Source: Microbacterium thalli
Lineage (GTDB): Bacteria; Actinomycetota; Actinomycetes; Actinomycetales; Microbacteriaceae
Direction: 5' to 3'
DNA length: 64,000 nt
NCBI RefSeq assembly: GCF_028737325.1
Contig: NZ_JAQZCH010000001.1
Span: 354,732 to 418,731 of the forward strand
Below are positions 1-64,000 of the stretch, piece after piece; the stretch's first letter is position 1; each line of letters opens with the position of its first letter. Under the pieces are notes generated by a model, which did not search any database, was not told the DNA's origin, and saw only the letters and a program-made list of their open reading frames with translations. The translations under genes were made by a program, and so were the position numbers.

Positions 1-803
1 CCGTGACCGCACCGATCGACCTCGACGGCACCGCCGTCTCCGTCATCGGCGACGCCAACAGCGACACCACCACCGGCGGCAACACCGGCAACACCGGCGG
101 CACCACCGGCGCCCCGACCACCGACGGCACCGACGGAATCGGATCCGGCACCCAGGTCATCGCACCCGTGACCGCACCGATCGACCTCGACGGCACCGCC
201 GTCTCCGTCATCGGCGACGCCAACAGCGACACCACCACCGGCAGCAACACCGGCACCACGGGCGGCACCACCGCTCCGGTGACCGGCGGCTCGGGCGGTA
301 TCGGCAGCGGCACCCAGATCGTGCTCCCCATCACGGCGCCGATCTCGGTGGGCGGCACGGCCGTCACGGTGATCGGCGACGCCAACACCGGCACCACCCC
401 CGGCACGACGCCCGGCACCACCCCCGGCACGACGCCCGGCACCACCCCCGGCACCACGCCCGGCACCACCCCCGGCACGACGCCCGGCACCACCCCCGGC
501 ACCACCCCTGGCACGACGCCCGGCACCACCCCCGGCACGACGCCCGGCACCACCCCGGGAACCAGCACGCCGGGCACCACACCCCGCACCACGCCGACGG
601 TCTCGACGGGTAGCCCCGCAGCGACCGCCGTCCGCAGCGAGGCTGCGAGCGTCGTCGCGGCTCCGGCGGCCGGTTCGACGGCCCGCCCGCTGATGCTCGC
701 CAAGACCGGCGGTGAGCTGCCGGCGGCTCTCGGCCTCGGCGCGCTGACCCTGGTGCTGGCCGGCCTGGTCCTCGTCGGACTGCGCCGCCGCGCCACGGTC
801 TGA
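1..803 (+). CDS. Chaplin-repeat surface protein with LAKTG sorting signal (5' truncated by window)
   Basis: The reading frame is open from the first base, so the true N-terminus lies outside the window. Three chaplin-like units (around window residues 1-22, 56-78 and 110-131; pattern TAPIxxxGTAVxVIGDAN) are separated by Gly/Thr/Asn linkers. A Pro-Gly-Thr-Thr repeat rod follows (about residues 130-194). The C-terminus has LAKTG at residues 232-236, a hydrophobic segment and an RRR tail, which is the layout of a sortase substrate. LAXTG is the class E sortase signal, and a class E sortase is encoded at 41.5 kb. A cell-wall-anchored amyloid-like surface protein is inferred. Unlike streptomycete chaplins, the units lack the usual Cys pair. 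Confidence 0.8.
   Translation, partial: VTAPIDLDGTAVSVIGDANSDTTTGGNTGNTGGTTGAPTTDGTDGIGSGTQVIAPVTAPIDLDGTAVSVIGDANSDTTTGSNTGTTGGTTAPVTGGSGGIGSGTQIVLPITAPISVGGTAVTVIGDANTGTTPGTTPGTTPGTTPGTTPGTTPGTTPGTTPGTTPGTTPGTTPGTTPGTTPGTTPGTSTPGTTPRTTPTVSTGSPAATAVRSEAASVVAAPAAGSTARPLMLAKTGGELPAALGLGALTLVLAGLVLVGLRRRATV
3..242 (+). repeat. Near-identical duplicated 75-bp chaplin repeat
   Basis: Bases 3-77 recur almost unchanged at 168-242 and encode the same chaplin-like unit. The third unit, from about 330, is diverged. The nucleotide-level identity of the first two copies suggests recent duplication or gene conversion. Confidence 0.8.
391..566 (+). repeat. Tandem Gly-Thr-Thr-Pro minisatellite within CDS
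   Basis: Alternating 12-bp units (ACCACCCCCGGC / ACGACGCCCGGC and variants) encode the GTTP repeats. The unit length is a multiple of three, so copy-number change would preserve the frame and vary the length of the wall-spanning rod. Confidence 0.9.
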
Positions 804-828
804 ACCGAGGAGCATCACCAACCGGAAC

Positions 829-866
829 AGCGGATGCCGCAGGCCGTCGGGTCTGCGGCATCCGCT
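829..866 (+). terminator. Hairpin terminator built from the GGATGCCG word
   Basis: A perfect 14-bp stem (829-842 pairs with 853-866) with a 10-nt loop lies 26 bp after the stop of the surface protein. Both arms contain GGATGCCGC or its complement. There is no clear U-tract, which is common for actinobacterial terminators. Confidence 0.65.
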
Positions 867-890
867 CCGGCCTGCGCGAGGGCAGAAACG

Positions 891-926
891 ACGGATGCCG
901 CGAACCCGAAGGTCCGCGGCATCCGT
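891..926 (-). terminator. Hairpin terminator of rpsF-rplI operon, same word
   Basis: A perfect 12-bp stem (891-902 with 915-926) lies 17 bp beyond the rplI stop on the minus strand. Its arms again carry GGATGCCGC/GCGGCATCC, so it is a sequence sibling of the adjacent hairpin at 829-866. Confidence 0.6.
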
Positions 927-942
927 ACTCGTGCGCCAGGTA

Positions 943-1395
943 TTACTTGGCGGCGACCACCTGCAGGGTGATCACGGCGGTGAGGTCGTCACGCAGGCGA
1001 ATGGTCGCCTCGTGCTCGCCCACGGCCTTGATCGGCGCGGTGATGTGGATCTTGCGCTTGTCGAGCTCGCCCAGACCAGCGGTCTTGACGGCGTCAGCCA
1101 CGTCGGCGGGCTTGACCGCACCGAACAGACGGCCTTCGGCGCCGGCCTTGACCGACAGCTTGACCTTGTTCGACTCGAGGTTGTTCTTGAGGGCCACGGC
1201 CTCTTCGTGATCGTGGATCGCGCGGGCGTCACGGGCGGCGCGGATGGACGCCACCTGCTTCTCGCCACCGCGGGTCCAGGCCACAGCGAAGCCCTGGGGG
1301 ATGAGGTAGTTACGGGCGTACCCGTTCTTGACCTCGATGACGTCACCGGCGCTTCCGAGCCCGGCGACCTCGTTCGTGAGAATCAGCTTTGCCAT
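943..1395 (-). CDS. rplI: 50S ribosomal protein L9
   Basis: 150 aa, the usual length for bacterial L9. It starts [20 protein letters not shown] and keeps the N-terminal RNA-binding domain with the [17 protein letters not shown] signature, a central connecting helix and a C-terminal domain. It binds 23S rRNA near the L1 stalk. It is the last gene of rpsF-ssb-rpsR-rplI; the gap to rpsR is 11 bp. Confidence 0.98.
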
Positions 1396-1406
1396 GTCGG
1401 TGCTCC

Positions 1407-1661
1407 TTACCGGCCAGCGCCGGCGTAAGGCAGGAGCGCCATTTCGCGCGCGTTCTTGATCGCCTTGGCGATCAGACGCTGCTCCTGCACCGAGACACCG
1501 GTGATACGACGGGCGCGGATCTTCCCACGCTCCGAGATGAACTTGCGGAGCGTCGAAACGTCCTTGTAGTCGATGACGCCGACGCGGATCGCCTTCGCGG
1601 GGGCCGCGTTCTTCGCACCCTTCCGCGGCTTGCGGCGGTCGCCGGTTGCCTTTCCAGCCAT
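1407..1661 (-). CDS. rpsR: 30S ribosomal protein S18
   Basis: 84 aa, basic, with the S18 core [18 protein letters not shown] and the RRITG motif; binds 16S rRNA beside S6 on the small-subunit platform. No cysteine zinc ligands are present, so this is a Cys-less S18. The gap to ssb is 59 bp, longer than elsewhere in the operon. Confidence 0.98.
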
Positions 1662-1720
1662 TGTTTTTCCTTACGAGAGTGATGATCGGATGCCGCTGCG
1701 GGCAGCACCCGGAATCCGAT

Positions 1721-2248
1721 TCAGAACGGGGTGTCGTCGCCGTAGGAGGCGCCGCTGGTTCCCGGTGCGCTCCATGCATCCGGTGCGGAGGACCCCGGGG
1801 TCGCCCACGGCTCTTCCTGCACCTGCTGCTGCGGGCGCGACTGCTGACCGCCGCCGAAGTTTCCGCCACCGCCACCGCCGCCGGATGCCGCGCGCGTGAC
1901 CTGTGCGGTCGCGTAGCGCAGCGAGGGGCCGATCTCGTCGACCTCCAGCTCGATCGCGGTGCGGTTCTGGCCCTCACGGTCCTGGTAGGAGCGCTGACGC
2001 AGGCGGCCGGTCGCGACGACCCGCATGCCCTTGGTCAGCGACCCCGCCACGTGCTCGGCGAATTCGCGCCACACGGACGCGCGGAGGAACAGCGCTTCGC
2101 CGTCCTTCCACTCGTTCGCCTGGCGGTCGAAGGTGCGAGGAGTCGAGGCGATCGTGAAGTTCGCCACCGGCAGGCCGTTCTGCGTGTAACGCAGCTCGGG
2201 GTCTGCCGTGAGGTTGCCCACGACGGTGATGACGGTCTCGCCGGCCAT
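1721..2248 (-). CDS. ssb: Single-stranded DNA-binding protein
   Basis: 175 aa. The OB fold occupies about residues 1-115 (start [20 protein letters not shown]). A Gly/Gln/Ser-rich linker follows, and the C-terminus ends DDTPF, the acidic tip with terminal Phe that recruits SSB partner proteins. Start ATG at 2248 lies 5 bp after the rpsF stop. Its place between S6 and S18 is the classical arrangement. It protects ssDNA in replication, recombination and repair. Confidence 0.98.
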
Positions 2249-2253
2249 GTGCC

Positions 2254-2637
2254 TTAGGCCTTCGCAGCCTTAGCGGGGGCAGCAGCCTTGCGGGCGGCCT
2301 TCGCCTCGGAGCGCGCCTTCTCGGCGGCGACCTGTGCGATGGCCTCCTCGGCGCGCAGGACCTTGGTGCGCATGATCGACTCGCTCAGCTTCAGCTGGCG
2401 GTCGAGCTCCTGCGTGGTCTCGCTCGTCGCGGTGAAGTTGACGACGGCGTAGATGCCTTCGTTCTTCTTCTGGATCTCGTACGCCAGGCGGCGGCGGCCC
2501 CAGATGTCGACGTTCTCGATGGTTCCGCCGTCATTCGTGATGACCTTGAGGAACTTGTCAAGGTTGGGAGCAACCTGACGCTCATCGATCTCGGGCTGGA
2601 GAATCACCATGAGCTCGTACTGGTACGTGTGCGTCAC
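2254..2637 (-). CDS. rpsF: 30S ribosomal protein S6
   Basis: 127 aa with a GTG start. The choice is supported by an excellent Shine-Dalgarno AAGGAGGT about 6 bp upstream. The S6 ferredoxin-like fold ([24 protein letters not shown]) spans residues 6-98, and a Lys/Ala-rich tail follows, an extension often seen in actinobacteria. First gene of the operon; its promoter should lie in 2638-2785, shared with the divergent gene. Confidence 0.97.
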
Positions 2638-2785
2638 TGACCCACCTCCTTCGGACTAGAACGGCTCCCGGGCATTTCCCGGAAGCAGGAGGGTGTGTAG
2701 CACGTGCCCGACCGAGGTCGGACAACCACAACAGCCTACCTGATCGCGCGTCCCCCCGCCGACGCGTCACCGATAGCGTGGGCGC

Positions 2786-3772
2786 ATGGAGTGGACGGCG
2801 GACGTCTCGGTCGGCGATTGGCTGCGCGAACGGGTCGACGACCCCTGGCGGGGGACGTTTCATGACGTGGTGCCGCGGGGCTTCGAGGCGTACGCGCGGA
2901 TCCTGCATCCGGCATCCGTCCAGTCCCGTCCGAACGGCGCCCCGCTTCCGCCCTCCGATGAGTGGGTCGGGATGACATGGCAGCAATCGCAGCGGTTGGT
3001 GGCGGACCTCGTCACCCATCCCGCCACATGGGCGGAGACCGCCGCCGCGTTCGGGACGACGCTCCACCCGCTCGCCCAGTGGGACGCGCTTGTGCGCTCG
3101 CCCGAGTTCGGCTCGAACCAGATGACCTCGCCCGACGGCCGCTGGTTCACGGCTCCGGTGGCGGGCGAACTCGACCCGCAGCTGCTGCCCTCCCTCGTCC
3201 GCCTGCTCACCGCGCACACATCGGCGCCGGATGACGTGGTCGCTGGCCTGTGGGAGGGCCGGGGCGGTCTGCTCGGTCATCTCGGACGGCATCCCTCGCG
3301 GACCTTCTTCCAGGCAGGCGACCCCGCGGACGCCGACCTGGCTCGACACAACCTCATGCTCGGGTCGTCGTTCTCCGACCGTTTCAACAGCGTGTTCCGC
3401 AAGCCCAGCTGGCAGGAGGGCATCCTCTCCCGCGAGATCTCCGAGGGCCCCCGGCTCGCTCTACCCGAACGCGCCTTCGTCCTCTTCCGCGGCCGTGCCG
3501 CCGAGTTCACCGTCGACGATTGGCAGACGCGGATGCCGTGGCGCGACCGACCCGCCGAGGCGATGGGCTTCGAGCCGGGGGCGCAGAGCCCGAGTCTGTT
3601 CTGGCCGGCGGATCGCGCCTGGGTGATGGTCTCGGAGGTCGACTTCGACTCGACGATCGTCGGCGGGTCGCGCGAGCTGATCGATGCGATCTGCCGCTCC
3701 CCCGACCTCGAAGCCCTGCGCCTGCCGGCCGACGCGTCCCTGTCGTGGGGCGCGGACGAGGTGAACCGGTGA
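2786..3772 (+). CDS. Hypothetical soluble protein (328 aa)
   Basis: Not recognised. It has no signal peptide or membrane segment, is rich in Trp and acidic residues, and has a central stretch (LMLGSSFSDRFNSVFRKPSW) that might form a conserved core. It starts with ATG at 2786. Its stop overlaps the GTG of the next gene by GTGA, so the two are translationally coupled and probably act together. It is divergent from rpsF across a 148-bp spacer. Confidence 0.75.
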   Translation: MEWTADVSVGDWLRERVDDPWRGTFHDVVPRGFEAYARILHPASVQSRPNGAPLPPSDEWVGMTWQQSQRLVADLVTHPATWAETAAAFGTTLHPLAQWDALVRSPEFGSNQMTSPDGRWFTAPVAGELDPQLLPSLVRLLTAHTSAPDDVVAGLWEGRGGLLGHLGRHPSRTFFQAGDPADADLARHNLMLGSSFSDRFNSVFRKPSWQEGILSREISEGPRLALPERAFVLFRGRAAEFTVDDWQTRMPWRDRPAEAMGFEPGAQSPSLFWPADRAWVMVSEVDFDSTIVGGSRELIDAICRSPDLEALRLPADASLSWGADEVNR

Positions 3773-4929
3773 GCGTCCCCTTCGATCCCCGCCCCCTGCA
3801 CGAGCCGGTCTCGCCCGCAACCGCCCGCGCGTTCCGCACGCACCTCGCCGAGACCGGGCGCCTTCCGGGTGGGTCGGGCACCGCCGGGGTCATCATCGCG
3901 ATCGTCGTGGTGGGCTTCGTCGTGCTCGTCTTCGGCGGCATCCTCACCACGGTCATCGGCGGCCTCGTCCTCGCGGCCGGGACGCGGTCGGGCACCGGCG
4001 CTGCACTGTCGTTGACGACGGTCATCCCCCTCGTCATCCTCGTCGCACTCGCCACCCTCATCCCGTTCTTCGTCCGTCGTCAGCGCGCGGCGCAAGCGGC
4101 CGTCTGGTACCGGCTCGACCGCTTCGCGCGAGCCAACGGCATGACCTTCGAGCCTCAGCGCCCGCAGCCCCCGCTGCCGGGCATGATCTTCGCGCAGGGC
4201 TCGAGCCGGATGGCATCGAACCTCGTCCGCGGCGACCGGCCGCGGTTCGTCGAGTTCGGGAACTACCGCTACACGACCGGGTCGGGCAAGAACCAGCAGA
4301 CGCACACGTGGGGGTACGTCGCGGTGCACCTGTCGACGCCCCTGCCGCACATCGTGCTGGATGCCGTCGGCAACAACGGCCTGTTCGGCTCGAACCTGCC
4401 GGTGGCCTTCGACCGCGACCAGCACCTGAGCCTCGAGGGCGACTTCGACCGCTACTTCCGCCTGTACTGCCCGCGCGGCTACGAACGCGATGCCCTGTAC
4501 CTGTTCACGCCCGACATCATGGCGCGCTTCGTCGACAACGCCGCCGCACTCGACGTCGAGATCGTCGACGACTGGCTCTTCTTCTACGGCAAGCGCGACT
4601 TCTCGACCCTCGACCCTGCGACCTGGTCATGGCTGTTCGGTGCGGTCGGGGCGATGATCGACAAACTCGCGCAGTGGGAGCGCTGGCGCGACGACCGACT
4701 CGCGGCGCCGGCTGTGACAGCTCCACCCGCGGCGAGCGCGGCATCCGCTCTGCCGGTTTCACCTCCGCCGGGTCTGCTGCGCCCCCCGGCGGGCGTGGCC
4801 GTGCCGGGTCAGCGCTTGAAGAAGACGGTGCCGTGGGTCGCGGTGATCATCGTCCTGGCGGTGGTCGCCGTCGGCGCGGTCGGGCCGGTGATCGCCTTCA
4901 TCGGCGGAGTGCTCTCAGCCACGCGCTGA
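3769..4929 (+). CDS. Membrane protein, possibly distantly DUF3137-like
   Basis: 386 aa from GTG 3769, overlapping the preceding stop. Two membrane segments lie near the N-terminus (about residues 42-66 and 80-102). A cytosolic domain (about 110-310) follows, with the pattern RLYCPRGYERDALYLFTPDI and later WLFFYGKRDF. A Pro/Ala linker and a final membrane helix (about 355-380) complete it. The YLFTP...W(L)FFY pattern faintly resembles DUF3137 proteins; that is a guess. Function unknown; paired with the upstream soluble protein. Confidence 0.75.
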   Translation: MSVPFDPRPLHEPVSPATARAFRTHLAETGRLPGGSGTAGVIIAIVVVGFVVLVFGGILTTVIGGLVLAAGTRSGTGAALSLTTVIPLVILVALATLIPFFVRRQRAAQAAVWYRLDRFARANGMTFEPQRPQPPLPGMIFAQGSSRMASNLVRGDRPRFVEFGNYRYTTGSGKNQQTHTWGYVAVHLSTPLPHIVLDAVGNNGLFGSNLPVAFDRDQHLSLEGDFDRYFRLYCPRGYERDALYLFTPDIMARFVDNAAALDVEIVDDWLFFYGKRDFSTLDPATWSWLFGAVGAMIDKLAQWERWRDDRLAAPAVTAPPAASAASALPVSPPPGLLRPPAGVAVPGQRLKKTVPWVAVIIVLAVVAVGAVGPVIAFIGGVLSATR

Positions 4930-4944
4930 GGAAGCACCGGCGAG

Positions 4945-4973
4945 GTATGCGGAACGTATCGACGGACGCATAC
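4945..4973. promoter_or_regulatory. Inverted repeat upstream of efflux operon
   Basis: GTATGCG (4945-4951) and CGCATAC (4967-4973) form a 7-bp inverted repeat with a 15-nt spacer between the preceding gene and the lipoprotein gene. It could be an operator or a weak terminator. Confidence 0.3.
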
Positions 4974-5045
4974 GGCACCGCAACAGCGACATCCCTTGAC
5001 TGATGATCGCGCTTCACCCCGAAGCGCCCATCGAAGGGATTCCCC

Positions 5046-5528
5046 GTGCTCGGTACTCGAACCACCCGTTCATTCCTCGCCCTGGCCGCCGCGGCCGTGC
5101 TCGCGACGTCGCTCGCGGCGTGCTCGCCCGCCGCCGCGCCGAACACCGGCGCGGACCGCAACGCGTCCACCGGACAGGGGGGCGGAAGCTCGTCCGTGTC
5201 GGCGGAACGCGACGCGTACGACCTCGAGCTCGCGCAGTGCCTGCGCGACAGGGGTCTCGACGTGAAGGACCCGCAGCCGGGTCAGGGCATCCAAGAGAAC
5301 AGCACCGAGGTCCGCAACGCCGTACCGGCCTGCATGGACGAAATCGGACAGCCGCCGGTCGCCGAGGGGTACGACGAGGCGGAGGTGCTCGAGGTCTGGC
5401 TCGCCGAGGCGACGTGCTTCCGTGAGCTCGGATACGACGTCGAAGAACCGGCGCTGGGTAAGGCGTACACGGTTCCCGCGGACGCCTCCGAGGCCGAGGT
5501 CGCCGAGTGCATCTCGGTGACGCCGTGA
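5046..5528 (+). CDS. Putative lipoprotein of efflux operon
   Basis: 160 aa with a GTG start. Residues 1-25 form a lipoprotein signal peptide with lipobox SLAAC, so Cys25 would be lipidated. The mature part is acidic with four further Cys, two of them in AQCLRDRG and ATCFREL, which suggests one or two disulfides. The stop overlaps the start of the adaptor gene (GTGA), so it is part of the export operon and may be an extracytoplasmic sensor or ligand-binding accessory. No family assigned. Confidence 0.75.
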   Translation: MLGTRTTRSFLALAAAAVLATSLAACSPAAAPNTGADRNASTGQGGGSSSVSAERDAYDLELAQCLRDRGLDVKDPQPGQGIQENSTEVRNAVPACMDEIGQPPVAEGYDEAEVLEVWLAEATCFRELGYDVEEPALGKAYTVPADASEAEVAECISVTP

Positions 5529-6616
5529 CCGGCGGTCGACGGCCGTCGAGGGCCGCGCGCGGAATGATCGCCGCCGGCGCGGCGGTGGTCCTCGCCGCCG
5601 GCACCACCGGCTGGGCGGTGTGGTCGAACGCGCAGCTGCAGCCCGATGCGGCGACCACCCCCGCGCAGACGACGGTCGAGGTGGTCTCGGGCGACATGGT
5701 CGCCGAGACCCTCGCATCCGGGAAGCTGCAGTACTCCTTCACCCTCCCGGTGATCGCCGGCACGGGGGGCACCGTCACCGAGGTGCCCCCCGTCGGGGCG
5801 ACGGTCGCCGCCGGCGGCATCCTGTATCGCATCGACACGCGTCCGGTGATCCTGATGCGCGGTGCCGCGCCCGCCTGGCGCGACTTCTCGGCCGACATGA
5901 CGCGCGGCGAGGATGTCCGGCAGCTCGAGGCCAACCTGAAGGGCTTCGGCTTCTTCGCGGGCGAGCCCGACGACCGGTTCGCCCGTGACACCTCCGCCGC
6001 AGTCCGGGCGTGGCAGAAGTCCCTCGGCGTCGAGCAGACGGGCACCGTCAGCCGATCGACGCTGCTGTTCTCCGACCGTGACCTGCGGGTGTCCGCCCTC
6101 GACACGCGCGTGGGAGCGCAGGTCGGCGAGGGCACACCGCTCTACTCCGCGACCGGCACAGAGCAGACGGTGCTGCTCAACATGAAGTCCACCGATCGCG
6201 GCCTGGCCGTTCCGGGCACGACCGTCACCGTCGCCCTCCCCACCGGCACGGATGTCGAGGGTGTCGTGGGCACGGTCGACGACCCGGTCGAGCAGCCAGC
6301 GGCAGACGGGACGGGCACGAGTGTCGTCATCCCCGTCCGCATCGATCTGCTGTCCCAGGAGGCTCTCGGCGGACTCGCGCTGTCGACCGTCACGGTCCGG
6401 TTCGCCAGCATGCTGCAAGAGGACGCCCTGACCGTTCCGATCAATGCGCTCCTCCCCCTCGACGACGACACCTTCGCGGTCGAGTTGCCGGGCCGGGCAG
6501 CGGACGGCGGGCGGGCGCTGGTCCCGGTGACGGTCGGCGCGTTCGCGTCGGGAAACGTCGCGATCAGCGGCGACGGCATCGAGGTCGGCACCGACGTCGT
6601 GGTTCCGCGGCGATGA
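5525..6616 (+). CDS. HlyD/MacA-like efflux adaptor with peptidoglycan-binding domain
   Basis: 363 aa from GTG 5525, which overlaps the lipoprotein stop; an in-frame GTG at 5507 is the alternative. An N-terminal membrane anchor (about residues 12-32) precedes an adaptor barrel. A peptidoglycan-binding type 1 domain ([17 protein letters not shown] ... [10 protein letters not shown]; about residues 130-180) is inserted, then beta-barrel segments resume. Such adaptors pair with MacB-type ABC exporters in Gram-positive bacteria. The wall-binding domain presumably tethers the pump to the cell wall. Confidence 0.85.
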
Positions 6617-7296
6617 CGGCTCTTCTGCGCCTCGATGAGGTCACCCGCGCGTACGGGACGCCGCCCATCGCCGCGCTCGCGGGCGTCAGCCTGCGGATCG
6701 ACGCCGGCGAGTTCGTCGCGATCGTCGGGGCGAGCGGTTCGGGCAAGTCGACACTGATGAACATCATCGGCACCCTCGACCGCCCGACCTCCGGCAGCGT
6801 GCACGTCGGCGGCGTCGACACCGCGACGCTCGCCGACGCGGACCTCTCCGCCCTGCGCGCTCGGCTCATCGGTTTCGTCTTCCAGCAGTTCCACTTGCGC
6901 GAAGGGGTCACCGCGACCGACAACGTCGCCGACGGACTGCTGTACACCGGCATCCCGCGGGCCGAGCGGCGCCGTCGGGCGGAGGAGGCGCTGAGCCGGG
7001 TGGGTCTCGCCCACCGCCGCTCGCACCTGCCCAACCAGATGTCCGGCGGTGAGCGTCAACGCGTCGCGATCGCCCGCGCCGTCGTGGGCGACCCACCGAT
7101 CCTGCTCGCGGACGAACCGACGGGCAACCTCGACTCACGCTCGGGCTCGGGGATCGTCGACCTGCTCCACGAGCTCAACGCCGCCGGGACGAGCATCGTC
7201 GTGATCACCCACGACCCGGGCCTGGCTGCACGACTTCCCCGCCGTATCGCCATCGGCGACGGCCTCCTCCGATCCGACTCAGGAGTACCCGCATGA
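6613..7296 (+). CDS. ABC transporter ATP-binding protein (MacB/LolD type)
   Basis: 227 aa. Walker [10 protein letters not shown] is at residues 39-47, the Q-loop sits in [11 protein letters not shown], the signature is MSGGERQR, Walker B is ILLADEPTG and the H-loop is VITHD. All catalytic parts are intact. ATG overlaps the adaptor stop (ATGA) and its own stop overlaps the permease start, so the four genes 5046-8489 are one operon. It energises export; substrate (antibiotic, peptide or lipid) unknown. Confidence 0.95.
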
Positions 7297-8489
7297 CCGT
7301 GCCGTCCTCGTCCCGCTCACGCCTGCGCGCCGCCGATCTCGTGCGCCTGGGGTCCGAGGGCATCCGTTCGAAGCCGCTCCGCGCCGTGCTGTCGGCGCTC
7401 GGCATTGCGATCGGCGTCGCCGCGATGGTCGCTGTGCTCGGCATCTCGGCCTCCAGCCAGGCGCGGCTGAACGCGAGCCTGGCCGAGCTCGGGACGAACC
7501 TCCTCACGACCACGAGCGAGCCTCCTGCGGTGGGCGATCCCGTCCCGCTTCCGGTCAACGCGGATGCCCGCCTCGCGCGCCTCCCGGGCATCGAGACGGT
7601 CAGCTCGCTCGCCACGCTCGCCGACGTCCACGTGTACCGCAGCTCGCTGATCGACCCGGCACGCACCGGCGGACTCCTGGTCGCCGCCGCCGGTCCCGAA
7701 CTGCCCGGCGTCGTGGCGGCCGACCTGGCGAGCGGACGGTGGTTCGATCCGGTGACGGCCGCCTTCCCCACCACGGTCCTCGGGGCCACGGCGGCCGAGC
7801 GCCTGGGTATCACCGAACCGGGCGGCCTCGTCTGGCTGGGCGGCGTGAACACCACGGTGATCGGCATCCTCGACCCCGTCGCGCTCGCCCCGGAGATCGA
7901 CATCACGGCGCTCGTCGGGATGCCGCTGGCGTATCGGTCGCTCGACTTCTCGGGCGAACCGACGACGCTCTATCAACGGGTCGACGACGAGGCGATCGCG
8001 AGCATCCGGCCGCGCATCGCCCGCGTCATCCATCCCGACGCCCCCAGCACGGTCGCCGTCTCGCGCCCCTCCGATGCCCTCGCCGCCGTGAACGCGGTCG
8101 ACGACGCGTTCACGGGGATGCTCCTCGGCCTCGGCGGGATCGCGCTGCTGGTGGGCGCCATCGGCGTCGCGAACACCATGGTGATCTCGGTCATCGAACG
8201 CCGGCGCGAGATCGGACTCCGCCGCGCGCTCGGCGCGACGCGGCGGCACATCCGTCTGCAGTTCCTCACCGAGGCGCTCGTGCTCTCGGCCCTCGGCGGC
8301 GGCGCAGGTGCGGTCATCGGATTCGCCGTGACCACCCTCGTCGCGACGATCAACGGGTGGCCCACCGTACTTCTCGTGGCGGTCCCGATCGTCGGCGTCG
8401 CGTCGACGCTGGTGGTCGGCGCCGTGGCCGGCCTCTACCCCGCCGTCCGAGCCGCGCGGACACCGCCCCATGCCGCCCTCAGCAGCTGA
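7293..8489 (+). CDS. ABC transporter permease (MacB/FtsX family)
   Basis: 398 aa. One N-terminal membrane helix (about 30-52), a large extracytoplasmic domain, then three C-terminal helices with the FtsX-type motif [21 protein letters not shown]. This is MacB topology: the periplasmic-like domain couples ATP hydrolysis to extrusion of substrates outside the membrane. The start overlaps the ATPase stop. It converges on the next gene with a 16-bp gap. Confidence 0.93.
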
Positions 8490-8505
8490 CAGGATGCGGC
8501 GTCCG

Positions 8506-9138
8506 TCAGCGCAGGAGCCGGCTCACGCCTCGTTGCACGACGCCGGTCAGGAACATGACGAAGAGGGCGAGGTATCCGATCGCGGGCACGGCGATCGCAA
8601 TGACGAGGGCGAGCGCGAACAGCACGATCATCGACACGTCGATCGACATGCCGACGCGCAGATCGGCGCGCGCCGACGAGTGCAGCTCGGGGCGCCGCAG
8701 GAGATGGATGCGGGTGGCCAGCAGGATTCCGGTGGTGGCGATGAGACTGCCGATGTAGATCGCCTTCTGCAGCGGGTCGTCGTCGACCTGGCCGGTGAGC
8801 GCGGTGACGACCGGCATCCACACGATCGTGAGCATCCACCCCACGGTGATCCAGAACAGGGCGGCGGAGACGCGCATGACGGAGACGAACAGCCGGTGGT
8901 GCAGCATCCAGAACATCGCGATGAGCACGAAGCTGATCAAGAAGCTCTGCAGCTGATCACGCTCGGCGATGAGCCACTCCGCCGTCGTGTGGTTTCGCGC
9001 AGCACTGTCGTTGACGCTGTCCATCAGGGGGAGAATGAGCAGCGTCATCGCGATCGCGACGACGGCATCGACGAAGGCCTTGGTCCGCTCGGCCTTCAGC
9101 CCCGGGGCTGCCGAGGCAGTGCCGGCGTCCTCACTCAT
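8506..9138 (-). CDS. TMEM175-like (DUF1211) ion channel protein
   Basis: 210 aa, all-helical membrane protein with about six segments. The first helix begins ERTKAFVDAVVAIAMTLLIL, matching the TMEM175 signature RxxxFSDG(V/A)xAIAxTLL, with FVD replacing FSD. Bacterial TMEM175 proteins are K+-permeable tetrameric channels. The start (MSEDAG, 9138) lies 54 bp from the divergent hydrolase. The altered filter motif makes ion selectivity uncertain. Confidence 0.8.
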   Translation of the reverse strand: MSEDAGTASAAPGLKAERTKAFVDAVVAIAMTLLILPLMDSVNDSAARNHTTAEWLIAERDQLQSFLISFVLIAMFWMLHHRLFVSVMRVSAALFWITVGWMLTIVWMPVVTALTGQVDDDPLQKAIYIGSLIATTGILLATRIHLLRRPELHSSARADLRVGMSIDVSMIVLFALALVIAIAVPAIGYLALFVMFLTGVVQRGVSRLLR

Positions 9139-9192
9139 GCCGAGGATGCTAGCGGGTGGTCGTCGCGCCCGACACACGCGAGGAGCGCATCA

Positions 9193-9915
9193 GTGAAGCT
9201 GCACATCGAGACGACGGGGTCCGGCCCGAAGCGCATCGCATTCGTTCACGGTCTCGGCAACGACGGAACGGTGTGGAACGACCTGATCCGATGCGCCGCC
9301 ACGTCGGGCGCGTACACCCTCGTCACGGTCGACCTGCGGGGCCATGGCCGCTCGGACCGGGCCTCGTCGTACCGGCTCGACGACTTTGCCGACGACCTGG
9401 TCGAGTCGCTGCCCACGGGGCTCGACGGCATCGTGTCGCATTCGCTGGGCGGAGCCGTCGTGGTCCGGGCCATCGACCGCCTCGTCCCGGCGAGCGCGGT
9501 GTATCTCGACCCGGGTTTCAAGCTCGCGCTCCCCGACGCGGGTCTCGGCGGCTTCCTCGTGCGTCGCGTCCGCTGGTCGATCCCGGTGTTCGCGGCAGCG
9601 GCGCGGCGGGGCGTGCGCACTCCCGCGCTGACGCCGGAGCGCGCCGCGATCGAGCGTGCCTCGCAGGCACGGTGGGACCGGAGAATGGCGCTGTCGGTCC
9701 TGCAGGATGTCGCGACGCACCCGTACCTGGTGCCGGTGCCGGTGCCGCGGTCGACGGTCGTCCTGTCGGGCGATGCGCCCTACGTCGTTCCGGATCCTCT
9801 GCCCGCGGCCCTGGAAGCCGCCGGGTGGCGCGTGATCCACGAGAACTCCGTCGGGCACGCGATGTTCCTCGAGAACCCCGAACTCGTCTGGCGGCTCATC
9901 GAGCCGACCCTCTGA
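9193..9915 (+). CDS. Alpha/beta-fold hydrolase
   Basis: 240 aa from GTG 9193. Oxyanion-hole motif FVHGLGNDG (about residues 18-26), the RGHGRSD strand-helix turn, nucleophile in SHSLGG, and a late His in SVGHAMFLENP that would complete the triad. The cap region is short. Substrate cannot be told; a carboxylesterase or lactonase-like role is possible. It stands alone between membrane genes. Confidence 0.88.
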   Translation: MKLHIETTGSGPKRIAFVHGLGNDGTVWNDLIRCAATSGAYTLVTVDLRGHGRSDRASSYRLDDFADDLVESLPTGLDGIVSHSLGGAVVVRAIDRLVPASAVYLDPGFKLALPDAGLGGFLVRRVRWSIPVFAAAARRGVRTPALTPERAAIERASQARWDRRMALSVLQDVATHPYLVPVPVPRSTVVLSGDAPYVVPDPLPAALEAAGWRVIHENSVGHAMFLENPELVWRLIEPTL

Positions 9916-9924
9916 CGCCGGCAG

Positions 9925-10440
9925 TCAGCGCCGCGCGCGGCGCAGCACGTAGCCTTCCGCCTGCTTCGACTCGTGCGCGACGCGGACGCCGTAGCGGTAG
10001 GCGAGTTTGCCGCCGAGCCACCCCGACAGACTGAGAACCAGCAGGCTCACCGCACTGAAGATGACACCGGCGATCGGGATGTCGTCGGTCGAGGTGCGCA
10101 GGAAGAGCTGGAACAGATAGGCACCGCACACGACGAAATTCAGGCCCATGTGGATGGTCGCGGTGCTCGAGGACCGCGTCCGATCGGGGATGCGCATGTA
10201 GTCGAGGATGCCGAGGCCGATCGCGAGCACGCTGCCGATCAGGCCGATACCGATCAGCACACGCGATCCGACGGCGTACGGCGTCGGATCGGCGACGATC
10301 AGGCCGATGATGTCGAACACGAAGCTCGCGATCCACGCCCCGATCGGAATGGTCACCGCGATCGGGTGGAAGGGGTGTCCGTACGGACCCGCCAGCGGGG
10401 TGAGCGGCCGCTTGTCCGGTCGCGTCTCCTGGTCGGTCAT
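9925..10440 (-). CDS. DUF2231 membrane protein, copy 1
   Basis: 171 aa with four predicted membrane helices. It shares the DUF2231 opening AGPYGHPFHPIAVTIPIGAW and the closing SGWLGGKLAYRYGVRV. The conserved His pair in GHPFHP could bind heme or metal, as proposed for this family, but function is unknown. It is the downstream member of a tandem pair, 49 bp from its paralogue. Confidence 0.88.
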   Translation of the reverse strand: MTDQETRPDKRPLTPLAGPYGHPFHPIAVTIPIGAWIASFVFDIIGLIVADPTPYAVGSRVLIGIGLIGSVLAIGLGILDYMRIPDRTRSSSTATIHMGLNFVVCGAYLFQLFLRTSTDDIPIAGVIFSAVSLLVLSLSGWLGGKLAYRYGVRVAHESKQAEGYVLRRARR

Positions 10441-10489
10441 CGTGTCTCCTTCGCCTGTCGTCGTGTCATTCGTGCGCAGCTGCGTGAGC

Positions 10490-10999
10490 TCAGGGCAGCG
10501 GCTCGAGGCCCTCGGCCTGAGTGGTCTCGGTCGCGACGCGTACGCCGTAGGTGTGCGCGAGCTTGCCACCGAGCCATCCCGACACCGAGAGCAGCGCGAG
10601 CCCGATGAAGCTGGCGATCATCGCCAGCGTGGGAACGACGTCGGTGTCGAGGCGCAGCACCAGGCTTCCGGTGTAGATGGCCATCGCGATGAAGTTGATC
10701 ACCATGTGCGTCGACCCGGTCGCACGCGCCGCGGTCCCCTTCGGGATCGAGCTCCAGTCGATGAGGCCGAGGATGGCCGCCACCACGGCGCCGAGCAGAC
10801 CGACGGCGATCAGGATGCGCGCGCCGAGGGCGAAGGCGGAGCCATCGTCTGCGGTGAGGAACAGCACGTCGAACACCGACGCCGACACCCACGCCCCGAT
10901 GGGCAGGATGATCGCGATCGCGTGGAATGGATGTCCGTAGGGTCCCGCGATCAGCGACCGGGGGTATTTGGCCTTCGTGAGCGGCGCAGTCGCGTCCAT
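10490..10999 (-). CDS. DUF2231 membrane protein, copy 2
   Basis: 169 aa, clearly paralogous to the gene at 9925-10440 in length, topology and both end motifs (AGPYGHPFHAIAI; SGWLGGKLAHTYGVRV). The tandem copies have diverged substantially in the middle, which suggests an old duplication and perhaps a heteromeric membrane complex. ATG 10999 is preceded by GAGGAG. Confidence 0.88.
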   Translation of the reverse strand: MDATAPLTKAKYPRSLIAGPYGHPFHAIAIILPIGAWVSASVFDVLFLTADDGSAFALGARILIAVGLLGAVVAAILGLIDWSSIPKGTAARATGSTHMVINFIAMAIYTGSLVLRLDTDVVPTLAMIASFIGLALLSVSGWLGGKLAHTYGVRVATETTQAEGLEPLP

Positions 11000-11096
11000 G
11001 GCGTCTCCTCTCGTCCGACTCTTGACCGTAGGCGCGACCGGGGGGCCGGGCAGTAGCGGCTTGACAAGGTCGGCGCGGCCTGGATCGTGATACCGA

Positions 11097-13259
11097 TCAC
11101 TCGTCTCCGCGCAGGCTCCGCTCCACCGCCTCGACGAGCGAGCGGAACCGCGGCGACTCGGCGAGGTCGTCGAGCAGCACCGCCTTCCGGTTCGCATCCG
11201 CGAGGGGCACCTGCCAGTTCGGATACTCGTCATCCGTCCCCGGCTGGTTCTGCACCCGCTTCTCCCCCACCGCATCGACGAGCGAGACCCCGAGCAGGCG
11301 CGACGGCGAGGCGGCGAGGAACACATGCAACGCCTCGACGACCTGCTGCTCGCTCGCGTCGTCGTCGATCAGGCCCTGCGACCGCAGCACGCCGAGCATG
11401 CGGTCGCGCTCCGCCTCGAAGTCGGCCCACTCGTCCTCGACGGAGCGGGTGAGCAGCTGGAGACGCGCCCGCAGCGCGACGTGCTCGCCGTCGAGGTAGC
11501 CGGCCGTCGGCGGCAGATCGTGCGTGTTGACGGTCGCGAGCACGTCGGTGCGGTACTTCTCGGGCGGTAGCGGACCGCCGTCCTCGTCGCGCTCGAACCA
11601 CAGCACGGACGTGCCGAGGATGCCGCGTTCGCCCAGGTAGTCGCGCACCCACGGCTCGACGAGCCCGAGGTCTTCGCCGATGATCACCGCTCCCGCGCGC
11701 TGCGCCTCGAGAGCCAGGACCCCGATCATCGCCTCGTGGTCGTACCGCACGTAGGTGCCCTCGCCCGGGCCGCTGCCCTCGGGGATCCACCACAGCCGGA
11801 AGAAGCCCAGGATGTGGTCGATGCGCAGGGCCCCGGCGTGGCGCAGCAGGCTGCGCACCATGTCGCGCAGCGGCGCGTACGCCGTTTCGGCGAGCGCGCT
11901 CGGTAGCCAGGGCGGCTGGTTCCACGCCTGACCCTGCTGGTTGTACATGTCGGGCGGTGCGCCAACGATGACGCCGGGAGCGTAGAGGGCACGCATCGAC
12001 CAGGCATCCGACCCCTCGGTCGACACACCGACGGCGAGGTCGTGCATGATCCCGATCCGCATGCCGGCGGACGAGGCCGCCTGCGCGGCATCCGCGAGCT
12101 GATCGTCGACGTTCCACTGCAGCCAGCTGTGGAACGCGATCCGGTCGGCGAGGCGCTCCCGTAGCTCGGTGACTGCCGGGTCGTCGATCGCCGTGCCGGC
12201 GGGCAGCGGCTCGTTGCCGGCGGCCTCGTGCTCGCGCAGGGCGCACCAGAGCGCGAAGTCGGCGAGTGCGCGACCCTCACGACGAACGAACGCGTCGAAG
12301 CCGGTCCGCCTCGCGGGCGAGGGCTCGACCGCGAAGAGCATCTCCAGAACCTCGTGCTTGGCGGTCCACACCCGGTCGCGGTCCAGACGCGCCGCGTCGG
12401 AGTTGGATGCCGCCGCCTCAGCGTGCAGCTCATCGAAGCGGGTCCGCTGGGCGTCGGAGAGGTATGCCGCCTCGGGAATGAGCTCGGGGCGCACGTACAA
12501 CGGCGCGAGGAATCGGCGCGACGAGGGCAGGTAGGGCGAGGGCTCGATCGGCTCGGTGACCTCGGCGGCGTGCACGGGGTTGATGAGCAGGTAGTCGGCG
12601 CCGGACTCCCCCGCGATGGCGGCGAGGTCAGCGAGGTCAGCGAAATCCCCGAGCCCCCACGACCGATGGGAGCGCACCGAGTACAGCTGGGCCATGAGCC
12701 CCCAGGAGCGCTCGCCCTCCCCCGCCGGCGGCAGGGTGAGTCGCCGCGGGGTGACGATCAAGGCGCCGGTCTCGATGATGTCGTCGGTGGCGCCCGACTG
12801 CCGCGCGTTGACGGTATGCCAGCCCAGAGGCAGGTCGGCCGGCAGTGGCACCCGAACGCGCCAGCGCGTCGCGCCGTCGATCGAGCGGGCGACGGGCTGC
12901 TGCGCGGGGATGGCGATCGGGCGGATCGAGCCGTCCTCGAGCACGACGACGACCTCGACGTCGTGACCGTCCGCGACGTGCAGGTCGAGCTCGCCCGATC
13001 CCGCGCGCACCACGGTCGACGGCGGCACCAGGCGGCGCCACGGCGCGGCTTCGGCGTCGCTCAGCGCCGCGTCCACGCTCGCGTCGTCATCGCCGACGGC
13101 GACACCCATCGCCGCCAACAGGGCGCGCAGAGTCGCCGCGGGGACGGTGACCTGCTGACCGAAGAAAGAGTCGTACTCCGTCGCGATGCCGTACGCCCGC
13201 GCGAGCGCCGTGAGCGCGGAGGAGGGGACGTCGTCGATCCCGTCGGTGCTGTCAGTCAT
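11097..13259 (-). CDS. malQ: 4-alpha-glucanotransferase (amylomaltase)
   Basis: 720 aa, the long actinobacterial form with an extra N-terminal beta domain (about residues 1-170) before the GH77 barrel. Nucleophile Asp lies in RIDHILGFFR, acid/base Glu in VIIGEDLG, and NTHDLPPTAGY carries the conserved substrate-binding residues. It disproportionates maltodextrins during glycogen/maltose metabolism. No other maltose genes are adjacent. A 33-bp gap separates it from the upstream DUF1089 gene, so co-transcription is likely. Confidence 0.96.
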   Translation of the reverse strand: MTDSTDGIDDVPSSALTALARAYGIATEYDSFFGQQVTVPAATLRALLAAMGVAVGDDDASVDAALSDAEAAPWRRLVPPSTVVRAGSGELDLHVADGHDVEVVVVLEDGSIRPIAIPAQQPVARSIDGATRWRVRVPLPADLPLGWHTVNARQSGATDDIIETGALIVTPRRLTLPPAGEGERSWGLMAQLYSVRSHRSWGLGDFADLADLAAIAGESGADYLLINPVHAAEVTEPIEPSPYLPSSRRFLAPLYVRPELIPEAAYLSDAQRTRFDELHAEAAASNSDAARLDRDRVWTAKHEVLEMLFAVEPSPARRTGFDAFVRREGRALADFALWCALREHEAAGNEPLPAGTAIDDPAVTELRERLADRIAFHSWLQWNVDDQLADAAQAASSAGMRIGIMHDLAVGVSTEGSDAWSMRALYAPGVIVGAPPDMYNQQGQAWNQPPWLPSALAETAYAPLRDMVRSLLRHAGALRIDHILGFFRLWWIPEGSGPGEGTYVRYDHEAMIGVLALEAQRAGAVIIGEDLGLVEPWVRDYLGERGILGTSVLWFERDEDGGPLPPEKYRTDVLATVNTHDLPPTAGYLDGEHVALRARLQLLTRSVEDEWADFEAERDRMLGVLRSQGLIDDDASEQQVVEALHVFLAASPSRLLGVSLVDAVGEKRVQNQPGTDDEYPNWQVPLADANRKAVLLDDLAESPRFRSLVEAVERSLRGDE

Positions 13260-13292
13260 GGCGAGAACCTCTGTCGTCGGTGCGTCGGGCGG

Positions 13293-13829
13293 TCATGATC
13301 CGGTGACCCGTTCGAACAGGCCGGGGTAGCTCAGGACGAAGCCGTCCCCGTCGACGGTGAGGGTGCGGCGGAATCCCCCATCGGCCGATTCGTAGCAATA
13401 TGCCCGCGGACCGACACGCGTGTAGCGCTGGGCCGCGAGCCGCACGTCGAGCTCGGGTACCGCCACCCACGCCACCTGGATCTCGGCGCGACCGCCGACC
13501 GGCAGACCGAGTCGGCGGATGGGCAGCGTGTTGGTCGCGGGGGTCGCGACGATGTCGATGTCGGTGGCGTCCGCGAGGTCGGGTCGCGCGACGCCGTCGA
13601 CGCGCCACCCCTGCGGCGTGCGTTCGATCGCGACCTCGCGTTCGCCCGCCGTGATCGCCGCGTGATCGAACACGCCGTTCTCGTCGAGCCGCAGCGCATA
13701 CCGGCACGGATGATCGCCGCCCTCGACCTCGCCGACGATGCGGATGCCGTCATCGGAATGTTCGACCGTGCACCGTTCGATGGACTCCGTCGCGCCCACG
13801 CTCGTCCACGAGATACGTGCGGTCCTCAT
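13293..13829 (-). CDS. Putative glycolipid-binding protein (DUF1089)
   Basis: 178 aa, rich in beta strands. The start MRTARISW at 13829 is chosen for its GGGAGG ribosome site; a longer frame reaches 13874. It matches DUF1089-type proteins by SIERC...GDHPCRYALRLDENG and YTRVGPRAYCYES, a family named for structural similarity to lipoprotein/glycolipid-binding folds. Two of its Cys could pair. Its role with malQ is unknown. Confidence 0.75.
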   Translation of the reverse strand: MRTARISWTSVGATESIERCTVEHSDDGIRIVGEVEGGDHPCRYALRLDENGVFDHAAITAGEREVAIERTPQGWRVDGVARPDLADATDIDIVATPATNTLPIRRLGLPVGGRAEIQVAWVAVPELDVRLAAQRYTRVGPRAYCYESADGGFRRTLTVDGDGFVLSYPGLFERVTGS

Positions 13830-13879
13830 GCGCTGCCTCCCTCGAAATCGGGGGTTGCGGCGGCGACGGGTCATCGCGA

Positions 13880-13895
13880 TGTTTCACGTGCAACA
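13880..13895. other. parS: Degenerate parS site
   Basis: The 16-mer TGTTTCACGTGCAACA differs from the parS palindrome TGTTTCACGTGAAACA at one base. It lies 51 bp upstream of the DUF1089 start, about 10.9 kb from the main parS cluster, in a spacer between two minus-strand genes. Confidence 0.7.
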
Positions 13896-13992
13896 TCCCC
13901 GCCGCCATCCTGTCAGCGGGCAGCGGACAGGGGAACGCCCATCGTGGGGGGTTGCCGAGCGCCCTGCGGCGTGCGACCATGCCCGCCGCGTC

Positions 13993-15420
13993 TCAGGAGC
14001 GCGAAGCCCACCAGTCGCGCAGCCGCTGCTCCGCGGCATCCGGTCCGATCATGCCCTCGTCGAGCCGGATGTCGAGCAGGAACCGGTACGCCTCGCCCAC
14101 CTCGCGTCCCGGACCGATGCCCAGGATCTCCTGGATGCGGTTGCCGTCGAGCTCCGGCCGCATGGCGCCGAGCTCTTCGGCCGCGGCGAGCTCGTCGATG
14201 CGGCGCTCGATGTCGTCGTAGGCGGTCTTGAGGCGTGCAGCCTTGCGCTTGTTCCGCGTCGTGACGTCGGCGCGAGTGAGGATGTGCAGCCGCTCGAGCT
14301 CGTCGCCGGCGTCGCGGACATAGCGGCGCACCGCGGAATCGGTCCAGGCGCCCTCGGAGTAGCCGAAGAACCGCAGGTGCAGCTCGACCAACCGGCTGAC
14401 CGACGAGATCGTGTCGGAATCGAACCGCAGCGCCTGCAGGCGCTTACGGCTCATCCGCGCGCCCTTGATGTCGTGGTGGTAGAAGCTCACGCCGCCGCCA
14501 GGCTCGAGCTTGCGCGTCGCGGGCTTGCCGATGTCGTGCAGCAGGGCGGCCAGGCGCAGCACGACGTCGGGCTCGGCGCCGGGATGCCGCTCGTGCTCGA
14601 GGTCGATCGCCTGACGCAGCACCGTCAGCGAGTGCTCGTAGACGTCCTTGTGGTGGTGGTGCTCGTCGATCTCGAGGCGCAAGGCCGGCACCTCGGGCAG
14701 CACGAGCTCCATGAGTCCGGTCTCGACCAGCCGACGGATGCCGCGATCGGGGTCGTCCGCGCGCAGCAGCTTGACGAGCTCGCCCTGCACGCGCTCGGGG
14801 CTGACGATCGCCAGGGTGTCGCGCAGGTCGGCCATCGCGCGCTCGGTCGCCGGCTCGACCGTGAAGCCCAGCTGCGACGCGAAGCGGGCGGCGCGCAGCA
14901 TCCGCAACGGGTCGTCGCCGAAGCTCACGCCGGGGTCGCTCGGGGTGCGCAGCGTCCGGGCGACGAGATCCTCGACGCCTCCCATCGGGTCGACCAGCGC
15001 GGGGCCGGGCACGCGCAGCGCCATCGCGTTGACGGTGAAGTCGCGCCGAGCGAGATCCTGGTCGAGCGTGTCGCCGAACTCGACCGTCGGCTTGCGCGTC
15101 ACGCCGTCGTAGCTGTCGGCGCGGTAGGTCGTGATCTCGACCTGCTCGCCCCGCACCTTCGCTCCGATGGTCCCGAAAACGCGGCCGATGTCCCACGTCG
15201 CCGTGGCGAGGGGCTCGACGACGCGGAGGATGTCGTCGGGCCGGGCATCGGTCGTGAAGTCCAGGTCGTTGGTCGCCCGCCCCAACAGCGCGTCGCGCAC
15301 GGGTCCGCCGACGATCGCGAGCTCGAAGCCCGCCGCGGCGAAGGCGTCGGCGAGCGCCGACACGACGGGGGATGCCGCCAGGGCGCCCAGGCGCGCGACA
15401 CCCTCGGCCATGTTCAGCAT
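13993..15420 (-). CDS. pcnA: CCA tRNA nucleotidyltransferase
   Basis: 475 aa starting MLNMAEGVARLG. The class II nucleotidyltransferase head has GGPVRDALLGR and the metal-binding DLDFTTDA. The RNA-binding neck/body follows, and a C-terminal HD domain contains LLHDIGKPATRK. It adds or repairs the 3' CCA of tRNAs; none of the three tRNA genes here encodes CCA, consistent with a need for it. Position beside DUF6049-murJ matches mycobacterial order. Confidence 0.96.
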   Translation of the reverse strand: MLNMAEGVARLGALAASPVVSALADAFAAAGFELAIVGGPVRDALLGRATNDLDFTTDARPDDILRVVEPLATATWDIGRVFGTIGAKVRGEQVEITTYRADSYDGVTRKPTVEFGDTLDQDLARRDFTVNAMALRVPGPALVDPMGGVEDLVARTLRTPSDPGVSFGDDPLRMLRAARFASQLGFTVEPATERAMADLRDTLAIVSPERVQGELVKLLRADDPDRGIRRLVETGLMELVLPEVPALRLEIDEHHHHKDVYEHSLTVLRQAIDLEHERHPGAEPDVVLRLAALLHDIGKPATRKLEPGGGVSFYHHDIKGARMSRKRLQALRFDSDTISSVSRLVELHLRFFGYSEGAWTDSAVRRYVRDAGDELERLHILTRADVTTRNKRKAARLKTAYDDIERRIDELAAAEELGAMRPELDGNRIQEILGIGPGREVGEAYRFLLDIRLDEGMIGPDAAEQRLRDWWASRS

Positions 15421-15479
15421 GCCTCCGAGCCTACCGGCGACGCGCCGGCAGCCCGAGCCGGTCGCAGCCCGCGGTCCGG

Positions 15480-16997
15480 TCAGTCGGCGAAGCCGAGGAA
15501 CCCCGTGAACACCAGCTCGCGCACGCGCGGCAACAGGTCGGCGCGCAGCGCGGCGGCATCCACCTCGAGCAGATCGGCGATCGCCGCGACGAGCACGCCG
15601 ACGGGCAGGTCGCCGTCGCACGCGCCGACGAGTGCAGCCAGAGCCGGGTCGACGTCGAGCACGCGCGCGAAGCCGGCGCCCTGGCGCAGCTCGATGACCT
15701 GGGGTGCCTCGGCGCCGGGCATGTGGTGGCGAGCCTCGGTGACATCCGCCGCGACGCGGAGCACGGCGGCATCCACGTCGGCGTCGGTCATCGGTGCCAG
15801 ACGGCTCCAGGCGGCGAGCGCGTCGTCCAGGTGCGGGCCGAGGGCGCCCGAGACGCTCCCCGTCACGCGTTCGAACCGCGCCAGCGTCGGGATGACGTGC
15901 GCGCGCTGCAGCGTGACGTACCCGAAGCCGACCGCCGTCACGCCACGGGCGGCGAAGTCGTCGAGCCAGGCCTGCACCAGCGGTGCGTACGCGGGAGAGC
16001 CCGGCGCCGTGCCCCCGTCGCGCACCCACAGCTCGGCGTACGCGAGCGGGTCGAGCTGCTCGCGCTCGATCACCCAGGCGTCGAGCGGCACCGGCGACGC
16101 CGACACCCACGAGCGGACGCGGTCGAGCCCGTCCTCGCCGTCGCGGTACTCCCAGTTGCCGAGCAGCTGGGCCGTGCCGCCGGGGGCGAGCACCGCGCCT
16201 ACTCCGCGGATGAACGCGGCGACGAGGTCGTCGCCCGCCATACCGCCGTCGCGATACTCGTAGGCGGGCACTCCTTCCGTGCGCGGCGTGATGACGAACG
16301 GGGGGTTCGAGACGACGCGGTCGAACTCCTCGCCGGCGACCGGGTCGAAAAGACTGCCGGCGCGCGTCTCGATGCCATCGACGTCGTTGAGCAGCGCGTT
16401 CAGTCGGGTGAAGGCGAGAGCGCGCTGCGACACGTCCGTCGCCACGACGACATCCGCCGCGCGACGGGCCCGCAGGGCCTGGATGCCGCAGCCCGTGCCG
16501 ATGTCGAGCACACGGGCCGCCGGGGTCGTCAGCTGCAGCCCGGCGAGCGTGAGCGAGGCGCCGCCGACGCCCAGCACGTGCCCCGTCGGCAGCGGACCGC
16601 CCACGGCCGCCTCGTCGAGGTCGCTGGCGATCCACCAGTGCCCCTCCCCCGCGGCATCCGCGATGTCCTGCGGGCGCACGAGCGCATCGGGCACGATCAG
16701 GCCGCCATCGAGGTGGGCGAGGCCCAGGTCGACGAGCCCGTCGACGCCGAGCGTCGGCAGCGCCGCCTCCGCCGCGGTGCGCGGGGTCGGTGTCCCGAGG
16801 AACAGCAGTCCCGCCAGCACGGCGAGCGGATCGGTGCGGCCCGCAAGCGCCCGATGGGCCGGTTCGGTCAGCCCGTGACCCACCGCGCGGTCGACCATCC
16901 CACCCCACAGCTCGCGCACGGCGTCGGCGCGGTAGCCGGCGGCATCCAGATCGGCTCGGAGCGCCGCGCAGCGGCCGGGGTCGGGATTCAGGGTCAC
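15480..16997 (-). CDS. Class I SAM-dependent methyltransferase (HemK-like core)
   Basis: 505 aa from GTG 16997. An N-terminal helical domain (about residues 1-140, DUF7059-type) precedes a Rossmann methyltransferase with LDIGTGCGIQ and SNPPFVITP, the NPPF motif of N6-adenine or N5-glutamine methylases. A C-terminal domain of about 170 residues follows. Target may be rRNA, DNA or a protein; rRNA or protein is the more common reading. Its start is 141 bp from the divergent DUF6049 gene. Confidence 0.85.
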   Translation of the reverse strand: MTLNPDPGRCAALRADLDAAGYRADAVRELWGGMVDRAVGHGLTEPAHRALAGRTDPLAVLAGLLFLGTPTPRTAAEAALPTLGVDGLVDLGLAHLDGGLIVPDALVRPQDIADAAGEGHWWIASDLDEAAVGGPLPTGHVLGVGGASLTLAGLQLTTPAARVLDIGTGCGIQALRARRAADVVVATDVSQRALAFTRLNALLNDVDGIETRAGSLFDPVAGEEFDRVVSNPPFVITPRTEGVPAYEYRDGGMAGDDLVAAFIRGVGAVLAPGGTAQLLGNWEYRDGEDGLDRVRSWVSASPVPLDAWVIEREQLDPLAYAELWVRDGGTAPGSPAYAPLVQAWLDDFAARGVTAVGFGYVTLQRAHVIPTLARFERVTGSVSGALGPHLDDALAAWSRLAPMTDADVDAAVLRVAADVTEARHHMPGAEAPQVIELRQGAGFARVLDVDPALAALVGACDGDLPVGVLVAAIADLLEVDAAALRADLLPRVRELVFTGFLGFAD

Positions 16998-17087
16998 CCG
17001 ACCATTCAACCCCGTCGCAAGACCTCGATGTCCCGCGAATAGCCCGCGGGTGCGGCCCGCCTCGGATGACGCACAGCAGGGCCCCCC

Positions 17088-17093
17088 TAGACT
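17088..17093 (+). promoter_or_regulatory. Candidate -10 element (TAGACT) for DUF6049-murJ operon
   Basis: TAGACT lies 46 bp before the ATG at 17139. The same hexamer occurs before gyrB. No convincing -35 was found. Confidence 0.4.
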
Positions 17094-17138
17094 CTGTGCG
17101 ACCCTGCGGTGGGTATCGCACCGGGTCGAGATTCCGCC

Positions 17139-19253
17139 ATGACCGTGATTCCGCCTGCCCCCGCCCGCGCCCGTCGCGGCCGTCGTGGTGCGCGCGCCCT
17201 CGGCTGGGTCGCCGCACTCGCGATCGCCGTGGGCCCGCTGCTGGCTCCGACAGCGGTCTTCGCCGACGAGTCGCCGACGCCGACGCCGACGTCCACGCCC
17301 GCGGGAACCGCGACCCTCACCGCCGCCCCGGCCGGGGCGGGGCTCGTCGTGACCGGATCGGATGCCGCCTTCTCGGTCACTCAGCGCAACGACAGCGCCC
17401 GGCCCGTCGCCGCCGGCGCCGTCACGGTATCGCTCTCGCGCAGCCCGCTGACCTCGCAGCGGGCCGTCGACGAGTGGCTGCGGCCCGCCGACGCCGCGCT
17501 CGAGGCGCCGCAGCCGACCCTCGACGAGGTCGCCCGCGCCGACGTTCCCGAGCTCGCCCCCGGCGCCGAGCAGAGCACGACCGTGACGGTGTCGGCACCC
17601 GAGAACGACCTCGCCGGGCTCGCGCCGGGCGTCTACCCCGTGTCGGTCTCGGGTCCCGGCGGCCGCTCGCGCACCGTCATCACCGTGCCGCGTCCGGATG
17701 CCGCCCCACGTGCCACCGCCGTGATCGTGCCGATCACCGCCGGACCCCGCACCACCGGCATCATCCCCTCGAGCGAGCTCGCCGAGCTGACGGCCGAGGA
17801 GGGAGCGCTGACCGCGGCGCTCGAGGCCGTGACCGGTACCTCGGCGATCCTCGCCGTCGACCCCGCCATCACCGCCTCGATCCGTGTCCTCGGGTCTTCG
17901 GCCCCGGCCACGGCGACGACCTGGCTCACCGAGCTGACCGAGCTGCCCAACGAGCGGTTCGCGCTGCAGTTCGGTGACGCCGACCTCGCGACGCAGGTGC
18001 ACGCCGGCCTGCCCGCTCCGCTGCAGCCCACGACGCTCGAGCCCTACGCCGACATCGACGACTTCGCGGCATCCGGCCCCTCGGCCTCGGCCACGATCCC
18101 CGACCTCGCCGAGCTCACCGCCGTCGGCACCGCCGACAACACCGTCGCGCCCGTCCTCTGGCCAGCCAGCGGGACCGCGGGTGCCGATGTCGTCGGAGCC
18201 CTCGACGCCCAGGCCGAGGCGGATCCGGCGGGCGGGGATGCCGCTGCCCTGACGCTCGTGCCGTCCGACACCGTCGCGGGCGCGCCGGGAGCCCCGCGCG
18301 CCGTCGCGGGCGACGCCGATCTTCTCGTCTACGACGCCGCCTCGTCGTCCGAGCTCGCCCGCGCCGCGGCATCCGACGACACGGCGACGCGGGCCGCGGC
18401 GATTGCGGGAGCCACGGCGAAGATGACACTCGCCGGTGACGGCCCCCTCGTCACGGCGGTCGACCGTCCCCAAGCCGCCAGCCGCGCGAGTCTGCGTGCC
18501 GCGATCACGGCGGTTTCGGCACTGCCCGGGGCGACCCCGGCGTCGCTCACCGAGCTCATCGCCGCCGCGCCCGCCGCCGTTCAGGTCGCCGAGATCGCGG
18601 CATCCGACGACCGCGTGGCGGCGCTGCAGCGCTTCCTCGCCGACGAGGACCGGCTGGCGACCTTCGCGACGGCCCTCGTCGAGCCCGTGCAGCTCACCGC
18701 CCGCGAGCGCACGTCGATCCTGCAGTTGCTGGGCAATGCGTGGCTCGCCGACGCCGCGGCCTGGCAGACCGCTGTCGCCGCGCACGAGCAGGCGACGGCC
18801 GACACCTTCGACGCCGTCGGCATCGCCAACCCGGGCACCATCAACTTCCTGGCCACGAGCGCCCCCATCTCGGTGACGGTGCGCAACGACCTCCCCTGGC
18901 CCGTGTCTGTCGTGCTGTTCGCCGAGACCGGCGACCCCCGCCTCATCGTGCAGGAATCGACGCTCGTCGAGGCCGGTGCGCGTCAGAACACCCGCGTCGA
19001 CGTTCCCGTCGAGGCCCGGGTCGGCAGCGGCGAGACCGCGCTGGACCTGCAGCTGCGCAGCGCCTCGGCCGTGCCGATCGGGTCGCCCGAGACGATCGCG
19101 CTCACGGTCCGCGCCGAATGGGAGTCTGTCGGCATCACCGCGGTCATCGCGATCGTCGTGCTGCTGTTCGCCGGCGGCGTCGTGCGAACGGTGCTCAAGC
19201 TGCGCCGACGCCGTGACGGTGGCGACGAGACCACGAAACAGGAGAACGAGTGA
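17139..19253 (+). CDS. DUF6049 secreted/membrane protein (Rv3909-like)
   Basis: 704 aa from ATG 17139. A signal peptide (about residues 12-43, ending at a VFADE-type site) leads a large Ala/Thr-rich extracytoplasmic region. A membrane helix (about 665-690) and a short basic tail RRRRDGGDE close it. In Mycobacterium the homologue sits directly before murJ and after pcnA, as here, and the stop overlaps the murJ start (GTGA). A structural or regulatory role with MurJ in wall synthesis is inferred from synteny only. Confidence 0.85.
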   Translation: MTVIPPAPARARRGRRGARALGWVAALAIAVGPLLAPTAVFADESPTPTPTSTPAGTATLTAAPAGAGLVVTGSDAAFSVTQRNDSARPVAAGAVTVSLSRSPLTSQRAVDEWLRPADAALEAPQPTLDEVARADVPELAPGAEQSTTVTVSAPENDLAGLAPGVYPVSVSGPGGRSRTVITVPRPDAAPRATAVIVPITAGPRTTGIIPSSELAELTAEEGALTAALEAVTGTSAILAVDPAITASIRVLGSSAPATATTWLTELTELPNERFALQFGDADLATQVHAGLPAPLQPTTLEPYADIDDFAASGPSASATIPDLAELTAVGTADNTVAPVLWPASGTAGADVVGALDAQAEADPAGGDAAALTLVPSDTVAGAPGAPRAVAGDADLLVYDAASSSELARAAASDDTATRAAAIAGATAKMTLAGDGPLVTAVDRPQAASRASLRAAITAVSALPGATPASLTELIAAAPAAVQVAEIAASDDRVAALQRFLADEDRLATFATALVEPVQLTARERTSILQLLGNAWLADAAAWQTAVAAHEQATADTFDAVGIANPGTINFLATSAPISVTVRNDLPWPVSVVLFAETGDPRLIVQESTLVEAGARQNTRVDVPVEARVGSGETALDLQLRSASAVPIGSPETIALTVRAEWESVGITAVIAIVVLLFAGGVVRTVLKLRRRRDGGDETTKQENE

Positions 19254-20857
19254 GCGGTATCGGCCGAGCCGGAGCAGTCGTCGCCGCGGGAACCCTCACC
19301 TCCCGCATCACCGGACTCGTCCGCAACATCGTGCTGGCGGCTGCGCTCCCGGTCATCGCCACCAGCGCGACCGGCGGTGCGGCCGACGCGTTCGCGATCG
19401 CCAACCAGTTGCCGAACAACATCTACGCGATCATCTCCTCCGGGCTGTTGGCCGGCGTGATCGTCCCGCAGATCATCCAGGCCGCGAAGCACCGCGACGG
19501 CGGCAGCGCGTTCGTGTCGAAGCTGCTCACGCTCGGCATCACCGCTTTGTTCATCACGACGGTCATCGCCGTCGTCGCGGCGCCGCTGCTGGTCGTCGCG
19601 TTCGGCTCGCGGCTGGGACCCGAGGCATCCGCCCTGACCCTCGCCTTCGCCTACTGGTGCCTGCCCCAGCTGCTCTTCTACGGCATGTACGCGCTCCTCG
19701 GCGAGATCCTCAACGCGCGCGGGGTGTTCGGACCGTTCGCATGGTCGCCGATCGTGAACAACATCGTGTCGATCGTCGGCTTCGTGGTCTTCATCTGGCT
19801 CTTCGGCGTTCAAGAAGACGTGGTCGGCTGGACGCCCACGATGGTCGCCGTCATCGCCGGCACCGCCACGGCGGGCATCGTGGCCCAGGCGGGCGTCCTG
19901 CTGCTGTTCTGGCGCCGCGCCGGCCTGCACGTCCGTCCCGACTTCCGGTGGCGGGGCATCGGCCTGCGTCACATCGGACGCCTCGCGGGCTGGACGTTCC
20001 TCATGGTCGTCGTCGGCCAGCTCGCCGGCCTCGTCCAGACGACACTCGTCAGCGCTGCATCCAGCGCCGGCGCCTCGGTGGCCGCGATGTCGTACGCGTG
20101 GCTGGTGTTCATGCTGCCTTTCTCGGTCATCGTGCTGTCGATCGGAACGCCCTACTTCACCCGACTGAGCGAGCACGTGGCCACCGGGCGCCCGGACGCG
20201 CTGCGCGCCGACCTGGATGCCGCGACGCGAACTATCGGGATCTTCATGGTCGGCGCGCTTGCGGCGATCGTCGCGGCGATCCTGCCGATCTCGCGTGTCT
20301 TCACCACCGGTCCGCAGACAGCGGCGACCTTCGCCTGGGTGCTCGCTGCCTACCTCGTCGCCCTGCTGCCCCTGTCGTTCCAGTTCGTGCTCCAGCGCAC
20401 GTTCTACGCCCACCAGGACACCCGCACGCCCTTCATCTTCACGCTGGTGCAGGCGGTCCTGGTCGCCGCGACAGCCGTCACCGCGTACCTCGTCCTGCCC
20501 GTCGAATACCTCGCCGTCGGCATCGCGCTGGGGCAGTCGCTCGCGAACGTCGTGCAGCTGGTGCTCGCGGTCGTGCTGCTGCGGCGCAAGATCGGCCCCC
20601 TCGGCCTCGGCGGCGCCGTGCGCGGCGTCCTGCGCTTCATGGTCGCCGGCATACCGGCCTGCGCCGCAGGGTGGGGCGTCTCGCTGCTCCTCGCCCGCGT
20701 GTGGGGCTGGACGATCGAAACGGTCGCCGCGGCTCTCCTCGGCGGGGCGATCATCGGTCTCGCGACCCTCGTCGTCTACGTTCTCCTCCTCGCCGCCCTG
20801 CGCGCCCCCGAGCTCGGCACCGCGGTCCGCGCGGTGCGGCGCATTCTCGGCCGCTGA
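19250..20857 (+). CDS. murJ: Lipid II flippase MurJ
   Basis: 535 aa with a GTG start overlapping the DUF6049 stop. About 14 membrane segments of MOP-superfamily type, opening GTLTSRITGLVRNIVLAAAL, with ADAFAIANQLPNNIYAI and the hallmark QRTFYAHQDTRTPF. It moves lipid-linked peptidoglycan precursor to the outer leaflet. It lacks the C-terminal pseudokinase and extracellular domains found in mycobacterial MviN, so it is the short form. Confidence 0.95.
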   Translation: MSGIGRAGAVVAAGTLTSRITGLVRNIVLAAALPVIATSATGGAADAFAIANQLPNNIYAIISSGLLAGVIVPQIIQAAKHRDGGSAFVSKLLTLGITALFITTVIAVVAAPLLVVAFGSRLGPEASALTLAFAYWCLPQLLFYGMYALLGEILNARGVFGPFAWSPIVNNIVSIVGFVVFIWLFGVQEDVVGWTPTMVAVIAGTATAGIVAQAGVLLLFWRRAGLHVRPDFRWRGIGLRHIGRLAGWTFLMVVVGQLAGLVQTTLVSAASSAGASVAAMSYAWLVFMLPFSVIVLSIGTPYFTRLSEHVATGRPDALRADLDAATRTIGIFMVGALAAIVAAILPISRVFTTGPQTAATFAWVLAAYLVALLPLSFQFVLQRTFYAHQDTRTPFIFTLVQAVLVAATAVTAYLVLPVEYLAVGIALGQSLANVVQLVLAVVLLRRKIGPLGLGGAVRGVLRFMVAGIPACAAGWGVSLLLARVWGWTIETVAAALLGGAIIGLATLVVYVLLLAALRAPELGTAVRAVRRILGR

Positions 20858-20884
20858 CCTCGGCCCGTGGGAATGCCCCGCGGC

Positions 20885-20890
20885 TAGCAT
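20885..20890 (+). promoter_or_regulatory. Candidate -10 element (TAGCAT) for trxB
   Basis: TAGCAT lies 60 bp upstream of the trxB GTG. An identical hexamer precedes dnaN, suggesting a common housekeeping promoter type. Confidence 0.4.
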
Positions 20891-20950
20891 GGGTTGGACG
20901 TGTCGGGGTCTCCGCGACGCGGATTCCAGACCCTAGAAAGGGATGTCGAC

Positions 20951-21976
20951 GTGCGACAGGTCATCATCATCGGTTCCGGTCCGGCCGGCTACACCGCCGC
21001 GATCTACGCGGCCCGGGCCAACCTGAAGCCGCTCCTCATCGCGAGCTCCGTCGAGGCCGGCGGTGAGCTCATGAACACCACCGAGGTGGAGAACTTCCCC
21101 GGGTTCCCCGAAGGCATCATGGGCCCCGACCTCATGACGAAGATGCAGGAGCAGGCCGAGAAGTTCGGCACCGAGGTCCTTTACGACGACGTCGTCGAGC
21201 TCGACATCGCCGGCCCCGTCAAGAAGGTCACCCTTGGCAGCGGCGCCACGCACGAAGCCGACAGCCTGGTCTTCGCGACCGGCTCCGCTCCCCGCAAGAT
21301 CGGCATCGAGGGCGAGAGCCGCCTGTCGGGCCGCGGTGTGTCGTACTGCGCCACCTGCGACGGGTTCTTCTTCCGCGAGCGCACGATCGCCGTCGTCGGC
21401 GGTGGCGACTCGGCCATGGAGGAGGCGACGTTCCTCACGAAGTTCGCGTCGAAGGTCTACGTGATCCACCGCCGCGACGAGCTGCGCGCGTCGAAGATCA
21501 TGCAGAACCGCGCGATGAACAACGACAAGATCGAGTTCGTCTGGAACAGCGAGGTCGCCGACATCCTGGGTGAGGATGCGGTCACCGGCGTCGTCCTGCG
21601 CGACACCGTCGACGGATCGACGCGTGAGCTCGCGCTCGACGGCATCTTCGTCGCGATCGGTTATGACCCGCGCACGCACCTGGTGCACGGCGCGCTCGAC
21701 CTGACCGAGCACGGCACCGTCTGGGTCGACGGCCGCTCGTCGCGCACCTCGGTGCCCGGTGTCTTCGCCGCCGGTGACGTGATCGACCCGACGTACCGCC
21801 AGGCGGTCACGGCCGCCGGCAGCGGCACCGTCGCTGCGTTGGATGTCGAGCACTACCTCGCCGCTCTCGGCGAAGGTTCCGAGCCGGCGCCCGACGCCTC
21901 GCCCCTGCTCGGGCGCCCCGACGAGGGCCTCGAGTCGCTCGTCGCCGAGACCGAGACGGCCGGCGGCGTCGCCTGA
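20951..21976 (+). CDS. trxB: Thioredoxin-disulfide reductase
   Basis: 341 aa from GTG 20951 (ribosome site GAAAGGG). The FAD-binding GSGPAG motif is at residues 8-13, the redox pair is CATC (Cys133, Cys136), and the NADPH motif VGGGDSAMEEA follows. The late motif GVFAAGDVIDPTYRQAVTAAGSG contacts FAD. NADPH electrons pass through the enzyme to TrxA, encoded 68 bp downstream. A roughly 25-residue acidic tail follows the core. Confidence 0.97.
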   Translation: MRQVIIIGSGPAGYTAAIYAARANLKPLLIASSVEAGGELMNTTEVENFPGFPEGIMGPDLMTKMQEQAEKFGTEVLYDDVVELDIAGPVKKVTLGSGATHEADSLVFATGSAPRKIGIEGESRLSGRGVSYCATCDGFFFRERTIAVVGGGDSAMEEATFLTKFASKVYVIHRRDELRASKIMQNRAMNNDKIEFVWNSEVADILGEDAVTGVVLRDTVDGSTRELALDGIFVAIGYDPRTHLVHGALDLTEHGTVWVDGRSSRTSVPGVFAAGDVIDPTYRQAVTAAGSGTVAALDVEHYLAALGEGSEPAPDASPLLGRPDEGLESLVAETETAGGVA

Positions 21977-22044
21977 GCGGCGCACGGAACAATTCCCCCG
22001 CCCGCGTCGTTGACGTAGGCGACACCCTTTCGAAGGAGATCCAC

Positions 22045-22368
22045 ATGACCGCCAAGGCCACGACCGAGAGCACCTGGCAGCAGGACGTTCTCGACGCAGA
22101 CGGACCCGTCCTCGTCGACTTCTGGGCTGCGTGGTGCGGTCCGTGTCGCATGGTCGGTCCGATCCTCGACGAGATCGCGACCGAGCACCCCGAGAAGATC
22201 ACGGTGCTGAAGCTCAACGTCGACGAGAACCCCAACCTCGCCATGCAGTACCAGATCACGTCGATCCCGGCGATGAAGGTCTTCAACAAGGGCGAGGTCG
22301 AGAAGACGATCATCGGCGCGAAGCCGAAGTTCGCTCTCGAGCAGGACCTCGCCAGCTACATCGGCTGA
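22045..22368 (+). CDS. trxA: Thioredoxin
   Basis: 107 aa, standard length, with the active site WCGPC (Cys31, Cys34), an N-terminal PVLVDFWAAW strand and the cis-Pro turn SIPAMKVF. GAAGGAGAT precedes the ATG. It reduces protein disulfides and is recharged by the adjacent trxB product. A strong terminator ends the unit. Confidence 0.97.
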   Translation: MTAKATTESTWQQDVLDADGPVLVDFWAAWCGPCRMVGPILDEIATEHPEKITVLKLNVDENPNLAMQYQITSIPAMKVFNKGEVEKTIIGAKPKFALEQDLASYIG

Positions 22369-22381
22369 CACAGACATCGGG

Positions 22382-22420
22382 AAGACCCGGTCGGATTTCA
22401 CATCCGATCGGGTCTTTTCT
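22382..22420 (+). terminator. Rho-independent terminator after trxA
   Basis: A 15-bp stem with a single G-U pair (22382-22396 with 22402-22416), a 5-nt loop and a following TTTTCT tract. This is the clearest intrinsic terminator in the window. Confidence 0.9.
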
Positions 22421-22437
22421 GTTGCTCCGGAGCGATA

Positions 22438-22776
22438 TCAGGACGCGTCGGCGCGCGTGGCGGCATCCCACCGGCGGTGCGGCTCGCTGCCCAGGAGGCG
22501 CCACACCGCACGCGTGAGCTCGGGGTGATCCATGGCGATCTGACGCAGCACCCGGTAGTTGCGCGCGTTGCTGGGTCGACCGCCGCCGTACGCCGCGATG
22601 TTCTCGGCGCGCAGCATCAGCACGACGAGCTCGTCGACGGAGGGAAGCTCCTCCATGAACTCCCAGGGGTCCTCCCCCGCACGCAGCCGCTCTTCGACGA
22701 GAACCGAGAGCTCATCAGCCGCCTCCGCACGCAGCAGTTCGACGCTGGCGCGCCTCGGGGTCGGTTCCTCACTCAC
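22438..22776 (-). CDS. Hypothetical protein (112 aa)
   Basis: An acidic, helical small protein with no signal peptide, starting MSEEPTPRRASVELL. Motif-like stretch GGRPSNARNYRVLRQIAMDHPELTRAVWRLLG. It sits 33 bp downstream of parB on the same strand, so it may be the last gene of the parA-parB unit. Mycobacteria also have an unknown gene (Rv3916c) in this position; homology could not be judged. Confidence 0.7.
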   Translation of the reverse strand: MSEEPTPRRASVELLRAEAADELSVLVEERLRAGEDPWEFMEELPSVDELVVLMLRAENIAAYGGGRPSNARNYRVLRQIAMDHPELTRAVWRLLGSEPHRRWDAATRADAS

Positions 22777-22809
22777 CGAACAAGCCTACGTCGCACCGCC
22801 GACAGCGGC

Positions 22810-23790
22810 TCAGCGTGCGCCGTACGCGTCCTCACCGAGTTCGGCGAGGATGCGGTTGAGGTCCTGGATCGTCGCGAAGTCGACGACGATCTGCCCCTTG
22901 CGCGCGCCGAGCGAGATCTTCACCTTCGTGTCGAGACGGTCTCCGAGGCGTCCCGCGACGTCGTCGAGGTGCGCACGCACTCCCCCGGGCTTCGGAGCCG
23001 GCGTCCGCGTTCCTGCGGCCTCGATGGTCTTGGCGGCGGCCTCCGCCGCACGGACGGAGAGATCCTCGTTGACAATCTTGTCGGCGAGGCGCTGCATGCC
23101 TTCCGGACTCTCGACCGAGAGGATGGCGCGAGCGTGACCCGCGCTCAGCACACCGGCTGCGACGCGCTGCTGCACGGGCATCGGCAGGCGCAGCAGACGG
23201 ATCGTGTTGCTGATCTGCGGTCGTGACCGACCGATACGCGTCGCGAGCTCCTCCTGCGTGATCCCGAAGTCCTCGAGCAGCTGCTGGTAGGCCGATGCCT
23301 CTTCGAGCGGGTTCAGCTGCGAACGGTGGAGGTTCTCGAGCAGGGCGTCGCGCAGCAGGTTCTCGTCGGAGGTGTCACGCAAGACCGCGGGGATCGTCGC
23401 GAGGCCGGCCTCACGGGCGGCGCGTGTACGCCGCTCGCCCATGATCAGCTCGTACTTGCCGTCCTCGTTCGTCCGCACGACAACGGGCTGCAGCACGCCG
23501 AACTCCCGCACGCTGTGTACGAGCTCTGCAAGGTCGTCGTTATCGAAGTGCGTGCGCGGCTGGCGCGGGTTGGGAACGATATCGTTCGGGTCGACCTGAA
23601 TGAGGGCCGTTCCGGGGATGGAGACGAGCTCAGCGGCCTCCGGCTCGGGCGCGGACGACCCGGTCGTGTCGTCGGCGACCGCTGCAGACTTGGCTCCCGG
23701 GAAGAACACGTCGACGGGACGGGCCTCCGACTGGTCCGACGTGGGAATGAGTGCGCCGATACCTCGGCCGAGTCCCGTGCGCTTCGCCAT
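22810..23790 (-). CDS. parB: Chromosome-partitioning protein ParB
   Basis: 326 aa, start MAKRTGLGRGIGALIP (the N-terminal Arg-rich LGRGIGALIP motif that stimulates ParA). The ParB/Srx CTPase domain has NPRQPR and GERRTRAAREAG; the HTH includes GRSRPQISNTIRLLRLP; the C-terminal dimerisation domain ends DLNRILAELGE. It binds parS, loads as a CTP-dependent sliding clamp and organises the origin. It overlaps parA by ATGA, and four parS sites lie within 1.7 kb. Confidence 0.98.
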   Translation of the reverse strand: MAKRTGLGRGIGALIPTSDQSEARPVDVFFPGAKSAAVADDTTGSSAPEPEAAELVSIPGTALIQVDPNDIVPNPRQPRTHFDNDDLAELVHSVREFGVLQPVVVRTNEDGKYELIMGERRTRAAREAGLATIPAVLRDTSDENLLRDALLENLHRSQLNPLEEASAYQQLLEDFGITQEELATRIGRSRPQISNTIRLLRLPMPVQQRVAAGVLSAGHARAILSVESPEGMQRLADKIVNEDLSVRAAEAAAKTIEAAGTRTPAPKPGGVRAHLDDVAGRLGDRLDTKVKISLGARKGQIVVDFATIQDLNRILAELGEDAYGAR

Positions 23791-24719
23791 CAGGCTTCTC
23801 CCTTGTTCTCGTGCGTCGCCGCGGAGGCGCGCTGTGCGATCTCGACGGCTGCCTCGCGGTACGCGACCGCGCCGGCCGACTGACCATCGTATGCGATCAC
23901 CGTCTGGCCGAAACTCGGCGCTTCCGACACCCGGACCGAGCGCGGGATGACGGTCCGCAGCACTTCCCGCGGGAAATGCTGCCGCACCTCGTCCGCGACC
24001 TGCTGTGCGAGGCGCGTGCGGCCGTCGTACATCGTGAGCAGGATCGTCGACAGGTGGAGGCGCTCGTTCAGGTGCTTCTGGATCATGGAGACACTGCCGA
24101 GCAGCTGGCTGAGGCCCTCGAGCGCGTAGTACTCGCACTGAATCGGGATGAGCAGCTCGTGGGCAGCCGTGAAAGCGTTGATCGTCAGCAATCCGAGCGA
24201 CGGCGGGCAGTCGATCAGAACGAAGTCGATCCGATCCGTTGCTGACGCCAGGTACTCCTCGACCGCGGTGCGCAGGCGATGCTCGCGTGCGACCTGCGAC
24301 ACGAGCTCGATCTCGGCGCCCGCGAGGTGGATGGTGCTCGGCGCACACAAGAGATTCGGTGACTCCGGACTGACCTGCACGATGTCAGCGAGAGGGAACT
24401 GGTCGATCAGGACGTCATAGACGCTCGGCACGTCCGCGCTATGGGGAACCCCGAGCGCCGTCGATGCGTTGCCCTGCGGATCCAGATCGATGACCAGGAC
24501 GCGGGCGCCCAGCGATGCCAGGGACGCGGCGAGATTGACGGTTGTCGTCGTCTTGCCGACGCCACCCTTCTGATTCGAGACCGTGAGTACCCGCGGTTCG
24601 CCGGTGAAGTCGATGCGCACGGTGTCGAGCGCGCGGCGCCGCGAGGAGAGGTCGGCGATCTCGCGCGCCAGTGGTGAATCGAACGTCAGCGACGCTCGTC
24701 CCGATTCGGACTCTGCCAT
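23790..24719 (-). CDS. parA: Chromosome-partitioning ATPase ParA (Soj)
   Basis: 309 aa. The deviant Walker A KGGVGKTTT begins at residue 51, with the switch region DLDPQGNASTALG and Walker B DFVLIDCPPSLG. An N-terminal stretch of about 40 residues, ending IDFTGEPRVLTVSNQ, precedes the core. It forms ATP-dependent DNA-bound gradients that move ParB-parS complexes. Three parS sites lie in the spacer just upstream, suggesting ParB feedback on its own operon. Confidence 0.98.
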   Translation of the reverse strand: MAESESGRASLTFDSPLAREIADLSSRRRALDTVRIDFTGEPRVLTVSNQKGGVGKTTTTVNLAASLASLGARVLVIDLDPQGNASTALGVPHSADVPSVYDVLIDQFPLADIVQVSPESPNLLCAPSTIHLAGAEIELVSQVAREHRLRTAVEEYLASATDRIDFVLIDCPPSLGLLTINAFTAAHELLIPIQCEYYALEGLSQLLGSVSMIQKHLNERLHLSTILLTMYDGRTRLAQQVADEVRQHFPREVLRTVIPRSVRVSEAPSFGQTVIAYDGQSAGAVAYREAAVEIAQRASAATHENKGEA

Positions 24720-24770
24720 TCGTTCAACTCCTCGATGTCGATCTCAACTGTACGGAAGGGTGCCGACGTC

Positions 24771-24786
24771 CGTTTCACGTGAAACA
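24771..24786. other. parS: parS site 1
   Basis: Complete 14-bp core palindrome GTTTCACGTGAAAC (24772-24785) in the parA-rsmG spacer, 52 bp upstream of parA. Confidence 0.97.
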
Positions 24787-24806
24787 CGCACGGGGACCTG
24801 CGACGG

Positions 24807-24822
24807 TGTTTCACGTGAAACG
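24807..24822. other. parS: parS site 2
   Basis: Complete core palindrome GTTTCACGTGAAAC, 36 bp (centre to centre) from site 1. Confidence 0.97.
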
Positions 24823-24838
24823 GGAGCACCTCGGCCCA

Positions 24839-24854
24839 TGTTTCACGTGAAACG
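24839..24854. other. parS: parS site 3
   Basis: Complete core palindrome abutting the rsmG stop codon (gene ends at 24855), 32 bp from site 2. Confidence 0.97.
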
Positions 24855-25502
24855 TCAGCGAACCCGTGCGCGGATGACTCGGGTCGGCTCGGGGATGACG
24901 CCCTCGCCGACGACCTGCACCGACACGTCACTCAGGCGGAAACGACGGATTGCCTTCTCCGCGGCATCGATTTCCGCCTGAGCATTAGCGCCCTTGAGCA
25001 GGATGACCTCGCCCCCGTCGCGAACGAGCGGGGCCGTGAGAGGGATCAGCGTGCGGAAGGCACTGACAGCGCGCGCGGTGACCGCGTCGAGCGTGGGACC
25101 GCGGTTCCATTCCTCGGCGCGCGTCCGGACCACCTCGACATTGTCGAGACCGAGAGAGTCGACCTGCTCCGTCAACCACGTGACGCGACGCTCCATCGTC
25201 TCGATCAGCACCCACTCGACGTCGGGGCGAGCGATAGCCAAGACGAGGCCGGGCAGGCCAGCGCCCGAACCGACGTCGCCCACCCGTCCATCGAAAAGCG
25301 GAGCGGCGGCGGCGCAATTGAGGATGTGACGCGACCAGAGGCGAGGCAGTTCGAGAGGCCCGATCAGACCGCGTTCCTCGCCATGCTGGGCGAGTGCGTC
25401 CGTGTACTGGCGCGCAAGGTCTGCGCGAGCCCCGAAGACGGCGTCGACGACGCCGTCGGGTTCCGCCTCGACGAGAGGCGTTTCACGTGAAACATCAGCC
25501 AT
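24855..25502 (-). CDS. rsmG: 16S rRNA (guanine-N7) methyltransferase RsmG (GidB)
   Basis: 215 aa. SAM-binding GDVGSGAGLPGL and the preceding LWSRHILNCAAAAP are diagnostic of RsmG, which methylates G527 of 16S rRNA; loss in other bacteria gives low-level streptomycin resistance. The first codons (ADVSRETP) are encoded by a parS site, so the N-terminal residues VSRET are dictated by ParB binding. The start overlaps the end of jag by 8 bp. Confidence 0.96.
   Translation of the reverse strand: MADVSRETPLVEAEPDGVVDAVFGARADLARQYTDALAQHGEERGLIGPLELPRLWSRHILNCAAAAPLFDGRVGDVGSGAGLPGLVLAIARPDVEWVLIETMERRVTWLTEQVDSLGLDNVEVVRTRAEEWNRGPTLDAVTARAVSAFRTLIPLTAPLVRDGGEVILLKGANAQAEIDAAEKAIRRFRLSDVSVQVVGEGVIPEPTRVIRARVR
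25479..25494. other. parS: parS site 4, inside rsmG coding sequence
   Basis: Complete core palindrome overlapping rsmG codons 4-8; read on the minus strand it encodes VSRET. It is about 640 bp from the three-site cluster. Confidence 0.97.
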
Positions 25503-26001
25503 GGCGGATGACCGTGTGACGGTCTGCGCCTTCGCCGTAAGACTCTGAGATCACGCCACGCTCTGCGGCGATGTCGTGGACCAGCTTGCGCTCGTAGCTC
25601 GACATCGCCGGCAGCGATGCCTGCGACGCTCCCTCTGCGAGCCGCGACACCGCGCGGTCCACGAGGCTCTCCAGCTCGCGACGGCGAGCATCGCGCGAAC
25701 CGCCGATGTCGAGGATGAGGCGGGAGAAACGACCCGTCTTCGTCTGGACGGCGATCCGCGTCAGCTCCTGGACCGCCTGGACGACATCCGGCTCCGCCAG
25801 CACCCGCAGAGCACGAGCCTCGTCGGCCTCGACCGAGACGTATGCACGGCCCGCGCGAACGTCGAGGTTGAGGTCTCCGTCGATGTCCGCGATGTCGAGG
25901 AGCCCTTCGAGGTAGTCCGCGGCGATGTCGCCCTCACGCTCGAGCTCTTCGACGGTCGCTTCCGTGCGCTCGACGGCCGGGGATTCGGTGGGGTTGCTCA
26001 T
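25495..26001 (-). CDS. jag: R3H/KH RNA-binding protein Jag (KhpB)
   Basis: 168 aa. An acidic N-terminus (about 1-30) precedes a KH domain (about 35-105) and a C-terminal R3H domain with the SYERKLVHDIAAERG stretch. No Jag-N domain is visible, so it is the short actinobacterial form. It lies between yidC and rsmG as in nearly all actinobacteria. KhpB proteins bind RNA and affect division and wall growth. Confidence 0.93.
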   Translation of the reverse strand: MSNPTESPAVERTEATVEELEREGDIAADYLEGLLDIADIDGDLNLDVRAGRAYVSVEADEARALRVLAEPDVVQAVQELTRIAVQTKTGRFSRLILDIGGSRDARRRELESLVDRAVSRLAEGASQASLPAMSSYERKLVHDIAAERGVISESYGEGADRHTVIRHG

Positions 26002-26047
26002 GGTGTCCTCGGGATGATCGAGTCGGTTGCCGTCAAGGGGTCGCGGG

Positions 26048-27142
26048 TCAGCCCTGCGACCCACCCTTGTTGTTGGACTGCTTCTTCGCGCGCTGCTTGC
26101 CCATGGGCTGCTGACGCTTCGGCTGAGCCGCGCGGGCACGCTCGGCCTCTTCGACCAGGCGCTGCTGCTCGGCCTGGTACTTCTCCATCGTGATGACGCG
26201 ACCCTTGGCGTCGAGCGCCTTGCCCTTGCGTGCCAGGCGCTCCTCGCGTGCCTTCGCCGCCTCGGACCCGGGGGTCGGAAGGTTGCGGATGACGATGAAC
26301 TGCTGCGCCATGGTCCAGATGTTCGAGGTGAACCAGTACATGACGACACCGAGCGGGAAGAAGACACCCGAGAAGATGAACGCCAGCGGCAGGACGTAGA
26401 GCATGATCTTCTGCATCTGATACGCCTGGCCGGTCTTGGCCTCGGGCGACAGGTTCTTCGAGATGATCTGCAGCTGCGTGATGAACTGCGACGCGATCAT
26501 GAGCACGACGAGGATCACCAGGATGATGACGGTCGCCGTCTGACCGAGATTGATCGCCTCGATCATGTTGGTGTGCAGGGGCGCGACGTCGAACAGCTGC
26601 GCGTCGTAGAACTGTTTCGTCAGCTCGGTGTTGAGCAGGCCCACGCCGCCCACGCCCCATTCGGCGTGCTTCTTGACGTCGCTGAGCGTGTAGAACATGC
26701 CCAGGAGGATCGGCATCTGCACCAGCAACGGCAGACAGCTCGACACCGGCGTCGTCCCGTGCTTCTTGTACAGCGCCATCGTCTCGCGGCTCATCGCCTC
26801 ACGCGAGAGCTGATCGCGCTTACCGCGGTACTTCTCCTGGATCTTGCGCATGTCGGGCGCGAGCTCCATCATCTTGCGCTGGCTCTTGATCTGCCGCACG
26901 AACAGCGGGATCAGCGCCGAGCGCACCACGATGACCAGGCCGATGATCGACAGCACCCAGGTGGCACCGGCGGCAGCCGGCATGCCCACGGCGGTGAGGA
27001 CCCAGTGCCAGAAGACCAGGATCGCCTCGACGAGGAACTTGAACGGCCACATGATCGTGCTGAAGAAGTCAGCACCGCCGGGAGGAGGAGTCGTCGGGGT
27101 CGGCACGACGGGAGTCGGCGTGGCGAGGAAGAGATCCAGCAC
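26048..27142 (-). CDS. yidC: Membrane protein insertase YidC
   Basis: 364 aa from GTG 27142. Five membrane helices. The first hydrophilic groove contains RSALIPLFVRQIKSQRKM, where the conserved Arg sits, and the loop KYRGKRDQLSREAMSRETM matches the Gram-positive YidC C1 region. A Lys/Arg/Gln-rich cytosolic tail (about 285-364) would bind ribosomes. It inserts and folds membrane proteins alone or with SecYEG. No lipobox is present, unlike Bacillus SpoIIIJ. Confidence 0.96.
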   Translation of the reverse strand: MLDLFLATPTPVVPTPTTPPPGGADFFSTIMWPFKFLVEAILVFWHWVLTAVGMPAAAGATWVLSIIGLVIVVRSALIPLFVRQIKSQRKMMELAPDMRKIQEKYRGKRDQLSREAMSRETMALYKKHGTTPVSSCLPLLVQMPILLGMFYTLSDVKKHAEWGVGGVGLLNTELTKQFYDAQLFDVAPLHTNMIEAINLGQTATVIILVILVVLMIASQFITQLQIISKNLSPEAKTGQAYQMQKIMLYVLPLAFIFSGVFFPLGVVMYWFTSNIWTMAQQFIVIRNLPTPGSEAAKAREERLARKGKALDAKGRVITMEKYQAEQQRLVEEAERARAAQPKRQQPMGKQRAKKQSNNKGGSQG

Positions 27143-27146
27143 GGGA

Positions 27147-27503
27147 TCAGTCCTTTCTCGGCGGCACGACGAAGCCGTGCCTGGTCAGGGTGTGGCGGAA
27201 GTCCCGGTGAGCGGGGACGTCGTCGACGCCTCCGGCGGCCCACGGGTGGCAACGGGCGAGGCGCGCCGCTGCAAGAGCGGAGCCCTTCACGAGGCCGTGC
27301 TGCTGCACGGCGCCGACGGCATAGGCCGAGCAGCTCGGGTAGTACTTGCAGACATCGCCGTACAGCGGCGATACGACCGATCGATAGGCGTGCAACACCG
27401 CGATCCCGGCATTCCGGGGCATGAGCGGCACGGATCGGACGAAGGATGCCGCCGTGATGCGGCCCTCGCCGGTGGACGCGATGGGCAACGTGGACCAGCT
27501 CAT
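27147..27503 (-). CDS. yidD: Membrane protein insertion efficiency factor YidD
   Basis: 118 aa if started at ATG 27503, which overlaps the rnpA stop (ATGA). The family core begins near residue 32 (AVLHAYRSVVSPLYGD) and carries the Cys motif YYPSCSAYA and ARLARCHPWAAGG. An internal ATG at 27422 would give a 91-aa protein closer to the usual length. Works with YidC, 4 bp downstream. Confidence 0.93.
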   Translation of the reverse strand: MSWSTLPIASTGEGRITAASFVRSVPLMPRNAGIAVLHAYRSVVSPLYGDVCKYYPSCSAYAVGAVQQHGLVKGSALAAARLARCHPWAAGGVDDVPAHRDFRHTLTRHGFVVPPRKD

Positions 27504-27838
27504 GATGCTGCTCGTCGCCGAAGACACCGCGTCACCTCGTCGCGCAGTTGGGAGAAGTCCGATCCGGCGGCCGAGGGCAGCGCGCGGATCACGATGTCCG
27601 AGCCGTCGCGCAGTTCGGGCAGAGCCTGCGCGCACACGGCTTTCAGCCGCCGGCGCACGCTATTGCGCACGACGGCTGATCCGACTTGCTTGCTGACGAT
27701 GAAACCGAACCGAGGCGATCTGTTCGTCCCGGTGGAGACCACGTAGGTCACGGTATGCGCTGCGGCACACCGAGCACCCCCGCGGACGACGGCCTTGTAA
27801 TCCGCCCCGCGCGTGATCCGGTTTCCGCGCGCCAGCAC
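27500..27838 (-). CDS. rnpA: Ribonuclease P protein component
   Basis: 112 aa from GTG 27838. It carries the RNR signature VVRNSVRRRLKAVC and the N-terminal FxxFxxx-type cleft with GFIVSKQVGSAV. It partners the RNase P RNA in 5' tRNA maturation. It lies 13 bp after rpmH and overlaps yidD, the conserved order beside the origin. Confidence 0.97.
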   Translation of the reverse strand: MLARGNRITRGADYKAVVRGGARCAAAHTVTYVVSTGTNRSPRFGFIVSKQVGSAVVRNSVRRRLKAVCAQALPELRDGSDIVIRALPSAAGSDFSQLRDEVTRCLRRRAAS

Positions 27839-27851
27839 TGAAGAGGCTGTA

Positions 27852-27989
27852 TCAGGCCGACAGCTCGGTGCGGCCCTTGCCGCGGCGTGCCGACAGGATG
27901 GCGCGGCCGGCGCGGGTGCGCATGCGGGCGCGGAAGCCGTGCTTCTTGGCGCGGCGGCGGTTGTTGGGCTGGAACGTGCGCTTGCTCAT
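27852..27989 (-). CDS. rpmH: 50S ribosomal protein L34
   Basis: 45 aa, start [20 protein letters not shown], the standard highly basic L34. First gene of the leftward rpmH-rnpA-yidD-yidC-jag-rsmG run. Its promoter must lie in the 311-bp spacer shared with dnaA. Confidence 0.98.
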
Positions 27990-28300
27990 GAGGATCACTC
28001 CGGATCGGCGGTCACCCGAACACTTGCAGACCGGGGACACTGGGTACAGGACTGCCCGTGCGGGCATAAGTCAACCGGCTAAGGCTACGTCGTGATCCCT
28101 GGTAATTCAAACCGGCGCCTCGGGAACCGGTAATTATCCACCGCTGTGCACAGGCGCTGGCGACGACACGCGGGCCGGAACTACAGTGGATTTTGCGCTG
28201 TCGTGGCGGCATGACTAGCGTGTCACGGTCAGTTATCCACAACTATCCCCAGTTATGGGCCCGAAGCTGTGGACAAGTATCGATCACCGCGGGAGAAGAC
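27990..28300. promoter_or_regulatory. rpmH-dnaA spacer with DnaA boxes (autoregulatory)
   Basis: This 311-bp gene-free region holds TTATCCACC (28134-28142), TTATCCACA (28233-28241, perfect), the related CTATCCCCA (28243-28251) and TGTGGACAA (28268-28276, a perfect TTGTCCACA on the minus strand), the last 25 bp before the dnaA GTG. DnaA autorepression of dnaA is the usual reading; the region may also contribute to oriC. TAGCGT at 28215-28220 is a possible dnaA -10. Confidence 0.8.
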
Positions 28301-29710
28301 GTGGCTCAGCATGACCTCCCGGACGTCCCGGTATGGACGGCGGTCCTCGACCTCCTCGCTGATGACGACCGGGTGACCCCGCAGATGCAGGGCTTCCTCA
28401 GCCTCGCGGTCGCGCAGGGAGTCATGGGCGGCACGCTCTACCTCGACGTCCCGAACGACCTGACCGCTGCGCAGCTGAACAAGCGCCTGCGCCAGCCGAT
28501 CATGGAGGCGCTCGCGCACGTCCACGTCGAGCCCGGCGCATCGAGCTATCGCGTCGTGGTCAATCCCGAGCTCGCCGATGCGCATCTCACGGCGCCGATC
28601 CCGGTGCAGTCGGCATCGGCACCCGCGCCGCTGCGCCCCGCCGGCGAGGAGTACGTCGAGACCCCGGTCTCCACGTCGCGCCACGACACCCGCCTGAACC
28701 CCAAGTACACGTTCGACAACTTCGTCATCGGGCAGTCCAATCGTTTCGCGCATGCCGCGGCCGTCGCCGTGGCCGAAGCGCCCGCCAAGGCTTACAACCC
28801 GCTCTTCATCTACGGCGACTCGGGTCTCGGGAAGACGCACCTCCTCCACGCCATCGGCGACTACGCGCTGAACCTCTACACGGGGATCCGCGTCCGGTAC
28901 GTCTCGAGCGAGGAGTTCACGAACGACTTCATCAACTCGATCGCCAACAACCGCGGATCCGCCTTCCAGGCGCGCTACCGCGAGGTCGACATCCTGCTCA
29001 TCGACGACATCCAGTTCCTGCAGGGTCGCGCCGAGACACAGGAGGCGTTCTTCCACACGTTCAACACGCTGCACGACCACGACAAGCAGGTCGTGATCAC
29101 CAGCGACGTGCCCCCGCGTCACCTCACCGGGTTCGAAGACCGCATGCGCAGCCGCTTCGAGTGGGGTCTGATCACCGACGTCCAGGCGCCCGACCTCGAG
29201 ACGCGCATCGCGATCCTGCGTAAGAAGGCGCAGTCCGAGCGACTGCTCGTGCCCGACGACGTGCTCGAGTACATCGCGACGAAGGTGTCGAGCAACATCC
29301 GCGAGCTCGAGGGGGCGCTCATCCGCGTCTCGGCGTTCGCGAGCCTCAACCGCTCGAACCTCGACATCTCGCTCGCCCAGACGGTTCTGCGCGACATCGT
29401 CGACCAGGATGACGCGAACGTCATCTCCCCCACCGACATCATCACCGCGACGGCGCAGTACTTCCGCCTGTCGGTCGACGACCTGTACGGTTCGAGCCGC
29501 TCGCAGGCCGTCGCGACCGCACGCCAGATCGCGATGTACCTGTGTCGTGAGCGCACGAGTCTGTCGCTGCCGAAGATCGGTCAGCTGTTCGGCAACCGCG
29601 ATCACACGACGGTGATGTACGCCTACAAGAAGATCAGCGAGCTCATGAAGGAGCGCCGCTCGATCTACAACCAGGTCTCCGAGATCACCGCACAGCTCGG
29701 TCGCCGCTGA
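28301..29710 (+). CDS. dnaA: Chromosomal replication initiator DnaA
   Basis: 469 aa. GTG 28301 is chosen for the GGGAG site 6 bp upstream; a longer open frame would read through the DnaA boxes. Domain I (about 1-85) is followed by a short linker, AAA+ domain III with Walker A GDSGLGKTH (172-180) and Walker B LLIDDIQFL, and domain IV with the box-binding signature SLPKIGQLFGNRDHTTVMYA. Domain II is much shorter than in Streptomyces. It opens oriC and loads the helicase. Confidence 0.98.
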   Translation: MAQHDLPDVPVWTAVLDLLADDDRVTPQMQGFLSLAVAQGVMGGTLYLDVPNDLTAAQLNKRLRQPIMEALAHVHVEPGASSYRVVVNPELADAHLTAPIPVQSASAPAPLRPAGEEYVETPVSTSRHDTRLNPKYTFDNFVIGQSNRFAHAAAVAVAEAPAKAYNPLFIYGDSGLGKTHLLHAIGDYALNLYTGIRVRYVSSEEFTNDFINSIANNRGSAFQARYREVDILLIDDIQFLQGRAETQEAFFHTFNTLHDHDKQVVITSDVPPRHLTGFEDRMRSRFEWGLITDVQAPDLETRIAILRKKAQSERLLVPDDVLEYIATKVSSNIRELEGALIRVSAFASLNRSNLDISLAQTVLRDIVDQDDANVISPTDIITATAQYFRLSVDDLYGSSRSQAVATARQIAMYLCRERTSLSLPKIGQLFGNRDHTTVMYAYKKISELMKERRSIYNQVSEITAQLGRR

Positions 29711-30123
29711 CGCCACGCCGGGGCGTCACGCTCGGCTTGACACTCCGCAGCGGAGGTCTCATCATGCGGTTCTTCACAGTGTGGAAAACCTGTGGATAAC
29801 TCGGATTCGTCGTCGAACAGATGTGAACGAATCACATCCGCTCTGTGGAATCCCGTCCGACGGACGCGTCTGGGTGCCCATCCCGTTCCCGCATCCATCC
29901 GCAGCCGGCTCACAAGTTACAAGCGTGTGGTTCCCGTCTCCTGACAGCGATCCACCGACTTATCCACAGTTTCCACAGCGGAGATGAAGAAGACAGAGAT
30001 ATCTAGAGAGAAATGGGATTCGATCACCTCGACGGCGAGGGACCCCGGTCGAACCCCGCTTCGGGAACCGCTGCACGTGGGCACTAGCATGGGAGAGCTT
30101 TCAACCTCGACAAGGGAGCACCA
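29711..30123. other. oriC: Replication origin oriC (dnaA-dnaN intergenic region)
   Basis: 413 bp without genes. DnaA boxes: TGTGGAAAA (29780-29788) and TGTGGATAA (29791-29799) on the minus strand, then TTATCCACA (29960-29968) and the near-box GTTTCCACA (29969-29977) on the plus strand. The two pairs face each other across about 160 bp. A purine-rich, comparatively AT-rich stretch (29985-30020, containing GATATCTAGAG) follows and is a plausible unwinding element. Gene directions diverge from here overall. Confidence 0.85.
30085..30090 (+). promoter_or_regulatory. Candidate -10 element (TAGCAT) for dnaN
   Basis: TAGCAT lies 33 bp before the dnaN GTG, identical to the element before trxB. Confidence 0.4.
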
Positions 30124-31263
30124 GTGAAGTTCCAGGTCAATCGCGACGTCTTCAGCGAGGCTGTGTCGTTCGTCGTGAAGCTCCTTCCGCAGCGGAATCC
30201 TCAGCCGATCCTCGCGGGTGTGCTGATCGAAGCCACCGACGCGGGTCTCTCGCTGTCGGCTTTCGACTACGAAGCGTCTGCTCGCACGACGATCGAAGCG
30301 ACGATCGACGACCCGGGCACGATCCTCGTGCACGGACGTCTGCTGTCCGAGATCGCCAGCCGACTGCCGAATGCTCCGATCCAGATCGCGGTCGACGATG
30401 ACGGCATCGTGCTCACGTGCGGCTCCGCGCGCTTCACGCTCGCGTCCATGCCGGTGCAGGAATACCCCGCGATCCCCGAGGTCACCGGTGATTCCGGTGT
30501 CGTTCCCGCCGACGACTTCGCGACCGCCATCGCCCAGGTCGCCTTCGCCGCCTCTCGCGATGACGTCACCCCCGTGCTCACCGGTGTGCAGCTTGAGGTG
30601 ACGGGCACGCAGCTCAGCCTGGTCGCGACCGACCGCTACCGCGTGGCTCTCCGCGACATCCCGTTCGACAGCGGCATCGCTGCCGACGAGAACACCACGA
30701 CGGCGCTGGTTCCCGCCCGCACGTTGACCGAGGTCGGCAAGACGTTCGCCCACTCGGGTGACATCACCGTGTCGTTCTCCGGCTCCGGTGACCGCGAGAT
30801 CATCGCCTTCACCGCCGGCAACAAGACGGTCACGTCGCTGCTCATCAAGGGCAACTTCCCGCCCGTGCGGCGCCTGTTCCCCGAAGCGACCGACCACCAC
30901 GCGGTCGTCAACACCGGTGAGCTGATCGAGGCCGTGCGCCGTGTCGCGCTCGTGCTCGACCGCTCGGCGCCGCTGCGTTTCACGTTCGGAGCCGACGGCG
31001 TCTCGATGGATGCATCCGGTACCGAGCAGGCGCGCGCGACGGAATCGGTCGACGCGACCCTGACCGGCGACGAGGTCGTCATCGGGCTGAACCCGCAGTA
31101 CCTGCTCGAGGCGCTCGCGGCCGTCAAGAGCGAGTTCACGCGCGTGACCTTCACCTCGAGCGAGAACGCGAACAAGCTCAGCCCGATCCTCATCACCCCG
31201 CAGACCTCGGGCGGCGTCGAGTCGTTCAAGTACCTGCTGCAGCCCAACCTCCTCCTGCGCTGA
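30124..31263 (+). CDS. dnaN: DNA polymerase III beta sliding clamp
   Basis: 379 aa from GTG 30124 with AAGGGAGC upstream. Three clamp repeats, beginning MKFQVNRDVFSEAVSFVVK-like and ending with the standard C-terminal ILITP segment that lines the partner-binding pocket. It tethers Pol III and serves as platform for other factors, possibly including NucS encoded at 59.6 kb. First gene after oriC on the leading strand. Confidence 0.98.
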   Translation: MKFQVNRDVFSEAVSFVVKLLPQRNPQPILAGVLIEATDAGLSLSAFDYEASARTTIEATIDDPGTILVHGRLLSEIASRLPNAPIQIAVDDDGIVLTCGSARFTLASMPVQEYPAIPEVTGDSGVVPADDFATAIAQVAFAASRDDVTPVLTGVQLEVTGTQLSLVATDRYRVALRDIPFDSGIAADENTTTALVPARTLTEVGKTFAHSGDITVSFSGSGDREIIAFTAGNKTVTSLLIKGNFPPVRRLFPEATDHHAVVNTGELIEAVRRVALVLDRSAPLRFTFGADGVSMDASGTEQARATESVDATLTGDEVVIGLNPQYLLEALAAVKSEFTRVTFTSSENANKLSPILITPQTSGGVESFKYLLQPNLLLR

Positions 31264-31324
31264 TCCTCTGCGCCGGGACGTCGCCGGCGCCGGGCATGTC
31301 AGGACCGAGAACTAGGGTGATCCG

Positions 31325-32491
31325 ATGATCGTGGAGCAGCTGAGCCTGGTGGACTTCCGCAACTATGCGGCTGCCGAGCTCACCCTCGCTCCCGGAGCGA
31401 ACGTGTTCGTCGGGCGCAACGGCCAGGGCAAGACGAATCTGGCCGAAGCGATCGGGTACTTCGCGACCCTGGGATCGCACCGGGTATCGCAGGATGCGCC
31501 GATGGTGCGCGACGGCGCGGATGCCGCCTTCGTGCGGGCGCGGCTCGCGCACCGCGAACGCCGGGTGCAGCTCGAGGCGCAGCTCAACCGCTCGGGATCC
31601 AACAAAGCGCGGGTCAACGGCTCCCCCGTCCGCACCGCGGAACTCCCCCGCTACGCGCAGGTCGTGCTGTTCGCGCCCGAAGACCTGCAGATCGTCCGCG
31701 GCGACCCCTCCGCTCGGCGCCGATTCGCCGACCAGCTGCTCATCCAGCGGGCGCCGCGCCTCGCCGGCGTGCTCGCCGACTACGACCGGGTCCTCAAGCA
31801 GCGCAACGCTCTGCTCAAGTCCGCGCGTTCCCGGGGTGTCCGTGGCGACTCTCTGTCGACCCTCGATGTCTGGGACGACAAACTCGTGACCCTGGGCACC
31901 GACGTCATCCGGGCGCGGCTGCGCCTCGCCGCCGAACTCGCGCGGCCCCTCGCCACCGCCTACACCGCGATCGCCGGTGCCGATCATCGGCCGCAACTGC
32001 AGTGGGCGCTGTCGGTCGGCGGCTCCGATCCCGAAGAGGACGACTCCCCCGCCGAGGCGGCGGTGGCGGATGCCGCAGCCATCGAGCAGCTCTTCCGCGC
32101 CGCCCTCGCGGAGCGGCGCACCGCCGAGCTCGATCGCGGCATCACGCTCGTCGGACCGCACCGCGACGACCTCGTGCTGCGCATCCGCGACCTGCCGGTG
32201 AAGGGCTACGCGTCGCACGGTGAATCGTGGTCGGTCGCGCTGTCGTTGCGGCTCGCGTCCGCCGAGCTCCTGCGGGCCGAGTCGACGCTGGGTGATCCCA
32301 TCGTCATCCTCGACGACGTCTTCGCCGAGCTCGACGCTGACCGGCGTGCGCGGCTCGCGGGCATCGTCGCCGACTACCAGCAGGTGATCGTCACGGCCGC
32401 GGTCGCCGAAGACGTGCCGGTGGAGCTGCGCGCGCGCACTGTCCGCGTTGAGGCCGGCACCCTCCATGAGGTCGACGATGCCGAATCCTGA
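31325..32491 (+). CDS. recF: DNA replication/repair protein RecF
   Basis: 388 aa. SMC-like ATPase with Walker A GRNGQGKTN (30-38), the signature near GESWSVALSLRLASAELL and Walker B PIVILDDVFAELD. It loads RecA at single-strand gaps with RecO/RecR. It lies 61 bp after dnaN, and its end overlaps the start of dciA by 14 bp. Confidence 0.97.
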   Translation: MIVEQLSLVDFRNYAAAELTLAPGANVFVGRNGQGKTNLAEAIGYFATLGSHRVSQDAPMVRDGADAAFVRARLAHRERRVQLEAQLNRSGSNKARVNGSPVRTAELPRYAQVVLFAPEDLQIVRGDPSARRRFADQLLIQRAPRLAGVLADYDRVLKQRNALLKSARSRGVRGDSLSTLDVWDDKLVTLGTDVIRARLRLAAELARPLATAYTAIAGADHRPQLQWALSVGGSDPEEDDSPAEAAVADAAAIEQLFRAALAERRTAELDRGITLVGPHRDDLVLRIRDLPVKGYASHGESWSVALSLRLASAELLRAESTLGDPIVILDDVFAELDADRRARLAGIVADYQQVIVTAAVAEDVPVELRARTVRVEAGTLHEVDDAES

Positions 32492-32966
32492 CCAGCTGCC
32501 CGAGACGATCGCCACGTATCTGCGGCTCCGCGGGCTCGAGCCGTCCGGCCGGTGGAAGAAGCGCCGGCGCACCCGGACCGACGACGACGAGAACCAGCCC
32601 TTCACCTCGGGGCGCGACCCGAAGGGTCTCGGCGACGTGATCGCCGACCTCACGCGGCAGGCCGGGTGGGATGCGCAGCTCTCGCGAGAGGACCTGGTGC
32701 TGCGTTGGGCCGAGGTCGCCGGCGAGGAGACCGCGCGGCACGCCTCTCCCGTCGCCCTGTCGGACGGCGTGCTCACCGTGCAATGCGACTCGACGGCGTG
32801 GGCGAAGAACCTCCACCTCATGCGCGCCGCGATCACGACGCAGCTGGTGAGAGCGTTCCCGCAATCGGGCGTCGAGACGGTCCGTTTCGTGGGGCCGGAC
32901 GTCCCCTCCTGGAAATGGGGTCCCAGAGCCGTTCCAGGGCGGGGCCCTCGCGATACCTACGGTTGA
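32478..32966 (+). CDS. dciA: DciA-type helicase loader (DUF721)
   Basis: 162 aa from ATG 32478; ATG 32466 is also possible. A basic linker (KKRRRTR, around 28-34) precedes the DUF721 domain (about 55-140), with LVLRWAEVAGEETARHASP and VQCDSTAWAKNLHLM. This is the recF-gyrB interval gene (Rv0004 position). DciA proteins are the ancestral loaders of the replicative helicase DnaB in bacteria lacking DnaC/DnaI. The start lies inside recF, so translation is probably coupled. Confidence 0.92.
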   Translation: MPNPDQLPETIATYLRLRGLEPSGRWKKRRRTRTDDDENQPFTSGRDPKGLGDVIADLTRQAGWDAQLSREDLVLRWAEVAGEETARHASPVALSDGVLTVQCDSTAWAKNLHLMRAAITTQLVRAFPQSGVETVRFVGPDVPSWKWGPRAVPGRGPRDTYG

Positions 32967-33043
32967 GCCACGTCCCCAGTCGTCGAATCCGCGTTTCGTT
33001 CGCCATACGGGCGCTGAGCGCCGCGGGGCGAGAGCAAAACCGG

Positions 33044-33049
33044 TAGACT
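33044..33049 (+). promoter_or_regulatory. Candidate -10 element (TAGACT) for gyrB
   Basis: TAGACT lies 41 bp upstream of the gyrB ATG in the 123-bp dciA-gyrB spacer; the same hexamer precedes the DUF6049 gene. Confidence 0.45.
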
Positions 33050-33089
33050 GGGCGGGACCGACCGAACCGATGTGGAGCGCTCGAAACCT

Positions 33090-35150
33090 ATGACGTCTCA
33101 GAATTCCGACAGCGTTCCCGAAGACCCCGAGATCCCCGCCGAGGCGGCCGCCGAGACCTCCTCGAAGGTCACGAACGAGTACGGCGCTGATGCCATTCAG
33201 GTGCTCGAAGGTCTCGAGGCGGTCCGGAAGCGTCCGGGAATGTACATCGGATCCACGGGCGAGCGCGGCCTGCACCACCTCGTCTACGAGATCGTCGACA
33301 ACGCGGTCGACGAAGCCCTGGCCGGCTACTGCGACACGATTCACGTGACGATCCTCGAAGACGGCGGCCTTCGGGTGGTCGACAACGGCCGCGGCATCCC
33401 GGTGGACCCGCATGCCTCGGACCCGACCAAGTCCACGGTCGAGGTCGTCCTCACGGTGCTGCACGCCGGCGGCAAGTTCGGCGGAGGCGGGTACGCCGTG
33501 TCCGGCGGTCTGCACGGCGTGGGATCCTCGGTCGTCAACGCGCTGTCGACGCGGTTCGACGTCGAGATCAAGCGTCAGGGATCGGTCTGGCGTCAGACGT
33601 TCGCCGACGGCGGCAAGCCGCAGGCTTCCCTCGCGAAGGGCGAGGACAGTGAAGAGACGGGGACGACGGTCACCTTCTGGCCCGACGGCGACATCTTCGA
33701 GACCGTCTCGTTCGACTACGACACCCTTCGCACCCGTTTCCAGCAGACGGCGTTCCTCAACAAGGGGCTGCGCATCACGCTGACCGACGAGCGTGCCGAA
33801 GCAGCTGTCGTCGTCGACCTCGACGAAGGCGGCTCGGAGTCGCAGCAGCGTCACGACGACTTCCTCTACGAGCGCGGCCTCGTCGACTACGTCGAGTACC
33901 TCAACAAGCTGCGAAAGACCGAAGTGGTCAACGACGAGATCATCGAGATCGAGTCCGAAGACACGGTCCGCCACATCTCGCTCGAGCTCGCGATGCAGTG
34001 GACGACGAGCTACACCGAGAACGTGTTCACCTTCGCCAACACGATCAACACCCACGAGGGTGGAACGCACGAAGAAGGCTTCCGCGCCGCTCTGACGACG
34101 AAGGTCAACGCTTACGCGCGCGAGAAGGGCCTGCTCAAAGAGAAGGACGACAACCTCACCGGCGACGACATCCGTGAAGGCCTGACGGCGGTCATCTCGG
34201 TCAAGCTCTCCGAGCCGCAGTTCGAGGGGCAGACCAAGACGAAGCTCGGGAACACCGAGGCGAAGGCCTTCGTCCAGAAGATCGTGGGCGACCAGCTCAC
34301 CGACTGGCTCGACCGCAATCCCGCCCAGGCCAAGCGCGTCATCATGAAGGCCGTGGATGCCGCGTCCGCGCGTCTCGCGGCGCGCAAGGCGCGCGAGACC
34401 GCACGCCGCAAGAGCGTGTTCGAGTCGGCCTCGATGCCCGACAAGCTGAAGGACTGCACGAGCAAAGACCCGTCGATCTCGGAGATCTTCCTCGTCGAGG
34501 GAGACTCGGCCGGTGGTTCGGCGGTGCGCGGCCGCGACCCCGAGACGCAGGCGATCCTGTCGCTGCGCGGCAAGGTGCTCAACGTCGAGAAGGCACGGCT
34601 CGACCGTGCCCTCGGCAACAACGAGATCCAGGCGATCATCTCGGCCTTCGGCACGGGCATCGGCGAGGACTTCTCGGTCGAGAAGGCGCGGTACCACAAG
34701 ATCGTGCTGATGGCCGACGCCGACGTCGACGGCCAGCACATCACGACGCTGCTGCTGACGCTGCTCTTCCGCTACATGCGCGGGCTGATCGAGGCGGGCT
34801 TCGTCTACCTCGCGATGCCGCCCCTGTACCGCCTGAAGTGGACCAACGCCGAGCACGAGTACGTCTTCAGCGACAAGGAGCGCGATGCGCTGCTGGCCGA
34901 CGGGCTCGCGAACGGCAAGCGGATCCCCAAGGAGTCCGGCATCCAGCGCTACAAGGGTCTCGGTGAGATGAACCCGAAGGAGCTGTGGGAGACGACGATG
35001 GACCACAGCACCCGCACACTTCGCCAGGTGACGATCGACGACGCTGCGGCGGCCGACGAGATCTTCTCGGTGCTCATGGGCGAGGACGTCGAGTCCCGCC
35101 GCACCTTCATCCAGCGCAACGCCAAGGACGTCCGCTTCCTCGACATCTGA
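33090..35150 (+). CDS. gyrB: DNA gyrase subunit B
   Basis: 686 aa from ATG 33090; an upstream in-frame GTG (33072) is less likely. The GHKL ATPase has [13 protein letters not shown] and DNGRGIPV; transducer follows; TOPRIM carries EGDSAGGSA and the metal site DADVDGQHI. The [10 protein letters not shown] motif lies near the C-terminus. With GyrA it forms the A2B2 supercoiling enzyme. The acidic 25-residue N-terminal lead is typical of actinobacteria. Confidence 0.98.
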
Positions 35151-35182
35151 TCGAGAGAGCGACATCGAGAAACTGAGAACGC

Positions 35183-37758
<2,576 letters not shown>

Positions 37759-37762
<4 letters not shown>

Positions 37763-38163
37763 GCACGGTCGCCGACAAACTCGCGAAGAAGTCCACGAGC
37801 AAGACCAGTGCCAAGCAGGTGCGCCTGCGCCTGGTGTACGTCGACTTCTGGTCCGCGGTGAAGCTGTCGTTCCTGGCGGCGGTGGCGTTGGCGATCGTCA
37901 CGGTGGTGGCGACGTTCCTCGTCTACATGGTGCTGAGCACGACCGGTCTGATCGACCGGGTCGATGAGCTGTTCGTCGCGTTCTCGAACGGCGACTTCTC
38001 GATCAAGCAGTTCCTGAACCTGCCGCAGGTCATGGCGTTCTCGGCCATCGTGGCCATCCTGAACCTCATTGTCATCACCGTGCTCGGTGCCGTCGTCGCC
38101 GGCATCTACAACGTGATGGTGAAGGTCACGGGCGGTCTGCTGGTCGGATTCACCTCCAATTAG
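37759..38163 (+). CDS. DUF3566 transmembrane protein
   Basis: 134 aa with a Lys/Ser-rich N-terminus (1-22) and two membrane helices (about 35-62 and 92-118). It carries the DUF3566 pattern [18 protein letters not shown] and VTGGLLVGF. It overlaps gyrA by ATGA and precedes tRNA-Ile and tRNA-Ala, the arrangement also seen downstream of gyrA in mycobacteria. Function unknown; the linkage suggests a membrane role near the replication region. Confidence 0.9.
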
Positions 38164-38183
38164 TGAAATCCCGGTTCGTCCGG

Positions 38184-38189
38184 TAAAGT
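38184..38189 (+). promoter_or_regulatory. Candidate -10 element (TAAAGT) for tRNA-Ile
   Basis: TAAAGT lies 34 bp before the tRNA-Ile 5' end. Confidence 0.35.
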
Positions 38190-38223
38190 CTTGGAGGTTG
38201 CCGACGCAGGAATGCGTCGGAAC

Positions 38224-38297
38224 GGGGCTATAGCTCAGGCGGTTAGAGCGCTTCACTGATAATGAAGAGGTCCCAGGTTCAAGTCCTGGTAGCCCCA
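38224..38297 (+). tRNA. tRNA-Ile (GAT anticodon)
   Basis: 74 nt. Acceptor GGGGCTA pairs with TAGCCCC, discriminator A, anticodon loop CTGATAA giving GAT, and T-arm GGTTCAAGTCC. The 3' CCA is not encoded (next bases CCC). Confidence 0.97.
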
Positions 38298-38311
38298 CCC
38301 CGAACCCCCAC

Positions 38312-38384
38312 GGGGCCTTAGCTCAGCTGGTAGAGCGCCTGCTTTGCAAGCAGGATGTCAGGAGTTCGAATCTCCTAGGCTCCA
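38312..38384 (+). tRNA. tRNA-Ala (TGC anticodon)
   Basis: 73 nt, 14 bp after tRNA-Ile. Acceptor GGGGCCT pairs with AGGCTCC (one G-U), anticodon stem CCTGC/GCAGG with loop TTTGCAA, T-loop TTCGAAT. CCA not encoded. Confidence 0.97.
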
Positions 38385-38393
38385 CAAACATCG

Positions 38394-38423
38394 AACGCCG
38401 GAATCCTTGCGATTCCGGCGTTT
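38394..38423. terminator. Bidirectional terminator between tRNA-Ala and ybaK
   Basis: A 12-bp stem (38394-38405 with 38411-38422), 5-nt loop and TTTC on the plus side. It sits between the tRNA operon and a convergent gene and could serve both. Confidence 0.75.
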
Positions 38424-38459
38424 CGTCGTCTACGGCCAGGTGGCCAGCCGGCGGGGGAG

Positions 38460-38945
38460 TCAGCGCGGGCGCTGCTCGGTGATATCCGCCACCGTCGCGC
38501 CGTAAGCCGCGATGAGGGCGTCTGCGTCGACGAAGAGGCTGTATCCGTGCGCACCGGCGCCCATGGCGATACGGCGACCCACGATCGACGCGTCGGCGAA
38601 GACGGGCCAGTCGGTCGTGCTGCCGATCGGCACGATCGTGCCGCGCTCGTATCCGGTCGCGGCGAGGGCGAGCTCGGGCTCGGGCAGCCGCAGCTTGTTC
38701 ACGCCCACGACCGCTCGGAGCTTGGGCCACGAGATGACGCGGTCTCCGGGGACGAGCGCGAACAGGTAGGTGTCGTCACTGCGCTTGACGACGAGCGTCT
38801 TGACGATGTCGTCGGGCTCGAGGCCCAGCAGCGCGGCCGCCTCGTCGAGGCTGCCGGCGTCGGGACGCGCACGCACGACGACATCGAGCCCACGCTCGGC
38901 CGCTGCGAGGCGGACGCGAGACGTGGGCTCGATGTCGTCGGTCAT
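38460..38945 (-). CDS. YbaK/EbsC-family aminoacyl-tRNA deacylase
   Basis: 161 aa, the family length, with VKTLVVKRSDDTYLFALVPGD, the Lys in PKLRAVVGVNKLR, and the GIVPIG-like strand ERGTIVPIGSTTDWPVF. YbaK-type enzymes hydrolyse misacylated tRNA (for example Cys-tRNA-Pro). The exact specificity cannot be read from sequence. Convergent with the tRNA genes; 5 bp downstream of the next gene on its strand. Confidence 0.88.
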   Translation of the reverse strand: MTDDIEPTSRVRLAAAERGLDVVVRARPDAGSLDEAAALLGLEPDDIVKTLVVKRSDDTYLFALVPGDRVISWPKLRAVVGVNKLRLPEPELALAATGYERGTIVPIGSTTDWPVFADASIVGRRIAMGAGAHGYSLFVDADALIAAYGATVADITEQRPR

Positions 38946-38950
38946 TCGAT

Positions 38951-39529
38951 TCAGGCGTCGGGAGCGCGCAGCGGGTCGTCCGCCACCCACAGCTCGTCGT
39001 CGGCACGAAGCGTCTGCCAGGCGGCGTAGAGCACACCGGCGGCGGCTGCGACACCGAGGACGAGCGCGATGACGCCGCCGGCGCCGCGCTTCTTCTTGGG
39101 CTCGGGAAGGGCGGCACGCGACTGGAACGTCTTGGTCGCCTTCTTGCCGTACTTCGCGGCGTTCTTCTTGACCGAGGACAGGTCGAGGTTCACACCGCGC
39201 CCGTGCGCGATGCGCTCACGGGTGTCGTTGGCGGCGTCCCAGACGGAGAGTGCTCCGCCGACGACGGCACCGGCCGCCGGGATCAGCGCGCCGTTGTACA
39301 CCTTGCGCGTCGCGCGGACGCTCTTGTCGACGTACGGCGCGGCGTACTGCGCGTACGAGTGCTGCACAGCCGGCTGGACGTGCTCGCGGCTGTAGTTGCC
39401 GAGCTGGTTGCCGGCTTCACGAGCGACCTTGGCGGCCTCGCCAACCAGGACCTGCTGCGACTCCCACAGGGTGTTCGCCTGCTTCTGGAGCTTGCGGAGT
39501 TGCTTCTTGCGCTTGCGGCTGAGGCTCAC
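38951..39529 (-). CDS. Hypothetical membrane-anchored protein (192 aa)
   Basis: Very basic N-terminus (MSLSRKRKKQLRKLQKQ) followed by helical, possibly coiled-coil segments, a weak hydrophobic region (about 88-105) and a clear C-terminal membrane helix (about 152-172) with a short acidic tail. It has no recognised domain; such proteins are sometimes mislabelled as helicases. It may form an operon with the YbaK gene. Confidence 0.75.
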   Translation of the reverse strand: MSLSRKRKKQLRKLQKQANTLWESQQVLVGEAAKVAREAGNQLGNYSREHVQPAVQHSYAQYAAPYVDKSVRATRKVYNGALIPAAGAVVGGALSVWDAANDTRERIAHGRGVNLDLSSVKKNAAKYGKKATKTFQSRAALPEPKKKRGAGGVIALVLGVAAAAGVLYAAWQTLRADDELWVADDPLRAPDA

Positions 39530-39612
39530 GTGGGCCCTCCCTGCATCGTGGGACGTTTTCCCTCATCTTGCCAGAGAGCGCCCACGCCAGCAGGGCATTG
39601 ACAGGTGCGAGA

Positions 39613-40179
39613 ATGGCAGACATGCCTCAGCACACTGCAGTAGCGACGATTCACACCAATCACGGCGACATCGTCGTCAACCTCTTCGGCGATCAGGCGC
39701 CTCGCACGGTGAAGAACTTCACCGGTCTCGCCGACGGCTCCGGCGAGTGGACCGACCCCGCCACGGGCAAGCCCGGCCAGGGCCCGCTGTACACGGACGT
39801 CATCTTCCACCGCATCATCCCGAACTTCATGATCCAGGGCGGCGACCCGCTCGGTCAGGGCATCGGCGGCCCGGGCTACAATTTCGACGACGAGATCAGC
39901 CCCGAGCTCGACTTCCAGAAGCCCTACATCCTCGCCATGGCCAACGCCGGTCTGCGTCGCAACGCGATCACGGGCAAGGCCGAGGGCACCAACGGCTCGC
40001 AGTTCTTCATCACCACCGACCCCACCCCGTGGCTGCAGGGCAAGCACACGATCTTCGGCGAGGTCGCGGATGACGCGTCGCGCCAGGTCGTCGACGCGAT
40101 CGCCGCGGTGAAGACCGGTGCCGGCGACCGCCCGATCGAGCCCGTCGTCATGTCGTCGATCGACGTCACCGCGGTCTGA
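39613..40179 (+). CDS. ppiA: Cyclophilin-type peptidyl-prolyl isomerase
   Basis: 188 aa from ATG 39613; ATG 39622 (MPQHTA) is an alternative. Cyclophilin core: VIFHRIIPNFMIQGGDP holds the catalytic Arg and Phe/Gln residues, MANAGLRRNAITGKAEGTNGSQFFIT and WLQGKHTIFGEV follow. No signal peptide, so it is cytosolic. The position between tRNA-Ala and rhomboid-crgA corresponds to PpiA in mycobacteria. Confidence 0.96.
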   Translation: MADMPQHTAVATIHTNHGDIVVNLFGDQAPRTVKNFTGLADGSGEWTDPATGKPGQGPLYTDVIFHRIIPNFMIQGGDPLGQGIGGPGYNFDDEISPELDFQKPYILAMANAGLRRNAITGKAEGTNGSQFFITTDPTPWLQGKHTIFGEVADDASRQVVDAIAAVKTGAGDRPIEPVVMSSIDVTAV

Positions 40180-40186
40180 GCGGTTC

Positions 40187-41089
40187 GTGAGCGCGTCCGA
40201 GCTTCGGAGCAACCCCGACAACTTCTGCTACCGGCATCCCGATCGGCAGAGCTTCGTGCTCTGCCAGCGCTGCTTGCGCACGATCTGCGCGGAATGCCAG
40301 ACGCCGATGCCCGTCGGGGTGATCTGCCCCGAGTGCCTGCGTGAGCAGCAGAAGAGCTCGGGCGCGCCACGACCCCGGCGCGCACCCCGTGTCCTGCGTG
40401 CGGTGCGCGCCGATGACTCCCGGCCCCTGGTGACCTACGGCATCATCGGCCTGACGTTCTTCGTGTTCGTCATCACGCTCATCCCGGGAGTCGGGCTGAT
40501 GGCGCGGCAGGCACTCGCGCTCATCCCCCCGTTGCTCTACCCGTCGTTCACCGGATCGTTCGAGCCGTGGCGACTGTTCACGGTGCTGCTCGTCCACAGT
40601 GGCTTTTGGCACGTCGCCCTCAACATGCTGGCCCTCTGGATGCTCGGGCGCAGCCTCGAGCCGATGCTCGGCCGGCTGCGCTTCCTCTGGCTCTACCTGT
40701 TGAGCGGGCTCGGCGGTTCGGTCGCCGTCGTGCTGCTCGGGTTCACGACGCCGGTCGTCGGCGCCTCGGGAGCGATCTTCGGGCTCTTCGGCGCATTGCT
40801 CGTGATCGGTCGCCATATCGGCGCGAACATCACCGGAATCGCGGTGGTCCTGGGGATCAACCTCGTCCTGACGTTCCTCCCCCTGCTGACCGGGGCCCTC
40901 GGGGGAGCGGCGATTCCCCAGGTGTCGTGGCAGGCCCACATCGGGGGCCTGATCGTCGGCGTCCTCGTCGGAACGATCTACGCGCGCACGCGCGCCATCC
41001 GCAAGCAGAGGCTGCAGTCGCTGCTGCTCGGGGCGACGGCCGTGGGTCTGATCGCGCTGCTCGCGGTGCCGCTGGCGATCTACGGCTGA
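40187..41089 (+). CDS. Rhomboid family serine protease with N-terminal zinc finger
   Basis: 300 aa from GTG 40187, 7 bp after ppiA. Residues 14-50 carry a B-box-like Cys/His cluster (CYRH, CQRC, CAEC, CPEC). Six or seven membrane helices follow with the catalytic Ser194 in GASGAIFG and His251 in WQAHIGG, plus HVALNMLALW. It is an intramembrane protease; substrate unknown. The cytosolic zinc finger could recruit it. Confidence 0.93.
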   Translation: MSASELRSNPDNFCYRHPDRQSFVLCQRCLRTICAECQTPMPVGVICPECLREQQKSSGAPRPRRAPRVLRAVRADDSRPLVTYGIIGLTFFVFVITLIPGVGLMARQALALIPPLLYPSFTGSFEPWRLFTVLLVHSGFWHVALNMLALWMLGRSLEPMLGRLRFLWLYLLSGLGGSVAVVLLGFTTPVVGASGAIFGLFGALLVIGRHIGANITGIAVVLGINLVLTFLPLLTGALGGAAIPQVSWQAHIGGLIVGVLVGTIYARTRAIRKQRLQSLLLGATAVGLIALLAVPLAIYG

Positions 41090-41162
41090 AAGTTATCCAC
41101 AGGTCTATCCCCAGGTGGGGATGGAATCACACCGGTGTAACTCACCTGTGGACAGAGTGGTC
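41090..41162. promoter_or_regulatory. Convergent spacer with DnaA-box group and nested palindromes
   Basis: Between the 3' ends of the rhomboid gene and crgA. It contains TTATCCACA (41093-41101, perfect), CTATCCCCA (41105-41113) and TGTGGACAG (41147-41155, one base from a perfect minus-strand box). The outer arms CCACAGGT/ACCTGTGG (41097-41104, 41144-41151) are inverted repeats, with TCCCC-AGGT-GGGGA and ACACCGGTGT palindromes inside. It could be a DnaA titration/reactivation site or a bidirectional terminator. Confidence 0.6.
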
Positions 41163-41402
41163 TCAGCGCCAGCGCGTCGTCATGAGGAACCCGATGAACG
41201 CGATGCCGAAGCCGATCACGAGGTTCCAGCCGCCGATACCGGGCACGGGCAGCGTGGAGTTGCTGAGGTAGAACACGAGCACCCACACGAGTCCGATGAG
41301 CATCAGTCCCAGCATGATCGGCTTGAACCAGACCGGGTTAGGTGCGTCATCTGCGGGGCGTCGCTCCACGGTCGGGTCGTCGTGGTCGCTCGAAGATGCC
41401 AT
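41163..41402 (-). CDS. crgA: Cell division protein CrgA
   Basis: 79 aa, two membrane helices (about 29-46 and 56-74) with the CrgA pattern NPVWFKPIMLGLMLIGLVWV and a short C-terminal TTRWR. CrgA coordinates FtsZ-ring and wall-synthesis proteins in actinobacteria. Position next to the sortase, PabA and the pkn operon is the conserved actinobacterial order. Confidence 0.95.
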   Translation of the reverse strand: MASSSDHDDPTVERRPADDAPNPVWFKPIMLGLMLIGLVWVLVFYLSNSTLPVPGIGGWNLVIGFGIAFIGFLMTTRWR

Positions 41403-41458
41403 GGAATGAATCCTAACTGTCAGCCGCGCGATAACCTGGGCGGCTAAACTTCCCGATC

Positions 41459-42268
41459 GTGGAGACCGAACCGCACACGCGCCGCTCGCGACGCCCCGCG
41501 CGACCACGACCGTCGCGCCCGCGTCGACGCACGAGCGTCGTCGGCGTGCTGGGGGAGTTGCTCCTGACTGCCGGCGTCGTGATGTTGCTGTTCGTCAGCT
41601 GGCAGATGTGGTTCGGTGACATGATCATCAGCTCGCAGAAGCAGGCCGAGGCCTCCGCTCTGGCGCAGCAGTGGGCGGATGCCGCCCAGTCGGCGCCTCC
41701 GTCCGAAACTCCCGAACCGGCCGAGACCTCCGAGGCTCCCGCCGAACCCGCACCGCCCGTCGTTCCCGTGCTCGACGAGCCCGGCCACGGCGCCGAGTTC
41801 GGGATCATGTACATCCCGCGCTTCGGTCCGGACTGGCAGTTCAAGATCGCGAGCGGCACGGCGAAGAAGTCGATCCTGGATGCCGGTTACATCGGCCACT
41901 ACGAGGGATCTGCGATGCCGGGCGCAGAAGGCAACATGGCCGTCGCGGCGCACCGGTGGACGTCGGGCGCTCCGTTCGATCCCGTCGATCGTCTGGTCAT
42001 CGGCGACGCCGTCGTCATCCAGACCCAGGACGGCTGGTACACCTATCGCTTCCGCAACGTCGAGTACGTGCAGGACACCGCCATCGAGGTCCTCAACCCC
42101 GTGCCGCAGCAGGTCGACCTCGCCGCGAACGGCCGGTACCTCACTCTCACGAGCTGCGCGCCGAAGCTGAACATGCTCGAGCGCATCATCTCGTACGCGG
42201 TGTTCGAGGAGTTCACGCCGACCAGCGCCGGTCCGCCGGCATCCCTCTCCCAAGGAGCGCCTGCCTGA
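41459..42268 (+). CDS. srtE: Class E sortase
   Basis: 269 aa from GTG 41459. Arg/Pro-rich cytosolic lead, membrane helix (about 27-48), Pro/Glu-rich spacer (78-105), then the sortase barrel with His165 in AVAAHRW, catalytic Cys233 in TLTSC and Arg242 in LERII. Class E enzymes are housekeeping sortases of high-GC Gram-positives and accept LAXTG signals; the surface protein at 1-803 ends with LAKTG. Overlaps the next gene by TGATG. Confidence 0.93.
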   Translation: METEPHTRRSRRPARPRPSRPRRRTSVVGVLGELLLTAGVVMLLFVSWQMWFGDMIISSQKQAEASALAQQWADAAQSAPPSETPEPAETSEAPAEPAPPVVPVLDEPGHGAEFGIMYIPRFGPDWQFKIASGTAKKSILDAGYIGHYEGSAMPGAEGNMAVAAHRWTSGAPFDPVDRLVIGDAVVIQTQDGWYTYRFRNVEYVQDTAIEVLNPVPQQVDLAANGRYLTLTSCAPKLNMLERIISYAVFEEFTPTSAGPPASLSQGAPA

Positions 42269-42426
42269 TGTATGCCGCACTCTGGCGCGTCTTGCCCGGT
42301 CCGTGGTGGATCCGCGTGATCATCCTGCTGATCCTCGCCGCCGCCATCGTCTATGCGCTGTTCTTCTACGTCTTTCCCGAGATCGCGCCTCTCTTCGCAC
42401 CCGCCGAGGAGTCGACGGTCGGGTGA
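42268..42426 (+). CDS. Small membrane protein (52 aa)
   Basis: MYAALWRVLPGPWWIR precedes a single helix (about 16-40) and an acidic end. It overlaps the sortase stop on one side and the amidotransferase start on the other, so it belongs to a coupled three-gene unit. Aromatic-rich GPWW before the helix is a recognisable feature. Function unknown. Confidence 0.8.
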   Translation: MYAALWRVLPGPWWIRVIILLILAAAIVYALFFYVFPEIAPLFAPAEESTVG

Positions 42427-43061
42427 CGCGCGTCCTCGTCGTCGACAATCACGACAGCTTCGTCCACACCCTCGTCGGCTATCTGCACGAGCTCGGCGCG
42501 ACGACGGCGCTGGTCGAGGCCGACGCCGTGACCGATCCGGCCGGGTCGATCGTCGGGTTCGACGGTGTTCTCGTCTCGCCGGGACCCGGAACGCCCGAGG
42601 ATGCCGGTGCCTCGATCCCGATCGTCGCGGCCGCGGCATCCGCGCGCACGCCGGTGCTGGGGGTGTGCCTCGGTCATCAGGCGATCGCGGTCGCGTTCGG
42701 CGGCCGTGTGGGGGAGGCCCCGGAGCTCATGCACGGGATGACCTCGGACGTGCTGCACGACGCGTCGGCGCTGTACCGGGGGATGCGGCATCCGTTCGTC
42801 GCCGGCCGGTATCACTCGCTCGCGGTGGATGACGGGCACCTGCCGGACGAGCTCGCGGTGACCGCGCGCACACCCGAGGGCACCGTGATGGGGATCGCCC
42901 ACCGCTCGCTGCCGATCCAGGGCGTGCAGTTCCACCCCGAGTCGGTCCTCACCGAGGGTGGTTACCGGCTGCTCGGCAACTGGCTCGCCTCGATCGGACT
43001 CGACGGAGCCGACCGCGCGGGCGCGGGTCTGCAACCGCACCGCGCGTACGCGCCGCGCTGA
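42423..43061 (+). CDS. pabA: Glutamine amidotransferase (PabA/TrpG type)
   Basis: 212 aa from GTG 42423. Class I glutaminase with DNHDSFVHTLVGY, VSPGPGTPEDAG, nucleophile Cys82 in GVCLGHQ, and the HPES end of the triad in GVQFHPESVLTEGG. It should supply ammonia to an aminodeoxychorismate or anthranilate synthase; its position before pknB matches the mycobacterial gene annotated as TrpG/PabA. The partner is not in the window. Confidence 0.93.
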   Translation: MTRVLVVDNHDSFVHTLVGYLHELGATTALVEADAVTDPAGSIVGFDGVLVSPGPGTPEDAGASIPIVAAAASARTPVLGVCLGHQAIAVAFGGRVGEAPELMHGMTSDVLHDASALYRGMRHPFVAGRYHSLAVDDGHLPDELAVTARTPEGTVMGIAHRSLPIQGVQFHPESVLTEGGYRLLGNWLASIGLDGADRAGAGLQPHRAYAPR

Positions 43062-43089
43062 CAGCCGAAAGACCGCAGCGCGGCGACGA

Positions 43090-44793
43090 TCAGGCGCCGG
43101 TGCAGACGGTGAGGGCGACCGTCGATCCGATCGGCACCTCGCCCGGCGTCAGCGACTGAGCGGCGACCGTCTGGCCGCCGGGGGTTGCGGGGCAGGCCGG
43201 GTCTTCGACGACCTCGGGGATCAGCTGAAGCGCCTCCTGCTGCAGCTCGCGCTGTGCGGCCTCGACGGTGTAGCCGGTGAGGTCGACGAGTGTGACGGTG
43301 CCGCTCGCGACGACGAGGTTCACCGTGCTGCCCATCGCCAGCTCGGAGCCGGCGGGGGCTGAGGCCTCGATCACGGTTCCGGCACCCAGGGTCGGATGGT
43401 TGCGCGATCGTACGGAACCCAGCTGCAGTCCGGCATTGGTCAGCGCCGCGGTGGCCTCGTCGCGGGAGAGGTTCTCGAGCGTGGGGACGACCGCCATCTC
43501 CTGGCCGGTCGAGACGTACACGGTGACGCGCTGACCGGGCGAGACGGTCGTTCCTTCGCCGGGCTCGGTGCCGATGACGTCACCCGCGGGAACGGTGCCG
43601 TCGCTGCGGTCCGAGCGCACCGGCGTCAGCTCGGCCTCGGTCAACAGGTTCTCGGCAAGATCCCACGACTTGCCCGAGACCTCGGGCACCACGCGCGAGG
43701 TCGGGGGGACGGTCTGCGTCGGCTGGAACGCCAGCACCCAGATCAGCACCGCGATCAGCAGGGCGGCGAGCACGGCGACACCCGCCCAGATCCAGCTCAC
43801 CGGGGGACCGGACTGCGTCCGGCGCATCGAGGTGTCGGTGCTCAGCTGACGCAGAGAGCGGGCGGTCTCGGCGGCGTTACGCGGATCGGGTCCGTAGAGC
43901 TCGCTGCTGAGCGCGCCCATCTGCCGCTTCGACGGCTGCTTGCCGCCGATCGCCTGCTGCAGAGCGGTGCGGAACTCGGTCGCATCCTGGAACCGCTGGA
44001 ACGGGCTCTTCGCGAGCGCGCGCAGCACGATGGCATCGAGCGCGCGGGGCACGTCTTCGACAACCTCGGACGGCGGGAGCGGCGCTTCGCTGACGTGCTG
44101 GTACGCCACGGCGACCGGCGTCTCGCCGCGGAACGGCGCGCGACCGGTCAACAGCTCGTAGAGGACGACGCCCGCCGAGTACAGGTCGGCGCGGGCGTCC
44201 ACCGGCTCGCCTTTGGCCTGCTCGGGCGAGAAGTACGCGGCAGTGCCGATGATCGCGGTCGTCTCGGCGACCGTCGATGACGAGTCCGACACCGCGCGGG
44301 CGATGCCGAAATCCATGACCTTCACGGCGTCGCCGTCGGTGACCATGACGTTGCCCGGCTTGATGTCGCGGTGCACGACGCCGGCGCGGTGCGAGTACTC
44401 GAGCGCCTCGAGGATGCCGTCGACGTAGCGCACCGCGTCGGCCTCCGTCAGCGGGCCGGCGTCGATCATGTCCTTCAGCAGACGGCCGGACACCAGCTCC
44501 ATGACGATGTAGGGCACGGAGTGCCGGCTGCCGTCCGGGTCGGTCTCGACGTCCTCGCCCGCGTCGAAGACCCGCACGATCGAGGGGTGCGACATGCGCG
44601 ACGCCGACTGTGCTTCGAGGCGGAACCGGGTGCGGAAAGCCGGGTCGTCGGCCAGTTCCCGCTTGAGGATCTTGATCGCGACCTCGCGGCCGAGCGTCAG
44701 GTCGTATCCCCGGTAGACGCTGGCCATGCCGCCGCGGCCGATCGGCTCGTCGACGCGGTAGCGCTCTGACAGCACACGTTGCTCTGCCGACAC
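43090..44793 (-). CDS. pknB: Serine/threonine kinase PknB with three PASTA domains
   Basis: 567 aa from GTG 44793, chosen for the AGGGAG site; an in-frame ATG at 44835 lacks one. Kinase: GRGGMASVYRG, Lys41 in VAIK, HRDIKPGN (Asp143), DFG (Asp161), activation loop STVAETTAIIGTAAYFSPEQ. Membrane helix about 334-355, then three PASTA repeats (about 360-567), one fewer than M. tuberculosis PknB. PASTA domains sense muropeptides or lipid II; it regulates wall growth and division. Confidence 0.96.
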   Translation of the reverse strand: MSAEQRVLSERYRVDEPIGRGGMASVYRGYDLTLGREVAIKILKRELADDPAFRTRFRLEAQSASRMSHPSIVRVFDAGEDVETDPDGSRHSVPYIVMELVSGRLLKDMIDAGPLTEADAVRYVDGILEALEYSHRAGVVHRDIKPGNVMVTDGDAVKVMDFGIARAVSDSSSTVAETTAIIGTAAYFSPEQAKGEPVDARADLYSAGVVLYELLTGRAPFRGETPVAVAYQHVSEAPLPPSEVVEDVPRALDAIVLRALAKSPFQRFQDATEFRTALQQAIGGKQPSKRQMGALSSELYGPDPRNAAETARSLRQLSTDTSMRRTQSGPPVSWIWAGVAVLAALLIAVLIWVLAFQPTQTVPPTSRVVPEVSGKSWDLAENLLTEAELTPVRSDRSDGTVPAGDVIGTEPGEGTTVSPGQRVTVYVSTGQEMAVVPTLENLSRDEATAALTNAGLQLGSVRSRNHPTLGAGTVIEASAPAGSELAMGSTVNLVVASGTVTLVDLTGYTVEAAQRELQQEALQLIPEVVEDPACPATPGGQTVAAQSLTPGEVPIGSTVALTVCTGA

Positions 44794-44849
44794 GTCACTC
44801 CCTGCGTTCGATGGTTTCTCCGATGGTGGCCGCATGATGCTCGCGGTGG

Positions 44850-46691
44850 TCAGCCTTCGTTGTCGTCGTCGCCACCACTGTTGCCGCCGCCGTTACCGCC
44901 GCCGTTGCCGTTCCCGGTCGACGGCGCGGGCTGGATGGTGGCCGCAGCCTCGGACGATGCGGGTGAGGTACGGTCGCCGCCCTCGCCGGAGCACGTCACG
45001 GTGTACGTGACCGACACGACGCCGGAGTCGCCGACTCGCAGGGTGGCGGGGCGCTGGTTGGCGCTGAAGCTCGCGGTGGACTGCGAGTTGGCTTCGAACA
45101 GGCCGCCGCTGGCGGTGAGCGTGTACGAGGATGCGGTCAGCCCGGCCGGGCAGGTGAATCCCGGCCACATGACCTGCACCGTCGATCCGGCCGTGACGCT
45201 CGACACAGTCTGGCCGTTCGACTGGATCATCGGCGCCGCCGGGCTGTCGAGGGGGCTCAGGTCGGAGTACGCGGTGAGGGTCACCGTGTCGCCGGGCTGC
45301 ACGTTGCCGAGCGGCACGACGCTGTAGACGCGGCCCACCTCGTCCTCGTTCGACGCGGGGTCGCCGGGGGAGCAGGTGACGTTCTCGAGACCGGCCTGCT
45401 CGGCCACCGCGAGGGCGTCCTCGCAGGTGCGTCCGGTCAGACCCAGACCGTCGATGTTGATCGACGAGGGAGTCGACGGTGTCGGTTCGCTCGACGGGGT
45501 GTCGACCGGGGTCGACGGTGCCGACGGTGAGGGCGTCGTCGGCGCGGGCGCGGGGGTGTCGTCGCCGCTCAGCAGCGCGAACAGCGTGCTGCCCAGCACG
45601 ATCACCAGCAGCGCGATGAGCGCGACCAGCGGCCAGGTCCAGCGGCTGCGCTTGCGCTTGCGCGCGTCGGTCGGCTCGCCCTCGGCGGCTGCGGGGTCGG
45701 CATCGAGCAGCGACGTCGTCCCGAGGCCGGCCGCGCCGAGGCCGGCTGCCGCGGCGCCCGCGGGCATCAGCAGGGTGGCGGTGTCGCCGCCACCCGAGGT
45801 CAGCAGCTGCGTGACATCGCTCGTGCCGGCGCCGGCGAAGACGGCGGGAACGGCCGCGTGCGCGGCGGCGAGGTCGCCACGGCGCAGCGCGGACGCGGCA
45901 CGGGCGACGGCGCTCGCGGAGGCCGGACGGTCTTCGGGCTTCTTCGCGATCATCGCGAGGATGAGCTTCTGCACCGGGTCCGAGACCGTCGCGGGCAGCG
46001 GCGGGGGCTGCTCGTTGATCTGCGCCATGGCGATCGCGACCTGCGACTCGCCCGTGAACGGCCGCTTTCCGGCGACGGACTCGTACGCGACGATTCCGAG
46101 CGAGTAGATGTCGGTCGCGGGGGATGCCGCGTGCCCCGACGCCTGCTCGGGCGAGAGGTACTGGACGGTTCCCATGACCTGACCGGTGGCCGTCAGCGGT
46201 ACCTGGTCGGCGATGCGTGCGATGCCGAAGTCGGTGATCTTCACACGGCCGTCGGGCGTGATGAGCAGGTTTCCGGGCTTGATGTCGCGGTGGACGAGCC
46301 CGGCCGCGTGCGCGGCCTGCAACGCCGAGGCCGTCTGAGCCACGATGTCGAGCGTCTTGTCGGACGACAGGGCACCGTCGCGCTCGAGGATCGTCGACAG
46401 CGCCTCGCCCGGGACGAGCTCCATGACGAGGAAGGCGCTGCCGTTCTCCTCGCCGTAGTCGAAGACGCTGGCGATGCCCTCGTGGTTCACGAGTGCCGCG
46501 TGCCGGGCCTCGGCGCGGAAGCGCTCGAGGAACCCGGGGTCGCCCATGTACTCGTCTTTGAGGATCTTGATCGCGACGGTGCGGCCGATGACGTGGTCAG
46601 TGGCTTCCCACACCTCGCCCATACCGCCGATCGCGATCCGCGAATCCAGTTCGTAACGCCCGCCGAAGCTCACGCCTTGCATCGGTCTCAT
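44850..46691 (-). CDS. pknA: Serine/threonine kinase PknA-like with large extracellular region
   Basis: 613 aa; start at 46691 overlaps the pbpA stop. Kinase: GGMGEVWEA, Lys42, HRDIKPGN (Asp136), DFG (Asp154), VPLTATGQVMGTVQYLSPEQ. A membrane helix (353-374) leads to a Thr/Pro/Ser linker, a PASTA-like domain with two Cys (about 405-470), an immunoglobulin-like domain with two Cys (about 475-570) and a Gly/Asn tail ending in acidic residues. Mycobacterial PknA lacks such a folded exterior. Confidence 0.93.
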   Translation of the reverse strand: MRPMQGVSFGGRYELDSRIAIGGMGEVWEATDHVIGRTVAIKILKDEYMGDPGFLERFRAEARHAALVNHEGIASVFDYGEENGSAFLVMELVPGEALSTILERDGALSSDKTLDIVAQTASALQAAHAAGLVHRDIKPGNLLITPDGRVKITDFGIARIADQVPLTATGQVMGTVQYLSPEQASGHAASPATDIYSLGIVAYESVAGKRPFTGESQVAIAMAQINEQPPPLPATVSDPVQKLILAMIAKKPEDRPASASAVARAASALRRGDLAAAHAAVPAVFAGAGTSDVTQLLTSGGGDTATLLMPAGAAAAGLGAAGLGTTSLLDADPAAAEGEPTDARKRKRSRWTWPLVALIALLVIVLGSTLFALLSGDDTPAPAPTTPSPSAPSTPVDTPSSEPTPSTPSSINIDGLGLTGRTCEDALAVAEQAGLENVTCSPGDPASNEDEVGRVYSVVPLGNVQPGDTVTLTAYSDLSPLDSPAAPMIQSNGQTVSSVTAGSTVQVMWPGFTCPAGLTASSYTLTASGGLFEANSQSTASFSANQRPATLRVGDSGVVSVTYTVTCSGEGGDRTSPASSEAAATIQPAPSTGNGNGGGNGGGNSGGDDDNEG

Positions 46692-48145
46692 CTGTTCAGC
46701 ACCGCCTCGATAACCTTCTTCGCAATGGGGGCTGCGATCCCGCTGCTCGTTCCGGCCTGCCCCTGGCCGCCCCCGTTCTCGACCATCACCGTGACGGCGA
46801 TCTGGGGGTCGTCCGCCGGCGCGAAACCGGTGAACCACAACGTGTACGGATCGCCTGGACCGTGCTCCGCAGTGCCCGTCTTACCGGCGACATCGACGCC
46901 GTCTATTCTTGCACCGCTCGCTGCACCGTCACGGACATTGGCGACCATGAGGGTGCGCATCTGCTCGGCGACATCCTCGGTCACGGCCCGGCCGAACTCG
47001 CTCGGTCCGAACGTCTCCTGCACCGTGAGATCGGGCGCGACGACGGAGTCGAGCAGCTGCGGCTTCATGACCATGCCGCCGTTGGCAATGCCCGCCGATA
47101 CCTGGTTGATCGCCAGTGGCGTGGCCGTGACGTCACCCTGACCGAAGCCCGACAGTGCCGTGCGAGCATCGTTCAGGCCGCGCGGGTAGTCGGACGCCGA
47201 CACCGGCAGCGGCATCTCCATCTCGGCGTTGAACCCGAACTTCTCGGCCTCGGCTCGGATCGCGTCGTCGCCGAGCTCGACGGCCAGCTCGGCCATCGGG
47301 ATGTTGCAACTGAGCCGCAGGGCGGTCGCGAGGGTGACCGTCTCACCGGGGCCGCACGTGCCCAGGTCGAAGTTGTGCAACGTGTTGCTCGTCCCGGGGA
47401 TCGTCCACGTCGCGGGGTTCGGGAACGTCGACTCGGGCGTGTAGTTGCCCGACGACAGCGCGGCCGAGGCCACGACGAGCTTGAACGTCGAGCCGGGCGG
47501 GTTCAGGTCGCCGCCGATCGCGCGGTTGAACAGGGGCTTCAGCGGATCCGCGGCGAGCTCGTCGTACGCGGCGTTCACGCTGGCGGAGTCGTGCGAGGCG
47601 AGCAGGTTCGTGTCGAAGCTCGGACTCGACACCATCGCGAGGATGCGGCCGGTCGACGGCTCGCTCGCGATGACCGCGCCCTCGTAGCCCTGCAGGGCGT
47701 CGTAGGCCGCCCGCTGGATGGTCGGGTCGACCGTGAGCAGCACGTTCGACCCGCGTGCCGGCGCACCCGAGATGATCTGTTCGAGCCGGGCGAGGAACTG
47801 GGTGTCGTCGGTGCCCGACAGCGACTGGTTCATGATCTGCTCGATGCCCGACGACGACACCAGCACCGGGTTGATCCAGCCCGTAATGGGCGCCCACATC
47901 GCGGCATCCGTGTACTGGCGCTGCCACGAGTAGATGTCATCACTGGGGACGGATGCCGCCACGACCGAGCCGCCCGCGATGATCGAGCCGCGCTGCACCT
48001 CGAACGAGTCGTAGAGCGTGCGCCGGTTACCGGGGTTCTCGTTCAGGGTCTGCGCCTGAACCACCTGGATCCAACTGGTCGAGACGAAGAGGGCGAGGAA
48101 CATCGCGAGCATCACGAAGCTCAGGCGTCGCAGTTCCTTGGTCAT
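46688..48145 (-). CDS. pbpA: Penicillin-binding protein PbpA (class B transpeptidase)
   Basis: 485 aa. One N-terminal membrane helix (9-26), dimerisation region, then the transpeptidase with SxxK STFK (Ser219), SCN (279-281) and KTG (422-424). Class B PBPs pair with a SEDS polymerase; here the partner gene overlaps it by ATGA. Acts in septal or polar peptidoglycan cross-linking. It overlaps pknA as well. Confidence 0.96.
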   Translation of the reverse strand: MTKELRRLSFVMLAMFLALFVSTSWIQVVQAQTLNENPGNRRTLYDSFEVQRGSIIAGGSVVAASVPSDDIYSWQRQYTDAAMWAPITGWINPVLVSSSGIEQIMNQSLSGTDDTQFLARLEQIISGAPARGSNVLLTVDPTIQRAAYDALQGYEGAVIASEPSTGRILAMVSSPSFDTNLLASHDSASVNAAYDELAADPLKPLFNRAIGGDLNPPGSTFKLVVASAALSSGNYTPESTFPNPATWTIPGTSNTLHNFDLGTCGPGETVTLATALRLSCNIPMAELAVELGDDAIRAEAEKFGFNAEMEMPLPVSASDYPRGLNDARTALSGFGQGDVTATPLAINQVSAGIANGGMVMKPQLLDSVVAPDLTVQETFGPSEFGRAVTEDVAEQMRTLMVANVRDGAASGARIDGVDVAGKTGTAEHGPGDPYTLWFTGFAPADDPQIAVTVMVENGGGQGQAGTSSGIAAPIAKKVIEAVLNR

Positions 48146-49527
48146 CCGATCACCACCCGGGGTCGAGAGCGCACCGCGTCCGAGATACGCAGCAGCAGCG
48201 CGACGATGATCCAGTTCGCCACGAGCGACGAACCGCCCGCCGCGAGGAAGGGAGTCGTGAGTCCGGTCAGCGGGATGACGCGGGTCACGCCGCCGACCAT
48301 GATGAACACCTGCAGGGCGATCGTGAACGACAGGCCCGTCGCGAGCAGCTTGCCGAAGTCGTCCTGGCCGGCGAGACCGATGCGGACACCCCGGCTGGTG
48401 AAGACCATGTACAGGCACAGCAGCGCGAAGACACCGATGAGCCCGATCTCTTCGCCGAGGCTGGGGAAGATGTAGTCGCTCTGCGACAGCGGGGTCATCC
48501 ACGGGCGGCCCTGGCCGAGGCCCGTGCCCATGAAGCCGCCCTTGGCCAGGCCGTAGAGGCCGTTGACGAGCTGGAAACTGCCGCCGGCGGCGTCGATGTT
48601 GGCCGGATCGAACGGGTTGAGCCAGTTCTGGAAGCGTCCCTTGACGTACGGCAGGACCTGCGAGGCGATCGCGCCGCCGGCCACCACGAGGGTCAGACCG
48701 ATCATCACCCAGCTGGTCTTGCCCGTCGCGACGTAGAGCATCGCGATGAACATGCCGAAGATGAGCGTGCCGGTGCCGAGGTCGCGCTGCAGGACGATGA
48801 TGGCCAGCGACACGCCCCAGATGACGAGCACCGGGCCCAGTTCGCGGGCCCGCGGCCACGTGATGCCGAGGAAGCGCGTACCGACCGACGCGAGCGATTC
48901 GCGGGTGCGCACGAGGTAGCCGGCGAAGAAGATCGCGAGGGCGAGCTTGGCGAGCTCACCGGGCTGGAACGACACGATGCCACCGATCGAGACCCAGACG
49001 TCGGCACCCGCCTCGACGCCGAGCCCGGGGACGAACGGCAGCAGCAGCAGGCCGATGCCGACGAAACCGAAGATGTAGGTGTACCGGAACAGCACGCGGT
49101 AGTTGCGCAGGCCGATGACGACCGCGAGAGCGGCCGCGAGCGCGATCGCGCACCAGACGAGCTGACGGACGGCGAGCATGTCCCAGCCCTGCGACGTGCC
49201 CTCGAGGTCGATGCGGTAGATCATCGCAATGCCGACGCCCGACAGGAGGGTCGCGATGGGGACGACGAAGGGGTCGGCGTCGCGGGCGCGCAGGCGCAGC
49301 ACGAGGTGGATCGCGAGCGCCAGGATGTCGAGCGCCGAGCAGTAGATCAGGAACGATGAGTCGATCGCGCCCTTCGTACCGAGCTGCACGAGCGCCAGCG
49401 CGGAGGCGTTGATGAGGAACGCGAACAGCAGCAGGCCGAGCTCTCGGTTGCGCTGCGTCTGCGGCACACGCAGTTTGCGCAGCGCCTTGATGACCGAGGT
49501 GTCGGCCGCGACGGGAGCACTGGTCAT
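48142..49527 (-). CDS. rodA: SEDS peptidoglycan polymerase (FtsW/RodA)
   Basis: 461 aa, about twelve helices. The SEDS signatures GFVGIGLLLLPFVPGLG, VSIGGIVSFQPGELAKLAL and GTGLGQGRPWMTPLSQSDYIFPSLGEE are present, the last with the catalytic Asp region. It polymerises lipid II with PbpA. Operon order makes it the RodA-type member rather than the ftsW of the dcw cluster. ATGA overlaps on both sides. Confidence 0.95.
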   Translation of the reverse strand: MTSAPVAADTSVIKALRKLRVPQTQRNRELGLLLFAFLINASALALVQLGTKGAIDSSFLIYCSALDILALAIHLVLRLRARDADPFVVPIATLLSGVGIAMIYRIDLEGTSQGWDMLAVRQLVWCAIALAAALAVVIGLRNYRVLFRYTYIFGFVGIGLLLLPFVPGLGVEAGADVWVSIGGIVSFQPGELAKLALAIFFAGYLVRTRESLASVGTRFLGITWPRARELGPVLVIWGVSLAIIVLQRDLGTGTLIFGMFIAMLYVATGKTSWVMIGLTLVVAGGAIASQVLPYVKGRFQNWLNPFDPANIDAAGGSFQLVNGLYGLAKGGFMGTGLGQGRPWMTPLSQSDYIFPSLGEEIGLIGVFALLCLYMVFTSRGVRIGLAGQDDFGKLLATGLSFTIALQVFIMVGGVTRVIPLTGLTTPFLAAGGSSLVANWIIVALLLRISDAVRSRPRVVIG

Positions 49528-50762
49528 GAGCCGCTTCCTCCGTCCACGCGTAGGTTCTCGACGATGGCGCGGGCGTCGGCGAGCGAATCGGCCGCGATGG
49601 TCTGCTGCACCGCCTGCAGCTGGTACGCCGGCAGGTCGTCGAGAGCGATCCCGGTGTCCTCCTCCGGCGATGACAGCGAGATGGGGCCGATGCTCGGCGG
49701 GATGCCGCGGTAGATGACGACCGTGTCGGCGTCGACCCCGACGAAGTAGCGGGTCTGCGTCCAGCTGTACGCCGCGAACAGCACGATGCCGATCGCGGCG
49801 AGGATCACGACGAAGCCGCCGAACCAGGTCGCACGACGGCGCCGCGCCCGGCGGCGATCCTCCTCGATGAGCTCCTCGAGGAACTCGGCGGCGGGCTCGA
49901 AGTGCGTGGGCTCGTTCGCCGCCTGGCGCGCCGGGTGCAGCCAGCTGCGCGGCTGCGGGCGGGCGGCAGGCACCTCGATGCCCAGCGGGTGCGAGGCCGA
50001 TCCGACGACGGTCGGGGGACCACTGAAGAGCGGGTGCTGGCCGCCCACGTCGACGATGACGATCGTGACGTTGTCGGGGGCGCCGCCGTCGAGCGCCTGC
50101 TTCAGCAGGGAGTCGGCGGTGCGGCCGGGGGCCCAGCCCTGGCTCAGGGCCTTGGCGGTGTGGGTGTCGTCGACGACGCCCGAGAGTCCGTCGGAGCACA
50201 GCAGCCAGCGGTCGCCGGGCTGCGTCGGCATGATGAACGTGTCGATCTCGGGATCGGGGTCCATGTCGCCGAGCACGCGCATGAGCACCGAGCGCCGCGG
50301 GTGGTAGCGCGCCTCTTCGGGGGTGATGCGGCCCGAGTCGACCAGTCGCTGCACGAACGTGTGGTCGGTGGTGATCTGGGTCAGCGTGTCGTCGCGGTAC
50401 AGGTACAGGCGCGAGTCGCCGATGTGGGCGATGACGGCGTACTCGTCGACCATCACCAGCGCGCTGACGGTCGTTCCCATCCCGGCCAGCTCGGGGCGCA
50501 CCTTCACGGTGCTGATGAGCTCCGCGGCGGTGTCGGCGAGGGCGTCGCGCAGGGCCGCTTCGGCCTCGGTCGTCGTCGAGAAGGCGTGATCGAGGCTCTC
50601 GAGCCGGCGCACCGCCAGGCTCGACGCCACGTCGCCGCCCGCGTGACCGCCCATGCCGTCGGCGACGACGAAGAGGTTCGAGCCGCAGAAGCCCGAGTCC
50701 TGGTTGTTGGAGCGGACCTTCCCGGTATGCGAGATGGCAGCGCTGGAACCCTGGAAGACCAT
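49524..50762 (-). CDS. pstP: PP2C-family Ser/Thr phosphatase PstP
   Basis: 412 aa. PPM phosphatase domain (1-235) with metal-binding motifs RSNNQDSG, VADGMGGHAGG, HIGDSRLYL, CSDGLSG and GAPDNVTIVIV. A juxtamembrane Arg-rich stretch, membrane helix (about 312-332) and an extracellular domain of about 80 residues follow. It reverses PknA/PknB phosphorylation; all three are in the same operon. Confidence 0.96.
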   Translation of the reverse strand: MVFQGSSAAISHTGKVRSNNQDSGFCGSNLFVVADGMGGHAGGDVASSLAVRRLESLDHAFSTTTEAEAALRDALADTAAELISTVKVRPELAGMGTTVSALVMVDEYAVIAHIGDSRLYLYRDDTLTQITTDHTFVQRLVDSGRITPEEARYHPRRSVLMRVLGDMDPDPEIDTFIMPTQPGDRWLLCSDGLSGVVDDTHTAKALSQGWAPGRTADSLLKQALDGGAPDNVTIVIVDVGGQHPLFSGPPTVVGSASHPLGIEVPAARPQPRSWLHPARQAANEPTHFEPAAEFLEELIEEDRRRARRRRATWFGGFVVILAAIGIVLFAAYSWTQTRYFVGVDADTVVIYRGIPPSIGPISLSSPEEDTGIALDDLPAYQLQAVQQTIAADSLADARAIVENLRVDGGSGS

Positions 50763-50771
50763 AGAGGCGGA

Positions 50772-51320
50772 CTACTTCCGCAGTTCGAACGTCGTCGCGC
50801 CGACCTTGATCGGCGCACCCACGATCACGGGCACCGGCGATGCCACGCGCGTGCCGTCGTGCCACGTGCCGTTGGTCGAGTCGAGGTCCTGGATCATCCA
50901 CTGGTTGCCCCACAGCACGAGGCGCGCGTGGTGGCTCGACGTGTAGTCGTCGCGGATGACGAGGCCCGACTCGCTCGAGCGTCCGATCGTCAGCGGCTCG
51001 GAGCCCAGCGGCAGCTCGAGTCCGGCCTTCGGCCCGCTCGTGATGACGATGCGCGAGACTGCATCGGTCGTGGCCTTGCCGCCCGCGACGGCGGGCCGGC
51101 CGACCGCGCCGACGGCTGCGGTCGCGGCATCCGGTCCGGACGTGGGGGCACGCGTGACCGAGGGAGCGGCGGGTGCGGCGCCGGCGGCGGCCGGCTCGGG
51201 GAGCTTGCGCACCTTCACCCCGAACAGGTCGGCGCGCAGCGAGTAGACGACGGCGAAGACGAAGAACCACAGCAGGACGAGGAAGCCGATCTGCAGCAGC
51301 AGCAGGGTGAGTGGACTCAT
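50772..51320 (-). CDS. fhaB: FHA-domain membrane protein FhaB (FipA)
   Basis: 182 aa. An N-terminal membrane helix (5-27), an Ala/Pro-rich linker and a C-terminal FHA domain (about 92-180) with LTIGRSSESGLVIRDD, SSHHARL and STNGTWHDG, the phosphothreonine-binding residues. It reads kinase phosphorylation and links to division proteins. Start overlaps fhaA (ATGA); 9 bp separate it from pstP. Confidence 0.95.
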   Translation of the reverse strand: MSPLTLLLLQIGFLVLLWFFVFAVVYSLRADLFGVKVRKLPEPAAAGAAPAAPSVTRAPTSGPDAATAAVGAVGRPAVAGGKATTDAVSRIVITSGPKAGLELPLGSEPLTIGRSSESGLVIRDDYTSSHHARLVLWGNQWMIQDLDSTNGTWHDGTRVASPVPVIVGAPIKVGATTFELRK

Positions 51321-52057
51321 CGTGCACCCCCTCGCGTGTCGAACATGCGGGTCGCGTCGTCGGCCGACATGCGGGGACGAGCGGGCGCCTGCGCCTGGGG
51401 CACCACGTGGAAGACGATGTCGGTACGACCGATGCGCACGACGCCGTCGACGGGGAGTGCCGCTTCGCCCACGCGCGAGCCGTTGAGCTGCGTGCCGTTG
51501 GTCGAGCCGAGGTCGCGGACCATCGCGCGCTCGCCGTCCCACAGGATCTCGACGTGCTTGCGGCTGGTGCCGGCATCGGGGATGGTGATGTCGGCGTCGC
51601 TGCCGCGGCCGATGACGGTACGCGAGGCGACGAGGGGATGCCGCTGCCCGTCGATCTCGAGCACGGCCTGCCACGACACGCGGGCGCCGGCATCCGAGTT
51701 CGAGTCGACTCGGACCGTGCCGGTGGACAGTTGCGGGTCGGAGATGAGGGCGATGCTCACGGCGCCGGAGAACGAGTAGCCCTGAGCCTTCGCGTGCTTC
51801 TCGACGAGCGTCCGCAGCTCATCGGTCAGAGCGCTGCCGAGAGCGTCCATCCGCTCGGCGTCGCCGGGGGCCAGACGAACCGTGAGCGCGTTCGGCACCA
51901 GGATGCGGTCGCGGCTGACGACGGCGGCCTTCTTGTCGAGTTCGCTGCGGAGCGCGGATGCGATCTCCACCGGCTGGACACCGCTGCGGAAGGTCTTGGC
52001 GAATGCGCCGTTGACGGCACGTTCGAGACCCTTCTCGAAGCTGTCAAGTAGTCCCAC
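51317..52057 (-). CDS. fhaA: FHA-domain protein FhaA with DUF3662 domain
   Basis: 246 aa from GTG 52057 (GAGGAG upstream). The N-terminal DUF3662 domain starts with LLDSFEKGLERAVNGAF (1-120) and the C-terminal FHA domain (about 145-225) has VIGRGSDADITIP, SRKHVEI and STNGTQLNG. The long disordered linker of mycobacterial FhaA is nearly absent. FhaA interacts with phosphorylated MurJ in mycobacteria, where MurJ carries a pseudokinase; that domain is missing from the MurJ here. First gene of the operon. Confidence 0.93.
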   Translation of the reverse strand: MGLLDSFEKGLERAVNGAFAKTFRSGVQPVEIASALRSELDKKAAVVSRDRILVPNALTVRLAPGDAERMDALGSALTDELRTLVEKHAKAQGYSFSGAVSIALISDPQLSTGTVRVDSNSDAGARVSWQAVLEIDGQRHPLVASRTVIGRGSDADITIPDAGTSRKHVEILWDGERAMVRDLGSTNGTQLNGSRVGEAALPVDGVVRIGRTDIVFHVVPQAQAPARPRMSADDATRMFDTRGGAR

Positions 52058-52184
52058 GGGGCTCCTCAGGCAGGCGGATGGTGGCTTCATCGTAGTCAGG
52101 CAGGCTGAACGCTCGTCGCATTCGGGCGCGGTTCGGGCCCCCCTGAGGCCAGGATCGTGGACTTTCGCGGCCGAAAAGTCGTGA

Positions 52185-52190
52185 TATCCT
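52185..52190 (+). promoter_or_regulatory. Candidate -10 element (TATCCT) for tRNA-Leu
   Basis: TATCCT lies 31 bp before the tRNA-Leu 5' end, in the 164-bp spacer divergent from fhaA. Confidence 0.35.
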
Positions 52191-52221
52191 CGGGAAGTTG
52201 GGTTCGTGGAAACACGTTCTC

Positions 52222-52305
52222 GCGCGAGTGGCGGAATAGGCAGACGCGCTGGCTTCAGGTGCCAGTGCCCGAAAGGGCGTGGGGGTTCAACTCCCCCCTC
52301 GCGCA
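52222..52305 (+). tRNA. tRNA-Leu (CAG anticodon)
   Basis: 84 nt with the long class II variable arm. Acceptor GCGCGAG pairs with CTCGCGC, anticodon stem CTGGC/GCCAG with loop TTCAGGT, variable stem GCCC/GGGC, T-loop TTCAACT. CCA not encoded. Confidence 0.97.
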
Positions 52306-52310
52306 CAGCA

Positions 52311-52340
52311 GGCCCTCTCACTTCGGTGAGGGGGCCTTTT
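52311..52340 (+). terminator. Rho-independent terminator after tRNA-Leu
   Basis: An 11-bp stem with one G-U pair closed by a TTCG tetraloop (52311-52321, 52326-52336) and followed by TTTT. Confidence 0.88.
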
Positions 52341-52447
52341 GCGTTCCCGGATGCCGTTGGGCACCGCGCATCCCGTCGAGGTCGAGTCACCTCCGGGTCG
52401 CGCGCCGCCGCTTGACTCGTCCATGGTGCGCACTCATACTCCATCTA

Positions 52448-52464
52448 GTGAACTCTTAGTTCGC
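52448..52464. promoter_or_regulatory. Candidate operator before the TRAP-like cluster
   Basis: The imperfect inverted repeat GTGAAC-TCTTA-GTTCGC lies about 30 bp before the permease ATG, an AT-richer patch in GC-rich DNA. IclR regulators bind short palindromes, and an IclR gene lies in the cluster; direct binding is only inferred. Confidence 0.3.
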
Positions 52465-52494
52465 CAGACGTACCCCACTCAATGGAGAGAAGTT

Positions 52495-53841
52495 ATGGGC
52501 TTGGCAGTTTGGGCGTTGATCGCCTACATCGGCGTGATCGTCGTCTGGAGCGTCGTGGTGAAACGCGGCATCGGCGAGGCGATGATCGTCGGCTTCGTCG
52601 TGGTCTGCGCCTTCGGTGGTCCGCAGTTCCTCGAGATGGTCTCGGTGGGCCTGCAGGCGGCATTCGACCAGGAGATCGTGTTCGCGGCCCTCGCCTTCAC
52701 GTTCATCGGGTTCCTGTTGGCCTCGACGGGCGTGATCGACCGACAGGTCGACATCCTCAATTCCCTGCTCGGTCGCCTGCGGGGCGGAGCGGGCTACGTG
52801 GCGACGGTCGGGTCGGCCCTCTTCGGCGCGGTCGCTCACTCGGGCTCGGCGAACGCCGCGACCATGGGCTCCGTCGCGATCCCCTGGATGAAGCGCTCGA
52901 ACTGGCCGCCGCACGTGGCGGCGACGGTCGTGGCGGGCAACGCCGGCAACGGCACGGTGATCCCGCCGAGCGCGTCGTTCTTCATCCTCATCGGCACCGC
53001 GACCGTGGCGCCCTTCGTCGTGCTCGACGAGCTGCTGCTGGCGATGTTCGCCGCGGCCGGTTGGTGCGTGCTGTGGCGCCTCATCGTGATCTTCGTCTTC
53101 GTGCGTCGACACAAGATCGGTCGCGTCGACGCAGCCGACATCCTTCCTTTCGGCCGTTCGTTCCGCAGCGGCTGGACGTCGCTGCTGGTCTTCCTCGGCA
53201 TCCTCATCCCCGTTCTGGTCACCCTGGGACCCTCGGGCGAGGCGATCGGCGGCGTGATCGGCGCGGACGCGATGGAGGCCATCAGCCTCATCGTGTGGAT
53301 GCCGGTGCTGCTGCTGATCTTCGCGGTGGTCCTCGGCTGGCGCCGCCTGCCGCGGGGTGGACGCGCGTGGTACGCGTTCGTGGCGAAGACGGCCCCGCGC
53401 TACCGCGACATCGGTGCGACGCTCGTTTTCGCCTTCGCCGGGGGAGCGGTGCTCACCGAGCTCGGGCTCGCTGACCAGCTCTCGGCGGTGCTCAACGGTC
53501 TGAACGCCTCGCCCGTGGTGATGTCGATCATCGTCGCCGTCATGGTCGTGCTCGTCGCCGGTCCCCTGAGCTCGACCGCCACGATTGCGACGATCGGCGG
53601 CATCGGCTTCAGCGTGCTGATGGTGTCGGGCGTGGACCCGATCCTCGCCGCCTGCGTCGTGCTCGTCGCCGCGTCGACCGAGGGCGCCTCGCCTCCCGGC
53701 GCGTCGGCCATCTATATCGCGACGGGCATCGCCCAGGTGAACCCGGTGAAGACGTTCGTGCCGCTCGTCGTCTGGTACGTGCTCCCCATCCTCGCGATCG
53801 CCGCGCTCATCGGTCCGGGCTGGCTGCCCGTCCCCCACTGA
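52495..53841 (+). CDS. TRAP transporter large permease-like protein (DctM family)
   Basis: 448 aa from ATG 52495 (GGAGAGAAG upstream), about 11-12 helices. Both DctM inner motifs are recognisable: GAVAHSGSANAATMGSVAIP followed by VIPPSASFFI, and the second repeat TEGASPPGASAIYIATGI. No DctP binding protein or normal DctQ subunit is adjacent; only a 92-aa membrane protein follows. It would import an organic acid. Divergent from typical DctM, so a DctM-like carrier outside classical TRAP is possible. Confidence 0.82.
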   Translation: MGLAVWALIAYIGVIVVWSVVVKRGIGEAMIVGFVVVCAFGGPQFLEMVSVGLQAAFDQEIVFAALAFTFIGFLLASTGVIDRQVDILNSLLGRLRGGAGYVATVGSALFGAVAHSGSANAATMGSVAIPWMKRSNWPPHVAATVVAGNAGNGTVIPPSASFFILIGTATVAPFVVLDELLLAMFAAAGWCVLWRLIVIFVFVRRHKIGRVDAADILPFGRSFRSGWTSLLVFLGILIPVLVTLGPSGEAIGGVIGADAMEAISLIVWMPVLLLIFAVVLGWRRLPRGGRAWYAFVAKTAPRYRDIGATLVFAFAGGAVLTELGLADQLSAVLNGLNASPVVMSIIVAVMVVLVAGPLSSTATIATIGGIGFSVLMVSGVDPILAACVVLVAASTEGASPPGASAIYIATGIAQVNPVKTFVPLVVWYVLPILAIAALIGPGWLPVPH

Positions 53842-53890
53842 CCTTCCGCCGACACCCAAGAAGCCGACACCCAAGAAGAGGACACACGAC

Positions 53891-54169
53891 ATGTCGGAAG
53901 AGACTTCCCCCGCCGATTCCGGACACGGTCCCGTGCGCCGCCGCGCGATCACGATCATGACGCCGGTCTTCGTCGGTCTGCTCGTCGCGATGCTGGTGCT
54001 GGGCACCACCCTCGTGCTGCTGCAGATCGCCGGCCTGCTCATCGTCAATCCGGGCGTCATCATCGGTACCGCCGAGGCACTGAGCCCGTGGGCCTTCGGC
54101 GTCGGCGGCGCGCTCGGGATCTGGACGCTGTTGCTGTCGTACGCCCATGGCTGGAAGCCGGCCGACTGA
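53891..54169 (+). CDS. Small two-helix membrane protein, putative TRAP partner
   Basis: 92 aa. A polar N-terminus (1-20) precedes two membrane helices (about 23-48 and 62-85). It sits 49 bp after the permease and 30 bp before the RraA-family gene. DctQ subunits normally have four helices and 150 or more residues, so this is too small for one, but it occupies the place of a small permease subunit. Confidence 0.7.
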   Translation: MSEETSPADSGHGPVRRRAITIMTPVFVGLLVAMLVLGTTLVLLQIAGLLIVNPGVIIGTAEALSPWAFGVGGALGIWTLLLSYAHGWKPAD

Positions 54170-54199
54170 GGTCGGCCGCCCGAACGAAAGACACCCCTG

Positions 54200-54799
54200 A
54201 TGACCACTTCCCCTGCTCCCGTCGACGCCGCCGTCATCGCCGGCCTGGCCGCGCTGCCCGTGGCGAACGTCGGCGACGCGATGGACCGACTCGGCGTCGT
54301 CGACTCCGGCATCCACGCGATGTGGGCCGGCGCCGCGCTCGCCGGCCCCGCCTTCACGGTCGAGGTCGCCGGCGGCGACAACGCCGGCATCCACGCCGCG
54401 ATCGCGGCGATTCCTGCCGGTGCGATCCTCGTCGTCAACGGTCACGGCGTGACCGATCGCGCCCTCATCGGCGAGCTCATCGCCGAGCGGCTGCGGAAGG
54501 TCGGGTGCGCCGGCATCGTCATCGACGGTGCGATGCGCGACATCGGCGATCTCGAAGAGCTGCGGTTCCCGGCCTTCGCGCGTGCGAGCAGCCCCGCTGG
54601 ACCGTACAAGCACGGGCCGTTCCGGCTCGGGGTGCCGATCGCACTGGGCGGCGTCGTCGTCCAGCCCGGCGACATCATCATCGGCGACCGTGACGGGCTC
54701 GCGGTGGTTCCAGCGTCGGATGCCGCGGAGGTGCTGATCCGTGCCGAGCAGAAGAACCGCGACGAGACCGACACCCGTCGCCGGATCCTCGAGTCTTGA
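54200..54799 (+). CDS. RraA-family protein, putative 4-hydroxy-4-methyl-2-oxoglutarate aldolase
   Basis: 199 aa, the family length. Features include ANVGDAMDRLGV near the N-terminus, GELIAERLRKVGCAG, the metal/substrate motif DGAMRDIGDL, and the late VVVQPGDIIIGDRDGLAVVP, which together mark the aldolase/oxaloacetate decarboxylase group rather than the RNase E regulator. Such enzymes cleave branched oxo-acids from aromatic or sugar-acid degradation. The transporter and dehydrogenase neighbours suggest the same catabolic use. Confidence 0.85.
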   Translation: MTTSPAPVDAAVIAGLAALPVANVGDAMDRLGVVDSGIHAMWAGAALAGPAFTVEVAGGDNAGIHAAIAAIPAGAILVVNGHGVTDRALIGELIAERLRKVGCAGIVIDGAMRDIGDLEELRFPAFARASSPAGPYKHGPFRLGVPIALGGVVVQPGDIIIGDRDGLAVVPASDAAEVLIRAEQKNRDETDTRRRILES

Positions 54800-54820
54800 G
54801 CGATCCGACAGACTGGGTGG

Positions 54821-55576
54821 ATGAGCACGGCTCGCGATGAATCACAGCCCACGGTGCGCAGCGTCGAACGCGCGCTCGACCTGCTCGAAATCCTGGAACG
54901 CGACGGCGGGGCGTTGCGCCTGGTCGACCTCAGCCGGGGCACCGGCCTCTCGTCGGCCACGGTCCTGCGGCTGCTCGCGGTGCTGCAGCGGCGCGGACTC
55001 GTCTCGGCTCAGAACGGCGAGTATCGACTCGGGGTGGCCTCGCTCGGAATGGCCCACGGCTACCTGTCGTCCGATCCGCTCAGCAACCGGGCGCGACCGC
55101 ACCTGCAGCAGCTCGCCGACACGACGAAGCTCACGACCTCTCTCTACGTGCGCACCGGCGCGGAGCGCATCCTCGCCGTCCGCGTCGACGGCGCCGAACC
55201 GTTCCGGTACCAGCTGCCGCTCGGTCGTCGCCTGCCCATGCACCTCGGCGCCGGCAAAGCGATCCTCGCGTTCCTCCCGGACGACGACATGGCCGGCATC
55301 CTCGAGCAGGTCGGTGAGTCCCGCACCGCCGACGGCCGTGTCGTGGGCGCGGAGCAGCTCGCGGCCGAGCTCGACGGCATCCGGTCCCGCGGGTTCCATG
55401 TGTCCGTCGCTGAGCGTGATGTCGCCGTCGCGGCGGTCAGCGTGCCCGTCCGCGCTGCGAACGACGAGGTGGTCGCTTCGCTCTCGGCGTCGGGACCGGC
55501 AGAATCCACCGACCCCGCGATCCTGGAGCGCTGGGTCCCCGAACTCCGACGAGCCGCGGCGGCCGTCGGCCGATAG
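54821..55576 (+). CDS. IclR-family transcriptional regulator
   Basis: 251 aa. A winged HTH (about 12-75: RSVERALDLLEILE, SRGTGLSSATVLRLLAVLQRRG) precedes the IclR effector domain with GAGKAILAFLPDDD and ISVPVR-like VAAVSVPVRA. It lies inside the permease-RraA-dehydrogenase run and is the likely local regulator, with small organic acid effectors typical of the family. Confidence 0.93.
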   Translation: MSTARDESQPTVRSVERALDLLEILERDGGALRLVDLSRGTGLSSATVLRLLAVLQRRGLVSAQNGEYRLGVASLGMAHGYLSSDPLSNRARPHLQQLADTTKLTTSLYVRTGAERILAVRVDGAEPFRYQLPLGRRLPMHLGAGKAILAFLPDDDMAGILEQVGESRTADGRVVGAEQLAAELDGIRSRGFHVSVAERDVAVAAVSVPVRAANDEVVASLSASGPAESTDPAILERWVPELRRAAAAVGR

Positions 55577-55612
55577 CGCGAGTCCCGGCTCGCGTGCTCT
55601 GAAGGAGACGAC

Positions 55613-56389
55613 ATGCGAGTAGTGGGACTGATCGGACTCGGCGAGGCCGGATCTCTGTATGCGGCGGGCGCCGTCGCGGCGGGCTACGAAGTGCGGGGTT
55701 TCGACCCGGCGCCCACGCCGACGCCGGACGGTGTCGTGCGTGACGCCTCGCTCGACGACCTCGTTGCCGCCAGCGACCTCGTGATCGTCCTCACCGGAGC
55801 GGTGCTCAGCCTGCGTATCGCGCAGCAGGCGGCGGCGCACATCCGCCGAGATGCGATCTACGCCGACTTCACCACCGCCTCACCCGAGGTCATGGTCGAG
55901 GTCGCGAACCTCATCGAGAGCGTCGGCGCGCGGTTCGCGGACGTCGCCATCCTCGGTCCGGTGCCGACGAAGGGCGCCGCGACCGAGACGATCGTCAGCG
56001 GCTCGGCCGCGACCGAGGTGGCCGAGGTGCTGGAGCGTTTCGGCGCCGATGTCGAACGCATCGACGGGGGCGCCGGTGAGGCGACATCCCGCAAACTGCT
56101 CCGCAGCGTGCTGATGAAAAGCCTCGCCGCAATCGTCATGGAGGCTCTCGCCGCGGGTCGGGCGGCGGGCTGCGAGCCCTGGGTGCGCGCTCAGATCGCC
56201 GCGCAGCTGTCGGGCGACGCCGAGGCGAAGATGGATCGCTACGAGTCGGGCAGCCGCAAGCACGCCGTGCGTCGCGCGCACGAGATGGAGTCCGTCGTGG
56301 ACTACCTGGGTACGCTCGGCGTCGAGTCGGAGATGTCGGAGGCCGCCGCCGCGGTGCTCACCCGGCTGGGGCGAGCGCAGCAGGCCTGA
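55613..56389 (+). CDS. NAD(P)-dependent hydroxyacid dehydrogenase (DUF1932 type)
   Basis: 258 aa. A Rossmann domain with GLIGLGEAGSLYA (6-18) resembles 6-phosphogluconate/3-hydroxyisobutyrate dehydrogenases. The DUF1932 helical domain (about 165-235) includes KLLRSVLMKSLAAIVMEAL with a candidate catalytic Lys. GAAGGAG precedes ATG 55613. It would oxidise or reduce a hydroxyacid in the pathway fed by the upstream permease and processed with the RraA-family enzyme. Confidence 0.87.
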   Translation: MRVVGLIGLGEAGSLYAAGAVAAGYEVRGFDPAPTPTPDGVVRDASLDDLVAASDLVIVLTGAVLSLRIAQQAAAHIRRDAIYADFTTASPEVMVEVANLIESVGARFADVAILGPVPTKGAATETIVSGSAATEVAEVLERFGADVERIDGGAGEATSRKLLRSVLMKSLAAIVMEALAAGRAAGCEPWVRAQIAAQLSGDAEAKMDRYESGSRKHAVRRAHEMESVVDYLGTLGVESEMSEAAAAVLTRLGRAQQA

Positions 56390-56405
56390 CGGCGCGTGCC
56401 GTCGG

Positions 56406-57245
56406 TCACCAACGGAGGTGGCGGGCGGCGATGTCGACGACGCGATCGGCGGCGTCGTCGGGATGGATGCCGGGGGCAGCGGGTATCCGCCCGGCGCGCA
56501 CGGCGTTCGCGAGGCGCTGCACGCTGTTGCGCTTGACGGCGCCGGGCTCGTCCTCGAGCACGATGCGCACCGCCTCCTCGGCGCGATGGACGTCGGCGAG
56601 CACGGCCGACATGCGGTCGATGAGGTCGGCGGCAGCGGCATCCTGCAGGAGCGGGGGAGTCGTTCCGGGTGCGCCGTGCCCCGGCGCGAGCCCGAGCGCG
56701 CCGTCGACGACGAGCGCGAGGGCGGCGGCTGAGACGGTGAGGCCCTCGCTCGAGGGATGGGCGACCGCGCGCAGGTCGAGAGCGATGTCGAGCACGCGGT
56801 TGCGGACGCTTTCGTCGACCGAGCGCAGCAGGGGCGGGGGCACGACGCTCGACTCGCCGCACAAGCGCATGAGGGCGATGCGCGGGTCGATGCCGCCGGC
56901 GATGCGTGCACGGTACCGGTCGACGGCCCCCGATGCGTCGACCTCATCGCCGGAACGCCGGTCGACCAGATCCGCTGTCTGCGACACCTCGGCCAACGGA
57001 CCGCGCAGCTCGACCGTGACGGTGGCCGAGGCGGGATCGCTCGCGCCCTCGACCGGCAGCGCGAAGGGGCCGCGGTATGTCGGCAGGCGGTGTTCCGGCA
57101 GGTATCCGGTCAGCTCGGCGCGGGCCCATGACCGGAGCTCGGGTGAGCCGAGATCCTGCGCGAGGGTCTGCACAAGACGCAGCAGGTCGGGGGTCGACAC
57201 CGTTCGCGAGGAGGCGCCGGACACGACGTCATCGAGCATGTCCAT
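56406..57245 (-). CDS. AbiTii-domain-like protein (279 aa)
   Basis: The N-terminal 65 residues (LLRLVQTLAQDLGSPELRSW ... ELTGYL ... LPTYRG) fit the AbiTii pattern, in which a short helical domain ends with a W-x-x-x-EL-x-GY and a PxYR turn. The remaining 210 residues, including a helical C-terminus (RIVLEDEPGAVKRNSVQRLA), are unassigned. AbiTii domains occur in abortive-infection and toxin-like proteins. No antitoxin partner is adjacent, so defence function is only a hypothesis. Start may be 57245 or 57239. Confidence 0.65.
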   Translation of the reverse strand: MDMLDDVVSGASSRTVSTPDLLRLVQTLAQDLGSPELRSWARAELTGYLPEHRLPTYRGPFALPVEGASDPASATVTVELRGPLAEVSQTADLVDRRSGDEVDASGAVDRYRARIAGGIDPRIALMRLCGESSVVPPPLLRSVDESVRNRVLDIALDLRAVAHPSSEGLTVSAAALALVVDGALGLAPGHGAPGTTPPLLQDAAAADLIDRMSAVLADVHRAEEAVRIVLEDEPGAVKRNSVQRLANAVRAGRIPAAPGIHPDDAADRVVDIAARHLRW

Positions 57246-57281
57246 GTGAGAAGTATGCGCCCGTGTCGCGGCGGGACCGTG

Positions 57282-57773
57282 TCAGATGCCGTCGAGTGTG
57301 GGCGGCAGCGCGAAGACGAGCTCCTCGATCTCGGTGCCGCGCGCGGGGGCGAAGGCCGGCCCGTGCTCGATCTCGCTGAAACCGGTGCTGCGCAGCACCT
57401 CGACGGCGGCGGTGTTGTCGGCGGCGACGCGGGCGTAGAGCGGTCGTTCGGCCTCGTGGGCGATGAGCAGACGCAGCGCGGCGGAGGCGACGCGGCGTTC
57501 GCGGGCGTTGCGCGCGATCCACACCGTGACCTCTCGGTCGTCGTCGACGGTGAACGCGGCCGCGATGCCCGCGAAGCCGCCGTCGTCGGTCACGACGCGC
57601 AGGTTGACGCGATCGTCGGAGCGGTGGCGCTCGAGCCACGCGTCGAACGCCGCCCGGTCGGACGGGTCATCCGCGGTGAAGGCCGCCTGGGTGACGGCAT
57701 CCGGGTCTTGCAGCATCTCGAAGACGGCGTCGGCGTCGGCATCCTCGAACGGGCGCAGGTCTACGTGGCTCAC
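57282..57773 (-). CDS. GNAT-family N-acetyltransferase
   Basis: 163 aa from GTG 57773; an in-frame start at 57807 is possible. GNAT layout: N-terminal VDLRPFEDADADAVFEML, strand VTVWIARNARERRVASAALR in the acetyl-CoA loop region, and the late helix VAADNTAAVEVLRSTGFSE. RimJ-like. Substrate unknown. It lies 36 bp upstream of the AbiTii-like gene on the same strand. Confidence 0.88.
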   Translation of the reverse strand: MSHVDLRPFEDADADAVFEMLQDPDAVTQAAFTADDPSDRAAFDAWLERHRSDDRVNLRVVTDDGGFAGIAAAFTVDDDREVTVWIARNARERRVASAALRLLIAHEAERPLYARVAADNTAAVEVLRSTGFSEIEHGPAFAPARGTEIEELVFALPPTLDGI

Positions 57774-57885
57774 ACCGGCACGGTACCCAAATGAAATGCG
57801 TCTCATCTGCGGGTATCGGTCGCGACCGAAGATCAGTACAGTTGACCCCGTCACGCACTGCGTGACGTATCCGGGGGGATCCGTC

Positions 57886-57926
57886 GACGCCCGGGCGCTG
57901 CATTTCTGGCACGCAGCCCGGGCGTC
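57886..57926 (-). terminator. Hairpin after HAD phosphatase gene
   Basis: A 14-bp GC-rich stem with a 2-nt bulge (GACGCCCGGG... with CCCGGGCGTC) lies 21 bp beyond the HAD stop. No U-tract. A second small palindrome, GTCACGCA-C-TGCGTGAC, lies at about 57850-57866 in the same 174-bp spacer. Confidence 0.6.
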
Positions 57927-57947
57927 GTATGGGGAGCCGACCGCTGA

Positions 57948-58619
57948 TCAGCCGTTCGGCAGCAGCAGCGCTCGCAGCTGATCGATGTCGTCCGCGACGC
58001 CGATGGATCCGTCGGCCTCGTCGGGCGTGCTGAAGCCCCACGACACGAAGATGACGGGCACGTCGTGCTCGGCGGCGCCCTCGACGTCGTGATGCCGGTC
58101 GCCGATGAGGACGGGCCGCGACAGGTCGACGCCGTCGGCCGTCAGGCGGCGCAGCGCCTCGCCGACGACATCCGCCTTCGAGCTCAGCGTCTTCTCGTCA
58201 CTGGTGGCGCCGACGATCTCGCGCAGGCGCGGCGCGAGGGCGAAGTGCTCCATGAGCGCGCGCACCTGCACCTCGGGCTTCGAGCTCGCCGTCGACTGCG
58301 GCACACCGGACTCGTCGAGCTCGACGATCAGGTTGGCGACACCGGGATACAGCCGTGCGCCGGTGGTGTAACCATCGGCCTTGCCGAGCACGCGGTAGAA
58401 CGACACCGCCTCGGTGGCTTTCTCGGGCGTCATCCCGAGGTTGTTCTGGAACGATTCGTGCATGGGCGGCCCGATCCAGTCGATGAGCTGGTCGTGCGTG
58501 GGCGCCGGGTAGCCGAAGTGCTCGAGCGTCACAGTGAGGCGGCGGAGGATGCCCTCGGAGGCGTCGACGACGGTGCCGTCGATGTCCCACAGGACGCAGG
58601 AGAACGGCGATCGGGTCAT
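57948..58619 (-). CDS. HAD-family phosphatase (phosphoglycolate phosphatase-like)
   Basis: 223 aa. HAD motif I DIDGTVVDAS (Asp12 nucleophile and Asp14), motif II in TASSKPE, Lys in the later helix, motif IV GDRHHDVEGAAEHDVP. A helical cap (about 20-85) places it with Gph/PGP subfamily members. It would hydrolyse small phosphate esters such as 2-phosphoglycolate. No pathway neighbours. Confidence 0.9.
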   Translation of the reverse strand: MTRSPFSCVLWDIDGTVVDASEGILRRLTVTLEHFGYPAPTHDQLIDWIGPPMHESFQNNLGMTPEKATEAVSFYRVLGKADGYTTGARLYPGVANLIVELDESGVPQSTASSKPEVQVRALMEHFALAPRLREIVGATSDEKTLSSKADVVGEALRRLTADGVDLSRPVLIGDRHHDVEGAAEHDVPVIFVSWGFSTPDEADGSIGVADDIDQLRALLLPNG

Positions 58620-58704
58620 GCTTCCACCCTATGGGCCGCTTCACACGCGCCCGATCGCGAGCGGTCGGGGAATGTCTGACCGCCCGTGAGCGCTCACCTC
58701 TGGC

Positions 58705-59577
58705 ATGACGACTTCGAGCACGTCCCCCGCCCAGTCCTCCGGAATCTTCCGCATCGGCGGCGATCTCGAGGTGAACCGCCTCGGCTACGGCACGATGCAG
58801 CTCACCGGCCCCGGTGTCTGGGGTCCGCCGAAGGACCACGACGAAGCGATCCGCGTTCTCAAGCGCGCGGTCGAGCTCGGCGTGAACTTCTTCGACACCG
58901 CCGACTCCTACGGTCCGTACGTGGCCGAGGAGCTCCTCAAAGAAGCACTCCACCCGTATGGCGACGACGTCGTCATCGCGACCAAGGCCGGTCTGACGCG
59001 TACCGGGCCCAACGCATGGCCGCCGGTCGGTCGACCCGAGTACCTGCGCCAGCAGGCCGAGATGAGCCTGCGCCGGCTCGGTCTCGAGCGCATCGATCTG
59101 TTCCAGCTGCACCGCATCGACCCGAAGGTGCCGCTCGAAGACCAGGTCGGTGAACTGAAGAAGCTGCAGGATGAGGGCAAGATCCGCCACATCGGCCTGT
59201 CCGAGGTCACGGTGGACGAGGTCACGGCCGCGCAGCAGATCGCGACGATCGTGACGGTGCAGAACCTCTACAACCTGCAGAAGCGGGATGCCGAGGAGCT
59301 GCTGGACTGGTCCGAGGAGCAGGGCATCGGCTTCATCCCCTGGTTCCCCCTCGCCACGGGCGGCCTGACCGGATCGGACTCGCCGCTGAGCGAGGTCGCC
59401 GAGCGCAAGCAGGCCACCCCGGCGCAGATCGCTCTCGCCTGGCTGCTCAAGCGCTCGCCGGTCATGCTGCCCATCCCCGGTACCTCGAGCGTCGCGCACC
59501 TCGAAGACAACCTGCAGGGCGCCACGATCGAGCTCACCGACGACGAGTTCGCCGAGCTGTCGAAGCTCGGCAGCTGA
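58705..59577 (+). CDS. Aldo/keto reductase
   Basis: 290 aa. AKR barrel with [14 protein letters not shown], catalytic Asp and Tyr in DTADSYGP, Lys in ATKAGLTR, His in [11 protein letters not shown], and the NADPH-binding [17 protein letters not shown]. It is a YajO/oxidoreductase-like cytosolic form; substrate unknown. It converges on nucS. Confidence 0.94.
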
Positions 59578-59595
59578 CGGTGCGGGCGCGCCGTG

Positions 59596-60294
59596 TCAGA
59601 ACAGGCGCGGCGCGCCCGACTCGATGCCTTTCATGGCGTCGTAGTCGAGCGTGACGCAGCGGATGCCGCGGTCTGCCGCGAGCACCTTCGCCTGCGGCTT
59701 GATCTCCTGCGCCGCGAAGACGCCCGTGACGGGAGCGAGGTGCGGGTCGCGCCCCAGCAGCTCGAGGTAACGGGTCAACTGCTCGACACCGTCGATGTCG
59801 CCGCGCCGTTTCACCTCGACGGCGATGGTGCCTCCGGCCGGATCGCGCAGCAGCAGGTCGACGGGCCCGATCGCGGTCGGGAATTCGCGGCGAACGAGGG
59901 TCAGGTCGTCGCCGATGACCTCAACCTGCTCGGCGAGCAGGCGCTGCAGGTCGGCCTCGACGCCGTCCTTGACGAGGCCGGGGTCGACGCCCAGTTCGTG
60001 CGACGAGTCATGCAGCACCTCGTAAAGGCGCACGACGAGCGTGTCGCCGCTCTTGGCGTGGACGACGCGCCACTGCTCGACGACCTGCTCTTCGACATCC
60101 GGATCGTCCTCGGGCGTCTCGACCGTCAGCGAGCAGGGCGGGCTCATCCAGTTCAGCGGCTTGTACGACCCGCCGTCGGAGTGCACGAGCAGGCTGCCGT
60201 CGCCCTTGTGCACCAGCAGCCGGGTCGCCAGCGGAAGGTGAGCATTGAGGCGCCCCGTGTATTGGACGGAGCAGCGGGCGATGACCAGACGCAC
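59596..60294 (-). CDS. nucS: Mismatch-specific endonuclease NucS (EndoMS)
   Basis: 232 aa, typical length. The N-terminal dimerisation/DNA-binding half has [15 protein letters not shown]. The C-terminal RecB-like nuclease carries the PD-(D/E)xK residues Asp146 (GPVDLLL), Glu160 and Lys162 (VEVKRRGD). It ends PRLF, which may contact the sliding clamp. NucS is the non-MutS mismatch repair nuclease of actinobacteria and some archaea; no mutS/mutL appears in the window. Confidence 0.96.
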
Positions 60295-60322
60295 CCGACG
60301 AGCCTACGCGGTCGGCGGGTGA

Positions 60323-61579
60323 TCAGTGGCGGCCGGCGCCGACCTTCGAGCCCGGCAGCGGCTTGGCGGCGGACGAGGCGAGACCGGATGCCGCAACGAG
60401 GGCGACCAGGATGAACAGCGTGTTCAGCAGGCCGATGTGGTCGCTGATGAAGCCCAGCACGGGCGGGCCGCAGAGGAACGCGACGTAGCCGATCGTGGCG
60501 GCAGCGCTCACGCGGGCCGCGGCTCGCGCGGGGTCGTCGGCCGCTGCCGACATGCCGAGCGGGAAGCCCAGCGATGCGCCGATGCCCCACAGCGCTGCGC
60601 CCACGAAGACGAGCGGCAGGGTGGGGGCGAGGATGAACAGCAGGATGCCGGCCGTCGCGGCCACGGCGAGCACGCGCAGCGTCGCGACGCGGCCGAAGCG
60701 GTCGACGAGCGGTCCACCGAAGACGCGCACCACGGTCATCGACACGCTGAAGACGGTGAGGGCCGCGGCGCCGAGCGCGGCCGTGCCGCCCTCGTGCTCG
60801 ACGACACCGAGCGCGAGCCAGTCGTTCGCGCCACCCTCGGCGAAGGCCATGCCGAGCATGATGATGCCGAGCGTGTAGGTGCGCGGCTCGCGCCAAGCCG
60901 ACAGCGACACCGCGAGGCGCGCGCGCCAGCCGGGCTGTGCACCGTCCGTGCCGGCGTCGTCCGCCCCCTCGCGCGCCGTGACGGCATCGACGACGTCACG
61001 CCGCGGAACGTTCGCGATCGCGACGATGGCCAGCACCACGATGAGGGAAGCCATCGCGACGGCGTGGATCGCGACGCCGATCCGCAAGAGGGCGGCGATC
61101 GCGCCGAGCCCCGCGCCGATGACGGTGCCGAAGCTGAAGAAGGCGTGGAACAGCGGCAGGATCGTCTTGCCCGACAGGGTCTCGATGTGCGCGCCGTCGA
61201 CGTTCATCATCACGTCGAGGCATCCGTTCCCGAACCCGAACAACGCCAACCCGACGATGAGCATGGCGTAGGAGTGGAAGAACCCGCTGCCCAGCCCGAG
61301 GATCGCCAGGCCGATCGACAGGGTCACGAGCATGGCGAACATCCCGCTGCGGGTACCGAAGCGCGCGATCACCACCGAGCTCGTCGACAGGCCGATGATC
61401 GACGCGATCCCCATGGCCAGCAGCGCCAGCCCGATCTCCCGGTTCTCGATGCCGAGATCGGCTTTGATCGAGGGCACGCGCGCGGCCCACGTCGCGATGC
61501 TCAGGCCGCTCGCGGCGAAGATCGCGAACACGGCGTTGCGCCAGCGCACGGTTGCGGGACGGGAGATCGCTTCAGTCAC
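60323..61579 (-). CDS. Major facilitator superfamily transporter
   Basis: 418 aa, twelve membrane helices. FGFGNGCLDVMMNVDGAHIE and LSIATWAARVPSIKADLGI are features of the MFS branch that includes YbjJ/FucP-like proteins. It is divergent from a LacI regulator with a 56-bp spacer holding a palindrome, so it is probably the regulated target. Substrate, perhaps a sugar or nucleoside, is not known. Confidence 0.9.
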   Translation of the reverse strand: MTEAISRPATVRWRNAVFAIFAASGLSIATWAARVPSIKADLGIENREIGLALLAMGIASIIGLSTSSVVIARFGTRSGMFAMLVTLSIGLAILGLGSGFFHSYAMLIVGLALFGFGNGCLDVMMNVDGAHIETLSGKTILPLFHAFFSFGTVIGAGLGAIAALLRIGVAIHAVAMASLIVVLAIVAIANVPRRDVVDAVTAREGADDAGTDGAQPGWRARLAVSLSAWREPRTYTLGIIMLGMAFAEGGANDWLALGVVEHEGGTAALGAAALTVFSVSMTVVRVFGGPLVDRFGRVATLRVLAVAATAGILLFILAPTLPLVFVGAALWGIGASLGFPLGMSAAADDPARAAARVSAAATIGYVAFLCGPPVLGFISDHIGLLNTLFILVALVAASGLASSAAKPLPGSKVGAGRH

Positions 61580-61592
61580 CGCCTCAGGCTAC

Positions 61593-61604
61593 CGAATCGA
61601 TTCG
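61593..61604. promoter_or_regulatory. LacI-type operator between MFS and lacI genes
   Basis: CGAATCGATTCG is a perfect 12-bp palindrome with the central CG typical of LacI-family operators. It lies 14 bp from the MFS start and 32 bp from the regulator start, so binding could repress both genes. Confidence 0.7.
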
Positions 61605-61635
61605 ACCTCGCAGAAGAGAAGGGTACGATCGGCCC

Positions 61636-62694
61636 GTGAACGCACGCCGGCCCACCATCAGCGACGTGGCCCGCACGGCCGGCGTTGCGCCCTCGACGGC
61701 GTCGGTGGTGTTCAGCGGGAAGACGCCGGTGAGCGAGGCCACCCGCGCGAAGGTGCTGGCGGCAGCGAACGAGCTCGGCTACCTCGGCCCCGACCCGCGC
61801 GCGGCCTCGTTGCGGCGCGGCCGCAGCGGCATCGTGGGCGTCGTGAGCGGCGGACGTTTGGGCAGCGTGTTCGGCGACCCCGTCATGCGCATCACGATGG
61901 ATGCGCTCGCCGATGCGGTCGCCCCCATCGGTGCCGGACTGCTGCTGCTGCGCGAGGGCAGCGTGGTCGCCGGCGGTCCGACGCTGATGACCGCCCCGAT
62001 CGATGCGGCGGTGCTGATCGGATGCAGCGGTCTGCTGCGCGAGCATCTGGCGGGTGTGCGCGGCCGCGGCATCCCGGTCGTCGTGATCGAGGGCGACGGT
62101 GGCGCTGATGTGCCGCGCATCGCGCTCGACAACCGCGAGGCCCAGCGCCTCGCCGCCGAACATGTGCGCGACCTCGGTCACACCCGCGTCGTCGCGGTGA
62201 CGATGCCGTTCCGGTGGGGCTCGGATCCCGGGTGGCTCTCGCCGGACGACGAGCGGGCGACGTCTGTCGATGTCGTCGCGGATCGCCTGGCCGGGTTCCG
62301 CGACGTGTTCCCCGACGCGGCCGCGTACGCCGCGGTCGACAGCTCGATCGATGCCGGCGCCGCGGTCGGCCGCGCCCTGTTCGGGGGGGACGGTCCGCGA
62401 CCGACGGCGGTTGTCGCGCAGAGCGACCTGCTCGCCGTCGGTGTGCTCCGGGCGGCCGAGGAAGCCGGGCTGCGGGTACCCGAGGACGTCAGCATCACAG
62501 GGTTCGACGGGATCGTCGTCGACGGTCTCGCACCGTACGAGTTGACGACCCTGGTGCAGCCGGCGTGGGAGAAGGGACGTGCCGCGGGGGAGACCGTCGT
62601 GGCGCTCCTGGAGGGCGACACGCCCGACTCGCAGTGGTTCACGAGTACGTTCCGCCGGGGGAACACAACGGCATCCGTCGCCTCGGACTCCTGA
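61636..62694 (+). CDS. LacI-family transcriptional regulator
   Basis: 352 aa from GTG 61636. N-terminal HTH (RRPTISDVARTAGVAPSTAS) with hinge helix (DPRAASLRRGRSG), then a periplasmic-binding-like domain with IDAAVLIG, PTAVVAQSDLLAVGVLRAAEE and VPEDVSITGFDG. Autoregulation and control of the divergent MFS gene through the palindrome at 61593 are inferred. Confidence 0.94.
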   Translation: MNARRPTISDVARTAGVAPSTASVVFSGKTPVSEATRAKVLAAANELGYLGPDPRAASLRRGRSGIVGVVSGGRLGSVFGDPVMRITMDALADAVAPIGAGLLLLREGSVVAGGPTLMTAPIDAAVLIGCSGLLREHLAGVRGRGIPVVVIEGDGGADVPRIALDNREAQRLAAEHVRDLGHTRVVAVTMPFRWGSDPGWLSPDDERATSVDVVADRLAGFRDVFPDAAAYAAVDSSIDAGAAVGRALFGGDGPRPTAVVAQSDLLAVGVLRAAEEAGLRVPEDVSITGFDGIVVDGLAPYELTTLVQPAWEKGRAAGETVVALLEGDTPDSQWFTSTFRRGNTTASVASDS

Positions 62695-62766
62695 CATCCC
62701 GGCCTTCGGGGCCGATCGTGTCGGTAGGATGGATGACACGACCCCCCATGCTTCGAGGAGGCCTTT

Positions 62767-64000
62767 TTGCTGATCTTCCTCGGTGCGTTCGCGGTTCTGC
62801 CGCTGGTTCTGCCGTGGTTGGTCAAGCGGATCGGTGCTCGCGCCTTCTCTGTCGCAGCCCTTCTGTCCATCGCGGCCTTCATCGATGCGGCCCTGCGCGC
62901 GCCCGTCGTTCTCAGCGGCGGTATTCCGTTCGAGTCATACGCGTGGATCCCGCGGCTCGACATCGCGCTCTCGATGCGGATGGACACGCTCGCGTGGATC
63001 ATGACGCTCATCGTCACCGGCGTCGGTGCGCTCGTGATGATCTACTGCCGCTGGTACTTCGACGGCAAGAAGGTCGGCGTCGGCCAGTTCGCCGCAGTGC
63101 TGCTGGCGTTCGCCGGCGCGATGTACGGCCTCGTGCTCACCGACGACATCGTCGTGCTCGTGATGTTCTGGGAGGTCACGAGCGTCCTGTCTTACCTGCT
63201 GATCGGCTTCTACAACGGCCGCGGCGCGAGCCGGCGCGCGGCTCTGCAGGCCCTGCTCGTCACGACGCTCGGCGGCCTCGTCATGCTGATCGGCGTCGTG
63301 ATGCTCGTGGTCCTCTACGGCACGACGAGCCTCAGCACGATCGTCAGCGCGCCCGCCCCGCAGGGCGTCCTGCTCAACATCGCGATCGTGCTCATGCTGG
63401 TCGGCGCCCTGAGCAAATCGGCGATCTTCCCCTTCCACTTCTGGCTGCCCGGTGCCATGGCGGCGCCGACACCGGTGAGCGCCTACCTGCACGCCGCCGC
63501 GATGGTGAAGGCGGGCATCTACCTGATCGCGCGGCTGGCCCCCGCCTTCGCGCACGAAGAGCCGTGGCGCCCCATCGTGATCGGACTCGGCGTCTTCACG
63601 ATGCTTCTCGGCGGCCTGCAGGCCCTGCGCGAGAACGACCTCAAGCGCATCCTCGCCTTCGGCACCGTCAGCCAGCTCGGCATGCTGACCGTCGTCCTCG
63701 GCTACGGAGAGCGCAACTCGGCGCTCGCCGGCCTGGCCCTGCTCGTCGGTCACGCCCTCTTCAAGTCGTCGCTCTTCCTCGTCGTCGGTGTCATCGACCG
63801 GCAGCTGTCCACCCGCGACATCCGTGAACTGTCGGGCGTCGGCCGGCAAGCCCCGACCCTCGCGGTGTTCTCGATCATCGCGATCGGCTCGATGGTCGGC
63901 CTCGCGCCCACGATCGGCTTCGTCGCGAAAGAGGCGGCACTGTCGTCGCTGCTCGAGGCCGGCACCGACCCGGTCGCGCTCGCTCCGCTCATCGGCATCG
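62767..64000 (+). CDS. mrpA: Na+/H+ antiporter subunit A, MrpA/MnhA (3' truncated by window)
   Basis: TTG 62767 is supported by GAGGAGG six bases upstream. At least 411 residues are open to the window edge. The NADH-dehydrogenase-like core contains VMFWEVTSVLSYLLIGFYN, KSAIFPFHFWLPGAM, the lysine helix HAAAMVKAGIYLIARL and ENDLKRILAFGTVSQLGML. EVTS and FYN favour MrpA over NuoL. The remaining mrp genes should follow outside the window. It supports Na+ extrusion and pH homeostasis. Confidence 0.9.
   Translation, partial: MLIFLGAFAVLPLVLPWLVKRIGARAFSVAALLSIAAFIDAALRAPVVLSGGIPFESYAWIPRLDIALSMRMDTLAWIMTLIVTGVGALVMIYCRWYFDGKKVGVGQFAAVLLAFAGAMYGLVLTDDIVVLVMFWEVTSVLSYLLIGFYNGRGASRRAALQALLVTTLGGLVMLIGVVMLVVLYGTTSLSTIVSAPAPQGVLLNIAIVLMLVGALSKSAIFPFHFWLPGAMAAPTPVSAYLHAAAMVKAGIYLIARLAPAFAHEEPWRPIVIGLGVFTMLLGGLQALRENDLKRILAFGTVSQLGMLTVVLGYGERNSALAGLALLVGHALFKSSLFLVVGVIDRQLSTRDIRELSGVGRQAPTLAVFSIIAIGSMVGLAPTIGFVAKEAALSSLLEAGTDPVALAPLIGI

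Follow-up and report, generated by a model that had tools for sequence, protein, structure and literature searches.

A conserved, dispersed octamer with GGAT-core dialects in Microbacteriaceae resembles DNA uptake sequences and forms the arms of paired predicted terminators

In Microbacterium thalli, the octamer GGATGCCG is present on both strands in numbers beyond those produced by codon bias, is sharply delimited, is conserved between species, is represented in relatives by dialects with a fixed core and forms inverted pairs at predicted terminators, and this set of properties is that of the uptake sequences of Neisseriaceae (DUS) and Pasteurellaceae (USS). The most likely reading, which we consider probable on the strength of this analogy, is that an uptake-sequence-like system has evolved independently in Microbacteriaceae. 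GGATGCCG would be its local dialect and, by the same analogy, probably works like an uptake sequence, membership in DUS or USS not being claimed. The initial annotation of the window (the whole stretch of 64,000 nucleotides analysed here) had proposed such a design from two hairpins, and the likeness exceeds what was seen then, as it now also covers the dispersal of copies over both strands, their conservation from species to species and the existence of dialects; the uptake function itself is an analogy.

The two hairpins lie in the 139-base gap between convergent genes, and open reading frames and Pfam agree with the earlier view that they end a surface-protein gene and the rpsF–rplI operon. 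The 3' part of the surface-protein gene (positions 3–803, plus strand) encodes two chaplin-type ChpA-C repeats (Pfam PF03777), as well as a long TTPG repeat tract (about 390–560) and a hydrophobic C-terminal tail with the final residues RRR. The operon rpsF-ssb-rpsR-rplI (943–2637, minus strand) was recognized by Pfam matches to L9, SSB and S6, the name of rpsR being assigned from sequence, and its last gene is rplI (943–1395, minus strand; Pfam Ribosomal L9). Hairpin 1 (830–865, plus strand; stem 830–845/850–865) and hairpin 2 (891–926, minus strand; stem 891–906/911–926) are located where they had been described and have stems of 16 pairs each. The RNA folding energy of region 820–880 was −44.3 kcal/mol on the plus strand (z −5.60) and −40.2 kcal/mol on the minus strand (z −5.29), while that of region 882–940 was −32.5 kcal/mol (z −5.00) and −36.4 kcal/mol (z −5.42), respectively, and none of 200 shuffles matched the native fold in any of these four foldings. 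The arms are indeed built from one word, with GGATGCCG at 832–839 (5' arm of hairpin 1) and 893–900 (left arm of hairpin 2) on the plus strand and its minus-strand copies, reading CGGCATCC, at 856–863 (3' arm of hairpin 1) and 917–924 (right arm of hairpin 2). The word occupies the outer portion of the arms, the inner portions of the two hairpins being unlike each other, and lies 28 nt downstream of the stop codon of the left gene and 18 nt downstream of that of rplI. A long U tract is absent from both hairpins, the rplI side running on as GTCGTTTC; the sole match of a consensus terminator scan was a 5-pair partial site within hairpin 2, and Rfam yielded no family at the hairpin site and only three tRNAs in the window. 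Both hairpins are predicted by sequence to be terminators.

A lack of enrichment of inverted pairs at gene ends throughout the genome had been named beforehand as refuting the proposal, and the proposal was not refuted. Pairs in hairpin order (CGGATGCCG, then CGGCATCCG within 3–24 bases) number 20 in the genome, compared with 4.2 expected from word copy numbers, five in the opposite order and none for a control word with the letters in reversed order. Single copies of the word far outnumber these pairs. Among the 120 family genomes, the 19 with at least 500 forward copies contain 314 pairs (92.6 expected), the excess being individually significant (p<0.01) in 11 of them and absent in some word-rich genomes (1 versus 2.9 in G008, 2 versus 2.1 in G006 and 12 versus 8.2 in G106). 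The expected placement at gene ends was also found: in the sampled loci of the M. thalli genome, 14 of the 29 pairs with a gap of 0–24 are intergenic, and 11 of these 14 (two of which have one 3' arm in common) lie no more than 30 bases past a facing stop codon, as opposed to 22% of random intergenic positions (p about 1e-5), although most of the loci (16 of 20) were selected for holding pairs and not at random. In the 53 named loci of GGATGCCG type described below, both pair orders are additionally in excess at gaps of 40–60 (21 and 14, versus about 5 expected for either order), which is probably due to the common ancestry of these loci.

The fate of such a hairpin could be followed at the 3' end of rplI, which was read in the 30 best-matching genus loci from 59 genomes, M. 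thalli included. Paired words no more than 30 bases apart are present in 13 of these loci, three more (L139, L147 and L163) have them slightly farther apart, and two have one arm. The remaining 12 contain no intact word, and the hairpin stem of most of them is of unrelated sequence. In L142, one of these 12, both arms of the hairpin are altered in a compensating manner. The position of the hairpin is thus retained while the word comes and goes. In L162 (genome G286), the stem of the terminator about 110 bases past rplI consists of GGATGGCG/CGCCATCC, and GGATGGCG is also enriched in Microbacterium oryzae (L205). Terminator stems may therefore follow the dialect, although the L162 locus (4.7 kb), with two copies of GGATGGCG, both in or near the hairpin, is too short to judge. 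Inverted pairs of the other dialect words are likewise too few to judge, those of GCAGGATC numbering two in G047 and one in G087 in hairpin order and none in the other; G106, with GGATGCCG, has two and six pairs in hairpin and opposite order, respectively.

The abundance of the word is not confined to gene ends. CGGATGCCG occurs in 760+777 copies in the 3.09 Mb genome, compared with 42+36 for the same letters in reversed order, and the window contains 39 forward and 40 reverse copies of GGATGCCG, of which all except the four hairpin copies are spread on both strands over positions 1688–62676. A 454-kb sample of the genome, composed of the window and 20 loci (16 chosen for inverted pairs, one for comEC and three arbitrary), holds 560 copies, compared with 53.5 expected under a second-order model. 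The octamer is sharply bounded, since one-mismatch neighbours within it reach 0.4–2.8 times expectation and the base before it hardly matters. Ranking of words by the highest-order Markov model in the window was dropped in favour of the second-order model and a codon-shuffle null, because the enrichment of sub-words masks the word. Synonymous-codon shuffling, which preserves the protein and the codon usage gene by gene, gave 106.5 +/- 7.8 copies in genes (maximum 126 in 200 shuffles) compared with 483 observed, and all six classes of frame and orientation are enriched. The spacing of copies is near random (mean 778 bases, CV 1.04), no even spacing being found in the 454 kb, although regular intervals might be expected of a tag for evenly taken fragments. 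Only one of the 90 five-kilobase bins of the sampled genome, L030:1–5000, has no copy of GGATGCCG, and this segment is possibly a recent insertion.

These data bear on the barely credible alternative that codon usage alone, combined with ordinary terminators whose stems are alike by chance, accounts for the pattern. The concentration of genic copies in a few frames (184 in sense frame 2, 148 in antisense frame 2 and 103 in antisense frame 1), as well as the 12 of 30 rplI terminator hairpins with no intact word in either arm, would suit such an origin, but the explanation fails on the codon-shuffle null. Moreover, the density of the word is higher in spacers (1.8 per kb) than in genes (1.16 per kb), single copies are far more numerous than pairs, and conservation between species is double that of permuted words.

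A short, frequent and dispersed word could also serve as an oriented signal for recombination or chromosome segregation, as Chi or KOPS do. Chi and KOPS signals are polar, and it is on polarity that this highly improbable alternative fails, as the strands are balanced not only in the window but also over 21 stretches (264:295), and a test for heterogeneity between stretches gave no sign of local bias (chi-square 8.1, 21 df).

The comparison of related species indicates that something maintains GGATGCCG. In 22 disjoint species pairs of 80–94% identity, drawn from named loci nearly all labelled Microbacterium and each read in both directions, the word was unchanged in 62% of 555 readings, while permuted letters were unchanged in 33% of 50,193 and one-mismatch neighbours in 33% of 1,853; of the 20 pairs that gave five or more readings, 19 had it ahead of these controls. 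The named loci nearest to M. thalli, from Microbacterium sp. SMR1 and cf332, encode a LeuS that is 93% identical. Named Microbacterium-like loci of at least 12 kb (72 used, from 80) further divide into 53 of GGATGCCG type and 19 others, namely eight of GGATCC type (M. azadirachtae and M. indicum among them), M. oryzae, with abundant GGATGGCG in one locus (0.71 per kb), L171, which has GGATGCGG, and nine with neither GGATGCCG nor any other clear word. The eight GGATCC-type loci contain CGGATCC at 2.0 per kb (0.35 in the 53) and GGATGCCG at 0.15 per kb (0.96 in the 53). Of the GGATGCCG-type strains, M. testaceum StLB037 (L177) has 1.33 copies per kb. Each Microbacterium group conserves its own word and not that of the other group. 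In GGATCC-type loci, CGGATCC was kept in 53% of 759 readings (37% for permuted words) and GGATGCCG in 21% of 58 (29%), whereas in GGATGCCG-type loci GGATGCCG was kept in 68% of 1,078 (36%) and CGGATCC in 25% of 161 (45%). The counts of this double dissociation come from overlapping species pairs, and the ten GGATGCCG-type loci used for them were hand-picked.

Such replacement extends over the family. When every 8-letter word was scanned for in 64 genomes of the family (12–454 kb each), GGATGCCG proved to be enriched in many, while in relatives, including other Microbacterium, it is replaced by GGATCC, GCAGGATCC, GGATGCGC and other words with a GGAT core. GCAGGATC(C) is enriched in G004, G087 and G047, and GGATGCGC/GGATGCGG in G100 and G020. 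G007 and G042 have GGATGCCC or GGATGACC, and GGATCC with a flanking G or C is enriched in G034 as well as G186, a species of the same genus as M. thalli. The enriched word is TCCGGATC in G096 and AGCGGATC/GCGGATCG in G005. Under the codon null, the top word includes GGAT in 29 of the 64 family genomes and in none of 14 genomes from other families of the order; when the eight highest-ranking words are considered, GGAT is found in 41 of 64 and one of 14, respectively, and none of the 14 sampled has a GGAT word among its top four. Whole-genome counts confirm one dialect switch, to GCAGGATCC, of which there are 624 copies in G004, 833 in G047 and 839 in G087 versus at most 169 in each of the other 117 genomes, these three being poor in CGGATGCCG (191, 87 and 198 copies, respectively). 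In G087 (loci L060, L059, L061 and L054), a second word, GCAGGAGC, is enriched (51 versus 5.6) beside GCAGGATC (52 versus 5.0), so that two dialects are possibly present within one genome. On a LeuS-ComEC-HolA tree built from 62 genomes, the dialect labels are more clustered than shuffled ones, requiring 24 changes compared with 29.9 (none of 200 as low), with three changes for the GCAGGATC label; labels taken from 20 kb are noisy, as G078, G069 and G079 were labelled 'none' and have many copies genome-wide. Strong enrichment of CGGATGCCG is restricted to the family: of 119 genomes sampled in the order, 111 represent 19 other families, and these reach at most about 4.5 times the control and mostly 1–2.5 times. 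Within the family, the 20 members with genomes of up to 1.8 Mb have few copies of CGGATGCCG (7 to 111).

Conservation, density and dialects would be expected, too, if the word were the site of an abundant intracellular protein of nucleoid organization, repair or segregation, the specificity of which has drifted by lineage with no role in uptake. This drifting DNA-binding protein is the best rival to an uptake-sequence-like system, although we regard it as unlikely. The switching of many hundreds of sites within a genus would be easier by biased uptake or conversion than by site-by-site selection, and we know of no intracellular protein of such a kind, which also counts against it.

Another alternative, which is very unlikely in our view, holds that over-representation results from a DNA methylase together with mismatch repair and not from uptake, as for a HIP1-like word. 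In its favour, GGATG and GGATC resemble the sites of known restriction-modification enzymes. However, all eight bases are needed, as neighbours altered outside GGATG stay near 1.3–2.8 times expectation. The cyanobacterial HIP1 described in the available part of PMC4390886 provides a precedent for over-represented octamers that can be tied to a methylase, and it resembles GGATGCCG as a strongly over-represented octamer of unproven function. HIP1 is nevertheless a palindrome and constant in all instances described in that part, whereas the main word here is non-palindromic and has dialects that are mostly non-palindromic as well (unlike it, the GGATCC dialect is a palindrome), and a HIP1-like origin fails on symmetry and constancy.

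The closest likenesses are those to the uptake sequences. According to the accessible portions of PMC3630211 and PMC2397512, DUS of Neisseriaceae occur in thousands of dispersed copies (here many hundreds) and as inverted pairs placed as terminators, a function predicted from sequence in Microbacteriaceae. The dialects of DUS also have a fixed core and follow phylogeny well (available part of PMC3630211), while those of Microbacteriaceae follow it loosely. The core is CTG in DUS, as the same portions describe it, and GGAT here, and GGATGCCG lacks CTG. The first copy in the window (832–839) includes six letters, ATGCCG, that also form the 5' end of the 12-mer DUS of the meningococcus given in the accessible text of PMC5031613, which is probably a coincidence because the DUS core CTG is missing from GGATGCCG. 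DUS have the receptor ComP in Neisseria, whereas no receptor candidate came to light for the Microbacteriaceae word, the host of which is a single-membrane actinobacterium. USS of Pasteurellaceae, as presented in the consulted sections of PMC12616744 and PMC5031613, are similarly a dispersed, over-represented 9-mer with fixed-core (GCGG) dialects; they differ in sequence, and for the function of the Microbacteriaceae word they offer an analogy only.

Natural transformation that depends on Flp/Tad pili is described for the actinobacterium Micrococcus luteus in the available text of PMC4322843, with comEA, comEC and tad-like genes as in Microbacteriaceae; the expressions 'uptake sequence', 'sequence-specific' and 'homologous DNA' do not occur in its main text. 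In M. thalli, comEA (SLBB and HhH domains) adjoins comEC (L033), and Tad/type IV platform genes are found in the genome. The check for competence genes suggested by the initial annotation gave ComEC in 118 of 120 family genomes and ComEA in all 45 searched, and it was uninformative because both are near-universal in the family, whether or not a word is evident. ComEC and ComEA were therefore rejected as predictors of which genomes have a word. Genes for type IV filament or Tad platform proteins (T2SSF) are somewhat associated with the word, as at least two matches at E<=1e-6 are present in 20 of 24 genomes that have a word and in four of 13 that have none, as judged from 20–80 kb samples or genome counts (Fisher p 0.003, kinship uncorrected). 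This comparison covers the 37 of 45 genomes for which the word status was established (G243, G289, G261, G267, G272, G279, G109 and G090 were left out), and its p value is soft because G017, filed as without a word, may be misfiled, having 89+98 genome-wide copies of CGGATGCCG compared with 9+12 of the control.

In an uptake-sequence-like system, the word would be bound by a putative surface protein of the competence apparatus, which may be a Tad/Flp or type IV pilin or a partner of ComEA. The cell would then import or recombine DNA of its own kind more often, copies would accumulate because word-bearing fragments have an advantage, and dialects would arise as the receptor drifts. The two hairpins of the window would be a by-product, facing copies forming a strong GC-rich stem at which transcription ends. 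Counting against this reading are the uneven spacing of copies, the word-rich genomes with no excess of hairpin-order pairs, the nine Microbacterium loci with no clear word, the richness of phage Owens in the word (see below) and the presence of ComEC and ComEA in genomes with no evident word. It appears marginally better than an even chance that this is a third sequence-tagged DNA uptake system, independent of those of Neisseriaceae and Pasteurellaceae and not preceded by any other in single-membrane bacteria, and that it comprises at least six GGAT-core dialects, at least two and probably three of them within Microbacterium. The accessible part of a 2025 paper gives uptake sequences as known from two families only. 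Among the top-ranked open-access matches no report of an uptake sequence in actinobacteria or Gram-positives was found; nor did the searches yield a result on DNA uptake or transformation in any of the Microbacteriaceae, and none of the matches listed for the letters of GGATGCCG, judged by title and start of abstract, is about a genomic word.

If this reading is true, a change of tag and receptor can be observed between close relatives, namely among the dialects of Microbacterium, uptake tags need no outer membrane, and natural transformability of Microbacterium and its relatives is suggested. A comparative test of tag–receptor co-evolution would also be possible, because the dialects differ inside one genus. 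Even if the word does not serve uptake, the existence of a conserved octamer that varies by dialect throughout an actinobacterial family calls for an explanation, and none was found in the open-access papers searched.

Microbacterium phages, considered as a clean negative control, gave a mixed result, four of the six records being read in part. Five records together hold 22 copies of GGATGCCG (13.8 expected), and the small phage Owens (L255, 1–17445) holds 14 (1.7 expected), a density like that of host chromosomes. Finally, two loci filed under other organisms, L191 (titled Stenotrophomonas maltophilia P13, contig 292) and L192 (Planococcus sp. APC 4015), have a leuS about 80% identical to that of Microbacterium and are probably the result of contamination or mislabelling.
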